From: an uncultured Verrucomicrobiales bacterium
GTDB lineage: Bacteria > Verrucomicrobiota > Verrucomicrobiia > Verrucomicrobiales > Akkermansiaceae
Length of the DNA stretch: 47,653 nt
NCBI GenBank assembly: GCA_938008215.1
Contig: CALLLS010000014.1
Coordinates: 1 to 47,653 of the forward strand
Reading direction: 5' to 3'
How positions within the stretch are numbered: position 1 is the stretch's first letter; the number at the start of each line of letters is the position of its first letter. The position numbers and the translations under genes were made by a program. Below are positions 1-47,653 of the stretch, piece by piece. The notes below the pieces were generated by a model. That model worked only from the letters and a program-made list of their open reading frames with translations, was not told the DNA's origin and searched no databases.

Positions 1-416
1 TGCTGGCTTTACGAGAAATAAGATCATCTAGTTCATGGTAAACATTCTTTAAGTCACTCCCTTTCACGGTGTTATACTTATTCTTTATCTCCGCTATAAT
101 TTGGCGCTCTTCATTAAGTAAATCTACTTGCCCTCCTGTGCCTAAATCATTCCAGCCGCTAACGCTCCCTAAAACTGTTTGATGAAAAAGTCCTATTATT
201 ACTAACGCTTTTTTGACTTTGGCGATGGAGCTCAGATTTCTTCCATTCATCATAGTTCAAATTAAATCCAGAGATCTCAAATAACGGAGAAAATGGATCG
301 ATGACATTCTTATTAAATTTCTTTAACGATGCGCTCTGAACGTCATTCGCTTTTAGCAGTAGGTTATCTACTGCTGAGAATAGATTCTGATCCTCTATAA
401 AGTTAAGGTGTGGCAT
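1..416 (-). pseudogene. Frameshifted Eco47II-family type II restriction endonuclease, 3' end outside window
   Basis: The gene reads leftwards from an ATG at 416. The first frame (MPHLNFIEDQN...) stays open to a TAG at 159, but recognisable sequence shifts to a second frame near 209-214, a run of six T on the plus strand. With one base fewer, the reading continues through IGLFHQTVLGSVSGWNDLG, then VDLLNEERQIIAEIKNKYN, to the window edge. D...EIK looks like a PD-(D/E)xK nuclease core. From memory, both parts resemble the Eco47II restriction endonuclease family; the precise cleavage specificity is not claimed. The partner methyltransferase would be expected beyond the left edge. The homopolymer position means a sequencing error or a phase-variable tract is possible instead of true decay. 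Confidence 0.72.
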
Positions 417-453
417 CCTAACGCATTAAAAGAGCTAAATGTACAGAAAACAA

Positions 454-483
454 GAAGAGAGAATTTCTTCTCTCTCCTTTTTG
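454..483. terminator. Probable bidirectional intrinsic terminator
   Basis: A perfect 7-bp inverted repeat (GAGAGAA 457-463, loop TTTC, TTCTCTC 468-474) is followed on the plus strand by C and a run of T (476-482), and on the minus strand by TTCTTGTTTT. It sits just past the sufD stop and before the restriction gene start. It would end the fur-suf transcript reading leftwards. Inferred from structure only. Confidence 0.5.
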
Positions 484-508
484 ATAAATTTATGAGGCTT
501 TAAGACCC

Positions 509-1777
509 TTAAGCAAAGGACTTAGCGAGAGCCTGCACGGCTTTCTCTTCTAAGGCATCATGATTAAGCTTTTTAAAGACATCTGCACAGAATCCTTCCG
601 CGATGATTTGGCGGGCAGCATCTGCTGAGATTCCACGTGCTTGGAGGTAGAAGATTTCTTCTTCGCTCACTTGGGCTGAGGTGGATCCGTGGGAACAAGC
701 CACTTGATCCGCATTAATCTCTAGTCCAGGCATGGAGTTCGCCTCACAAACATCACTCATGAGGAGATTTCTGCAGGTTTGATACGCGTCCGTGTGGTGC
801 GCACCTTCATCTACGAAGATAATCCCTGAAAAGATGGTCTTAGCCTTATCGTACAGCGTATTCTTATAGAGTAGCTCACTGTAGCAATGCGGGCTCGCAT
901 GGTGCTGGAATGTTCTTTGGTCGATCTCTTGTTCACCATGTGGCACAGAAACAGAGAGGATCTTACAACGGGCGTCTCTGCCATCTACAGTAGAGTAAAA
1001 CTCATCTCTCACCCATTCTGATCCCGTATGTAAGACGGCAGTGGTAGAATCTGCTCCTTCTCCCGTGTGGGACTCGCCTAGACGAATAAGCTGGCTTTTA
1101 ACGTTCAGCTCTTGAGTGCAAAGGTATTTAAAGTGAGCTCCGTTTTCTACTTTGATGTCAGAGACTGATAGAACGGTTGAAGCATCTTCCCCATTTGTTG
1201 ATTTATAGCTTTCCACGATGGAAGCATGAGAGTTTTTCCCTGCTACGACGTGGAGGTAGGTATGAGAACGTCCTGCTCCTGTGAAGAGGTGGACGATTTC
1301 GATCGGCTGTTCCACTTTCACACCATCACCAATAGAGATGATCGCTCCGTCCTCTAAGGATGCGCGGTGAAAGGCAGCTAATTTTTCAGAGCCCAGCTTA
1401 CCTTGCATGGGAGGAATAGCGCTTTCTAAATAATCACTGACCTCATGGATGGCACGGTTTAAGGGTAGAGCAACTAATCCTTCTGGTGTGTCTCCTTCGA
1501 TACTCATGCAATACCCGTTCACAAAGGTGAAGCGAATCACGCCTTCTGGAGCGGGCTCTATATCCAACTCCATTCCTTCTTCATCGGTAAGCGGAATTTC
1601 AGTGATTTGGGCTTTCTTAGGTTTCCCAAAGCGCCAATTCTCATTCTTTTTCGTCGGGTGATCTAACCCTTGGAAATCCGTTTGTCCTTTAGCACGGAGG
1701 CTATTGAACCACTCTGGGGCATCTGGGATAGCGTCTCCTGGCGCAGTGGTGAATTCTTCTTCTAATACAGCTGACAT
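509..1777 (-). CDS. sufD: Fe-S cluster assembly protein SufD
   Basis: SufD is a scaffold subunit of the cytoplasmic SufBCD complex, which builds iron-sulfur clusters. The 422-residue length matches the family. The right-handed beta-helix core ends in the conserved C-terminal stretch with ACSHGST (residues 360-366, containing the family's key histidine) followed by QVSEEEIFYLQARGIS. That last segment is shared with SufB and marks the two as paralogues. It is the last gene of the fur-sufC-sufB-sufD operon, 20 bases after sufB, and is followed by a probable terminator. No cysteine desulfurase (SufS) or SufE/SufU gene lies alongside, so the sulfur donor must be encoded elsewhere. Confidence 0.95.
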   Translation of the reverse strand: MSAVLEEEFTTAPGDAIPDAPEWFNSLRAKGQTDFQGLDHPTKKNENWRFGKPKKAQITEIPLTDEEGMELDIEPAPEGVIRFTFVNGYCMSIEGDTPEGLVALPLNRAIHEVSDYLESAIPPMQGKLGSEKLAAFHRASLEDGAIISIGDGVKVEQPIEIVHLFTGAGRSHTYLHVVAGKNSHASIVESYKSTNGEDASTVLSVSDIKVENGAHFKYLCTQELNVKSQLIRLGESHTGEGADSTTAVLHTGSEWVRDEFYSTVDGRDARCKILSVSVPHGEQEIDQRTFQHHASPHCYSELLYKNTLYDKAKTIFSGIIFVDEGAHHTDAYQTCRNLLMSDVCEANSMPGLEINADQVACSHGSTSAQVSEEEIFYLQARGISADAARQIIAEGFCADVFKKLNHDALEEKAVQALAKSFA

Positions 1778-1797
1778 TTCAAAAATAGTTTAATGGT

Positions 1798-3243
1798 TTA
1801 CCCTACAGATCCTTCCATTTCTAGCTCGATCAAGCGCTTAAGCTCCACGCTATATTCCATGGGGAATTCGCGTGCTAGATCGTTAATAAAGCCGTTCACC
1901 GCTAAGGACATGGCTGCTGCCTCAGAAATTCCACGCTGTTGCATGTAAAAGAGCATTTCTTCTGATACTTGGGATACACTCGCCTCATGTTGTGTGGCAT
2001 GTTGGTTTCCGCGCACCGTGATGGCGGGGAAGGTATCAGTACGGGAGTGTGAGTTAATGAGCAGAGCATCACACTCTGTATTGTTCTTACACCCTTTTAA
2101 ATTTTTAGGAATGTGGACTTGCCCTCGATAGGTGGAACGTCCTTTACCAAGTGAAATGGACTTAGAAACGACGTTTGAAGTCGTTTCATCTGCAGCGTGG
2201 ATCATCTTGGCACCAGTGTCTTGCTCCTGTCCGTCAGATGCGAGAGCGATGGAGATCACTTCACCACGTGCCTTACGTCCTTTCATGACGACACCAGGGT
2301 ATTTCATGGTGAGACGAGACCCAATGTTACAATCAATCCAACGCACTTCTGCATTTTCATGTGCTACACCACGTTTAGTCACGAGGTTAAAGACGTTCGA
2401 GGACCAGTTCTGGACGGTGATGTATTGGATCTTAGCGCCTTTCATAGCGACAAGCTCCACGACCGCCGAGTGAAGGGTGGCGGTCTCAAACTTAGGAGCG
2501 GTACAACCTTCCATGTAAGTAATCTCTGCACCTTCATCAGCGATAATCAGTGTTCGTTCAAACTGCCCAAAGTTCTCTGAGTTGATTCGGAAATACGCCT
2601 GAAGAGGAGCATCTAATTTTAAGCCCTTGGGGACATAGATAAAGGAACCCCCGGAGAAAACGGCACTGTTGAGGGCAGAGAACTTATTATCACCAGTAGG
2701 AATGACCTTACCAAACCATGGTCTAAAGATTTCCTCATGCTCACGTAAACCCTCAGTCGAGTTGACAAAAATAACCCCTTTCTTCTCTAAATCTTCTTTG
2801 ATGTTCGAGTATGAAGTCTCTGAATCATACTGTGCTTCTACTCCGGCGAGGAAAGCACGTTCTTGCTGAGGAACTCCTAACCTTTCAAACGTTTCTAAAA
2901 CCTCAGGTGGCACATCATCCCAGCTACGCTTAGGAGCTTGTCCATCGGAAAGGTAATAACGAATCTTATCAAAATCGATGTTTTCTAGATCTTTAGAAGC
3001 CCAATTCGTGGGAAGTGGCTTACTTTCAAATACTTCTAGTGCACGATGGCGGAATTCACGGATCCAGTCCTTTTCCTTCTTAACACCAGAAATGTAATCA
3101 ACGGTGTCCTTGGTGAGCCCTACCCCGGCATCATACTTGTGATTCTCAGGAAAGGAGAAATCTCCGATAGAGCGATCAATATCAATGGCGTCTTGCGTCT
3201 CGTCATCGAGAACCGCTGAGTCGTTTAAATCGTAAGCAGACAT
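1798..3243 (-). CDS. sufB: Fe-S cluster assembly protein SufB
   Basis: SufB is the main scaffold of the SufBC2D complex. The 481 residues match the family. Visible landmarks are EGCTAP at 245-250, followed by the conserved [19 protein letters not shown] region, and the C-terminal [19 protein letters not shown] block shared with SufD. The start at 3243 lies 5 bases after the sufC stop, which indicates translational coupling. The order fur-sufC-sufB-sufD differs from the sufABCDSE order of E. coli and lacks A, S and E. Confidence 0.97.
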
Positions 3244-3248
3244 CGTAT

Positions 3249-3998
3249 TTATGCTAATGCAGGTTCTTTTAAGAATTCATACCCGCTCGCTTCTAGTTCT
3301 AGGGCAAGTTCTTTACCGCCACTTTTCACGATCTGACCGTCTGCCATTACGTGAACCACATCTGGCTGGATGTAATCTAAAAGTCTTTGGTAGTGTGTAA
3401 TAACAAGGAAACCTCGCTCTGAAGAACGCATGGAGTTCACTCCCTTAGCGACTACTTTCATGGCATCGATGTCTAAACCAGAATCCGTTTCATCAAGGAT
3501 ACAGAACTTAGGGTCTAACATCATCATTTGAAGGATTTCATTACGCTTCTTCTCTCCGCCAGAGAATCCCTCATTTACGGCACGAGCTGTGAATTTACGA
3601 TCCATTTCGAGGATGTCCATCTTAGCGTAAAGATCTTTATAATAAGCTACAGCATCTAGCTCTTCACCTTTGGGAAGCCTTGCTTGTAGAGCTGCACGAA
3701 TAAAGTTAGCGTTAGAAACTCCAGGAACTTCTGCTGGGTATTGAAAGGCAAGAAAGATACCCGCTCGTGAGCGCTCATCGATTTCCATTTCAAGAATATC
3801 TTCTCCATTTAAAGTTACGGAGCCACCATTGACTTCGTAATCGTCATGACCGGCGATGACCTTTGAAAGGGTTGATTTCCCTGATCCGTTAGGTCCCATG
3901 ATTGCATGAACCTCTCCTTTGGGGATTTCTAAGTTTAACCCCTTTAAAATAGGAGTGTCATCTATACTTGCTTTTAAGTTACTAACTACGAGGCTCAT
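3249..3998 (-). CDS. sufC: Fe-S cluster assembly ATPase SufC
   Basis: SufC is the ABC-type ATPase that drives SufB/SufD remodelling during cluster assembly. It is cytoplasmic and not part of a transporter. Walker [10 protein letters not shown] is at 35-43, signature FSGGEKKR at 145-152, and Walker B with D-loop [11 protein letters not shown] at 166-176. The motif [11 protein letters not shown] is typical of SufC rather than of transport ATPases. The 249-residue length is standard. It begins 4 bases after the fur-like gene ends and precedes sufB by 5 bases. Confidence 0.97.
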
Positions 3999-4002
3999 TT
4001 GT

Positions 4003-4407
4003 CTATTGTTTTAAAAATCCTTTAATATTCAGTTCTAAGTTTTCAATCACCGCACCTTGTGGGAGATCGAGAAATTGCGTTAGATCAACATCAGGCTTAA
4101 ACTTCACGTCTATGATGTCACCAGTTGACTGATCGTGAAAGTGTCCATGTTCGCAAAGGTTTGCGCAATACCTGCTTGGTTCGCGATCTATATTCACCTG
4201 CTTTACTACATCATGACTAACAAGTGCGTCTAAACAATTGTAGATAGTAGCTAGAGAGACACTTGAAAGTTCGTTCTGTGCTCGTTCAAATATAGTCTGA
4301 GCGGTAGGGTGATCTCTTTCTTCTAATAAAACATCATATACTACCTTACGCTGTTTAGTCATGCGTAAGCCATTATTTATCTCAAGTGTAGTGTTAGAAT
4401 CCGACAC
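4003..4407 (-). CDS. Fur-family transcriptional regulator heading the suf operon
   Basis: A 134-residue Fur/PerR-type repressor with an N-terminal winged helix ([27 protein letters not shown], then [12 protein letters not shown]) and a metal-binding dimerisation half with histidines at H87, H89 and H91. The start codon read is GTG at 4407; the first in-frame ATG is at residue 16, too late to keep the whole N-terminus. The structural-zinc CxxC pair usually found just after the histidine cluster is absent (DQST instead), and there is no C-terminal CxxC, so the protein would not carry the classical cysteine zinc site. It is first in the operon with sufCBD and has a palindromic operator in its own leader. 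This suggests it senses iron, peroxide or cluster status and controls both itself and suf. Whether it acts as Fur, PerR or an Fe-S-type regulator cannot be read from sequence. Confidence 0.88.
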
Positions 4408-4450
4408 GGCAAAGTAGACTACTCATCAAATCTTCCTGCGCAAGTCTTTT

Positions 4451-4465
4451 TTAGAACTATTCTAA
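4451..4465 (-). promoter_or_regulatory. Fur/PerR-type operator upstream of fur-sufCBD
   Basis: TTAGAACTATTCTAA is a perfect 6-3-6 inverted repeat, and a 7-1-7 repeat with one mismatch. Its layout is like the PerR box (TTATAATnATTATAA) and half of a classical Fur box. It lies 44-58 bases upstream of the regulator's GTG start, where a repressor of the fur-suf transcript would bind. The overlapping TAGAAT on the minus strand could serve as a -10 element, but no good -35 is evident. Confidence 0.55.
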
Positions 4466-4518
4466 ATTTGCTACACTAATTATCTAAACTGGTAGTGAAG
4501 ATAAAATGAGAATATTAC

Positions 4519-5682
4519 TTAAAAGAATGTTCTGAAGCCTGCGGAGATAGAAACTGCGTCATCGTCAGCTAGATTTGTGTCGTTCACCTTATCATATTCT
4601 ACCCCTAAAAGAATCTTAAGGTTATCTTCTATAAAATAGTAATTGAAACCTAAATAGGCGTTAAATGCGGTTTCTCCTCCTACAAGAGGATTATCAACGA
4701 CACTACTACTCCTTGAGTAACGATTACTAGAATCTGCTACACCACCTTCTCCGCCGTAATAGGAAACTCTTCCCACAAGCTCTAAGTTTTTATTAATAGG
4801 CTTATAAGCTAAGATATTGCCCCCAAAATAGGAGTCTCCTTCTAAAGTTTCACCACCGGCAATATTATAAATCACGGTAGCCTCATTATGTTCGGTAACA
4901 TAGGCTACTGAGTATGCAAAATTATCATTTGAAGCGAGTGCTGGAGCATTTTCGTCAGCATCTATAGTTTTTACAAAGTCAACAAGAAGCCTGCCTCCAG
5001 GAATGCCAAATCCGGTGCTAGCGAAAAGGAATGATCCCCTTTCGCGTTCTTCCCAGAAATCAAATTCTATATCTCTGCCGTTCGAGAAAAAACCTAATGA
5101 ATAATCCACTCCCTTAGCACTCGCATTCACAAGAACTCCCGTAGAGTTAAATGGACGAATTTCACCATCTTGGAGGCGTGTCCGCGAGACGGTTTTCATT
5201 TCATTAGAGGAATAATGAACTTCTTGACCTATATTGATCTTTTTCTTTCCAATAATGAGATCTAATTTATCAAAATAGTTGAGTTTAAAAAGCCCTGCTA
5301 GATCAGCAGTGAAACCTACATCATCCCAACCATCATAAGTGAATAAATCTCCACTATGGAGATTGTTTATGTCTCCATTATCGAGATTTATATTTCCTTT
5401 AAAATTAAAGTAATTGAGAAAGTCTATATCAGACCCTAGCCTTGTACGGCGAAGCTCGTATTCATCATTACTTTTACCATCCAAGAATACATATCCTGCA
5501 TGGTAGTGCAAACGCCCATAAAAGCGGACTTTCTGTATGTATTTATTCTCTGAATTTGTGTATAGAGTGCCACCTTCTTGAAGAAGCTTTTTGAAGTCAT
5601 ATTGGCTTTCAAATGCGGATAAATTCGTAGCTCCTGTGACAATAGCTAGTGCAACAACTTTTACTAATTTTTTAGTATTCAT
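4519..5682 (-). CDS. Outer-membrane porin, phosphate-selective porin O/P-like
   Basis: A 387-residue secreted beta-barrel protein. The first ~23 residues form a signal peptide (MNTKKLVKVVALAIVTGATNLSA). The body consists of alternating short amphipathic strands with motifs such as RVSYYGGEG, AYLGFNYYF and LGVEYDKVND. The last residues, SAGFRTFF, end in phenylalanine, the standard signal for outer-membrane barrel insertion. The pattern RRTRLGSDIDFLNYFNFKG resembles the OprO/OprP porin family, so anion or small-solute passage is plausible, but substrate cannot be assigned. It lies 111 bases upstream of the fur gene on the same strand. Confidence 0.75.
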   Translation of the reverse strand: MNTKKLVKVVALAIVTGATNLSAFESQYDFKKLLQEGGTLYTNSENKYIQKVRFYGRLHYHAGYVFLDGKSNDEYELRRTRLGSDIDFLNYFNFKGNINLDNGDINNLHSGDLFTYDGWDDVGFTADLAGLFKLNYFDKLDLIIGKKKINIGQEVHYSSNEMKTVSRTRLQDGEIRPFNSTGVLVNASAKGVDYSLGFFSNGRDIEFDFWEERERGSFLFASTGFGIPGGRLLVDFVKTIDADENAPALASNDNFAYSVAYVTEHNEATVIYNIAGGETLEGDSYFGGNILAYKPINKNLELVGRVSYYGGEGGVADSSNRYSRSSSVVDNPLVGGETAFNAYLGFNYYFIEDNLKILLGVEYDKVNDTNLADDDAVSISAGFRTFF

Positions 5683-5810
5683 ATTTCTTGTATGAGATGC
5701 GCAACAGAAATCACAGCTCTAGACATTTGACAATGGAGTATCGCTTAAAAAATTTCGTTTCATAGGTATGCGATCTTATAAATATGGAAATTGAATATTT
5801 CAGTCAGGGT

Positions 5811-6023
5811 TTATACACATTGATGAGAGAGTTATTTATTTAATGAGTAGAAAACTCTTCTTCTTCTACATGTGAATAACACTTAAAAAAGATTGTTCTT
5901 CATTCTAGCTATAGACGTTCCACACGTTAATAATAGTGTAGAGTAAAGGTAGAAAAACCTTCTCACTTGGTAAGAACTTCATTTGTGAACAACTCTGGAT
6001 AACTTTAAGATGCTTTATTCACA
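5811..6023. other. Cluster of DnaA-box-like sites in a 365-bp AT-rich gap: candidate replication origin
   Basis: The gap 5683-6047 has no gene. It holds three exact matches to TTATNCACA: TTATACACA at 5811-5819 (plus), TTATTCACA at 5871-5879 (minus) and TTATTCACA at 6015-6023 (plus). Two one-mismatch sites are also present on the minus strand: TTGTTCACA at 5984-5992 and TTATCCAGA at 5994-6002. The flanks are AT-rich, with runs such as TTTAAGCG and TTATTTATTTAATG. This is the density expected of a DnaA-binding region. No dnaA, dnaN, gidA or hemB gene is adjacent, and genes on both sides read leftwards, so origin function is inferred from the boxes alone. The left part of the gap must also hold the porin promoter. 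Confidence 0.45.
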
Positions 6024-6047
6024 GACTTTCTCGCAATTCTTAACAAC

Positions 6048-6902
6048 TTACTTAAGATACTGTAAATATGCCCAAAAGATAGGTGCAGGAGCAATGAGCG
6101 CTCCATCAGCAAGTGCTCTAAGAGCGTCTAATGAGAAGCGACTACGGTAACGATTGATAAGCTGTAAGAGACCTGCAGAAACCATTATAGCAAAGTAAAA
6201 GGGACGTGCAAATTCATCACCCTTAACTGCCAGATAAAGACAAAGAACAGTAATGATCAAAAGAGGTATAGTAAGAGTTAACTCGTAAGAGCTCTTTTCT
6301 TCTCTATATCTCGTGGCGCGTGAAGCTTCCCAAATATCGATAGCGGTGATATTACAGATACAGAGAGCACTAAACATAAGCATCTCCCTGCTCCAGATTA
6401 GAGAGAGCCAAAAAGTAGAAGGTCGGAAAAAGTAAATTCCTAAAGCGACACCGTAGCTAAAAGTGTAACCAGCTATGATATTCTTAAAGAGGACTGGGCG
6501 CTCATTATTCCCACCATTTATAAGAGCGAAAAAGAAATATACGGAGACTAACCCTAATACAGGTAAAGCATGCACGAAAATACCCTTAGGGAGTTGGAAG
6601 CCAAGAGCTATACAAGAGCCAGCAACAGTAAAGACGGCATACTTCATCCAACTCCAATGCTCAGCATGAAAGGCGTGGCGACTACTCACTTTCGCTCTTA
6701 CTCCTTTAGAAGCTTGATTATCTAGTATCCTATCTAGAACATATATAATCCAAACTATGCCAGGTAAGATGTAAAAGATGTTATCGTTTATCCATTGAAC
6801 TCTCCAAGTTTCCGCAAAGATCCATGCCCAGACTACCGCTACTATCGGTGCATCTAGACTCATGAGGTTTGGTAATAACCAGTATGGACGAGATTTTTCC
6901 AC
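6048..6902 (-). CDS. UbiA-like integral membrane prenyltransferase family protein
   Basis: A 284-residue polytopic membrane protein with about eight or nine hydrophobic segments. The acidic motif YVLDRILDN (D57, D61) early in the protein and a second polar loop DIWEASRATRYREE are placed like the two aspartate-rich loops of UbiA-type prenyltransferases, which transfer isoprenoid chains to aromatic or other acceptors. Both are degenerate relative to the classical NDxxDxxxD and DxxxD, so enzymatic activity is uncertain. The start at 6902 (MEKSRPYWLLPNLMSLDAP) places the first helix at the usual distance from the N-terminus. Neighbours give no pathway clue. Confidence 0.5.
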   Translation of the reverse strand: MEKSRPYWLLPNLMSLDAPIVAVVWAWIFAETWRVQWINDNIFYILPGIVWIIYVLDRILDNQASKGVRAKVSSRHAFHAEHWSWMKYAVFTVAGSCIALGFQLPKGIFVHALPVLGLVSVYFFFALINGGNNERPVLFKNIIAGYTFSYGVALGIYFFRPSTFWLSLIWSREMLMFSALCICNITAIDIWEASRATRYREEKSSYELTLTIPLLIITVLCLYLAVKGDEFARPFYFAIMVSAGLLQLINRYRSRFSLDALRALADGALIAPAPIFWAYLQYLK

Positions 6903-6985
6903 GAAACTTACTTTTTCTATTTCTTAGATAAGCTAGAATAGCAAGCTTTTCAATATATGGAACCAGTATGTTTAAAAATAGTTGA

Positions 6986-8788
6986 TCAAGCTAAAGGCAT
7001 AGCGTGGCCAATTGCATCTGAAATTGTTCTCAGTAGTTCCGCTTCTCGGTTGGTCAGTGAAGAATCGCTTACTGCTAGGGATTTTACCTTTTCAATAATG
7101 TCATGTTTTAGCTTCGGCGATGCGTGCTGACAGATATTTAAGCATTTGTCGAGTTCTGCCACTTCCTGTGAGGAAAGTTTGTAGTCAGTCCTTTCACAGC
7201 GTTTCATGGTGTCTATGAGGAGCTGGACTTCCTCATGGATATGCTTTACGCGAGAATATTTCACCTTGGAGTAGGGCATTCCCTCAGCATGGCGTAGGAG
7301 ATGGCGCTCGTTGACTCGCTGAAGCATGTATTCAAAGAGAGAGACCTCACTATCAGCTGAAATTAACTCTCTTGTAATGGTGATGAATCGCTCTTTCCGG
7401 GGAGCACTGAGTTTTCGTAAAGTGGGCATCGCGAGATCAATGAGAGAAATTTTATATAAGCTATGAAGACTTTCCATTTGCTTACTCCAGTCCTTAACCA
7501 AACCTTGCCCAGCCTCTGCCGGAGCTATTTCTATTAAGCGCGCTGCTTCTAAGCCATTAAGCCCGCCTTCAGAAGCCACGAGCATGGAGAAGATAAGGAG
7601 TTGAGCATCATCTGAATCACGCGTGGCATGGATGAGCTCAGGCGGTAATCCGTGAAGCTGTGGTGGAAGATTCAGGGTATCTTCTTCATGAGCCTCTACA
7701 GGTGCACTTAATGAAGAGACGGGGGAGCTTAGTCCAGATATTCCCTCGCGGTGCTCGATGGAGGGAAGGGACGCGTTCTCAAATTTGCCATTCCAGTCTG
7801 CTTTAATGCGTTTTATGCGGACATCTAAGGGCGGGTGGGTCGCGAACCCAAAGGAGAAGAGTCCACCATCCGCGAAGAACATATGGCTCGCTTCGGCTGC
7901 CTTAGGCGCAGTGATTCGTGAGCCTTCACGGAAACCACCAATTTTTGCTAGGGCGCCAGCGATTGTCTCTGGGTTTCTTGTAAATTGCACCGCAGAGGCA
8001 TCAGCCAAGTATTCGCGTTGGCGTGAGATAGCAGCCTGTAAGAGCCTCCCAAAGAAGACACCTAAGCCACCGATCACCATCAGAGCTGCACCAATCGCTA
8101 AAATCACCATCACGAGGTTCCCTCCATCGCGGTCATTCCTTCCGCCACCACCTACCCGAACGCGCCCATAAGTCAGGGAGCGAAATAGCATGTGCCCGAT
8201 CATAGCAATCGCCATCAGCCCAAAGACCCAGCCGATCATGCGCATGTTCATCTTCATGTCTCCATTGAGAATGTGGCTAAATTCATGCGCGATGACTCCT
8301 TGTAATTCTTCGCGGTTTAACCGTTCAATACAGCCTCGCGTAACTCCGATGACGGCGTTTGTGGGTTCGGTTCCCGCTGCGAAGGCGTTAATGCTATTTT
8401 CATGATCCATGACATAGACCATTGGCACGGGCACTCCAGAGGCCAGCGCCATTTCTTGCACCACGTTCAGGAGTCGTTGCTCATGGAAATCAGAAGGTGT
8501 TCCATCTAATAAACGCCCCCCCAGATCCTTCGCGACCACATCTCCTCCACGGGATAATTGGATCGATTTATAAAGAAAGGGAACCATGATTGTGCACCCT
8601 GCGACCAATGAGGAACCGATGAAGACCTCTAGAGGAAACCCCTCCTGCATCAATTGCCGATTATTCTGAACGATCACCACAAAGAGCAGTCCGATTAGCA
8701 CCATGACGGCGATCACCGATAGTAAAAACCCGAAACCGAGCCACTTCGTTTTCTTGCGCGCGTCCTCTTGAGCCTGATAGAAATCCAT
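6986..8788 (-). CDS. M48-family membrane zinc metalloprotease, HtpX-like, with C-terminal extension
   Basis: The N-terminal ~330 residues are an HtpX-type protease: two transmembrane helices (about 18-40 and 54-73), the zinc motif HEFSH at 168-172, another membrane pair after it, and the downstream REYLADASAV segment supplying the third ligand. HtpX proteins take part in quality control of inner-membrane proteins. At 600 residues the protein is about twice the length of E. coli HtpX. The extra C-terminal ~250 residues are soluble and mainly helical; they contain two short acidic segments (LISADSEVSLFEY and LAVSDSSLTNREAELL) that recall TerB-like helical repeats, though this is only an impression. 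The ATG at 8788 leaves a short cytoplasmic N-terminus. Confidence 0.88.
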   Translation of the reverse strand: MDFYQAQEDARKKTKWLGFGFLLSVIAVMVLIGLLFVVIVQNNRQLMQEGFPLEVFIGSSLVAGCTIMVPFLYKSIQLSRGGDVVAKDLGGRLLDGTPSDFHEQRLLNVVQEMALASGVPVPMVYVMDHENSINAFAAGTEPTNAVIGVTRGCIERLNREELQGVIAHEFSHILNGDMKMNMRMIGWVFGLMAIAMIGHMLFRSLTYGRVRVGGGGRNDRDGGNLVMVILAIGAALMVIGGLGVFFGRLLQAAISRQREYLADASAVQFTRNPETIAGALAKIGGFREGSRITAPKAAEASHMFFADGGLFSFGFATHPPLDVRIKRIKADWNGKFENASLPSIEHREGISGLSSPVSSLSAPVEAHEEDTLNLPPQLHGLPPELIHATRDSDDAQLLIFSMLVASEGGLNGLEAARLIEIAPAEAGQGLVKDWSKQMESLHSLYKISLIDLAMPTLRKLSAPRKERFITITRELISADSEVSLFEYMLQRVNERHLLRHAEGMPYSKVKYSRVKHIHEEVQLLIDTMKRCERTDYKLSSQEVAELDKCLNICQHASPKLKHDIIEKVKSLAVSDSSLTNREAELLRTISDAIGHAMPLA

Positions 8789-8851
8789 ATTTCCCTAGAC
8801 TATGCCAAAGCTTTTCCGTTCAGGGAATGGGAAAAATGAAGGAATTTTATA

Positions 8852-10126
8852 GTGCCCAAGGGTAGGGCTTTTTTGCTAAGACAACCAATAGTGAATACTA
8901 CCCGATATAAAACAGTAAAGGCGTGGGCAACAGGACTGCTTATCCTGATGGCAGTCCTGTATGCAGTGGCTCGCTCGTTTGAGGAAAATCATGTGGTGTG
9001 GCCGTGGGTGCGTGCGTTCGCGGAGGCGGGGATGATCGGTGCGTTGGCGGATTGGTTTGCGGTGGTCGCGCTTTTTAAGCATCCTATGGGATTGCCCATT
9101 CCGCATACCGCTATCGTAAAAGAGCAGAAAGATAAGATTGGGGCAGGGTTAGGGCGCTTCGTGCGTAATCATTTCCTTACTCCAGAAATCATTGGGGAGC
9201 AGGTAAGGAAGCATGAGGTAGTGAGAAAGGTTTTAAGCTGGCTGGCGGAGGAAAAAAATGCGCAGTCGATGTCTGGATTTATCGAGAAACAGCTTCCGTA
9301 TTTTATCAATGAGCAATCTTTTAAGAGATCCGTCTCACGCTTATCTACGGTATTGTGTGAGAAGTTGGCAGAGACCCCGATTGAGAGAGGTGCGGGGAAG
9401 TGGATGGCAGCGTCCATGCATGGGGAGGAGTTTCGTGGTGTGGTGTCGCCTTTATTTGGGAAGCTAGGGAAAGGGTTAGCAGAGAATAAAAAATGGGTGG
9501 AGATGGAGGCGGGACAAAGAGCACCACTCACTAAGTCTCGAATCTTATCTAGACTGACCAAGGGAGTAACGCAGGCCGTTTCTGGCCACATGGTAGCGCA
9601 GGTTTCCCAAACTCTTTCCGAGGCGAGTAATGACGTTCAGCACCCCTTCTATGATAAGCTGGAGCAGTCCTTAAAAGAGCTCGGCACGGAGCTCCAATCA
9701 GAAGAAGAGCATAATGAATGGGCGCGTTGGCGAAGTAAGATCTTTCAGAGCCAAGGAACGCAAGACACGGTGGAGGCCTTTCTCCTCAGTGCGGGTCATC
9801 TAGCGGTTCAAGAGAAAGAGGAGCTGCGCGACGGGGTGTCAAGAATGCTGACAAACTTAGCTATAAAAATAGAGGAATCACCCTTGGAATTGAAGGCTCT
9901 AGAGGAAGAAGTGGTCACCTTTATTAGTAAGCTTTCTGGACATTATGGAGATGCCTTTGAGGAGCTCATCCAATCCCAATTCAGAGCATGGGATACGGAT
10001 GCTCTTTCGGAGAAAATAGAGAAAAGCATCGGCGCAGACCTGCAATTCATTCGGATCAATGGAAGCCTTATTGGGGGACTGATCGGTCTTTCACTCCACG
10101 GTATAGGACTTGCGATATGGGGATAG
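8852..10126 (+). CDS. DUF445-family membrane protein (YjiN-like)
   Basis: A 424-residue member of the DUF445 family, an inner-membrane protein with an N-terminal helix (about 27-43), the conserved AGMIGALADWFAVVALFKHP segment, a long helical region, and a C-terminal hydrophobic anchor (NGSLIGGLIGLSLHGIGLAIWG). Function is unknown in the family. A GTG at 8852 is taken as start because AAGGA lies at the right distance upstream (8839-8843); the next candidates, TTG at 8873 and GTG at 8891, lack this. The gene diverges from the M48 protease and ends 10 bases from the PEP-CTERM gene coming the other way. Confidence 0.85.
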   Translation: MPKGRAFLLRQPIVNTTRYKTVKAWATGLLILMAVLYAVARSFEENHVVWPWVRAFAEAGMIGALADWFAVVALFKHPMGLPIPHTAIVKEQKDKIGAGLGRFVRNHFLTPEIIGEQVRKHEVVRKVLSWLAEEKNAQSMSGFIEKQLPYFINEQSFKRSVSRLSTVLCEKLAETPIERGAGKWMAASMHGEEFRGVVSPLFGKLGKGLAENKKWVEMEAGQRAPLTKSRILSRLTKGVTQAVSGHMVAQVSQTLSEASNDVQHPFYDKLEQSLKELGTELQSEEEHNEWARWRSKIFQSQGTQDTVEAFLLSAGHLAVQEKEELRDGVSRMLTNLAIKIEESPLELKALEEEVVTFISKLSGHYGDAFEELIQSQFRAWDTDALSEKIEKSIGADLQFIRINGSLIGGLIGLSLHGIGLAIWG

Positions 10127-10136
10127 TAAATTTATT

Positions 10137-10916
10137 TTACCTTCTTTGACGTCTGGTAAGTAACCCAAATGCACTTAATCCTAATAAAATAATAGATGAG
10201 GGCTCTGGTATAACATGGTTTGCAATAGTTATAGACCAACTGTCCGTTAGAGTAGCATTTTGGGGAACATAGTAGGAAGGTATGGGTCTAGCGTCTGCAA
10301 TTCGTTTATCACTATCAGGAGTGCTGGATGTATACCCTTCTTGGTAACCTGTAGATGCTAAGAAACGGCTGCCATTGAAATTAAAATTAGCAGAGCTAGC
10401 TTGTGTAACTTCTCTCTCCTCTGTAATTTCATCCCTTCCCCCACTTATAATTACTATATTTGGTGGGGGCCTTACGGTAGCGTGACTAACTGAAGTTGTT
10501 CCATTATCTGTAAACTGAGCAACACCACTACCGCCAGCCTGACTAGCACTAACTAGACCATCAGAAGAGACCGTAGAGCCTTCGAATACATTATAGCTAT
10601 CAGAGTTAAGTGATTGGTTAGTTAATGTAAAGTCAGCTGTTCCGTTGATAAATCCAAAGATGCGTATAGCAGTATTAGTAGAATATTGCCAATCATACGC
10701 GCCATTCTGTAAATTAGTCGCCGTTAAGCCACTTGGGTTTGCAAGAATCTCTGCTCCTAATGTTAAAATACAATTATTTCCTAGATCAAAATCTTGAAAA
10801 CCGGCACCTAAAGTCAAAACGTTTCCATTAACATCTTCAAGAGTATCTAAATCTAATCTTTGTGCGTTTGAAAATAACGTTATTAACAAGAGAGATAAAT
10901 ATTTTAAATTCTTCAT
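10137..10916 (-). CDS. PEP-CTERM sorting-domain protein, secreted
   Basis: A 259-residue secreted protein with an N-terminal signal peptide (MKNLKYLSLLLITLFSNA), a low-complexity Ser/Thr/Asn-rich body, and a C-terminal PEP-CTERM tail: VIPEPSS, a hydrophobic stretch IILLGLSAFGLL, then the basic end TRRQRR. Such tails are recognised by exosortase, which is not in this window. The protein is probably delivered to the cell surface or extracellular matrix; the body has no recognised domain. It is an isolated gene, convergent with the DUF445 gene and divergent from truA. Confidence 0.85.
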   Translation of the reverse strand: MKNLKYLSLLLITLFSNAQRLDLDTLEDVNGNVLTLGAGFQDFDLGNNCILTLGAEILANPSGLTATNLQNGAYDWQYSTNTAIRIFGFINGTADFTLTNQSLNSDSYNVFEGSTVSSDGLVSASQAGGSGVAQFTDNGTTSVSHATVRPPPNIVIISGGRDEITEEREVTQASSANFNFNGSRFLASTGYQEGYTSSTPDSDKRIADARPIPSYYVPQNATLTDSWSITIANHVIPEPSSIILLGLSAFGLLTRRQRR

Positions 10917-10976
10917 AAGTGCAATGTTTCTAATCAGAAACCCCTTTATTCGTCAAGTATACATTGCTATAGTGAC

Positions 10977-11753
10977 ATGAGCTCATCATATTTTAGAGAA
11001 ATGCGGTTACGACTAACAATTGCTTACGATGGCGCACCTTTTAAAGGTTGGGCAAAGCAGCCTGATGTTCCAACGGTTCAAGAGACTATAGAGAACGCTC
11101 TACAACAAGTTGCGCAATGTCCCGTGAAAATTTTAGGATCTGGGCGGACAGATGCTGGTGTCCACGCAGATGGGCAGGTGGCACACTTCGACATACCAGA
11201 GGGAAATACAATGAACCCCTATAATTGGCTACCGGCGATGAATTCTAAGCTCCCTCCGACAATTAGAATTGTCGATTGCACCGAAGTTGCCGCTGATTTC
11301 CATGCACGTTTTTCGGCTACTTCTAAGACTTATGTTTACTCCGTGGATACTAGCCCCGTCTTGCATCCTCATAATCATGGAAGAGTGTGGCATTTGCCTA
11401 GGCAACTAGATCCTGTAACGCTGCAGGATTGCTTAGATATGTACTTAGGAGAGCGGGACTTTAGGCACTTTTCTGCCTTAAGGGGAAATGAAACGGAGGA
11501 CACATCTTACGTGAGAAACCTTCAGAAAGCATCTGTATCAGAAACGCCAACGGGATTTCAAATCACGTATACCGCAAACGGCTTTCTCTATAAAATGGTA
11601 CGAATCCTTACTGGAGTGGCGATGCAGGTAGCTCAAGCGCGTCTCCTTATGAGCATTTTTCAAGACATGGTGGCGGGAAGTGGGGATGAGTTTAATACTT
11701 CTAAGTTCTGCGCTCCAGCGGCGGGGCTTAGGTTGAAAGAAGTGCATTATTGA
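10977..11753 (+). CDS. truA: tRNA pseudouridine(38-40) synthase TruA
   Basis: TruA converts uridines 38-40 of the tRNA anticodon arm to pseudouridine. The catalytic motif GRTDAGVHA contains the nucleophile D59; YDGAPFKGWAKQP near the N-terminus and NGFLYKMVRILTG near the C-terminus are family blocks. At 258 residues it has normal length. ATG at 10977 was taken; an in-frame ATG at residue 9 (MRLRLTIAYDG) is equally placed relative to the family N-terminus and has AGAGAA just upstream, so the true start may be 11001. Confidence 0.96.
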   Translation: MSSSYFREMRLRLTIAYDGAPFKGWAKQPDVPTVQETIENALQQVAQCPVKILGSGRTDAGVHADGQVAHFDIPEGNTMNPYNWLPAMNSKLPPTIRIVDCTEVAADFHARFSATSKTYVYSVDTSPVLHPHNHGRVWHLPRQLDPVTLQDCLDMYLGERDFRHFSALRGNETEDTSYVRNLQKASVSETPTGFQITYTANGFLYKMVRILTGVAMQVAQARLLMSIFQDMVAGSGDEFNTSKFCAPAAGLRLKEVHY

Positions 11754-11853
11754 TTAGAGGGTAAGATTTGATGAATGGTGTCCCCTTGCCACTCAGAAAC
11801 ATATTGCACCTTTTAAAAGTAAATAGTAGATCGTTCACCCGAGCGTAAAAACG

Positions 11854-13305
11854 ATGTTCTTAAGTAAACTCTTACAAGCGAGAAATAGTGATAATCCAGA
11901 AGAGGAGAAGCCTTTTTTGGAGCACTTAGAGGATTTACGCGGCACGATTGTTAAGATCATCATTACTCTCGTTATCGGGTTCGGAATTTGTTTCGGATTT
12001 AGAAACACTCTTATGGAAGTAATGCGCGCTCCGATCGATGGAGTTTGGCAGCTACAACTGGATACGTCTCTTCATGATCTCCCCGTAAAGATTAAATCGA
12101 AGACATGGGAGAGAGCGACAAAGGCGTCTAAGGAAGGACTAGGGCTAAATGGCTCTCAGCGGAATTATTTTTATAAGCTCTTGGCAGAGGGTGAAGAAGA
12201 CTTTCTCTTTCACGTCAAGTCTGTGAACCTCTGGCGCAGTGTTATCGCGATAGAAGGAAAGAATGAGCGTGAAAAATATATTAAAAATATTCCTGATATA
12301 GAGGAGCAAATGCGCGCGCAGCTGCTTGCGATGGCGGATTACTATCAAAAGAGCAAGGGTGCAGGACCAAACCCCGATGCCGAGTTCCGACGTCGTACCG
12401 TTTTCATGCAGTCGCTGAATCCGACAGAAGGGTTCATGCTATCCTTTAAATTGGCGATGTATGCAGGGATAGCAGTCACCTTTCCATTTCTACTCTTCTT
12501 CATCCTCCAATTTATTCTACCTGGGTTACATAAGAAAGAACGGAAGGCACTCTTCCCTGCCTTAACGATTGGCTTCGGGCTCTTTCTCACCGGCGTTTTA
12601 TTTTCTTACATTGTAGTGCTTCCAAGGGTCTTGGAGTTCTTCACTGCATACTCCATGCAAATGGGTATTACTAACGATTGGCGGATCGGGGAATACATCT
12701 CTTTCACTACCCAGTTTGTCCTCATTTTCGGTCTCGCCTTTGAGCTTCCAGTCGTCATTATGACACTTGTTTTTCTTGGTGTGATGGAATACCAAATTAT
12801 GGCTAAGTCCCGGGCGTATGCAGCCCTAGGTATTTTAATAACAGCGGCCGTAATTACCCCGACGCCAGATGCTATGACTTTAGGTCTCCTTGCTGTACCT
12901 ATGTATGTTCTCTATGAGTTTTGCATTATTCTAGCTTGGTTAGTACAGAGAAAACGCAGTAAACAAGAGAAACAGGAACTAGAAGAAGAGCGTGAGCGCA
13001 TCGCCAAACTCCGTGCAAGAGTGGAGAAAGAAGTAGCGGAGGCGAAGGACATTGTTAATCCCACTGCCCCTGCAGGTCTTATCGCCAATAGACAGAAAGA
13101 GCTTGATGACGAATACGAGTTTTATAATAGCCACCATGAAAACGACCTCTATGAAGACTTTGCAGAGCATCATGAACATGAGGACTTTCACGATGAGGGA
13201 AACCCTTCATCAGGTGAGGACTTAAAGGATTTAGAAGGAAACGGCATTCCTGATGACTCGGAAGCAGAAGATAAGGAAGCGGGTGGAGCTGAGGACGAGA
13301 AGTGA
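11854..13305 (+). CDS. tatC: Twin-arginine translocase subunit TatC with large loop insertion
   Basis: TatC is the core membrane subunit of the Tat pathway, which exports folded proteins. The N-terminal signature PFLEHLEDLR (20-29) precedes TM1, and the later block around FELPVVIMTLVFLGVM and ITPTPDAMTLGLLAVPMYVLYE is classical TatC. Two unusual parts raise the length to 483 residues against about 250 for E. coli. The first is an insertion of roughly 110 residues in the first periplasmic loop (about 64-186), rich in charged residues. The second is a C-terminal tail of about 120 residues that begins as a coiled coil and ends strongly acidic and histidine-rich (HHENDLYEDFAEHHEHEDFHDEG). No tatA or tatB is adjacent. 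Confidence 0.93.
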   Translation: MFLSKLLQARNSDNPEEEKPFLEHLEDLRGTIVKIIITLVIGFGICFGFRNTLMEVMRAPIDGVWQLQLDTSLHDLPVKIKSKTWERATKASKEGLGLNGSQRNYFYKLLAEGEEDFLFHVKSVNLWRSVIAIEGKNEREKYIKNIPDIEEQMRAQLLAMADYYQKSKGAGPNPDAEFRRRTVFMQSLNPTEGFMLSFKLAMYAGIAVTFPFLLFFILQFILPGLHKKERKALFPALTIGFGLFLTGVLFSYIVVLPRVLEFFTAYSMQMGITNDWRIGEYISFTTQFVLIFGLAFELPVVIMTLVFLGVMEYQIMAKSRAYAALGILITAAVITPTPDAMTLGLLAVPMYVLYEFCIILAWLVQRKRSKQEKQELEEERERIAKLRARVEKEVAEAKDIVNPTAPAGLIANRQKELDDEYEFYNSHHENDLYEDFAEHHEHEDFHDEGNPSSGEDLKDLEGNGIPDDSEAEDKEAGGAEDEK

Positions 13306-13344
13306 AAATGTTCTTGTAAAGGGTATGCGATATTCCTATTTTTT

Positions 13345-13842
13345 ATGCTGAAAATGAAAACCTCCTTACTTATTTTACCTTTATTTTTGACGATCTCTAG
13401 TTGTGTTTCTTATTACTCGGTTCCTGAAGGCTATACTGGCCCCACCGCTACAATACAAGATACAGCAACAAAAACAGGAGTCATTAAAGCCGAGTCCTTT
13501 CAAGTTTCTAAAATTAATGGTCAATTCGATAACAATTCACCAATGGCGACATCTTATGGAGGGGGAGTAGGTGTTACACTTAAGGAATCAAAAAGAACAG
13601 TCCCTGCTAATACACCGCTCACATTATCTCTTTACGGGGGGAACATTTATGCTGCAGATGGAGCTGCCTTAGCTGATAGACTTACAGGACAAGCTAAGAA
13701 AAGTGTATCAGGGGATGTTACATTTACACCGAAAAAAGATAGAGTTTATAAAGTAAATGGAGTAGCAGGAAAAGAAACTTCCTCCATTTGGATAGAAGAA
13801 AGCTCAGGAAAGAAAGTTACAGATGTAATAACTAAGAGCTAA
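13345..13842 (+). CDS. Small lipoprotein of unknown function
   Basis: A 165-residue protein with a signal peptide ending in the lipobox TISSC (cysteine near residue 20), so it should be lipidated. The mature part (SYYSVPEGYTGPTATIQDTA...) looks like a small beta-rich domain and is not recognised. The track start ATG 13345 gives MLKMKTS; the in-frame ATG at 13354 gives a more typical MKTSLLILP signal peptide and is also possible. It follows tatC by 39 bases and may be co-transcribed. Confidence 0.75.
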   Translation: MLKMKTSLLILPLFLTISSCVSYYSVPEGYTGPTATIQDTATKTGVIKAESFQVSKINGQFDNNSPMATSYGGGVGVTLKESKRTVPANTPLTLSLYGGNIYAADGAALADRLTGQAKKSVSGDVTFTPKKDRVYKVNGVAGKETSSIWIEESSGKKVTDVITKS

Positions 13843-13897
13843 TTATTAAAATGTTAGTTTAGGCGGGACTTAAAAGAGCCATCGCAAAGAATGAGAC

Positions 13898-16447
13898 CTA
13901 AAAGAGATCCATTTGCGGGCTGGGGCTCGCGGGCTTTTGGCTCTTAGGAGACTTTTTCACTGGCTTGGGTGCTTCCTCTTCTAACATTACGCTAGCTGGC
14001 TCAGGTGTGGCAGACTGGAGTTCTAAGTCGGTGAGAATCCCCTTCGCGCGGTTCAGAATAGATTCGGGAAGTCCTGCTAGCTTCGCCACCGCTATCCCGT
14101 AGGATTTGTCCGCAGGCCCCGCTACTATTTGACGGAGAAAGATGATGTCATCGTTCCACTCTCTGACCGCTACGTGATAATTAGCCACTGCCTCATATCC
14201 GGTGCTGGTGGCGAGATCCGTAAGCTCATGATAATGGGTAGCGAAGAGGGTTCGGCAGCCCACCTCATCATGCAAGTGTTCCGCTACAGCCCATGCGATG
14301 GAAAGCCCGTCAAAGGTCGCGGTGCCTCGTCCGATTTCATCGAGAATAACGAGAGAGTGCTCTGTGGCATTATTCACAATGAGCGCCGTCTCTGTCATTT
14401 CTACCATGAAGGTGGAGTGCCCCTTGGTGAGGTCATCACTGGCGCCTACTCTACAGAAAATACGATCTACGATCCCAATCGTCGCTTCATCAGCGGGAAC
14501 GTATGCGCCGATTTGTGCCATCAGGGTGATGAGTGCCACTTGGCGAATATAGGTAGATTTACCCGCCATGTTTGGCCCCGTTAGAATGACGATACGGTTT
14601 TCCTCATGGTTCAGAGAAGCATCGTTAGGGATGAATTGCTCATCAATGAGAGTTTGCTCAATGACGGGGTGGCGTCCGCCGGTGATGGTAAGTTCTTTAC
14701 TTTCAGAGAGCAGTTTTGGGCGGACGTGATTATACCTTTGCGCCGTTTCTGCTAGACCTACGAGAACATCGATCTGGGCGAGCGCAGAAGATGTGAGTTG
14801 GAGAGAGACGAGGTGCTCGCAAACGTGCTCACGAAGGGTCAGAAAGAGTTCATATTCCAATTGGCGAGAACGTTCATCCGCACCCAAAACCTTACTTTCG
14901 AGCTCTTTAAGTTCGGGTGTGATATAACGCTCCGCATTCGCCATCGTTTGCTTTCTATTGTAATGCTCGGGCACTTTGCTGACGTTTGATTTAGTGACCT
15001 CCAAGAAGTAGCCAAAGACGTTATTAAATTTAATTTTAAGAGAGTCTATGCCCGTGGCTTTCCGTTCTTTTTCTTGGAGCTCCGCGATGAGGCTCTTTCC
15101 GTTTCGGGCGATGTCCCGAAGCTCGTCCAGCTCCTTGGAATACCTGTCCGCCACGATCCCGCCATCCTTTAAGCCCGCTGGAGGTTCATCCATTAAACCC
15201 GCAGTGAGGATCTCGGTAAGGGATGAGAAGTCAGAGATGCTTTCCTTGAGATGCGCCATCAGGCAGGGCTTGTCCTCCGTGATTAATTCCGTAGGAAGAG
15301 AAGCAAGATCCTCTTTCAGCGCAGGGAGCCTGTCCAGCGAGGTACTAAGCGCAAGCATATCCCGCGCATTGCCGCTACCCTGTGAGAGTCGTCCAATAGT
15401 ACGTTCCATATCACGAATCCCCTTCAGAGATTCTCTGGTTTTAGAGAGAACAAAGGGCTCGGCGATAAAGGAGGCGATGACGTTTTGGCGGGAGACCAAG
15501 GTGGTGAGATCTCGTAACGGGTGAAGGATCCAATCCCGTAGAAGGCGTGCCCCCATAGGAGTGGTCGTGGAATCCAGTGCGCCCAGCAAAGAATGCGCTC
15601 GTCCGCTTTTGGAATCAGTCAGGTCTAGGTTCGCTTGTGAGGCGGCATCAATGAGGACGAAGTCGCTAGACTCCCGCACAGAAAGTGCTTGCAAGTGACT
15701 ACAGTTTCTTCGCAGTTGGAATTTCAGGTAATGAAGGATCGCTCCAGCGGCGGAGTTTGCCGCCTTCATCTCTTCACATCCGAAGCCCGTGAGAGACTTC
15801 ACTTTAAACTGTTCTTTTAAGAGATTCTCCGCCTCTTCTGTAATGAAAGAATAAGAGTCATACGGCTGACAATAAGAGAGTTCTGAGAGCGGGGCGTAAT
15901 CAGGATGATCTAGCTCTGCAGTCTTTCCATCAGGAATGAGGAGTTCAGAAGGGCGGAGACGAATGATTTCATCCCGCATTTGCTCTAGATCAGGAAATTC
16001 CGCGAGCGTGAAAATTCCGGTGGTATGATCCACACAAGCCAGTCCCCAAGTCTTCTTCTGAAGGAAACACGCCACCAAAAAGTTTGGCTTCTTATCATCG
16101 AGGAGGGAGAGGTCATCGATGGTTCCTGCGGAGATGATTTGGGTCACTTCTCGCTCCACAATTTTTCCTGCCATTGGCTCGGAAGTCTGCTCCGCCACCG
16201 CTACCCGTTTATTAGCTTTTACGAGCTTAGCCATATATCCTTGAGCGGCGTGATGCGGAACGCCACACATCGGGACGTCATGTCGCTTGGTAAGAGCCAC
16301 ATTGAGAATACCTGCAGCCTCCTTAGCATCCTCAAAAAAGAGTTCATAAAAGTCCCCTAACCGAAAGAAAAGGAGGACATCATCCGGCAGAGAACGCCGT
16401 ATCTTTTGATACTGCGCCATCATCGGGGTGAGTTTTACGCCTGCCAT
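13898..16447 (-). CDS. mutS: DNA mismatch repair protein MutS
   Basis: MutS recognises base mismatches and starts mismatch repair. All MutS parts are visible in the 849 residues: N-terminal mismatch-recognition domain with GDFYELFFEDA (the F-Y-E element near residue 33), connector and lever domains, Walker A GPNMAGKST around 621-629, Walker B LVILDEIGRGT, and the FATHYHEL motif. The C-terminus ends in a basic/Pro/Ser linker and QMDLF, resembling a beta-clamp-binding peptide. It is convergent with the tatC-lipoprotein genes and divergent from the dNTPase gene. Confidence 0.98.
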   Translation of the reverse strand: MAGVKLTPMMAQYQKIRRSLPDDVLLFFRLGDFYELFFEDAKEAAGILNVALTKRHDVPMCGVPHHAAQGYMAKLVKANKRVAVAEQTSEPMAGKIVEREVTQIISAGTIDDLSLLDDKKPNFLVACFLQKKTWGLACVDHTTGIFTLAEFPDLEQMRDEIIRLRPSELLIPDGKTAELDHPDYAPLSELSYCQPYDSYSFITEEAENLLKEQFKVKSLTGFGCEEMKAANSAAGAILHYLKFQLRRNCSHLQALSVRESSDFVLIDAASQANLDLTDSKSGRAHSLLGALDSTTTPMGARLLRDWILHPLRDLTTLVSRQNVIASFIAEPFVLSKTRESLKGIRDMERTIGRLSQGSGNARDMLALSTSLDRLPALKEDLASLPTELITEDKPCLMAHLKESISDFSSLTEILTAGLMDEPPAGLKDGGIVADRYSKELDELRDIARNGKSLIAELQEKERKATGIDSLKIKFNNVFGYFLEVTKSNVSKVPEHYNRKQTMANAERYITPELKELESKVLGADERSRQLEYELFLTLREHVCEHLVSLQLTSSALAQIDVLVGLAETAQRYNHVRPKLLSESKELTITGGRHPVIEQTLIDEQFIPNDASLNHEENRIVILTGPNMAGKSTYIRQVALITLMAQIGAYVPADEATIGIVDRIFCRVGASDDLTKGHSTFMVEMTETALIVNNATEHSLVILDEIGRGTATFDGLSIAWAVAEHLHDEVGCRTLFATHYHELTDLATSTGYEAVANYHVAVREWNDDIIFLRQIVAGPADKSYGIAVAKLAGLPESILNRAKGILTDLELQSATPEPASVMLEEEAPKPVKKSPKSQKPASPSPQMDLF

Positions 16448-16558
16448 GTGAGAGAGTTTTACTATGGGGAAATAAACGGCAAGCTAAAAGGGGAGGTAAA
16501 AATGCAGTCACCGTGCGATTGGGTTGCAATCAGCAAATGAGCAAGATAAATAAGATGA

Positions 16559-17830
16559 ATGCCTAATACCTTTTATAACGGATTCGATACGGAGCGGATG
16601 GAAGTTGAGCCAAAAAATGGGGATCATCGGTCGCCGTTTCAGGTGGATCGGGATCGGATTCTTTACACCTCATCGTTTCGGCAGTTACAGAGTAAAACGC
16701 AGGTGTTTTTAAGTGGGGAGTATGATTTTTATCGGACACGGCTTACGCATTCGTTGGAGGTGGCACAGATAGGGCGGGCGATTACGCATTGGTTGAAGGA
16801 GTCCACAGGTGCTTTAAATGATATGTTTTACATCGATGCGGACTTAGTGGAAGCCTCTTGCCTGGCGCATGACTTAGGGCATCCTCCCTTCGGGCACGCG
16901 GGAGAGAAGGTCTTAAATGAAATCATGCGTCCGTGGGGCGGATTTGAGGGAAATGCGCAGACGCTGCGATTATTGACAAAGTGCATTTTTGCGGAGAAGC
17001 GAACCGGAATGAATCCGACGCGGGCGTTTACGGATTCCGTACTGAAGTATAAGACGTTGTGGTCTGAGCTGGGTGGTAAAGAGAGCCCTCCAAAGAATCA
17101 TTTTATCTATGATGAGCAGCATGAAATTTTAGATTGGACGATGAGTGGTAATGATTTTCCTCCTGAGCATCCAGCGGGAAAAAAAAGGGACGCCTTTAAA
17201 TCCATTGAGTGCCAAATCATGGATTGGGCGGATGATACGGCGTATTCATTGAATGACTTAGCTGATAGTGTTAGGGCGGGCTTTCTAACAACGCTTAAAG
17301 TGGAGAATTGGGCGGAAAGCCAAGAACTGAACGCAGTGGAGCAAGAAGCGGTAGAAGCCCTGTTACGCGCAATTCGGAGAGGGAGTTTAGATGCGTTCGT
17401 GGGGAGTAGAATCGGGAAATATATTCGTGCTACAGAGCTGGTGGAAGACGTGAATATTCTTTCGTCTCAGTCTAACAGATATCGTTACCGATTAAAGGTG
17501 GAGCCTGAGATTCTAGAGGCGTGTGATGTGTATAAGAAACTTTCCTACGAGCTCGTATTTTTACAGCCGGGCTTAAAACAACTAGAATTTAAAGGACGAC
17601 AAATGTTACTGAAGCTTTGGGATGCACTGGGCGAAAGTGCTCTTAGTACATCAGGAGGTGAGGGCTTATTATCTGCAGCCGATGAGCAGGAAATTCAGCT
17701 AGCAGAGACGGAGAAAGAGAAGCATAGGCTCCTTTCTGATTATCTTTCATCGTTGACGGATCTCTCTGCGAAGAGGCTTTACCTCCGATTGTTTGATCCC
17801 GTAGCGGGATCTATTACGGATTTATTTTAG
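16559..17830 (+). CDS. dgt: HD-domain deoxyguanosinetriphosphate triphosphohydrolase-like protein
   Basis: dNTP triphosphohydrolases split dNTPs to deoxynucleoside and triphosphate and affect dNTP pools. HD residues are seen as RLTHSLEVAQ (H64), CLAHDLGHPPFGHAGE (H104, D105) and the distal IMDWADDTAYSLNDLAD aspartates. The N-terminal FQVDRDRILYTSSFRQLQSKTQVF block is the family signature. At 423 residues it belongs to the shorter, non-enterobacterial class, whose substrate preference varies, so the dgt symbol is by family. The ATG at 16559 has no strong ribosome-binding site; the overlapping ATG at 16555 is out of frame. Confidence 0.92.
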   Translation: MPNTFYNGFDTERMEVEPKNGDHRSPFQVDRDRILYTSSFRQLQSKTQVFLSGEYDFYRTRLTHSLEVAQIGRAITHWLKESTGALNDMFYIDADLVEASCLAHDLGHPPFGHAGEKVLNEIMRPWGGFEGNAQTLRLLTKCIFAEKRTGMNPTRAFTDSVLKYKTLWSELGGKESPPKNHFIYDEQHEILDWTMSGNDFPPEHPAGKKRDAFKSIECQIMDWADDTAYSLNDLADSVRAGFLTTLKVENWAESQELNAVEQEAVEALLRAIRRGSLDAFVGSRIGKYIRATELVEDVNILSSQSNRYRYRLKVEPEILEACDVYKKLSYELVFLQPGLKQLEFKGRQMLLKLWDALGESALSTSGGEGLLSAADEQEIQLAETEKEKHRLLSDYLSSLTDLSAKRLYLRLFDPVAGSITDLF

Positions 17831-17846
17831 CACACATTATCATGAT

Positions 17847-18806
17847 TTACCCAATAAGTTTCGTGCCGTCAGGGATGTTGAGTTTTTTTCTGGCGAGTTC
17901 TGACTTCGTTTTTGTGGAGCCATCACTAAACCAGGCAAGAAGAGCTGCCCCTAGATAACCAAGTGATGGGATAAAACCAAATGTCATTAACGCGGCAAAA
18001 CCTGCCAGGACAGGAGAAATAAATATGAGCACGCATACTGTTTTAGTAGGTTTCACTTCATAAAAGAATAAAGTGAGCTTCAGTTGGCTCTTTGCAGAAG
18101 CGAGTGCTAAAACTACTAATGCGAAAGAGGCTATAATTCCGTTCAGATAATGCCTAAACAGGTTTGCGTTACCGATTTCTAAAAGGCAGGAGATAAGACA
18201 GAACATGGCTGTATTTCCGATGAGGATAAAAAAGAGAAGGCGATGGGGGATACGTGTGTAACCAGAAATAGCGATTACCATCGCACTGGTGACAGCAGAG
18301 TGAACAATAATGGATAAAATAAGCTCACTGAGGACAAAGATATGCATTCCATTCACCCAATAAGACACAAATGTGTAGGGAATTAATGAGCACAGTGTGA
18401 GGAGACTGAGTGACCAGAGTGCGAAGAACTTTTCAATAACGACGCGGTCACGCTTTAAGCTTGTGAGTATAAGGAGCTCGTTATTTCCCTTTTGAAGCTC
18501 TTGGCTCATCATAGTTATACCAGTGAGTGGGATAATGATGATACTACAAAGTGGAATGAGAGCCCAGAGGTAGCCACAGCTAAAGTTATTGCCAGGGAAT
18601 GGAAAAAACATCGCGGGATTGAGAAAAGCAGAGGTATCAAAATATGGTATAGAGCGCTTACTGGAATAATCTAGAAAGACGGCGAGAATCGCTAAGATAT
18701 GAACGATGGCAAAGGGTATTGTAAAGACGCCTTTCCTTAGTCCTTGCCTTAGCTCCTTCAGTGCTACGCATCCGATCCAGTGGGGGAATTCCTTTTCACC
18801 TAGCAT
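17847..18806 (-). CDS. ABC-2-type permease-like membrane protein
   Basis: A 319-residue polytopic protein. The N-terminal WIGCVALKELRQGLRKGVFTIP resembles the start of ABC-2 permease subunits, which place a charged amphipathic segment before the first helix. The loop MMSQELQKGNNELLILTSLKRDRVVIEKF also matches the ABC-2 pattern after TM2. No ATPase gene is adjacent. Its ATG overlaps the stop of the PPIase gene by one base (TAATG), so the two are translationally coupled. The C-terminal ~25 residues are polar and cytoplasmic. Substrate unknown. Confidence 0.6.
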   Translation of the reverse strand: MLGEKEFPHWIGCVALKELRQGLRKGVFTIPFAIVHILAILAVFLDYSSKRSIPYFDTSAFLNPAMFFPFPGNNFSCGYLWALIPLCSIIIIPLTGITMMSQELQKGNNELLILTSLKRDRVVIEKFFALWSLSLLTLCSLIPYTFVSYWVNGMHIFVLSELILSIIVHSAVTSAMVIAISGYTRIPHRLLFFILIGNTAMFCLISCLLEIGNANLFRHYLNGIIASFALVVLALASAKSQLKLTLFFYEVKPTKTVCVLIFISPVLAGFAALMTFGFIPSLGYLGAALLAWFSDGSTKTKSELARKKLNIPDGTKLIG

Positions 18807-19834
18807 TATCTGTGTTCCTCTTTACTCCAAATGATGACGACGTTCTCTTTCTCTCTATTTCTTAAATGACGCAGGTAGAGGTCTAATCCCTCCTTCCTTT
18901 TTTGGTTCTCTAAGTATGCTCTGAGTTCTTCGTCCTTTCTGCGAACGTAACTCAGAGGCTTCTTCTCTAACACTTCTATATAATGCCACCCAAGTCTACT
19001 CTGTAGGAGTTTGGTTTGGCCTATAGGTAAAGTAAATAAGGAGTCTGCAAGCCCATCGGGGATTCGATCTTTCGTTACCCACCCTAGCTTACCACAATCT
19101 TTTTTAGCGCGCTCATCCTCATTCATAAGGTCGGAAAGCTCTGTAAAAGAGAGCTCACCCGCATCTATTCTAGCAACCTCCGTTTCCAGCTTTTCTTTTA
19201 CTTTCTCAGGATTCTTTTCCCATGTGCTCAGGAAGATATGTCTGAAACGTAGCCTTTCAGGTAAAAGAGCGTCCTCCCGTTCAATACTAGCTAGTTCTGC
19301 GTCGGAGACTTCAGTATTGATTTGGCGGTTTAAATATGCCTGCTGTTCTAGGCTAGCTTCCGATCGTAATTCTAATTCTCCGTCGAGATATCCTTGCCTG
19401 CGCAATGCGTCCTTACGTTCATAACTATCACTAAACTGTAAGTTGCGATGTTCTATCGCGGTCGAAAGCTTCTCATCCGAAAGAGTAGGGAGACCTTGCT
19501 CGTTATGGTGTGTTTTTATCCGTAATAAGTGTCTGGTAATTAAGGCTTGGAGGCAGTGCTCAAATAAAATGGGGTATTCCTTTTTGGTTACTTCCGCGAG
19601 AGTTCGCCCGCGTTTGTAGAGATAGCTTTCCATTTCATACTCTACCTGAGAATCTAATATAGGCTGACCATATACGAGAGCGGACACGCCATCAGCCCTA
19701 AGCTCTGTATAGTTTTTACCCCTTTTTTCTAAAGTCCACTTGTAAATAGGACCTTTAAAAAGGTTGATGTCTAAAAGCATGTAAAGGACTACTACTCCGT
19801 AGATAATGAAGCGGTAGGTAAATCCTTTAGACAT
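18806..19834 (-). CDS. Membrane-anchored parvulin-type peptidyl-prolyl isomerase
   Basis: A 342-residue protein with one N-terminal membrane helix (about 7-24), then a periplasmic SurA-N-like helical region and a parvulin (rotamase) domain at about 190-315. Parvulin marks are RFRHIFLS, FTELSDLMNEDERAKKDCGKLGWV and the SRLGWHYIEVLEKKP end. Such proteins assist folding of secreted proteins. It sits between a small membrane protein (9 bases upstream) and the permease-like gene (1-base overlap), so it is probably the folding helper for that group or for the envelope in general. Confidence 0.82.
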   Translation of the reverse strand: MSKGFTYRFIIYGVVVLYMLLDINLFKGPIYKWTLEKRGKNYTELRADGVSALVYGQPILDSQVEYEMESYLYKRGRTLAEVTKKEYPILFEHCLQALITRHLLRIKTHHNEQGLPTLSDEKLSTAIEHRNLQFSDSYERKDALRRQGYLDGELELRSEASLEQQAYLNRQINTEVSDAELASIEREDALLPERLRFRHIFLSTWEKNPEKVKEKLETEVARIDAGELSFTELSDLMNEDERAKKDCGKLGWVTKDRIPDGLADSLFTLPIGQTKLLQSRLGWHYIEVLEKKPLSYVRRKDEELRAYLENQKRKEGLDLYLRHLRNREKENVVIIWSKEEHR

Positions 19835-19843
19835 CAGTAGCTA

Positions 19844-20449
19844 TTACCAAATAAAGAGGGTGCACGCAAGAACTGCTACCCCATAAAGGAGTCCAGCCCA
19901 AACAAGCGCATTATAGCGTAAGCTTTTAGCAGTCACCCATTTCACAGTATCGCGAAAGAGATACGGCATACCCACACAATACATACCAACTGTGAGAACG
20001 ATGTAGGCGAAAATGGGCAGTAAAATACGGGTTGGCTCATCTTTAAACATACCGCCAATGAGAATAGGTCCCACCGCCATAAGAGCGAGGAGGCCAAGAC
20101 CTCTGACGAATAGAAACTCGCGCACATACAGGCACATGCAGACAAAAAAAGCGGGCACAGCAATCTGTAAAAGGGGCTTCATCGCATTAAACTCTGCGAG
20201 ATTCATAGAAAGCTTAGTCAACAGAGGGATAGAGGATTTTTCTGGAGAGACGAGTAACCAAAACCATCCTAGTCCAAGTCCCATAACGATGACGCCAGCA
20301 TTATAATGGCGCGAGAGCTTTTTGAGCCACTTCTTACAGAAATCCGCCTTTAGAAGCATGAACAGGTGTAAGCCAATAAGGTAGATCGCAACTGGCCAGC
20401 CGATCTGAACCAAGGTCAGTTTCTCATATGGGTGAACTAAGTCAGTCAT
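19844..20449 (-). CDS. Hypothetical polytopic membrane protein
   Basis: A 201-residue protein with about six hydrophobic helices and basic cytoplasmic loops (ADFCKKWLKKLSRHYN, RDTVKWVTAKSLRYN). No family was recognised. It is 9 bases upstream of the PPIase gene on the same strand and so lies in the same operon. Together with the PPIase and permease-like protein, it may form one membrane assembly, but no function can be proposed. Confidence 0.65.
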   Translation of the reverse strand: MTDLVHPYEKLTLVQIGWPVAIYLIGLHLFMLLKADFCKKWLKKLSRHYNAGVIVMGLGLGWFWLLVSPEKSSIPLLTKLSMNLAEFNAMKPLLQIAVPAFFVCMCLYVREFLFVRGLGLLALMAVGPILIGGMFKDEPTRILLPIFAYIVLTVGMYCVGMPYLFRDTVKWVTAKSLRYNALVWAGLLYGVAVLACTLFIW

Positions 20450-20519
20450 TTAATCGGTTGTTAGGTTGAGTTAGCAACTGCGTAAAGAGTTTTTTGAGAG
20501 AGCACGGTGCAAGTAGCGA

Positions 20520-21161
20520 CTATAGAGGAGGAAGGATGAGTTCATCTCCTGGCTGAATGTCTATCTCACCACCCAAGAAAGTGTAATACATCACATCTGC
20601 AATTGCTTTTTCACTTTCTACGGTGGAGACCTTTAATTGTCCGACTATGCCCGTGTTTCTGCGGATGGCAAGCGTCACTCCTGATTGCACATTTTCGTAG
20701 TTGATGACATTAATGGCTGCGAATTGATCTTGCGGATAATACTTTTCTACCGTTGCCATGACCATTGCTTGAGAAATGAGTTTTGCGCGCCGCTCTAACC
20801 TCTTTTTATCATTTGGATCCATTTCTGGCTCGATCACCTCTTGTGCTTCTTCAGCCTCATTTTGTTTAGCCTGGAGTCTAGCTTGCTCCTCCGCTAAGCG
20901 TGCTTTTTCTTCCTGTAGCTTCTCAGTCTTAAGCGTATCTAATTCCGATTTTAGGGCATTCATCTCCTCTCTCGTATCAATATCTTTTTGTGGTGAATAA
21001 TCGACGATTGAAGTCTGCTGTAAAAGTGAGAGCTCTGTGCGTAACTTCTCCTTTTCATGAATATTTGCTGAAGAGCCTATTTTCATAGAGCCAAAAGAAA
21101 ACGCAAAAACTCCCACTAAGATGAGAGCTGTTACTCCGATTAACATTGATACTGCGTTCAT
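20520..21161 (-). CDS. Membrane-anchored coiled-coil protein of unknown function
   Basis: A 213-residue protein: one N-terminal transmembrane helix (about 5-26), a Glu/Lys-rich coiled coil (about 38-130, including KARLAEEQARLQAKQNEAEE), and a compact C-terminal region (about 140-213) ending GDELILPPL. The C-terminal part appears globular, with alternating hydrophobic pattern, and is not recognised. It is 70 bases upstream of the small membrane protein on the same strand and could be the first gene of the PPIase/permease operon; it diverges from the ftsW-type gene. Confidence 0.65.
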   Translation of the reverse strand: MNAVSMLIGVTALILVGVFAFSFGSMKIGSSANIHEKEKLRTELSLLQQTSIVDYSPQKDIDTREEMNALKSELDTLKTEKLQEEKARLAEEQARLQAKQNEAEEAQEVIEPEMDPNDKKRLERRAKLISQAMVMATVEKYYPQDQFAAINVINYENVQSGVTLAIRRNTGIVGQLKVSTVESEKAIADVMYYTFLGGEIDIQPGDELILPPL

Positions 21162-21265
21162 TTTAAACCCCTATTCCTACCATTCTCAAAGTTCCATTAG
21201 ACTGTAAAGAAGAGAAATACAACGCTTGCCTGTTTACCTAAACTATCAGTAATCTCAGTTGAGCA

Positions 21266-22417
21266 ATGTCATCCTATAGCAGATACAGTATTTTTTTACT
21301 CCTTACCGCCGTTGTCGGTCTAGTAGGGCTGGGTTTAGTGATGCTGGCCTCTACTAGTCCATGGGCAGAACCAGAACACATGGAATATGCCCATGTAAAA
21401 AAACAAATGATCTTTCTTGTTCTGGGTATTATAGCATCTGTCGTAGCTGCGGCTACTCCGCTCGCGTTACTTGAGAAATTTTGGTGGGTTTTCCTCGGAG
21501 GGTCATGCATTCTTTTAGCTCTTTGCTACATTCCCGGAATAGGGATAGAGGTGAATGGAGCGAGAAGGTGGATTAGGTTCCCGCTTTTAGGTCAATTTCA
21601 GCCCTCAGAGGCTGCAAAAGTCGCGATCATTATCTCCTTAGCGATGTGGATGGCGCGTCAACAAGCAGACCCTCAGAACTTTTTTAAGGGGTATTTGATA
21701 CCACTTATAGGACTCGCTATACCTGCTGGTCTTATCTTTTTTGAAAAAGACATGGGAACAACAGCGGTCGTGGTAGGCTCTGCATTTCTTATACTCTTTG
21801 TGGCAGGGAGTAGACCTGTATTACTCGTTGGGACAGCGGTTGTAGGTATTATCGGCTTGATTGCCTTCGTTAATTTTAGCGGCGGAAATAGGGCAGAGCG
21901 TCTCTTATCATTCCGTAATTTAGAAGCTACTAGGCTGGAACATGGGTTACAGCAATGGCGTTCATTATTGGCTTTTGCCTCTGGTGGGGTGGAAGGTGTA
22001 GGGCTAGGAAATGGGGCAGAGAAACATGGCTACTTACCGTTTGCTCATACCGACTTCATTTACCCGATCATAGGAGAGGAACTAGGGCTCATGGGAACGC
22101 TCCCTGTAATCCTAGCTTTTGTTTTTATATCGGCTGCAGGTATTCTCATCGCATCTCGGAGCTCCACCCAATTTGGCTCTCTGTTGGCAGTGGGGTTAAC
22201 CGCAAACATCGTTATTCCTGCCGCGATGAATATCGGGGTGACGACTGCGATGCTTCCTAATACTGGGCTACCCCTTCCCTTTGTGAGTTATGGAGGCACT
22301 AACCTTATTTTCACGCTTGTGAGCGTAGGGATTATCTGTGGAATTTATTTCCGCACCCCTAAGAAAGAGGCTCCCTCCATTTCTCTTAAAAGAAAGCGCC
22401 GAATTATGAGGCTATAG
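21266..22417 (+). CDS. ftsW: FtsW/RodA/SpoVE-family peptidoglycan glycosyltransferase
   Basis: SEDS-family polytopic enzyme that polymerises lipid II, in septation (FtsW) or elongation (RodA). Family marks in the 383 residues: GARRWIRFPLLGQFQPSEAAKVA, FEKDMGTT (with the catalytic-type aspartate), YLPFAHTDFIYPIIGEELGL and the C-terminal LPLPFVSYGGTNLI. The wording fits FtsW slightly better than RodA, but no cell-division or murein genes are nearby to decide. Its last 14 bases overlap the end of the convergent GT4 gene. Confidence 0.88.
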   Translation: MSSYSRYSIFLLLTAVVGLVGLGLVMLASTSPWAEPEHMEYAHVKKQMIFLVLGIIASVVAAATPLALLEKFWWVFLGGSCILLALCYIPGIGIEVNGARRWIRFPLLGQFQPSEAAKVAIIISLAMWMARQQADPQNFFKGYLIPLIGLAIPAGLIFFEKDMGTTAVVVGSAFLILFVAGSRPVLLVGTAVVGIIGLIAFVNFSGGNRAERLLSFRNLEATRLEHGLQQWRSLLAFASGGVEGVGLGNGAEKHGYLPFAHTDFIYPIIGEELGLMGTLPVILAFVFISAAGILIASRSSTQFGSLLAVGLTANIVIPAAMNIGVTTAMLPNTGLPLPFVSYGGTNLIFTLVSVGIICGIYFRTPKKEAPSISLKRKRRIMRL

Positions 22418-23441
22418 CTTTTCGATAAACCGCCTCTACTTTCTCTACCATTCGGTCTAAATCTAAATCTCGATCTGCGGTTTCAAAAATGGGAGTCATA
22501 TTTGTTTTATATACGCTGGGGTCTTTTAGGTAATGATTAAGAGATTGAGCGATTCTATCTATCGTCGTTTCTTTTATGAGTTGCGCATCGGCTAAAAACT
22601 CGGGCGCATAGCCTACCTTTGTTGAGATGACGGCACATTGCGCACGAAGAGCCTCTGCTAGAGTATACGGACCGCCTTCATTCCGACTGGAGATGAAGAA
22701 GCAGTCTGCAAGTAGCATAAGCCCGAGAACTTCCTCAGGCTTAATGAAGCCTGGCGTCCAGATGCGTTTAGAGAGGTTATGCTTCTTAATGATGCCATTA
22801 AGCAACTCTTGATCTCTTCCCTCACCAATAAGCCATAGATAGCAATCCTGCGTTCGTGCGAATGCCTCTAAAAGGAGGTCAAAGCCCTTAGCCTCCACGA
22901 ATCGTGCCGCGGCATAAATGATAGGCTTTCCAGACTCCAAGAACGGTGGCTTTAATGCGAGTCCCAATTCTTTATGCGCAGGATTTGAGGGGGCGACCGC
23001 ATTCCAAATCACATGTGCGTCTTTGAGAGGGAGAGAGTCCGCCACCATTTGGCTGGCACAAATGACTTCATCAAAGCGATTAAAAACGGTCTGGTTACTT
23101 TTCAGGTTTTGGACTGTCGCAATCTTTTTGCTTTTTATCTTCAGCCTTCCTACCACATGGCCCGGCTTATTGGCGTGGGCATGAACGATATGCGGATTTA
23201 GTTCCTTAATGATGTTTTGTAATTGCCACTTAAGACGAAAGTCTTTCCTCCCTCGCTCCAACTTAGCATCCATGGTTTTTACCCCATCTCCAAATTTACC
23301 TAAATATGCCTGCGTGGTGAGAACGAATACCTCATGCCCTTGCCGTGCTTGCTTGTTAGCTAGGTCTATGACGTTCTTCTCTAAGCCACCGATTTCCTTA
23401 TGGCTTGCTAGGACATGGCAAATAGATAGGTGATTGCTCAT
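22404..23441 (-). CDS. Glycosyltransferase family 4 (GT-B)
   Basis: A 345-residue retaining GT4 enzyme. The N-terminal LASHKEIGGLEKNVIDLANKQ with AHANKPGHV is the donor/acceptor half, and EGGPYTLAEAL carries the E-x7-E motif of the nucleotide-sugar site. Likely transfers a sugar in lipopolysaccharide core or O-chain assembly on the inner-membrane inner face. It is last in a four-gene minus-strand group (GT2, YrbL-like kinase, GT8-like, GT4), 1 base after the GT8-like stop. Donor sugar cannot be told. Confidence 0.87.
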   Translation of the reverse strand: MSNHLSICHVLASHKEIGGLEKNVIDLANKQARQGHEVFVLTTQAYLGKFGDGVKTMDAKLERGRKDFRLKWQLQNIIKELNPHIVHAHANKPGHVVGRLKIKSKKIATVQNLKSNQTVFNRFDEVICASQMVADSLPLKDAHVIWNAVAPSNPAHKELGLALKPPFLESGKPIIYAAARFVEAKGFDLLLEAFARTQDCYLWLIGEGRDQELLNGIIKKHNLSKRIWTPGFIKPEEVLGLMLLADCFFISSRNEGGPYTLAEALRAQCAVISTKVGYAPEFLADAQLIKETTIDRIAQSLNHYLKDPSVYKTNMTPIFETADRDLDLDRMVEKVEAVYRKAIAS

Positions 23442-23442
23442 T

Positions 23443-24453
23443 TTATTGACACCATGAGGCGATCGTTTTTTGGAGGGCTTGTAATTCTGGAGAGGTTATT
23501 TGGCTCTCTTCTAGTCTGGTCAGCTTTTTATTTTTTCCTAAAAACTTGTAGAATAATTTCTTCATCCATGAACCTGCAGAACTGGAGGCATAGTTTTTTA
23601 GTTCTGGTAAGGACTTACCATTTAAAATTGCTTCAGCCGTCCTAAAAACAGTCTCGCGCGCTACCTCAGAGAACCCTCCCTCATTCCAAGGCTTGGGATT
23701 ACTAATAAAATGAAAGTTTTTCCGATCAGACAAATGCTTAAATCGGCTGTTATCCTTACAAAAATAATTAAAAGATTCATCTAAAAGAAGACAGTCTCCT
23801 TTAATGAAGGTGTTTAGGAGCGTCTGGTCATGCTTAAACTTTTTCACACCTTTAAAGCGTTCGTGAGCTTTTTCAGGGTTCAGATCTTGGAGAAACTCTA
23901 GGAACCTTGAAAACGAAAAGCGAGTGCGATCAAAAACCATATACCCACTGTTCAGGTAGGGGAGCTCCTTCTCTTCCGCCTGCAAAGGCGACAGGTGATT
24001 CACGTAGAAATCGTTCCCTAAGGTGTTATAGTCTTGATCAACAACTCCCGCGATCATACGCCCAGAACCCTCTAATTTTTCCACGGTAGATCTTAAACTT
24101 TTAAAGTGAAGCATATCCGCATCAGCAAAGACTAAAAATCGCGTCTCTACTAAATCTATCGCCTCTATGAATGCATAAGCCGCATAGCTGTCCCAATGGG
24201 GTGGAAAGGGATGCCAGCGCTTCAGGTTCACCTCTAAAAAGCGGCAGGTGAGGTCTATTTCCTGCTTCTTAGAGAACTCCCTCATTTCTAATGAAAGCTC
24301 GCCTTTAAATGACTGTTTTAAACCGCAGTCCATGACGTTTAGATTTAATGGAGCAAGATCTTTATTAGAGATAGTAAAGGATTTAAGCAGGGCGGAGAGT
24401 CCCTCGTGATACCCATCATCTGCGGCAGTTACAAAGCTGATTCCTTTTTTCAT
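23443..24453 (-). CDS. Glycosyltransferase family 8-like protein (GT-A)
   Basis: A 336-residue protein with GT-A features: N-terminal GISFVTAADDGYHEGLSALLKS, the metal-binding DAD at 111-113 (VFADADML), the acceptor-loop segment YLNSGYMVFD, and HFISNPKPWNEG near residue 230, matching the late HxxGxxKPW-type motif of GT8 enzymes. The C-terminal basic helix (SWMKKLFYKFLGKNKKL) could associate with the membrane. Its start overlaps the YrbL-like gene stop by one base. Probably adds a hexose or related sugar to a surface glycan. Confidence 0.78.
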   Translation of the reverse strand: MKKGISFVTAADDGYHEGLSALLKSFTISNKDLAPLNLNVMDCGLKQSFKGELSLEMREFSKKQEIDLTCRFLEVNLKRWHPFPPHWDSYAAYAFIEAIDLVETRFLVFADADMLHFKSLRSTVEKLEGSGRMIAGVVDQDYNTLGNDFYVNHLSPLQAEEKELPYLNSGYMVFDRTRFSFSRFLEFLQDLNPEKAHERFKGVKKFKHDQTLLNTFIKGDCLLLDESFNYFCKDNSRFKHLSDRKNFHFISNPKPWNEGGFSEVARETVFRTAEAILNGKSLPELKNYASSSAGSWMKKLFYKFLGKNKKLTRLEESQITSPELQALQKTIASWCQ

Positions 24454-25055
24454 TAGGAGCCACCCTCCTTACTAGCCTCTCTCTGGAGATTTCTGACTTC
24501 TTCAGCAAAGGGTTGAAACTTCCGATACAGTTTCTTTCTCGCGAAGTAGGGATGGAGCTCCGTTAATTTAAGGAATGCTCCCTCTCCTAATCCATCCACG
24601 AGAGCGAAGACAGATTTCATTTCCTGTGTTTCATCGTACGAAATAACGAGAATATTTTCCGAGTTGAGCTCACTTATAATCACCGCGCTTTCGCGTAAAT
24701 CTTGGTAAAGCTTAACTATAAGTTTATTTACACTTCCTGAGGTAGGGCGATCTTTAGCGATGAATTCTTTAAGAGTTAAATATTGTGCTCCACATTCTTT
24801 AGACACTCTATCAAAGATGTAACCTATACCTTCATTGGTCTGAACCGTTCCGTAGTATGTAGGAATAAGTAATTTTTCAGTGACCTTTCTATTCTTTTTT
24901 CTTAGCCTTGTAAATTCCCGCAACTCTTTTTTCAGTTCTTTAGGGTTAGATTTCGGATTAGAAATTTTTACCACCCGTGATGGGTCTTCAGGATGAACGT
25001 AGCACTGCTTATTGCGTCCTTTTCCAATAAATTGTGCCTGAGTAAGATCTATCAT
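24453..25055 (-). CDS. YrbL-family kinase-like protein 1
   Basis: A 200-residue member of the YrbL family, a small protein-kinase-like fold. Kinase-like parts: glycine loop GKGRNKQCY (11-19), a probable ATP-contacting lysine in RVVKIS (K30), a degenerate catalytic loop ELNSENILV (129-137), and DGLGE (154-158) in place of DFG. The classic catalytic aspartate is replaced by glutamate E129 or is absent. YrbL is part of the PhoP regulon in enterobacteria; its function is unsettled. Here it lies inside a glycosyltransferase operon, and a paralogue starts the diverging group, so a role in phosphorylating a glycan or lipid-linked sugar is plausible inference. Confidence 0.75.
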   Translation of the reverse strand: MIDLTQAQFIGKGRNKQCYVHPEDPSRVVKISNPKSNPKELKKELREFTRLRKKNRKVTEKLLIPTYYGTVQTNEGIGYIFDRVSKECGAQYLTLKEFIAKDRPTSGSVNKLIVKLYQDLRESAVIISELNSENILVISYDETQEMKSVFALVDGLGEGAFLKLTELHPYFARKKLYRKFQPFAEEVRNLQREASKEGGS

Positions 25056-25078
25056 TACGATGAAGTTAAATTCCTATT

Positions 25079-25855
25079 TTAAGGTTTTATATTCAAATGT
25101 CTTTCCAGCATTTTAACATCTGTGAGCCATCTGGAGAAGGCGACTACACTTGCAACCGCCCAAGAGTAGATCCCGTATCGCCACATCCCACGTCTAAAAA
25201 GGTTTCTCGCTAAATAAAATGGAAAGAGAAAGAGAATACGCAGGACAATAATGGGATAAGGCTTTAATTTTTTTTCCTCAGCTCTCATGGTCGATGCTCG
25301 GTTTAGCTTACTCATAAGAAAGAAAATATTGGGGAATGAATAATGCTCTAGGTGGCCTCCAAGTTTAATGATCTTCGCTCCTTTAGGAACTTTCAAGTTT
25401 GACCATACTTCACTAGCAGGACATCTGAAGTGCTTTTTATTGTATAGCTTATCACGGTAATCTGCAGCACCGTATTCCCAGAGGCATCCTGTAGGGTCTA
25501 CGGTAGCGACCTTAATAGAGTAGATGACACTGGGATCTGCACCTAATTTGAAGAGCTCTGTGATGGCTTTAGCGAGCTCCTCCGAGATTACTTCATCCGC
25601 ATCCACGTCTAAGACCCAGTCATTCTTAGCTGCATCTTCTGCAATTCTCTTTTGAAACCCTTCTCCTAACCATGGCTGTAAGATCACTTTTGCTCCTGCG
25701 GTGTTCGCAATTTCTCTTGTGTCATCTGTGGATTCAGAGTCTATCACGATCACTTCATCACAGAGCTTCATAGCTGCGCAAACAGTGGCTTCGATTCTAG
25801 AAGCTTCATTTTTAGTCCTTATGTAGCAACTAATGGGAAGAGGAGAGGTTTGCAT
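25079..25855 (-). CDS. Glycosyltransferase family 2, LPS-core KdtX/WaaE-like
   Basis: GT2 enzyme with ISCYIRTKNEASRIEATV at the N-terminus, donor motif VIDSESTDDT, metal-binding DVDADEVIS, and the late stretch GGHLEHYSFPN. This pattern matches the WaaE/KdtX group, which adds glucose or a related sugar to the LPS inner core. ATG at 25855 was chosen (258 residues) because the family begins close to that point; a longer reading from TTG at 25936 adds 27 non-matching residues (MAFHEGKNPLHLVRQ...). It is first in the minus-strand glycosyltransferase group and 23 bases before the YrbL-like gene. Confidence 0.82.
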   Translation of the reverse strand: MQTSPLPISCYIRTKNEASRIEATVCAAMKLCDEVIVIDSESTDDTREIANTAGAKVILQPWLGEGFQKRIAEDAAKNDWVLDVDADEVISEELAKAITELFKLGADPSVIYSIKVATVDPTGCLWEYGAADYRDKLYNKKHFRCPASEVWSNLKVPKGAKIIKLGGHLEHYSFPNIFFLMSKLNRASTMRAEEKKLKPYPIIVLRILFLFPFYLARNLFRRGMWRYGIYSWAVASVVAFSRWLTDVKMLERHLNIKP

Positions 25856-26008
25856 TATATTTAAGGGTGCAGGTAGTCTTTTATCTAGGTTTTGTCTAAC
25901 TAAGTGAAGAGGATTTTTCCCCTCATGAAAAGCCAATTAAAGCAGCATGTCTAAGATGTTTTTACAGGAACGGAGCAATTCCCAGAATTATAATATCTTT
26001 CATACTAC

Positions 26009-26145
26009 ACGTTAAAAAACGTACTAGGGTAAAGCCTCCCTTAGAAACGGCGGTTTTGTCAAAACCGCCCTACCAATTTGCTTGTAATATATGGCGAAGC
26101 GGTAGGGAGGATTCGATGAATCCTCCGCTTATGAAAAATGTCGTA
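26009..26145 (+). repeat. Dispersed palindromic (REP/MITE-like) repeat, copy A
   Basis: About 137 bp with two hairpins: GGCGGTTTTG-T-CAAAACCGCC (26049-26069, perfect 10-bp stem) and GGAGGATTC-GAT-GAATCCTCC (26106-26126, perfect 9-bp stem). CCCTACC next to the first can pair with GGTAGGG next to the second, so the whole could fold as a three-way junction. The flanks (ACGTTAAAAAACGT and AAAAATGTCGT) correspond to ends of copy B. It occupies most of the 342- to 423-bp gap between the divergent GT2 and YrbL-like genes. The rest of that gap shows no gene. Confidence 0.75.
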
Positions 26146-26224
26146 TTGTGTGAATATCTTTAATTTAGCCTCTGTTTTGTCAAAATATTTGGTTATATTT
26201 CTTTATTGTGTAAAATGTAGTCCT

Positions 26225-26235
26225 GTGTGCCACAC
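26225..26235. promoter_or_regulatory. Short palindrome upstream of YrbL-like gene 2
   Basis: GTGTGCCACAC is a perfect 5-1-5 inverted repeat 43-54 bases upstream of the YrbL-like start, just before an AT-rich stretch with TATAGT at 26254-26259 that could be a -10 box. Operator-like position, but no named regulator fits. Confidence 0.25.
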
Positions 26236-26278
26236 GGTTAGTATAGATTTAGATATAGTCTGGAAATAAAAACCTAAT

Positions 26279-26833
26279 ATGATCATTTTAAACAGCGATA
26301 ATTATATTGGCAAAGGGAAGCTTAGGAGATGCTATTTCAATGAAGATCAGTGTATTAAAATCTTTCATGAAGGTGAGGACGTCAGAGTTCACACTATCTG
26401 GAAGGAGATACGCGAGCTGAAGAGGATGGCTCGTAAAAAGAACTTGAATCTCATCATCCCCAAATACCACGGGACGAAGGAAACGAACTTAGGAGAAGGA
26501 CACGTCTTTGACTTAGTTCGTGACGCGGACGGAACAGTATCACCTACTTTTAAGAGTTATATCACTCAATTCCCAGAACAGGTACAGCTTCTTAGAGATA
26601 AAGTCTATGCCTCTCTAATGAGAGCAGCTCCTGTTTTATACGATATCACTCTTGAGAATATTCTTCTTCAAACAAATGCTCAAGCGGAGAAACACATTGC
26701 CGTCATAGATGGCTTCGGTGAAGATACTTTTATAAGGATTAATACAATGGTTCCCTTTCTAGCACGTAAAAAAATAAAGCGTAAATTTAAGAAATTTGAT
26801 CGGCAACTGGCTCAGTTTATAGAAACTCGATAA
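26279..26833 (+). CDS. YrbL-family kinase-like protein 2
   Basis: A 184-residue paralogue of the 24453-25055 gene. Shared elements: glycine loop GKGKLRRCY (11-19), lysine in CIKIFH (K27), catalytic-loop-like YDITLENILL (D122 to N127), DGFGE (144-148), and a nearly identical basic end (FLARKKIKRKF against YFARKKLYRKF). Here the catalytic-loop aspartate is kept (D122), so this copy looks more likely to be active than copy 1. It opens the plus-strand group, about 160 bases before the CgeB-like glycosyltransferase. Confidence 0.75.
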   Translation: MIILNSDNYIGKGKLRRCYFNEDQCIKIFHEGEDVRVHTIWKEIRELKRMARKKNLNLIIPKYHGTKETNLGEGHVFDLVRDADGTVSPTFKSYITQFPEQVQLLRDKVYASLMRAAPVLYDITLENILLQTNAQAEKHIAVIDGFGEDTFIRINTMVPFLARKKIKRKFKKFDRQLAQFIETR

Positions 26834-26992
26834 GGATACTAACAAGTGGGCATCTATGACCATACTACGACTCATACCTCGCCTTCGCTATCCAGACTCA
26901 AAATTTCAAATAATATTCTGCTCAGTGCGAGTGTGTGTTGGCACTAAAAGAAGGGGCTTGTATGATTAAACTTTTTGCTATTTATTGCAGTG

Positions 26993-27967
26993 ATGCGCAT
27001 CGTTCACGCGGCAAATTTTTCTTACAATAATCATGGGCAGGCTTTTGGAAATCCAGATCAAAAGCTTCAGCACGGTTTCATAGAAAATAGACATTATTGC
27101 TATGCCTTTCCTGTGAATGATATTGCGCGGCAGCTCTCATGGAGGAATAGCAAGAATGGAGGGGCTGAACGTATGAATGCTTCGCTAATAGAAACATGTA
27201 AGAAGATTCAGCCAGATGTCTTAGTTTTAGGGCACGCTCAACTTGTTACTAAACAGACTTTAGAAGAAATTAAGTCTGAGCTTCCGCATTTAAAGATCAT
27301 TCAATGGTTCGTGGATCCTCTAGAATACCAGAGAGTTTACCAATTCATTTTAGATCGTTTGTATTTACTAGATGCGGTATTTTTGACTACAGGGGGGGAA
27401 TACCTAGAGCACTTTAATATAGACTCTTGCCAAGCTCACTTCTTCCCTAATCCAGTGCATCAAAGCATTGAAAAATATAAAGCCTTTCAAGCGAGAGGGT
27501 TTGACTATGACCTCATTTTTATTGGAAACGATAGAAAAGACCCGGAAAGAAGAGAGCTTCTTACCAAATTAGATGTAACGCTATCTAAAAAATTTAAGGT
27601 AGGCATATTCGGCTCATTAGGTCGCTCAGGTATCCATGGTAAGGAACGCGACGCGCTGTTTCAGCGCTCTAAAGCTTCTTTAAACCTTACAAGACATAAG
27701 CCAATGAAATGGTATAGTAGTGACCGAGTGAGCCAACTCATGGGGAACGGGCTTCTTACTTGCACAAGAAAAGAAGCGGATTTACATCAGGTCTATGGAG
27801 ATGACCGATTAATTTATTATACAACAGTTAATGACTTAAGCTCTCAGCTAGAAACAGTTATAAATGACGGCAGTTGGCAAGATATTGCTAAGAAGGGGTG
27901 GGAGTTTGTTCATGATCAACACAACGCTAAGATTGTTTCTCAACAGATGTTAGACACCGTTCTTTAA
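26993..27967 (+). CDS. CgeB-like glycosyltransferase (GT-B)
   Basis: A GT-B-type protein, 324 residues from the ATG at 26993 (MRIVHAANFSYNNHG). A TTG at 26975 would add six residues and is less likely. The first half has the alternating beta/alpha layout of the acceptor domain (LVLGHAQLVT, IIQWFVDPLEY); the second half has FIGNDRKDPERRELL, GIFGSLGRSGIHGKE and a C-terminal block SKASLNLTRHKPMKWYSSDRVSQLMGNGLL typical of CgeB-like transferases. Probably acts in surface-glycan synthesis with its neighbours; it stops 2 bases before the GT2-GT8 fusion gene. Confidence 0.72.
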   Translation: MRIVHAANFSYNNHGQAFGNPDQKLQHGFIENRHYCYAFPVNDIARQLSWRNSKNGGAERMNASLIETCKKIQPDVLVLGHAQLVTKQTLEEIKSELPHLKIIQWFVDPLEYQRVYQFILDRLYLLDAVFLTTGGEYLEHFNIDSCQAHFFPNPVHQSIEKYKAFQARGFDYDLIFIGNDRKDPERRELLTKLDVTLSKKFKVGIFGSLGRSGIHGKERDALFQRSKASLNLTRHKPMKWYSSDRVSQLMGNGLLTCTRKEADLHQVYGDDRLIYYTTVNDLSSQLETVINDGSWQDIAKKGWEFVHDQHNAKIVSQQMLDTVL

Positions 27968-27969
27968 TT

Positions 27970-29670
27970 ATGCCCTCTCATGACTTATCAGATATTACGC
28001 TTGTAACTATCGGATTCAATAGCGCGGAAGTTTTAGGGAATCACTATAGCTCTTTGAGGTATGAGGCTTTAAGCGTTGAGCACCGGCCTGCTGTTCTATT
28101 TATCGATAATGATAGCTCAGATGATTCCCTTTCCTTATTAAGGCAAGATTTCCCTTGGGTGAGAGCGTATAAAAACGCTGAAAATATTGGCTACGGAGCG
28201 GCAGCTAATGTTGGTATTAAACAAGCCAAGACGCGCTATATCTTAGTATTAAACCCAGACCTTATGTTATGTCAGAAGGGGATATTGGGATTACAATCAT
28301 GTCTTGAGAAAAATGATAAGGCAGCAGTAGCTGGTCCTGATGTATCTGGATCTGATCGCTCAGATACTCGAAAAGTTGAATGGATTATTGGAGCCGCGAT
28401 GATGTTTGATACTCATAAAATGGGAAGTATTGGATACTTTGATGAAAACTATTTTCTTTATTTTGAAGAAACGGACCTCTGCTATCGCATATTAGAAGAG
28501 GGCAAGGAGGTCTTACTATGCCATAATTCTAAATTGCTACACATTGGTGGGGCGTCCTCATCAAAAGACGCGAATAGAGAGCTATTCTTAAGCTATCATT
28601 GGGGAAAGTCTTACCGTATAATTGCAGAAAAATTTCCTCACCGAGTAAAACCAGTTTCTAAACGAGTGAGAAGGATGAGAAAAAGTATTTTAATAGCTAG
28701 CTTATGTAAAAATCACGGCAGAAAGCATCGCGCAAAGGCTAAAATTTTAGGCTTACAAGGGAAAGGAAATCCCTATTCTCTTATGCGTAAAGAGGTAAAA
28801 TATTTAGCGAGCGGAGAAGAAAAGACATATTGGGTTATTTCATGCTGTGGAAATAGCCTACAGCTGAAACTTCAGACTTTTTGGGCACTTTCCACGCTCA
28901 TTTATAATAAAAGCTCTAATTCAAATTTTATTTTAGCTACTGATCAGTCGGCAGAGGAATTCGCCTCGTTTAAAGAGCAAGTAGATATATTAGCACTAAG
29001 CGAAACTCAAATGGCAGAGTGGACGGACGATTTTTCGTTCTTTTATAAATTTAAGCCTAACTTACTTAAGTATTTGGCTGAAAATTTAGAGGGGAATTTC
29101 GTTTGGGTGGATAGCGACACTGTTTGTATTGCGCCTTTAGAACAAATGGAAAAACGGCTCGCCGACGGGATATGCTACATGCATAAACAAGAATACCTTG
29201 TGTCTAAAAGGAGGTCTAAAGAACAGCGGGAGTATGACGATAAGTTATCAGAAGAAAACCTAGCAGGATATAATTACAATGAAGAAACGTGGATGTGGAA
29301 CGCTGGTATTGTCGGAATACCTAAACTACTTACCCCAAAAATTAGAGAAGCCTTAGATATTTTGAACGCTATGGAGTCTCTTAACCTTTCGCATAGAACA
29401 CGCCTTAGAGAGCAACTTGCGTTTTCTATTTTTTGCCAATCTCAATATCCTTTAAAACAAGCTAATCAATACTTTCTTCATTATTGGGGAAATAAGGAGG
29501 AGTGGTTTAATTTTTCTGTGTTAAAGTTGCTGAAAAAAAATGCCGAGCAACTAAGCTCTACTCAATCAGTAAAAGACTTTATCCATAGCTCGCATCCAGA
29601 TTTAGTTTCTCCGAAAAAAAGTAAATCTGAAAAGCGTAAGATGAAAATACGAAAGCTGTTAGGCCTCTAG
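27970..29670 (+). CDS. Two-domain glycosyltransferase: GT2 N-terminus, GT8-like C-terminus
   Basis: 566 residues in two enzymatic halves. Residues 8-230 are GT2 of the rhamnosyltransferase-like type: IDNDSSDDS (45-53), ENIGYGAAANVGI, NPDLML (95-100) and FLYFEETDLCYRI. A basic linker (about 215-270) leads to a second GT-A domain beginning at YWVISCCGN (about 283), with DSD at 381-383 (WVDSDTV) and WNAGIVGIPK, as in GT8-like enzymes. Such a protein could add two sugars in turn. The basic C-terminus (KKSKSEKRKMKIRKLLGL) probably binds the membrane. It follows the CgeB-like gene by 2 bases. Confidence 0.78.
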   Translation: MPSHDLSDITLVTIGFNSAEVLGNHYSSLRYEALSVEHRPAVLFIDNDSSDDSLSLLRQDFPWVRAYKNAENIGYGAAANVGIKQAKTRYILVLNPDLMLCQKGILGLQSCLEKNDKAAVAGPDVSGSDRSDTRKVEWIIGAAMMFDTHKMGSIGYFDENYFLYFEETDLCYRILEEGKEVLLCHNSKLLHIGGASSSKDANRELFLSYHWGKSYRIIAEKFPHRVKPVSKRVRRMRKSILIASLCKNHGRKHRAKAKILGLQGKGNPYSLMRKEVKYLASGEEKTYWVISCCGNSLQLKLQTFWALSTLIYNKSSNSNFILATDQSAEEFASFKEQVDILALSETQMAEWTDDFSFFYKFKPNLLKYLAENLEGNFVWVDSDTVCIAPLEQMEKRLADGICYMHKQEYLVSKRRSKEQREYDDKLSEENLAGYNYNEETWMWNAGIVGIPKLLTPKIREALDILNAMESLNLSHRTRLREQLAFSIFCQSQYPLKQANQYFLHYWGNKEEWFNFSVLKLLKKNAEQLSSTQSVKDFIHSSHPDLVSPKKSKSEKRKMKIRKLLGL

Positions 29671-29677
29671 CTCAAAG

Positions 29678-30270
29678 TCATTTATTGGGCTTTGGAATGC
29701 TGCCATTCATGGAATATTTTTTGCTTTCAACTAGCCCGATCGTTGATTGATCAATGGGCTTAAATCAAAGCTTGGGGCCAGGCGAATTTGGGTCAAGGGA
29801 GAAGTCTCCATTGTTTGGGTCATTAAATATAGGGTCAGCGGCGAGGCTATGTTGGTCAATTCCTAATTTCCGATGGCTTTCCAGAGCGGCTCGAGCTTCC
29901 TTCAGGTTATCGGCTACGTAATAAATATTATAATCAGTATCGGCATCACTTGCACGAGCAAGCGCTCTGCCGCAGCGATCTTCAGTTTACCCTTAAACTT
30001 CCCCTTTAGCTCACTGATGAAGGCCTCTACGGGATATGCCCCTGAAGAATAGAAGATGTTCCGCTTAATAGTGGCTTCTGTCATGGGACCTTCTCTTAGT
30101 GATAAATAGTAGCCACGAGGTGGGGAAATAATGTCTGCAATGATGTTGTTCTCAAACCGATTATTGAGCTTCAGCATCATTCCCTGAGAGGTGCATTTAT
30201 AGATGATGTTTTCTGTGATAAGGGTATCACGCTGCCCGCCATCGGTTCGGATAGCGCATTGCATAATCAT
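29678..30270 (-). pseudogene. Decayed C-terminal part of a right-handed beta-helix protein
   Basis: Read leftwards from about 30270. The first stretch (30270-29914) gives RTDGGQRDTLITENIIYK, NNRFENNIIAD and SIKRNIFYSS-like repeats of a parallel beta-helix. The frame then shifts near 29975-29990; the second frame gives ALARASDADTDYNIYYVADN and KLGIDQHSLAADPIFNDPNN, followed by a TGA where a glycine (GGA) is expected, then FKPIDQSTIGLV and a true stop at 29678. This end is typical of beta-helix proteins of polysaccharide-degradation loci, often polysaccharide lyases. The N-terminal half is missing, a frameshift and a nonsense codon interrupt the rest, so it is a dead remnant. Confidence 0.8.
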
Positions 30271-30377
30271 AGGAGTAGTAAGATGATGTTGGGACGGTCA
30301 GCTAAACACAGGGAAGTGAAGGCTGCTAAGAAAAGAGCTTTAGTAACAAGCTTTGAGAAGGAAGGTGAGGTATTCAT
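30267..30377 (-). pseudogene. Remnant of a secreted sulfatase 5' end
   Basis: From ATG at 30377 the minus strand encodes 36 residues: a signal peptide (MNTSPSFSKLVTKALFLAA...LCLA) followed by DRPNIILLLL and a stop. The RPNI-hydrophobic start after a signal peptide is the hallmark N-terminus of type I sulfatases, where a DD metal pair should follow. The stop occurs just there, and sequence continues directly as the beta-helix remnant. This is best explained by a deletion joining the two genes. Confidence 0.65.
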
Positions 30378-30543
30378 AAGAGATATTGAAAGGAGAGGGG
30401 CTGATAATCTCCCGTTTACTATATTTCACTAAGTGTCTAAAATTAGATGCCGTCAATAAAGTCATAATATTTCATTGAACCCGTCGCGTCGGATAAAGCA
30501 CTTTTTATGCTCTTTTGCTACGCAAGCCCTAATGCATGATCAC

Positions 30544-30573
30544 TTGACGCATAGGCGTCCATTTACCTATGTT
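30544..30573 (+). promoter_or_regulatory. Possible promoter directly before pyrC
   Basis: TTGACG (30544-30549) and TATGTT (30568-30573) with 18-base spacing form a fair sigma70-type pair. The -10 ends 6 bases before the pyrC ATG, so transcription would begin at or next to the ATG, giving a leaderless or nearly leaderless mRNA. No ribosome-binding site is visible, which agrees. Confidence 0.3.
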
Positions 30574-30579
30574 CTGATT

Positions 30580-31593
30580 ATGGAAATCACCTTACGTTCC
30601 CCTTTGGATATGCACCTGCACCTGCGTGATGCTGAGATGATGAAGCTTGTGACACCTCTGACCGCAGAAACGTTCTCAGGTGCGGTGATTATGCCGAATT
30701 TAGTTCCTCCAGTTACTACGCTCGAGATGTTACACGCTTATAAGGAGCGAATCTTGGAAAGTAAGGGAGAGCACCAGTTTGATCCATACATGGTCATGTT
30801 CTTTAAAGATTATACGGAGAAAGAGCTAGTTGCCGCTAAAGACCATATGATTGGGATGAAGCTATACCCAGCTGGAGCTACTACTAATAGCGAGGCTGGT
30901 GTGGCTCAGATTGATTCGGTCGAGCATGTCTTCAAGATGATGGAGGAAATGGAGATTCCGCTGATGGTTCATGGTGAAACTCATGGTTTTGTCATGGATA
31001 GAGAGGCTGAATTCATGAGTATCTATGAGCATCTCGCAACAAAGTTCCCTAAGTTACAAATTACGATGGAGCATATTACGACAGCAAAAGCGGTTGGTAT
31101 GCTAGATCGGTTTGAAAACTTAAAAGCGACAGTTACTTTACAGCACCTTATTATTACACTTGATGATGTAGCTGGAGGGTTTCTGAAACCACACCTCTTT
31201 TGTAAGCCGATCGCTAAACGACCTGAGGACAGAGAAGCGTTATTACAAGCAGCCCTTCAAGCTCATCCTAGGCTGATGTTCGGTTCAGACTCTGCACCAC
31301 ACCCGATATCTAAGAAAGAATGTTGTGGATGCGCGGCGGGAGTGTTTACAGCACCTCTTGCAATAGCACGTCTTGCGCAGCTCTTCGATGAGCATGGATG
31401 CTTAGAAAACCTACAAGCGTTTATTTCTGACAACGCTCAGAAGCTATACGGAGTGAAGCCTGAGAGTAAGCTGGTGACCGTTAGCAAAGAGTCGTTTGAA
31501 GTTCCCACTAGCTATGATGGCCACGGACATAAAGTAGTGCCAATGCATGCCGGTGAGACTCTGGATTGGAAGGTTACAGGTGTGAAGTGCTAG
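30580..31593 (+). CDS. pyrC: Dihydroorotase (class II, PyrC type)
   Basis: Third step of de novo pyrimidine synthesis: reversible cyclisation of carbamoyl-aspartate to dihydroorotate. Metal site: H12 and H14 in MHLHLRD, carbamylated K94 in [14 protein letters not shown]131 in MVHGE, H165 in EHITT and D237 in GSDSAPH. Length 337 residues fits the E. coli-type class. ATG at 30580 is used because the family starts here; reading from TTG at 30475 adds 35 unrelated residues. It is convergent with the GH29 gene and stands alone, without other pyr genes. Confidence 0.95.
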
Positions 31594-31622
31594 TGAGGTG
31601 AGGTAGTCTGCTCTACGGCCAA

Positions 31623-33089
31623 CTACTCAATATGCGTCTTCTCTTGCTCCTCTGAAACAGATTCAGCAAGGGAAAGCTTTATGACGGTATCGTATTGATT
31701 GATGGCTTTTTCAGGGAGCGTGAAGGTAAGGGCTTCTCCATCTTGAGCGAAGGTGACAGCCTCTCCATTTTCAAGGAAGGTGGCGGAGTCTACTTTTGCA
31801 GAGAGTCCATAGAGATTTATCTCACCCGCGTTCCAATCCAGCACGTGCACATAGAGTGATTTTCCATTTTTACTGACTGATACATCTCCCCACTCAGGCT
31901 TAGCCTCTAGCGGATTACGGCGTGTGTTGTAAATCGATTCACCATTCGCTTCAAGCCATTCACCCATTGTTTTATAGATTCTTACCGCTTCAGGATCGAG
32001 CTTCCCGTTCCCCATGGGGCCATTGTTGACGAGGGAGTTACCGCCAGCACATACAGTATTGACGAAGCGGTGAATCATTTCCTCTGGGGTGTGGTAATAG
32101 TGTTTGCCCTTTTTCTTGTATCCAAAGGAGGAGCTGACACTGTCTGGGGACTCGACGTAGAGAGGGAGTTTCTTGGTTGGGATCTCCTTATCACCAATCG
32201 ATATGTAATCGAAGAGCTCTAGATTCTCTTGCTTCACCACACCTTTGCCACGTTGAATGATACGAGAATTAATAATGCAGTTAGGAAGGTGCTTACGGAT
32301 GACATCGCTGAAGGGCTTCGCGCGCTCATAGGTCATATCCACAGGAGTGTCATACCAAACGAGATCCAGCGGATACTTCGTTACCAGTTCTTCCATTTGC
32401 TTGATGCTCTTACCCTCTAGGTAGCTATCGAAGTCTTGCTTATAGTCTTCTGGGAGGTCTGGGTGCAGTTCATGGAGCTTTGTCCTATAGTTGAGATACG
32501 GCGCGTCTGGTTCGTCCCAATCTTGCGCGTGGGAATAGTAAACCCCAAACTTGAGACCTTCTGCATCACAGGCATCGCAAAGCTCCTTTACGAGGTCTCG
32601 CTTGAATGGAGTATGATCGTGAATATTATAATCGCTTACGTCTGAATCAAATAGAGCGAACCCATCATGGTGTTTAGAGGTAATGACCACGTATTTAATT
32701 CCACAGTCCTTGAAGGTCTTAGCCCATTCCTGCGCATTAAACTCGGATGGATTAAAGGATTTCGCGAGTTCTCTGTATTCTTCTACTGGAATCTTAGCGG
32801 AATGCTGAATCCACTCTGAATACCGGTGCTGTGATCCGCGTCCCTTATATTCTCCTTCTTGCGTGGAATAGACCCCGAAGTGAATGAAGGCACCAAACTT
32901 GGCGTCCGTGAACCATTTATCGAGGCGATCAATGGAATCCGGCGTCTGCTTTAAGTCATCAGAAAAGCGATACTCAAAGGCTTCCTCTGGCTTGGGTTTT
33001 CTTGGCTCATGCTTAGTCTCAGCAAAAGAAAGAGAGACCAAGGCACAGGAAAATGCAGGTAAGATAAGGAGAGGTTTAAAGAGCTTCAA
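31623..33089 (-). CDS. Secreted GH29 alpha-L-fucosidase 1
   Basis: A 488-residue exported glycoside hydrolase removing alpha-L-fucose from glycans. Signal peptide at 1-23 (KPLLILPAFSCALVSLSFAE). GH29 blocks: AKFGAFIHFGVYS (H70), EWIQHSAKIPVEEY, SKHHDGFALF (139-147), GVYYSHAQDWD and the nucleophile segment LVWYDTP (D247). The C-terminal ~90 residues form the usual beta-sandwich. The start read is TTG at 33089, since no in-frame ATG gives a signal peptide. It follows the other fucosidase gene by about 20 bases, so the two form an operon. Confidence 0.87.
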   Translation of the reverse strand: MKLFKPLLILPAFSCALVSLSFAETKHEPRKPKPEEAFEYRFSDDLKQTPDSIDRLDKWFTDAKFGAFIHFGVYSTQEGEYKGRGSQHRYSEWIQHSAKIPVEEYRELAKSFNPSEFNAQEWAKTFKDCGIKYVVITSKHHDGFALFDSDVSDYNIHDHTPFKRDLVKELCDACDAEGLKFGVYYSHAQDWDEPDAPYLNYRTKLHELHPDLPEDYKQDFDSYLEGKSIKQMEELVTKYPLDLVWYDTPVDMTYERAKPFSDVIRKHLPNCIINSRIIQRGKGVVKQENLELFDYISIGDKEIPTKKLPLYVESPDSVSSSFGYKKKGKHYYHTPEEMIHRFVNTVCAGGNSLVNNGPMGNGKLDPEAVRIYKTMGEWLEANGESIYNTRRNPLEAKPEWGDVSVSKNGKSLYVHVLDWNAGEINLYGLSAKVDSATFLENGEAVTFAQDGEALTFTLPEKAINQYDTVIKLSLAESVSEEQEKTHIE

Positions 33090-33108
33090 AAATAGATGGT
33101 AGAGGGAG

Positions 33109-33450
33109 TTAAAGTTTAATGGGTTTGATAGAGAGAGACTTCAGTTTAGCAGTTTCTATCTCACCTTCTATACAGCGCACATTGATCGTATATTTCCCTT
33201 TTTCTGGGAAAAGAAGCCACCCGAAAGGATATTCCTTATAAATGTGTGAAGCATTCTGTTGGTTTTGGATCTTTTCGCCACCCTCTATTTCTATGCTCCA
33301 GGCAAGGCGTCCCTCTCCCGCGTAATTTAGTGAAACAAGATGCTCTCCTGGAGTGAGAACTTCTACTTCCCAAGTAGCTACCCCATTTTTTTCCCATTTA
33401 GCGACAGGGTAAACACAGACCCACTCACCGAATTTTTCCATCCAGCGATC
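33109..33450 (-). pseudogene. Detached C-terminal domain of GH29 fucosidase 2
   Basis: Immediately after the TAG at 33453-33451, the same frame stays open for 113 codons (DRW, then MEKFGEWVCVYPVAKWEKNG...) to a stop at 33109. The fragment looks like a beta-sandwich add-on domain (EVEVLTPGEHLVSLNYAGEGRLAWSIEI) of the sort found at the end of fucosidases. As it has no signal peptide or start site of its own, it is best read as the cut-off end of the upstream enzyme. An internal ATG at 33441 could permit independent translation, but a cytoplasmic product would be pointless. Confidence 0.7.
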
Positions 33451-34875
33451 CTATGTGATCTTGGCATTCTTTGCCTCTGCAAACTGGGCGTAGATTTCAG
33501 TCCCCCGGTTAGGATCCACCGCATAAGTGGTCTCTACTTCTGGCTCTGCAGGGAAATCCAGCTGGATGACGGAGGCGATGCTTTCTGGCGCAATTTTAGG
33601 AATGTCGATGATGACCCATCCACCGTTTTCTTCATAATTTAAGGAGGTGTTATCTTCACCACCTAAGAAGGAGGCAGAAGAAAGCTTAGTTTTCACACCT
33701 GGGAGGTAGAGCTTACCAGAGGTCGGCCAGTCTAGGACAGTGAGGAAGAGGCTTTTATCCTTCTTGGTGACATCTCCCCAAGGTAACGCGTGCCCCCATG
33801 GAGATCCCTCTACATTATAAACGACTTGAGGGTATTTCTGAATCCATTCGCCGACTTTTTTTAAGGATTCTTGTGCGCGCTCAGGAATCGCTCCCGTTCC
33901 GTCTGGTCCTACGTTCAGCATATACGTGCCTCCTCTACCTACGCAGGAAATGAGACGGTGTAAGACCTTGTGCGGACTCTTCCAATTCTCGTCATACCAT
34001 GCGTAAGCCCAAGAATCATTCGTGGTATCCACACTCTCCCACATGCCCTCAACATTATGATGCGGCACTTCCATGTCTCCCAATGTTTGGTAATCTCCTA
34101 AGTTATGCCCCGCGCGTCCAGAGACTAAAGCATTCGGCTGATGCTCTCTCACTACCGAGACGAGCTGCTCGACGTGCTCCTTAGGCATTCCACCTGGGGT
34201 ATCGAACCAGATTAGCTCTATCTGACCATACTCGGTAACGAGCTGGGTAACTTCTGGGAGACACTTCTTTTTAAAGTAATCTTCAAAGGTCGCAGGATTC
34301 CCCTCTGCATCCACGGTTGGTCCATTAGTTCCTCCTGGAAAGGTCCAGTCTTGGTTATGGGAGTAGTAGAAACCTAGCCCGATGCCTTCTTGTTTACAAG
34401 CATCTGCTAATTCTCTCATCGGGTCTCTTCCCCATGATGTGGCATCTACGATATTAAAGGAGTCCGCCTTAGAGTGAAACATCGCAGAGCCATCGTGGTG
34501 CTTAGCCGTGATCACGATGTATTTCATCCCTGCATCTTTCGCGAGCTTAACGATCTCCATGGCGTCAAAATTTACAGGGTCAAAGGCCTTCGCTTGTTTC
34601 TTATATTCTTCTGGCGGAATGTTCGCCATTCTTGGGTTCATGATCCATTCCCCGATCCGATAATAGGTTTTCCCATCTACCTTATTCCCGAAATTAGAAT
34701 ACAAACCCCAGTGGATAAACATCGCGTAATTTCCTTCATCGAAGAGCTGCCCACGCTCCGCATTCTCTGCGCGAAGCTTAACAGTGGTTTCCCCCCACAT
34801 TTCATTCATTCCTTCAGCGAAGGACATAGAGCTAGAGAGTAAGGCCGACGTAATGAGTGTTTTGATGACGCGCAT
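33451..34875 (-). CDS. Secreted GH29 alpha-L-fucosidase 2, ended early by an in-frame TAG
   Basis: 474 residues up to a TAG; signal peptide at 1-20 (MRVIKTLITSALLSSSMSFA). GH29 blocks: NYAMFIHWGLYSNFG (H55), GEWIMNPRMANIPPEEY, TAKHHDGSAMF (123-133), FYYSHNQDWTFPGG and nucleophile segment LIWFDTPGG (D225). The catalytic barrel and the following sandwich domain are complete. The next in-frame 113 codons encode a further domain, so the ancestral enzyme was about 588 residues. The shortened protein may still be active but would lack that accessory domain. It is first in the fucosidase pair. Confidence 0.85.
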   Translation of the reverse strand: MRVIKTLITSALLSSSMSFAEGMNEMWGETTVKLRAENAERGQLFDEGNYAMFIHWGLYSNFGNKVDGKTYYRIGEWIMNPRMANIPPEEYKKQAKAFDPVNFDAMEIVKLAKDAGMKYIVITAKHHDGSAMFHSKADSFNIVDATSWGRDPMRELADACKQEGIGLGFYYSHNQDWTFPGGTNGPTVDAEGNPATFEDYFKKKCLPEVTQLVTEYGQIELIWFDTPGGMPKEHVEQLVSVVREHQPNALVSGRAGHNLGDYQTLGDMEVPHHNVEGMWESVDTTNDSWAYAWYDENWKSPHKVLHRLISCVGRGGTYMLNVGPDGTGAIPERAQESLKKVGEWIQKYPQVVYNVEGSPWGHALPWGDVTKKDKSLFLTVLDWPTSGKLYLPGVKTKLSSASFLGGEDNTSLNYEENGGWVIIDIPKIAPESIASVIQLDFPAEPEVETTYAVDPNRGTEIYAQFAEAKNAKIT

Positions 34876-35049
34876 ATTTAAAGGTATATTTACACCATTA
34901 GATATGAGGTGAGCGAAGAAAAGAGAAAATTAATCCTCAAAAGCTAAAGAACACAAAAGAACGAAGTCTTGATTGTGGATTAGGCTTCTTAGAAATGCAG
35001 AATCGTTTCGATAAAACAAACTTCAATTTTAACAAATTTATCATATAAC

Positions 35050-35167
35050 ACGACATTTTTTATAAGCGGAGGATTCATCGAATCCTCCCTACCGCTCCGC
35101 CATATAATACAAGTAAATTGGGTAGGGCGTTTTTAAGTGTAGTTTATCCTATTACGTTTTTTGTCGT
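35050..35167 (-). repeat. Dispersed palindromic (REP/MITE-like) repeat, copy B
   Basis: About 118 bp, matching copy A (26009-26145) in the opposite orientation. It keeps the hairpin GGAGGATTC-ATC-GAATCCTCC (35069-35089 on the plus strand) and the core CAATTTaCTTGTAaTATATGGCGgAGCGGTAGG, but the other hairpin is worn down. It ends in ACGACATTTTTT at the left and ACGTTTTTTGTCGT at the right, so ACGACA is a short terminal inverted repeat. It lies in the 379-bp gap 34876-35254 between the fucosidase and DUF805 genes; the remaining AT-rich part of that gap probably carries the fucosidase promoter, with nothing else evident. Confidence 0.75.
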
Positions 35168-35254
35168 GAAGTGTCTAAATTTATCAGAAATGTCAGTAGC
35201 GAGAACTTATACTAAAATATCTTAGGACACGCTCCTCATTATAGGCAAAAATAT

Positions 35255-35743
35255 TTAGGAATGTGTTTTCCCATCCGCAAGGAGAGGGTCATCACCGTAT
35301 TGGTTTCTGCCTTGCTCTCCTGCGAGACAACCGCAATCGATTAAAAGCCAAATTCCACCAACGTAAGGCACCAATATAATAAGTGCCCACCAACCTGATT
35401 TCCCACGATCATGTAAACGCTTTACCATTATCGCGATACTGATCCACGCGGCAGGAATATAAAGAATGAAGCAAAGAATACCGAGGGTTACCATCAAGGG
35501 TATATTCATGTCATTACCAACATTTTCTGAACTGATCAAATGAAACATCATAATAGCATAAGGAATTAAAAATGGAATACTTGCTAAGAGCCCCCAGCTA
35601 TACATGTATCCCCAATAGCCTGCTCGGCTGATTCGTCCTTGGAATCCCCAGAGCTTTTGCTTGAGAGTGAGAGGAATATGCTCTCCTCCTTGGTCAATTA
35701 AATCAGTGGACTGTGGCGCGGCGTAGATGTTTTGGTCAGACAT
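35255..35743 (-). CDS. DUF805-family small membrane protein
   Basis: A 162-residue inner-membrane protein. The family blocks are clear: FQGRISRAGYWGYMY before the first helix, KRLHDRGKSGWWALIILVPYVGGIWLLIDC, and the ending GEQGRNQYGDDPL. About four transmembrane helices; the first ~30 residues are a polar leader (MSDQNIYAAPQST). The family has no firm function. It diverges from the RDD gene, but its mRNA is separate. Confidence 0.9.
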   Translation of the reverse strand: MSDQNIYAAPQSTDLIDQGGEHIPLTLKQKLWGFQGRISRAGYWGYMYSWGLLASIPFLIPYAIMMFHLISSENVGNDMNIPLMVTLGILCFILYIPAAWISIAIMVKRLHDRGKSGWWALIILVPYVGGIWLLIDCGCLAGEQGRNQYGDDPLLADGKTHS

Positions 35744-35839
35744 TTCTATTTAGATGTGTGTTGATCAGCAATAAATAGGATTCAGATAAATGTAAACAAT
35801 GTTGCTTTCTTTTTTAGGCTTCTTTAATGCAGTTAGCGA

Positions 35840-36544
35840 ATGTCTGGTCGTCTAGATAACCGCCATGAAATAGAGCTTGCAGAGGGAATATCGGTTCACC
35901 TTCGCCCTGCAAGTATGGTTCCTCGTGTCCTCGCACGGCTCATAGATGTAACGACTCAATCGCTAGTAGTAATTGTTCTATCCATAGTAATTGGGCTCAC
36001 AGGGATGCTCTTAGGTTCAGAGGTCGCAGGCGGACTGAATCTTCTTTTAGGCTTTGTTGTGCCTTTATCATACGACCCCATCTTTGAGTTATCCAAGCAT
36101 GCAGCTACTCCTGGTAAGCGCATAATGAAGTTAAAAGTGGTGAAGCTTTCTGGTGCACCTACAGACTTTGGGGCATCATTCATGCGTGCTCTCCTCCTGC
36201 CTATAGATTATCTTCCATGCGGGCTTGCTGGGATTTGGGCAAGCCTCGCGACGAAGCATTCACAACGCTTGGGAGACCTAGCGGCGGGAACTCTGGTGGT
36301 GCATCGCCATGAGGAACTACATGGAGAAATAACAGACTTTTCAATTAAAAGCATACGACCTAATATTCCTTTACAAAGAGAAGAGCAAATCGCCTTCTTA
36401 GAGTTTGGGCGGCGATATAAAAGCTTGAGTGCTGACCGTAAAAATGAAATTACGGAAAGTCTCTCTACAGTAAAAGGACAGGCAGTAAGTGGGGTCGACT
36501 ATGCATTAGGGGTAGCGCATTGGTTAAATGAGAATGAAGCATAG
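35840..36544 (+). CDS. RDD-family membrane protein
   Basis: A 234-residue RDD-domain protein: VPRVLARLIDVTTQS (helix 1 with the Arg-Asp element), ATPGKRIMKLKVV, and ALLLPIDYLPCGLAGIWASLATKHSQRLGDLAAGTLVV. It has about four helices and a soluble C-terminal helical segment (LQREEQIAFLEFGRRYKSLS). It is the first gene of a six-gene operon, with 3 bases to the SpoIIM-like gene; this block is repeated in many bacteria, so a common function is likely although unknown. Confidence 0.88.
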   Translation: MSGRLDNRHEIELAEGISVHLRPASMVPRVLARLIDVTTQSLVVIVLSIVIGLTGMLLGSEVAGGLNLLLGFVVPLSYDPIFELSKHAATPGKRIMKLKVVKLSGAPTDFGASFMRALLLPIDYLPCGLAGIWASLATKHSQRLGDLAAGTLVVHRHEELHGEITDFSIKSIRPNIPLQREEQIAFLEFGRRYKSLSADRKNEITESLSTVKGQAVSGVDYALGVAHWLNENEA

Positions 36545-36547
36545 GTT

Positions 36548-37522
36548 ATGATTTCACAGAAACAGTTCGAGAACTTAAATGAGAAGCGTTGGGATGAAAC
36601 TACCAATGCTGTTTCTATCTTGAATACCAAAGAGCTGCTTTCTCCTGAACAAGCGCGTAAAATCCCCTCACATTTTCGTAAAATATGCCAAGAGGTGGGG
36701 ATTTCTCGCGAGCGTATCTACGGATTAAAGCTTACTTCCCGCCTCAATCAAATGGTGATGGACCTCTTCCATCATCTTTATCGCAATAAGAATAGGCTTA
36801 ATCCTGTTACTTTCGTGACGCGCACCTTTCCGGGGGCAGTAAAGCACAACATACCTTTCTTATGGATTAGCATTACGTTGTTTTGGTTACCGTTTTTTCT
36901 TCTCTCCTTATCTGGGAATTGGGGACTGACTTGGATTCAAGCTCTCTTAGGTCCCGAGATGATGGAGCAAGTGGACGGCATGTATGGGAAAGATGGTAGT
37001 GTTTTAGAATATGGAAGAGACACTTACGGTAGTGACTTTAGGATGTTCTGCTTCTATATTGCTAATAATGTGGGGATAGATTTTCAATGCTTTGCGAGTG
37101 GGATTCTCTTTGGGGCAGGAACGCTTTTTTATACCATTTTTAATGGGCTCTTCATGGGAGCTACCTTTGGCTATGTAAGGGAAGTAGGAGACCCTGAGAA
37201 ACTTTATAGCTTTGTCTGCGGGCATGCCGCGTTTGAGCTTATGGGATTACATTTGTCGTCAGTAGCGGGTTTGCGTTTAGGCTGGGGTTTAATTAGCCCT
37301 GGAAATCAAAGTAGGCTTTCCTCATTGATGAGAAATGCACGGCATTCTTTAGTTATTCTTGGTGGCGCGGCGATCCTTACTTTTCTAGCCGCTTGTGTGG
37401 AGGGGTTTTGGTCTGCCCATGACCACTCATTAACGCTTAAATATGGCGTGGCAATCGGGTTATTGGTTGTGACGATAATCTACGTCTTCTCAGGTAAAAA
37501 GGAATGGTATGAACGTCCGTGA
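36548..37522 (+). CDS. SpoIIM-like (stage II sporulation protein M family) membrane protein
   Basis: A 324-residue protein. The N-terminal ~100 residues are soluble and helical (ISQKQFENLNEKRWDETTNAV), followed by several membrane helices with the family pattern NNVGIDFQCFASGILFGAGTLFYTIFNGLFMGATFGYV and GHAAFELMGLHLSSVAGLRLGW. SpoIIM homologues outside spore formers are common in this RDD-MoxR gene block and do not imply sporulation. It overlaps the next gene by 14 bases. Confidence 0.87.
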   Translation: MISQKQFENLNEKRWDETTNAVSILNTKELLSPEQARKIPSHFRKICQEVGISRERIYGLKLTSRLNQMVMDLFHHLYRNKNRLNPVTFVTRTFPGAVKHNIPFLWISITLFWLPFFLLSLSGNWGLTWIQALLGPEMMEQVDGMYGKDGSVLEYGRDTYGSDFRMFCFYIANNVGIDFQCFASGILFGAGTLFYTIFNGLFMGATFGYVREVGDPEKLYSFVCGHAAFELMGLHLSSVAGLRLGWGLISPGNQSRLSSLMRNARHSLVILGGAAILTFLAACVEGFWSAHDHSLTLKYGVAIGLLVVTIIYVFSGKKEWYERP

Positions 37523-39038
37523 TTTACAAATTTCCTTACGTCCTAGGAAAGGGTGGGAAGCGGTGGATTTAGGCTTCGCTTTAACGAAGGCACATTATCA
37601 AGATCTTTTAAAGGTTGGCTTAAAGGGCTTTCTTCCCTTTTTCCTGCTTATATTCTTGTTGTGTTGGAAGATACCTTACATCGGGCTGTTCATCATCTGG
37701 TGGGCGAAACCCATTTATGACCGCTTTTACCTTCATTACTTAAGCCGTCGAATCTTCGGGAATGAAATAACAGTGAAAGAGGTGCTAAAAGCGGCTCCGC
37801 AACATGTTTTTAAGAGAGTCTTTCTCCTGATGACGTTTCGAAGGTTTTCGCCTTGGCGTTCTATGACCTTACCGGTGCATGACCTTGAGCAATTAAGCAG
37901 GAAAGACTATAATAGGCGCTGTCGAGCTGTGACCCGTATCGGAGGGAGTGAGGCTGTCACCGTAACTTCTGTTCTTTCGTTATGTGAATCACTCGTGTGC
38001 ATCAGTGTTTTTATTCTACTAGTTTTACTCATTCCTGAAGCGGGGTTTGGAATAACGGAGAATAATATCGAAACACTCTTGAATGGAAAAGAGTTTCAAA
38101 ACATATTAATGAGATTATCTGCCTTTATTTTCGCGATTGTTTATCTTTTTCTAGAGCCTTTTTATATTGGAGTTGGCTTTTCCTTATATCTTAACAGCAG
38201 GTGCAGCCAAGAAGCTTGGGACATAGAGTTACGGTTTAAAGAGTTTGCGAGCAGAGTAAAAAACAGCACCTTAAAGGGGGTTTCTTCAGTTAATAGTGTT
38301 CTGCTCTTCAGTATGACTCTGATCATAGGCCTCAGTTCTGTTACCACCGTGGAAGCAAAAAAGGCAGATGTAGGTATATCACAGCAGTTATCTCCTCAGT
38401 CGGTCATTGAAAAAGTGTATAATCATGAGGATTTTAAAATTCATACTGGAATTAAAAAGGAGTGGAAATTCGATAAAAACGTAGAAGAGGCACTAGAAAA
38501 ATTCTTTGAATCCATATTCAATAAAATGGGTTCTGGTTCTGGGGTTAGCGGGAATATTATTGAATCAGTTTTAAAGGGGTTAGCGATCATTATTTTATCA
38601 GCACTAGGCATCGCTTTGATCGTGGTCTTAGTGAAGCAGTTTACCAATCGTCAGGGGAGGGAGATCGCGCTTCAAAACACCTTAAAAAAGGAAAAGCCAA
38701 AGACGGTTTTAGGAATGGAAGTGACGGAGGCGTCTCTACCAGAGAATCTTTTGGCTTCGGCTCAAGAGGCATGGCGCAAGGGAGAATATAAAACAGCTTT
38801 ATCTTACCTTTACCGAGGTGCACTTTCTAAAACGATTATCGACTACGATGCGGAAATAGAAAGCTCAGATACAGAATATGAGTGTACAAAGGCAGCGCAA
38901 AAAGTCCTGCCTTCTCCTGCAATACTATATTTCCGTAGTCTTTCAAACCACTGGATCACTGTCGCCTATTCAAAGGATTCTATCTCGGAATCTGATTTTA
39001 ATACCCTTTGTCAAAAATGGCCCTTCAACGAACAATAA
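37509..39038 (+). CDS. DUF4129-type membrane protein
   Basis: 509 residues. The N-terminal half has several membrane helices (GFLPFFLLIFLLCWKIPYIGLFIIWW and others up to about 245); a central periplasmic region of about 85 residues is followed by a single helix (LAIIILSALGIALIVVLVKQF, about 358-378) and a cytoplasmic C-terminal domain with SAQEAWRKGEYKTALSYLYRGALSKTI and LYFRSLSNHWITVAY, which matches the DUF4129 pattern. Overlaps both neighbours in the operon (14 and about 20 bases). Role unknown; probably the membrane partner of the MoxR/DUF58 pair. Confidence 0.75.
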   Translation: MNVRDLQISLRPRKGWEAVDLGFALTKAHYQDLLKVGLKGFLPFFLLIFLLCWKIPYIGLFIIWWAKPIYDRFYLHYLSRRIFGNEITVKEVLKAAPQHVFKRVFLLMTFRRFSPWRSMTLPVHDLEQLSRKDYNRRCRAVTRIGGSEAVTVTSVLSLCESLVCISVFILLVLLIPEAGFGITENNIETLLNGKEFQNILMRLSAFIFAIVYLFLEPFYIGVGFSLYLNSRCSQEAWDIELRFKEFASRVKNSTLKGVSSVNSVLLFSMTLIIGLSSVTTVEAKKADVGISQQLSPQSVIEKVYNHEDFKIHTGIKKEWKFDKNVEEALEKFFESIFNKMGSGSGVSGNIIESVLKGLAIIILSALGIALIVVLVKQFTNRQGREIALQNTLKKEKPKTVLGMEVTEASLPENLLASAQEAWRKGEYKTALSYLYRGALSKTIIDYDAEIESSDTEYECTKAAQKVLPSPAILYFRSLSNHWITVAYSKDSISESDFNTLCQKWPFNEQ

Positions 39039-40177
39039 TCTACATTTCCAGTATTCTTGGGAGCTTGTTCATATTGAGCGGGTGTGGAGAAATGGTAGAG
39101 GAGGAAAAAGAGATTGGGCTAAAGGGAGTCGCGAAGTATGATCACTTCTTGGCAGCTTCTCGGTTCATGAGTGAGATGGGAATGGAATCTGGAAGCTACA
39201 CAACACTTCCTGAGTTTCCACCACCGCCAAATACTACCATTTTTTTACCAGCCTCATCCGTGCAAAGTGAAGGCATGCTTCTGGAGTTAGATGATTGGAT
39301 CTACTATGATGGTGGGAAGCTGATTTGTTACTTAGAGAATGGCACACTGAGTGATTTTTATAAGCATGCACCGGATGAAGGGAGTGCTTTTTTAGATCAC
39401 TTCGGGATTTCTGTAGAAAAAGCTCAGGAAGAATATGATACTGAAGAGACTTCAGAAGAGACAGATGCTGCAGAAATGATTATTTCCATGAGTTTTGATG
39501 AGAGCGCTACTATGAAGGCTTCTTACAAGACGAGCTTTCCTAATGATTTCCATCTTTATTTTAATGAAGATGGTTATGAAAACGCGGAAGAGGATGGCTT
39601 CGTTTCATTAGACTTCGATCATGGAGAAGGACAGGTTAAGGTTTGGACGACTTCCGCGCCCTTTACAAACGCATTTTTAAACAAGGAGGAGCATGCTTCT
39701 CTGCTTTGGGATCTCGTCAAAGATAATAAAACAGAAAGGGTTTGGTTTGTTCACTCCTCGCAAATTTCATTCTGGAAGCTCTTATGGGAGAAAGGGAAAT
39801 ATGCTCTGATTTCCTTAGCTCTCTTACTTATTTTCTGGATCTGGACGTCTTTCCAACGCTTTGAGCCACTTTTCCAAACCGTGAACGCTACAGAAAATAC
39901 GCTTGAAGAACATCTGACCGCGAGCGGCTATTTCTTTTCACGGCACAAGGCGGATACCCTTATTCTGAACCAACTCAAGCAAAGTATGTATCTCAAGCTG
40001 AGCCGAAAAGTGAACTTGCCAATCAATACGCCTATGAATGACCTCTTGAATGTCTGTAAGGCTCAGGATGTCCTTACCCCTGAGCAACTTTCACTCTTTA
40101 CAGAACCTTACCCAAACAAGAATAAAGAGATGTTCTCATACCTAAAAAAAATACAAAGCCTTAGCCAAGACTTATGA
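39017..40177 (+). CDS. DUF4350-type membrane-anchored protein
   Basis: About 386 residues from ATG 39017 (MALQRTIIYISS); the TTG at 39008 adds three residues. The N-terminus is lipoprotein-like (IISS...FILSGCGEM), with the cysteine in a lipobox-like setting. A periplasmic domain follows with EFPPPPNTTIFLPASSVQ and WIYYDGGKLICYLENG, as in DUF4350 proteins, then one transmembrane helix (about 264-282) and a cytoplasmic tail. It overlaps the preceding gene by 22 bases and ends on an ATGA overlap with the MoxR gene. Confidence 0.72.
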   Translation: MALQRTIIYISSILGSLFILSGCGEMVEEEKEIGLKGVAKYDHFLAASRFMSEMGMESGSYTTLPEFPPPPNTTIFLPASSVQSEGMLLELDDWIYYDGGKLICYLENGTLSDFYKHAPDEGSAFLDHFGISVEKAQEEYDTEETSEETDAAEMIISMSFDESATMKASYKTSFPNDFHLYFNEDGYENAEEDGFVSLDFDHGEGQVKVWTTSAPFTNAFLNKEEHASLLWDLVKDNKTERVWFVHSSQISFWKLLWEKGKYALISLALLLIFWIWTSFQRFEPLFQTVNATENTLEEHLTASGYFFSRHKADTLILNQLKQSMYLKLSRKVNLPINTPMNDLLNVCKAQDVLTPEQLSLFTEPYPNKNKEMFSYLKKIQSLSQDL

Positions 40178-41193
40178 CTGACCCTGAATCATCCAATTAT
40201 ACGCCACCCATTCCCGCATCAGAAGGAGCCACCACGATGAACCGTACCGCCGAGCAAGAAAAAGTGGAGCGCATCCTGAATGAAATTCGTAAAGTATTCA
40301 TCGGACAAGATGAATTAATAGAGATGGTGCTCACCGCTTTTTTAAGTAACGGGCATATTCTCATCGAGGGACACCCAGGGCTGGGGAAAACACACTTGGT
40401 GCTCGCTCTTGCGAATACTTTTCAAGGCATCTTTAAGCGAATCCAATTCACGCCAGACCTCATGCCCTCTGATGTGGTGGGGCACAGCCTCTATGATATG
40501 AAAAGTCAGCAGTTTAAGATGAAGCAAGGACCTGTGTTTACAAACCTGCTCTTAGCGGATGAAATCAACCGTGCCCCTGCTAAAACGCAGTCTGCTCTCT
40601 TAGAAGTGATGCAGGAGCGCCAAGTAACAATCGATGGGGAAACGCATCCGCTGCCTCAACCTTTTATGGTCTTAGCGACGCAGAACCCGATCGAACATGA
40701 TGGTACATATCCGCTCCCTGAAGCGCAATTAGATCGCTTTATGATGAAAGTGTATGTCTCTGAGCCAGATCTAGCGGACGAGATAGAGATTGCTACTAGG
40801 GCGACGAATTCTGGGGCACGCTCTTTAGACACCGCAAACATTACTCCTATTTGCACGCCTGAAGAAGTGATTCAACTTAAGGCTGCACTGCGTGAGCAGA
40901 AAATTGTAGCAGAAGTGATAGAGTATGCTGTCAAGCTGGTGCAAGCAACGCGTGAGTCTAATATGCTCAGTTATGGGGCTAGCCCACGTGCGAGCATTTC
41001 TCTTATTGAGGCTTCTAAAGCTCTCGCTCTACTCAGGGGGCGTAACTATGTGATCCCTGATGACGTGAAATACTGTGCGATATCTGTTCTGCGCCACCGC
41101 GTGAGTCTTACTGCGGAGGTATCTATAGCAGGGCAAACGGTGGATGAAACTGTGATTGCCATCATTAATTCTATAGAAGCTCCAAGAGTTTAA
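40174..41193 (+). CDS. MoxR-family AAA+ ATPase
   Basis: MoxR ATPases are chaperone-like AAA+ proteins often acting with DUF58/VWA partners to activate or assemble other proteins. Walker A GHPGLGKT is at 66-73, Walker B LLLADEINR at 126-133, sensor LATQNPIEHDGTYPLPEAQLDRF, and the C-terminal GASPRASISL lid. Length of 339 residues is usual. Its ATG overlaps the DUF4350 stop (ATGA), and the next gene begins right after its stop. This is the enzymatic engine of the operon. Confidence 0.95.
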   Translation: MTDPESSNYTPPIPASEGATTMNRTAEQEKVERILNEIRKVFIGQDELIEMVLTAFLSNGHILIEGHPGLGKTHLVLALANTFQGIFKRIQFTPDLMPSDVVGHSLYDMKSQQFKMKQGPVFTNLLLADEINRAPAKTQSALLEVMQERQVTIDGETHPLPQPFMVLATQNPIEHDGTYPLPEAQLDRFMMKVYVSEPDLADEIEIATRATNSGARSLDTANITPICTPEEVIQLKAALREQKIVAEVIEYAVKLVQATRESNMLSYGASPRASISLIEASKALALLRGRNYVIPDDVKYCAISVLRHRVSLTAEVSIAGQTVDETVIAIINSIEAPRV

Positions 41194-42507
41194 GTGCGGC
41201 CTACTAAAACACTTCTGATTTTATTCTTAATCCTCTTCTTTATTGGATTAGGGGCATGCTTTATGGAGTTCTTTAAACTGGTGTGTATACTGTTTGGAGC
41301 GGTGATCTTGGTTATTGCTGTAGTGGATGCCCTCTTTACGCTGAATAAACCGCGCCTTCACTTTAAAAGGCACTACCAAGAGAGGTATGCCCTGGGAGAG
41401 GCGACGGAGGTTCAAGCAACGCTCATGAACAGAGGGAAGAGTAAGAAGACCGTGCGTATGTATGACGGAGTGCCAGATTATTGCGAGCATGAGGAGTTAC
41501 CCTTTAAAAAAACGCTTAAGGCTGGAGAGTTTGCCAAGGTGGGTGCGGTTCTTACATTTACGCGTCGCGGAGATCATGAGATTTCTCCTGCGTATTGCGA
41601 ATACCACTCATCTTTGGGGCTATGGTGGCGTAAGGTAAGAATAGGGAAGGGACTAGCGGTAAAAGTCTTCCCGAACTATGTGCCTGCATTGAATTACGGT
41701 CTGCTGGCGACATCCGATCGCCTCGCTCAAATGGGGATAGTGAAAAAACGTTTAAAAGGGCTTAGTAAGGAGTTTCACCAGCTGCGGGATTATCATGATG
41801 GTGACCCACTAAACCAGATTGACTGGAAAGCGACCTCGCGAGTGGAGCGCTTAATTTCTAGAGAATTCCAAGTGGAGCGTGATCAAAACATCCTCTTAGT
41901 GGCGGATTGCAGTATTCGAACGAAGGCACTAGATCATCATCTCCCTATTCTGGATCATATACTTAACTCTATGATCTTAATTTCCTACATGGCACTGAAA
42001 CAAGGGGATAAGGTGAGCTTGATGAACTTTGGGATTCCTCCCTCAGAGCATCGGTATTTAGCTCCCGTTAAAGGGAACTCTGGAATACCTAAAATTCTGA
42101 ACCATCTCTACAATTACCAATCGACAAAATCCTACGGTGAATATTCAGCCCTCGCAAAGCGGATTTTAAGTCAATCTAGAAAACGCTCTTTTGTGATCAT
42201 TCTTACGAACTTACGCTCTGAAGATCAGTATGGATGCGTAGAAGCCCTGCGACTCTTGAGCCAAAAGCATACGGTGCTTCTTGCTTCTGTCCAAGAAACA
42301 TCCGTTTCTGAAGCGCTTAAAAAACCGATTTATACTACAAGTGATGCAAACCTCTTTCTTGGTGCAGAGGCTTATGAACAAGATGCGGAGAAACTTGTCG
42401 CCGATTTATCAGCAGCAGGGGTTTCCGTTTTACGTAGTCCAGTTGAAGGTTTTGGGGTCGCTCTAGCAAATCGTTATCTGGACTTACGTGATAGAATTTC
42501 AGCTTAA
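41194..42507 (+). CDS. DUF58-domain protein (MoxR partner)
   Basis: 437 residues; two N-terminal membrane helices (about 5-45), an extracytoplasmic-looking beta region (about 55-130), then the DUF58 core with LRDYHDGDPLNQIDWKATSRVERLISREF and a von Willebrand A-like half (ILLVADCSIR...). DUF58 proteins are routinely paired with MoxR ATPases. GTG at 41194 is the start, immediately behind the MoxR TAA. The stop lies directly against the stop of the coiled-coil gene on the other strand. Confidence 0.9.
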   Translation: MRPTKTLLILFLILFFIGLGACFMEFFKLVCILFGAVILVIAVVDALFTLNKPRLHFKRHYQERYALGEATEVQATLMNRGKSKKTVRMYDGVPDYCEHEELPFKKTLKAGEFAKVGAVLTFTRRGDHEISPAYCEYHSSLGLWWRKVRIGKGLAVKVFPNYVPALNYGLLATSDRLAQMGIVKKRLKGLSKEFHQLRDYHDGDPLNQIDWKATSRVERLISREFQVERDQNILLVADCSIRTKALDHHLPILDHILNSMILISYMALKQGDKVSLMNFGIPPSEHRYLAPVKGNSGIPKILNHLYNYQSTKSYGEYSALAKRILSQSRKRSFVIILTNLRSEDQYGCVEALRLLSQKHTVLLASVQETSVSEALKKPIYTTSDANLFLGAEAYEQDAEKLVADLSAAGVSVLRSPVEGFGVALANRYLDLRDRISA

Positions 42508-45500
42508 CTATTGAAAGCTTACTTGCGGTAACGCTTTTCGGAGCTGTTTTTCTAGAGCAGGGTCAGAGGGGGCACCTTTTTGGAGTGCTTCGCGGTAGTT
42601 CTGAAGCGCTTCATTGTACTTTCCTTGGTTGATGAGGAGGAGTGCGAGGTTATATAGTGGCTCAGTGAGTGTGTGGCTAATTTTCAAGGCTTTACGCAAA
42701 TGCGTTTCGCTGGATTTAAGGTCGTTTTGGTCTGCCATAAGAGCGCCCAGGAAAATATGAGCCTTAGCATTATTGGGATCTGCACTAAGGCATTGGAGAA
42801 AGTGCTCAGTAGCTTTTTGGTCGTTTCCTTGTAGGTATTGGGCGTAACCTAGCATTTGAAGCGCATAAGGAAGTCCGTCATCGCCTCTCATGGCGAGGGC
42901 ATCTTCGAACGATGTAATAGCGCCTTCTAAGTCTTCTGTTGAACCACTTGAGCTTTGAGCTTTCCGGAGGCGCGCAACTCCTAGGTTAAGCATGCTAGGG
43001 ATGTGTCCTGGATGGTCATCTAAGTTAATTTTAAAGAACTCTTCTGCGGCTAGGTAATGCCCTTTTTTATAAGCGGAACGTCCGAGCTTATCGTGTACAT
43101 TTAAGCGTTGATTTAAGGCCTGCTCTGCGCGCTTACGTTCTTCTGGGAGGGCACGATCCGTAAAGCGAAACTCTCCGTCGGCGTCAGGGTTAGCAAGTAG
43201 TCTTTTTTGATCCTCGGAGAGAACGAGCTCCTGCGTCTCTTGCAAATCTAAGGCAGCGAGAAAATTGGTATCATCAATACCGAGGTGCTTCAATTCTTCT
43301 AGAATGAGTGAGCGCGTAATTTGCCTGTTTTTTTGTAACTTCACGTTCTTTTGCAAAAGATCTTTAAGCATAGCGACTTCTTCTGAGCTGTATTGCGCAT
43401 CGGTCGCTTCTTCTACTAGTTTTAGCTCAGCTTCTGCATCTTGAAGTTTTCTCACTAGCTTGTCTCCACGCAGGTTACTGAGCTCAAGCTGATGTTTTTT
43501 TTTAATTAAATCTGTTCTTATAAGGGCATATTGCTTTCTCGCGATGAGAAGGTCTTCCTTTTCTGTATTCTTATTTTTGAGAGCCTCTTCAAAACGTTTT
43601 CTTGAGGCTCTCAAATCTGCTTTTAATGCAAGATTTTCTTTTTTTAGGAGGTCTTCCTTTTTGTCACTTCCGAGAAGGAGCTTAAGTTGCTGGTGCTCTA
43701 CTAAGAGGTTATCATGCTTACCCTTTACGTCTTTATAATGCTCTTTTGTTTCATCTACTAGTTTTTGTAGCTGGATGACCTTTGCTTCTTCTGAGGCAAG
43801 CTGGCGGTTAACCTGAGCGAGTTCTTTATTCTGTTGTGTGAGCCGCTCCCTTTGGGACTTAATAACAACTGAGGACATTTCTCTTTCCTCATCAAAGCTT
43901 ATTTCTAATCTGCTCGCTGCGACTCTAGAGGTTTCTAATTCCCTTTGCAGTTTCTTGATACGATCTAGAGCAGTGAAATACTTTGCCTCATTGCGAGAAA
44001 GGTTCAATGATAAGCTCTTTTTAGCGTTCTCGGTGTCTTGTAAATCCTCTTGGAGGGCTTCTATTTCGCTTCGTAAAGGACGAGTGAGTAGGATGCTTTT
44101 TTCTTGTTGGAGTGCCGTAATTTGATCCTGAAGTTTAACATTGGTATCTGAGGCATCTTGGAGTGCCATTAGGGAGTGGTCTTGTTGCTTACTAGCATCT
44201 TTTAATGATTGATTGAGAGTTAGGATTTTCTGCTTTGAGTAAGCTTCTTGCTCGTCTGCACTTTTGAGTGCAGTCTGGAGCTTTCCTTGAAGACTTGCTA
44301 TCGATCTTAGATTTCCTTCTGCTTGGGATCTAAGGGAGGCAATCTCATCATCGCTTTTTTGACGAATCGACTTATGGTTTTTACCAAGGTCTTCAATCTT
44401 CTGGTTTAGAGCGTTTATTCGTTTTTCCTGCACTTGAATGTTAGCAAGGTATTCGGTCCTATTTTTTTCTGTTTCTAAAAGGTATGCTCCTTTTTCTTTT
44501 TCAAGAAGCTGAGTTAGTTTTTTTACATTGGCGAATGACTCATCTCTACTCGCTTCAGCATAATTACGCTCTTTTTTAAGAGATAATTTTTCTTTATTCA
44601 GTGTGTCGACCTGGTTGCCAAATGAATCAACAGTAGTCTTTAAGGATGCTTTAAGCTGTTCATTCTCTTGATCAACTGAAGCTAGGTCTCCTTCCAGTTT
44701 CTTTCTCGCTTTTTCGGATTCTCGCTGTTGCTCTGCGATGGATTCATTTTCACCACGCAGAGAAATGAGTTCTTCCTCTAGCTTAGAAGCCTCTAGTTCT
44801 TTTTGCTTAAAGTCTAAGCTATTATCATACTTACCTTTTAATGCACTTCTGAGCGTAGAAATTTCCTCGTTGAGAGCTTCTTGACGCGCTTTAGTCTTCG
44901 CCTGCATTTCAGAGGCGTTTTTCTTAAGGAGATCATTTTCTGCATTCTTTGTATTGATAGCGCTAAGATCTTCGACTTTCTCAGTGAGTCTATTGATGTT
45001 GGTTTTCTGCTCTTGGATTTCCGCAAGATGAGCGCTTTTCTCTTTTGCAAGAAGCTGAGTTAACTTTTCTACATTGGCAATGGACTCATTTTTACTCGCC
45101 TCTACAAGGTCACGCTCTTGCTTAAGTGCTAACATTTGCTTATTGAGATCGTCCACCTGTAGGACAAAGGAGCTACCAGCATTCCCTAAGGATTTTTTAA
45201 GCTGCTCGTTCTCTAAATTAAGTGAGTCGAGTTGACCTTCTATACTTTTTCTCGCTTTCTCAGATTCTTGTTGTCGGGCTGAAATCGTTTCATTTTCACT
45301 AAGTAGAAAAGTAAGCTCTTCTTTTAGCTTGGAAGCCTCTTGCTCTTTTTGTTTAAGACCTGAGTTGGCTGTAGACATCTCTTTCAACTCGCTTTTGAGT
45401 GAAGAAATTTCCTTATGAAGAGCCTCCTGAGGTGCTTTATTTTCTCCCTGTATTTCAGAGGTATTTTTCTCAAGAAGAGCAATTTCAGCGTTCTTACTAC

Positions 45501-46245
45501 GGATCGCGCTGAGCAGCTCATCTTTAAAATCAGCTTCCTTTTGCTGCTGTTTTTTAGCATTTTCATCCAGTTGGATGCGTAGGATATTTACTTCACTTGT
45601 TAGTGCTTTTTGGCGTTTTTCGAAGTCAGACTTTTCTTTTTTTGCACGTTCTTTCTCTGCTGAGAGTTCAGCATCCTTTTTTTTCAGATCAGCTATGACT
45701 TCATTTCTAGACGCTTCTTCCTTCTCCTGTGCCTTGAGCTTACTTTGTTTATTATCAATTTGCTCTTGAATGTCTGCTAAGCGCTTAGTGATTTCGCTGA
45801 GCCTTTTATCGTTTTTTAGGATGTCTTGCGCCCGTTCTTTTGCTCTCTCTCCAGAATCTTTACCCTCGCTATACAGGCTGGGAGTAGCAGATGAAGGGGA
45901 GTTTTCTGACTCTTTAGCTTTAAGAGTTTCTTGTGTAAGAATGGCTACTCGGTCATATGCCTTTTTTACATAATCTGGTCTCCAGGTAGGGTAATTAACA
46001 TTGAGGGTATTGAGAAGGTGGGTGGCTTTGCTAAACTTCTCAATAGCAGAGTCATACTTTGAGTCGCTAATGAGTGCCTTACCATCACGCTCATAGATAT
46101 ACGTTTGTAAAAAGAGATCTGAGGGGTTCAGGGACGCGAGTCTATCATTTTGCCCGTATAAACTATAAAAACAAATGGAGGAGAGCGTAAGCCATAAGGA
46201 AACGCGTATGAGGTGGGAAAGATAATTTAAACGTTTTATTAACAT
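42508..46245 (-). CDS. Very long coiled-coil protein with C-terminal TPR region
   Basis: 1245 residues. A signal peptide or membrane anchor (about 12-30) is followed by a soluble helical start (about 40-120), a coiled coil of over 800 residues rich in Lys/Glu/Gln/Ser (about 135-1000), and TPR repeats at about 1045-1235 (e.g. LNLGVARLRKAQ, ALQMLGYAQYLQGNDQKATEHF, PLYNLALLLINQGKYNEALQNY). The coiled coil includes a duplicated 180-190-residue unit (see the repeat entry). The TPR end suggests protein binding; the rod could span or order an envelope compartment, but no function is known. The start overlaps the acylphosphatase gene by 7 bases. Confidence 0.8.
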   Translation of the reverse strand: MLIKRLNYLSHLIRVSLWLTLSSICFYSLYGQNDRLASLNPSDLFLQTYIYERDGKALISDSKYDSAIEKFSKATHLLNTLNVNYPTWRPDYVKKAYDRVAILTQETLKAKESENSPSSATPSLYSEGKDSGERAKERAQDILKNDKRLSEITKRLADIQEQIDNKQSKLKAQEKEEASRNEVIADLKKKDAELSAEKERAKKEKSDFEKRQKALTSEVNILRIQLDENAKKQQQKEADFKDELLSAIRSKNAEIALLEKNTSEIQGENKAPQEALHKEISSLKSELKEMSTANSGLKQKEQEASKLKEELTFLLSENETISARQQESEKARKSIEGQLDSLNLENEQLKKSLGNAGSSFVLQVDDLNKQMLALKQERDLVEASKNESIANVEKLTQLLAKEKSAHLAEIQEQKTNINRLTEKVEDLSAINTKNAENDLLKKNASEMQAKTKARQEALNEEISTLRSALKGKYDNSLDFKQKELEASKLEEELISLRGENESIAEQQRESEKARKKLEGDLASVDQENEQLKASLKTTVDSFGNQVDTLNKEKLSLKKERNYAEASRDESFANVKKLTQLLEKEKGAYLLETEKNRTEYLANIQVQEKRINALNQKIEDLGKNHKSIRQKSDDEIASLRSQAEGNLRSIASLQGKLQTALKSADEQEAYSKQKILTLNQSLKDASKQQDHSLMALQDASDTNVKLQDQITALQQEKSILLTRPLRSEIEALQEDLQDTENAKKSLSLNLSRNEAKYFTALDRIKKLQRELETSRVAASRLEISFDEEREMSSVVIKSQRERLTQQNKELAQVNRQLASEEAKVIQLQKLVDETKEHYKDVKGKHDNLLVEHQQLKLLLGSDKKEDLLKKENLALKADLRASRKRFEEALKNKNTEKEDLLIARKQYALIRTDLIKKKHQLELSNLRGDKLVRKLQDAEAELKLVEEATDAQYSSEEVAMLKDLLQKNVKLQKNRQITRSLILEELKHLGIDDTNFLAALDLQETQELVLSEDQKRLLANPDADGEFRFTDRALPEERKRAEQALNQRLNVHDKLGRSAYKKGHYLAAEEFFKINLDDHPGHIPSMLNLGVARLRKAQSSSGSTEDLEGAITSFEDALAMRGDDGLPYALQMLGYAQYLQGNDQKATEHFLQCLSADPNNAKAHIFLGALMADQNDLKSSETHLRKALKISHTLTEPLYNLALLLINQGKYNEALQNYREALQKGAPSDPALEKQLRKALPQVSFQ
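44386..45495 (-). repeat. Internal tandem duplication in the coiled-coil gene
   Basis: Residues 251-427 (KNAEIALLEKNTSE ... KVEDL; 45495-44965) and 433-620 (KNAENDLLKKNASE ... KIEDL; 44949-44386) align end to end with one 11-residue insertion (ETEKNRTEYLA) in the second. Strongly shared pieces are ESEKARK, ENEQLK and KLTQLL. Each unit is about 530-560 bp. Confidence 0.8.
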
Positions 46246-46544
46246 ATGGTGAACCCAGTAATTCCCTTGGGTAATGCTGATAAGGATTCCTCTGAGGTGG
46301 ACTTTATATGGCGAGATATTTCACTTTCTTCCATGATTTCACGTAAGAACTCTTTTACTTCAGAGTATTCCCCTTTTACGTTAAGCTCAACGGTTCCATT
46401 CGGTAAGTTTTTTACACAGCCGATGACATCAAACCCCTTTGCTATCTCTTTAACGGAATAACGAAATCCGACACCCTGTATCCGCCCCTCAAAGAGAATT
46501 TTCTTTGAGACTGAGCTATTGGGAAACAGATCGCAGTTTTGCAT
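46239..46544 (-). CDS. Acylphosphatase
   Basis: A 101-residue acylphosphatase, a small cytoplasmic enzyme that hydrolyses acyl-phosphate bonds. The signature FEGRIQGVGFRYSV holds the phosphate-binding arginine R28, and the catalytic asparagine N46 follows in GCVKNLPNGTVELNV. Length and motif spacing are normal. It sits between the small secreted protein (20 bases upstream) and the coiled-coil gene (7-base overlap), probably co-transcribed; no functional link is evident. Confidence 0.93.
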   Translation of the reverse strand: MQNCDLFPNSSVSKKILFEGRIQGVGFRYSVKEIAKGFDVIGCVKNLPNGTVELNVKGEYSEVKEFLREIMEESEISRHIKSTSEESLSALPKGITGFTIC

Positions 46545-46564
46545 ACTAGCCTTACATAATACGT

Positions 46565-47083
46565 TTATTCCTCGAACGCTCTTTCTGGGAATGTACTTTG
46601 CTGTTTGCGAGCATTCCCACCAAACACTTCTTCTGCAGTTTTCCCTTTTACGAAGGTGAACGTCACGGGTTTTGAACGGTTGCCTTGGGCGTCATAGGTG
46701 TATCTTGTTTCACTAGCGATGAGAGGCTGTCCTGTTTTGGGGTCTTTTTTATTCGCATGAAACATTCGTTCTCCTACTAACCTTCCCGTACTAATTTCGT
46801 AAGCGTAGGAAACTTTAAAGAGTAAGGTGTTCTTAGCGTTGTAGATTTTACAGCTTCTTGGATTTCCGTGGTCATCCATATAATAGTGGGTAATAATCTG
46901 GATTTTCCCAGCAGGGCCGACCTTTTTTTTGGCAAGGATCTTCTTCCCAGGCGTTCTCCGATACATAGTTCTAGATCCATCATAATGCTTCATGACCCGA
47001 ACATTGGGACCTTGAGCTTCCCATCCGCTGGGTAGTTGCGCAGAGGCGGATATGAGAAGGAGGAAGAAAAGAAATTTAACCAT
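46565..47083 (-). CDS. Small secreted protein of unknown function
   Basis: A 172-residue protein with a signal peptide (MVKFLFFLLLISASAQ) and a polar, beta-rich mature part with toxin-like or repeat-like phrases: MKHYDGSRTMYRRTPGKK, THYYMDDHGNPRSCKIYNAKN and TRYTYDAQGNRSKP. The YDAQGNR and DDHGNP wording recalls YD/RHS-type short repeats, but too few copies exist to call it. First gene of the group leading to acylphosphatase and the coiled-coil protein; diverges from folP. Confidence 0.65.
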   Translation of the reverse strand: MVKFLFFLLLISASAQLPSGWEAQGPNVRVMKHYDGSRTMYRRTPGKKILAKKKVGPAGKIQIITHYYMDDHGNPRSCKIYNAKNTLLFKVSYAYEISTGRLVGERMFHANKKDPKTGQPLIASETRYTYDAQGNRSKPVTFTFVKGKTAEEVFGGNARKQQSTFPERAFEE

Positions 47084-47142
47084 AATTCTAATTTATGCCT
47101 TCTTAAGAGAGCGGAATCAACTAAAGAAATAGACAGATGAAT

Positions 47143-47165
47143 GTAAGTGATAGATATTCGCTTAC
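47143..47165. promoter_or_regulatory. Inverted repeat just upstream of folP
   Basis: GTAAGTGA (47143-47150), loop TAGATAT, TCGCTTAC (47158-47165): 8 paired positions with one G-T type mismatch, 10 bases before the folP ATG. It could be an operator or a translation-affecting hairpin in the short leader. No regulator can be named. Confidence 0.25.
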
Positions 47166-47174
47166 TTATTAATC

Positions 47175-47653
47175 ATGATCTGGACATATAAAGGGGGGAA
47201 ATTTGATCTTTCTAAGAAAGGAGTCATTATGGGCATTCTTAATGTAACCCCAGATTCTTTTTCAGACGGGGGCCAGTATAATTCAGAAAAAGAGGCGGTG
47301 AAAGAGGCATTAAAGATGGTTCAGGAGGGTGCTGAAATTATTGATGTAGGAGGGGAATCTACAAGACCTGGCGCGGAAGCCGTAAGCCTAGATGAAGAAC
47401 TTGGGAGAACGATACCGATTATTGAAGCTCTTAGAAATGAATGGGATGGAGCAATATCAATAGATACCTCAAAACCTGAGGTGGCGCACGAGGCGATTCA
47501 AGCAGGAGCAAACATTGTCAATGACGTTACAGGGCTAAAGGATCCTGAAATGGTGCTCGTTTGCCGAGATGGTGAAGTAGGTGTGGTGGTGATGCATATG
47601 AAAGGAACACCACGTACAATGCAGGAAAGCCCCTCATATAATGACGTTAATGG
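47175..47653 (+). CDS. folP: Dihydropteroate synthase, 5' part, cut by the window end
   Basis: Folate pathway enzyme joining p-aminobenzoate to 6-hydroxymethyl-dihydropterin pyrophosphate. The 159 visible codons begin at ATG 47175 (MIWTYKGGKFDLSKKGVIMG) and show the classical blocks: GILNVTPDSFSDGG, GAEIIDVGGESTRPGA, ISIDTSKPEVA, NIVNDVTGLKDP and MHMKGTPRTMQ. About 60 percent of the gene is inside the window. It diverges from the small secreted-protein gene; the 91-bp gap between the two holds both promoters. Confidence 0.95.
   Translation, partial: MIWTYKGGKFDLSKKGVIMGILNVTPDSFSDGGQYNSEKEAVKEALKMVQEGAEIIDVGGESTRPGAEAVSLDEELGRTIPIIEALRNEWDGAISIDTSKPEVAHEAIQAGANIVNDVTGLKDPEMVLVCRDGEVGVVVMHMKGTPRTMQESPSYNDVN

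What the first reader, a model, noticed from the sequence alone, without database searches (positions are those of the whole stretch)
5811..6023. Candidate chromosomal origin: five DnaA-box-like sites in about 210 bp
Three exact TTATNCACA and two one-mismatch sites on both strands fall within a gene-free AT-rich gap. A given 8-base-specified site is expected far less than once in this length, so a cluster by chance is unlikely. No dnaA or dnaN lies close, so this would be an origin at an unfamiliar location.
Basis: partly seen in the sequence, partly recalled or inferred. Interest (0 to 1): 0.6.

Follow-up and report, generated by a model that had tools for sequence, protein, structure and literature searches.

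The report
Chromosomal replication origin of an Akkermansiaceae bacterium
This short gap is almost certainly the place where this uncultured Akkermansiaceae bacterium starts copying its chromosome: it carries an origin signature found once per genome across most of the family, at the point where strand composition flips.

Summary
Three exact and two one-mismatch DnaA boxes lie in the 365-bp gap 5683-6047. It is the only place in this draft genome (1.95 Mb, 66 exact boxes) with three exact boxes within 213 bp.

The interpretation also holds. A sequence model built from six relatives, with the window left out, has one match in the whole genome: window 5811-5933 (E 1e-15). The same model matches 144 of 195 family genomes (12 of 16 genera), nearly always once. 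In three complete relatives the element sits at the GC-skew switch; in five others skew is broad or noisy.

The left end of the contig overlaps contig C27 by exactly 141 bp, and one restriction-endonuclease gene reads across the joint. With that join, cumulative GC skew has its minimum at the gap, and mnmG with three parS-like sites lies 9-12 kb away (1.5-7.5 kb in relatives). So dnaA, dnaN and ribD are elsewhere, but the mnmG-parS neighbourhood is kept. In both congeners the element also lies directly upstream of fur-sufCBD.

One feature stands out: the conserved AAG triplet repeat beside the box resembles a DnaA-trio but lies on the opposite strand to the canonical arrangement.

The parts
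5683..6047 (.). Gene-free AT-rich gap that holds the origin (oriC)
   Evidence: Between the porin start and the UbiA-like stop; low G+C
5811..5933 (+). Left, family-conserved oriC module (match to model R1, built without the window)
   Evidence: 58.6 bits, E 2.4e-17 in the window; sole match in own genome, E 1.1e-15
5811..5819 (+). DnaA box TTATACACA, pointing into the AT-rich stretch
   Evidence: a box-like site at the same spacing in many relatives
5820..5856 (.). AT-rich stretch between two boxes that both point into it: putative DNA unwinding element
   Evidence: Sequence, G+C minimum; position conserved. Function inferred
5857..5868 (-). Triplet repeat TAG AAG AAG AAG (read on -), trio-like, 2 bp from the box, on the strand opposite to canonical DnaA-trios
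   Evidence: 34 of 34 related loci keep it, none shows the strict canonical polarity
5871..5879 (-). DnaA box TTATTCACA next to the triplet repeat
5894..5898 (+). First TGTTC(C) repeat, 22 bp before the second; conserved, unknown binder
   Evidence: Invariant GTT in A2, conserved in A4 and in both congeners
5917..5933 (+). Second repeat GTTCCAC followed by TTAATAA; resembles half of a parS site
5984..5992 (-). Right module, DnaA box TTGTTCACA (one mismatch)
   Evidence: spacing 9-1-9-12-9 identical in both congeners
5994..6002 (-). Right module, DnaA box TTATCCAGA (one mismatch)
6015..6023 (+). Right module, DnaA box TTATTCACA
509..4407 (-). fur-sufCBD cluster next to the origin in all three species of the genus
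4519..5682 (-). Porin gene (Porin_O_P) between oriC and fur in the window only; flank, not part of the origin
1..141 (.). Exact 141-bp overlap with the low end of contig C27 (reverse), which carries mnmG and three parS-like sites

Best explanation
The gap is oriC, the single chromosomal replication origin of this genome. Most likely mechanism: ATP-DnaA binds the strong boxes (5811, 5871, 6015) and weaker sites (5984, 5994). The two outer modules form a filament or loop, and DnaA is guided from box 5871-5879 over the adjacent AAG triplet repeat into the AT-rich stretch 5820-5856. That stretch opens and the helicase is loaded in both directions. Shown here: the box cluster, its uniqueness in the genome, the family-conserved element with fixed spacing, the skew minimum, and the mnmG/parS neighbourhood through the contig join. 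Inferred: DnaA binding, the site of unwinding, and the roles of the triplet and GTTCC repeats.
For: Box cluster far beyond chance and unique in the genome. Model R1, built without the window, hits the gap alone and gives one place per genome in most of 144 matching family genomes (of 195) across 12 of 16 genera. In complete relatives G028, G037 and G047 the element lies at the GC-skew sign switch. Cumulative skew over the joined contigs falls to a minimum at about 6-8 kb and rises after it. mnmG and three parS-like sites lie 9-12 kb away across a joint crossed by one reading frame; the relatives have the same neighbourhood. The layout of the right module is identical in three species. An intact-looking dnaA with a Bac_DnaA_C domain is present.
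Against: No direct evidence of DnaA binding or replication start. Skew is broad or noisy in five other complete relatives (G019, G035, G119, G135, G168). The skew test in the own genome covers only 58 kb and depends on a contig join. dnaA and dnaN are elsewhere, which is common in bacteria. The model has no significant hit in several genera, including some small or incomplete genomes.
Confidence: 0.95

Rival explanations
1. A DnaA-titration or DnaA-regulated promoter site, such as a datA-like cluster or a DnaA-controlled porin promoter, not an origin.
For: The gap lies directly upstream of a porin gene and must hold its promoter; clusters of DnaA boxes also occur at regulatory sites (established knowledge).
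Against: The element keeps its sequence while its neighbours change: ribD, an lpxD-like gene, fur-suf or the porin. It sits at the skew switch and near parS/mnmG, and nearly every matching genome has just one place.
Confidence: 0.03
2. Chance accumulation of box-like 9-mers in an AT-rich promoter gap.
For: One-mismatch boxes are common in this window: 44 found, 37 expected.
Against: 0 of 20,000 composition-matched sequences reach the score; strong conservation in relatives.
Confidence: 0.005
3. Origin of a plasmid, a second replicon or an integrated element rather than the main chromosome.
For: Large extrachromosomal replicons exist in many bacteria (established knowledge).
Against: The contig carries core genes (mutS, tatC, truA, suf, ftsW-like). 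The same element is on the chromosome at the skew switch in complete one-contig genomes.
Confidence: 0.01

Closest known systems
Bacterial oriC in general
   Same: DnaA-box cluster, AT-rich stretch, skew minimum, one per chromosome, near parS
   Different: Not beside dnaA or dnaN; carries two GTTCC(AC) repeats 22 bp apart that I could not assign
Basal unwinding system (BUS): DnaA-box, spacer, DnaA-trios (Bacillus subtilis; PMC6669920, PMC8287927)
   Same: A strong box, a short spacer, then a run of trinucleotides with a central adenine, then AT-rich DNA
   Different: The triplets read 5'-TAGAAGAAGAAG-3' on the box strand; the canonical box strand reads 5'-CTACTA...-3' (3'-GAT-5' on the other strand; PMC7561715, PMC8235120). 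Polarity is therefore reversed
Escherichia coli oriC (own knowledge)
   Same: Box nearest the AT-rich stretch (R1) points into it, with a pyrimidine/T-rich strand opposite the box strand
   Different: No 13-mers; different number and spacing of boxes
Akkermansia muciniphila YL44 origin placed by GC skew, parS and read coverage (PMC10197239)
   Same: Same family; that paper places origins near parS and notes that they do not always lie at dnaA
   Different: No coordinates, boxes or element given in the text read; the present element and genus are not described there

Membership tests
Bacterial chromosomal origin (oriC) | Cluster of DnaA boxes beyond chance | tested here: met
Bacterial chromosomal origin (oriC) | AT-rich unwinding stretch next to the boxes | tested here: met
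   Low G+C and conserved position; actual unwinding not tested
Bacterial chromosomal origin (oriC) | GC-skew minimum or sign switch | tested here: met
   Own 58-kb join; G028, G037, G047. Broad or noisy in five others
Bacterial chromosomal origin (oriC) | Single conserved place per chromosome in relatives | tested here: met
Bacterial chromosomal origin (oriC) | Near parS / origin-associated genes | tested here: met
   mnmG and three parS-like sites 9-12 kb away through the 141-bp join
Bacterial chromosomal origin (oriC) | Next to dnaA or dnaN (frequent, not defining) | tested here: not met
   dnaA on C9, dnaN on C54
Bacterial chromosomal origin (oriC) | DnaA binding, strand opening, maximum of marker frequency | not testable with these tools
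   Needs experiments or reads
BUS (box, spacer, DnaA-trios) | DnaA box 0-16 bp from the trios | tested here: met
   Box 5871-5879, 2 bp from the triplet repeat
BUS (box, spacer, DnaA-trios) | At least three NAN trios in canonical polarity (3'-GAT-5' opposite the box strand) | tested here: not met
   0 of 34 loci by the strict form; 8 of 34 by the loose form, the window not among them. Reversed polarity in 34 of 34. Canonical polarity taken from PMC7561715 and PMC8235120

The most novel reading that the evidence does not exclude
The Akkermansiaceae origin uses a variant unwinding module. The DnaA-guiding triplet repeat (AAG, in some species ATG) lies in a fixed register beside the strong box but on the strand opposite to canonical DnaA-trios, together with a pair of GTTCC(AC) repeats 22 bp apart that bind an unidentified or ParB-like factor.
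Probability: 0.35. Interest if true: 0.65.

Novelty: new member of a known kind. Interest (0 to 1): 0.4.

Why it matters
It gives a sequence signature for finding the replication origin in most Akkermansiaceae genomes, including fragmented ones where dnaA misleads. That allows growth-rate estimates from read depth and correct genome orientation. The reversed triplet repeat is a direct natural test of whether DnaA-trio polarity is universal.

Tried and rejected
(1) Using the UbiA-like gene as an anchor: it is conserved, but its flank in congeners (a RibD_C-like reductase) has no boxes, so it is a rearranged flank. (2) A tight two-box pattern also hit genus g8 inside the coding sequence of sufS (L086-L094): a coding coincidence conserved with the protein; the R1 matches in those genomes are elsewhere. 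(3) I first read the triplet repeat as a canonical DnaA-trio; checking the polarity against the literature and counting showed that it is reversed. (4) A full parS at the GTTCCAC repeat: only a half-site in the window; 14 of 16 in one relative (L124). (5) Rfam and tRNA scans of the window found nothing.

Full report
Observation. They lie in a 365-bp gap without ORFs, 5683-6047, between a porin (PF07396) and a UbiA-like membrane-protein ORF without a Pfam match. Single one-mismatch sites are not rare in this window: 44 found against 37 expected. The cluster is rare: no composition-matched simulation reached its score (0 of 20,000 gaps, 0 of 300 windows), and the rest of the window scores at most 2 against 8 here. 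In the whole 1.95-Mb draft genome there are 66 exact boxes, and no other three lie within 213 bp (probability 0.0014 for uniform placement).

A test independent of the boxes. A pattern search for an inverted box pair in the family led to the intergenic region between ribD and an lpxD-like gene, near dnaN and mnmG, in genus g3. There the box is followed by the triplet repeat TAGAAGAAGAAG. The pattern CTTCTTCTA-N(1-20)-TGTGNAYAA hits 21 of 195 family genomes, once each, and a reversed control hits 4. I aligned six relatives (genera g12, g9, g10), left the window out, and built a sequence-only model (R1). R1 finds window 5811-5933 with 58.6 bits and E 2.4e-17. It has one match in the own genome (E 1.1e-15) and matches in 144 of 195 family genomes in 12 of 16 genera; genomes with two rows mostly show the same place on both strands. 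Outside the family it reaches 24 further genomes of the order, more weakly.

Genus-level conservation. Record titles name the two congeners as Akkermansiaceae MAGs (JALZUI010000142.1, WTJZ01000201.1). In both, the element lies directly upstream of fur-sufC-sufB-sufD. The window has the same order with one porin gene in between. The right-hand module has the same layout in all three species: box, 1 bp, weak box, 12 bp, inverted box. The genes on the other side differ where they can be seen.

GC skew and gene context. Within the contig the cumulative skew turns near 6-8 kb, but only 6 kb lie to the left. The first 141 bases of the window are identical to the first 141 bases of contig C27 in reverse, the only other match in the assembly. 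An Eco47II-type restriction-endonuclease gene is split over the two contigs (profile 1-72 on one, 114-199 on the other), and one reading frame runs through the joint, so the join is well supported; there is a frame change inside the window part of that gene. Over the joined 58.5 kb, cumulative skew falls to its minimum at about 6-8 kb and then rises. On C27 lie mnmG (window coordinates about -4818 to -2938) and three parS-like sites at -6360, -4911 and -4067, each one mismatch from the pattern used. In complete relatives the element is 1.5-7.5 kb from mnmG, which carries or adjoins parS-like sites. So the ancestral neighbourhood is kept, with a restriction-modification system, an aquaporin-like gene and fur-suf in between, while ribD (C23), dnaN (C54) and dnaA (C9) are elsewhere. 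Among complete relatives, G028 and G037 and G047 change sign at the element. G019, G119 and G168 change sign within several hundred kb, and G035 and G135 are noisy.

Mechanism. Boxes at 5811 and 5871 both point into the AT-rich stretch 5820-5856. The likely course is DnaA loading at the strong boxes, a filament extending over the triplet repeat, opening of the AT-rich stretch and helicase loading; these steps are inferred. The triplet repeat is kept in fixed register in 34 of 34 loci and varies from AAG to ATG without losing its three-base period, although most of those loci were selected by a model that contains the repeat. In the canonical BUS the box strand reads 5'-CTA-3' repeats (C. difficile 5'-CACCTACTACTATTACTACTATGA-3', PMC7561715; H. 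pylori 5'-CTA-3', PMC8235120, where reversing the polarity blocked unwinding). Here the box strand reads 5'-TAGAAGAAGAAG-3', the reverse. That the canonical boxes share the CTA strand rests partly on my own knowledge. Either the family binds the other strand, or the repeat does something else. The two GTTCC(AC) repeats, 22 bp apart, are as conserved as the boxes; they resemble half parS sites, but I could not identify their binder.

Known versus new. This is a chromosomal origin, a known kind. Paper searches found no description of this element; only papers under open licences are held, and the DoriC database could not be consulted. One study placed the A. muciniphila origin by skew, parS and coverage and noted that origins do not always lie at dnaA (PMC10197239). 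I file it as a new member of a known kind, with the reversed triplet repeat as the open, testable oddity.

Noticed in passing
window 159-416 (-) and contig C27 75-467 (L245): An Eco47II-type restriction endonuclease gene is split over the contig joint and changes frame inside the window part; its C5-cytosine methylase partner (MerR-like N-terminus) looks intact on C27. Possibly a broken restriction gene with a surviving methylase, about 5-8 kb from the origin.
   Followed up: partly
L086-L094 (genus g8), for example L089 959-2182: sufS in genus g8 carries a conserved pair or trio of DnaA-box-like sites inside its coding sequence (peptide VNNVIHICS); probably a coding coincidence, not tested further.
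   Followed up: partly
window 5894-5898 and 5917-5933; A4 alignment: Two GTTCC(AC) repeats 22 bp apart, as conserved as the DnaA boxes across the family and resembling half parS sites; binder unknown.
   Followed up: partly
L245 (C27) 3080-4960; L033, L053, L150, L168: parS-like sites (TGTTCCACGTGGAACA) lie inside or beside mnmG in every family genome looked at for this.
   Followed up: partly
L116, L123, L128, L131, L133, L134 (genus g10 or close): In these loci the origin element has no ribD within the fetched flank, so ribD may have been separated from the origin there too.
   Followed up: no
window 31623-33089 and 33451-34875: Two adjacent genes that look like secreted alpha-L-fucosidases (reading of the translation only, no family search run).
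   Followed up: no
window 42508-46245: A 1245-residue coiled-coil protein with a TPR-like C-terminus (reading of the translation only).
   Followed up: no
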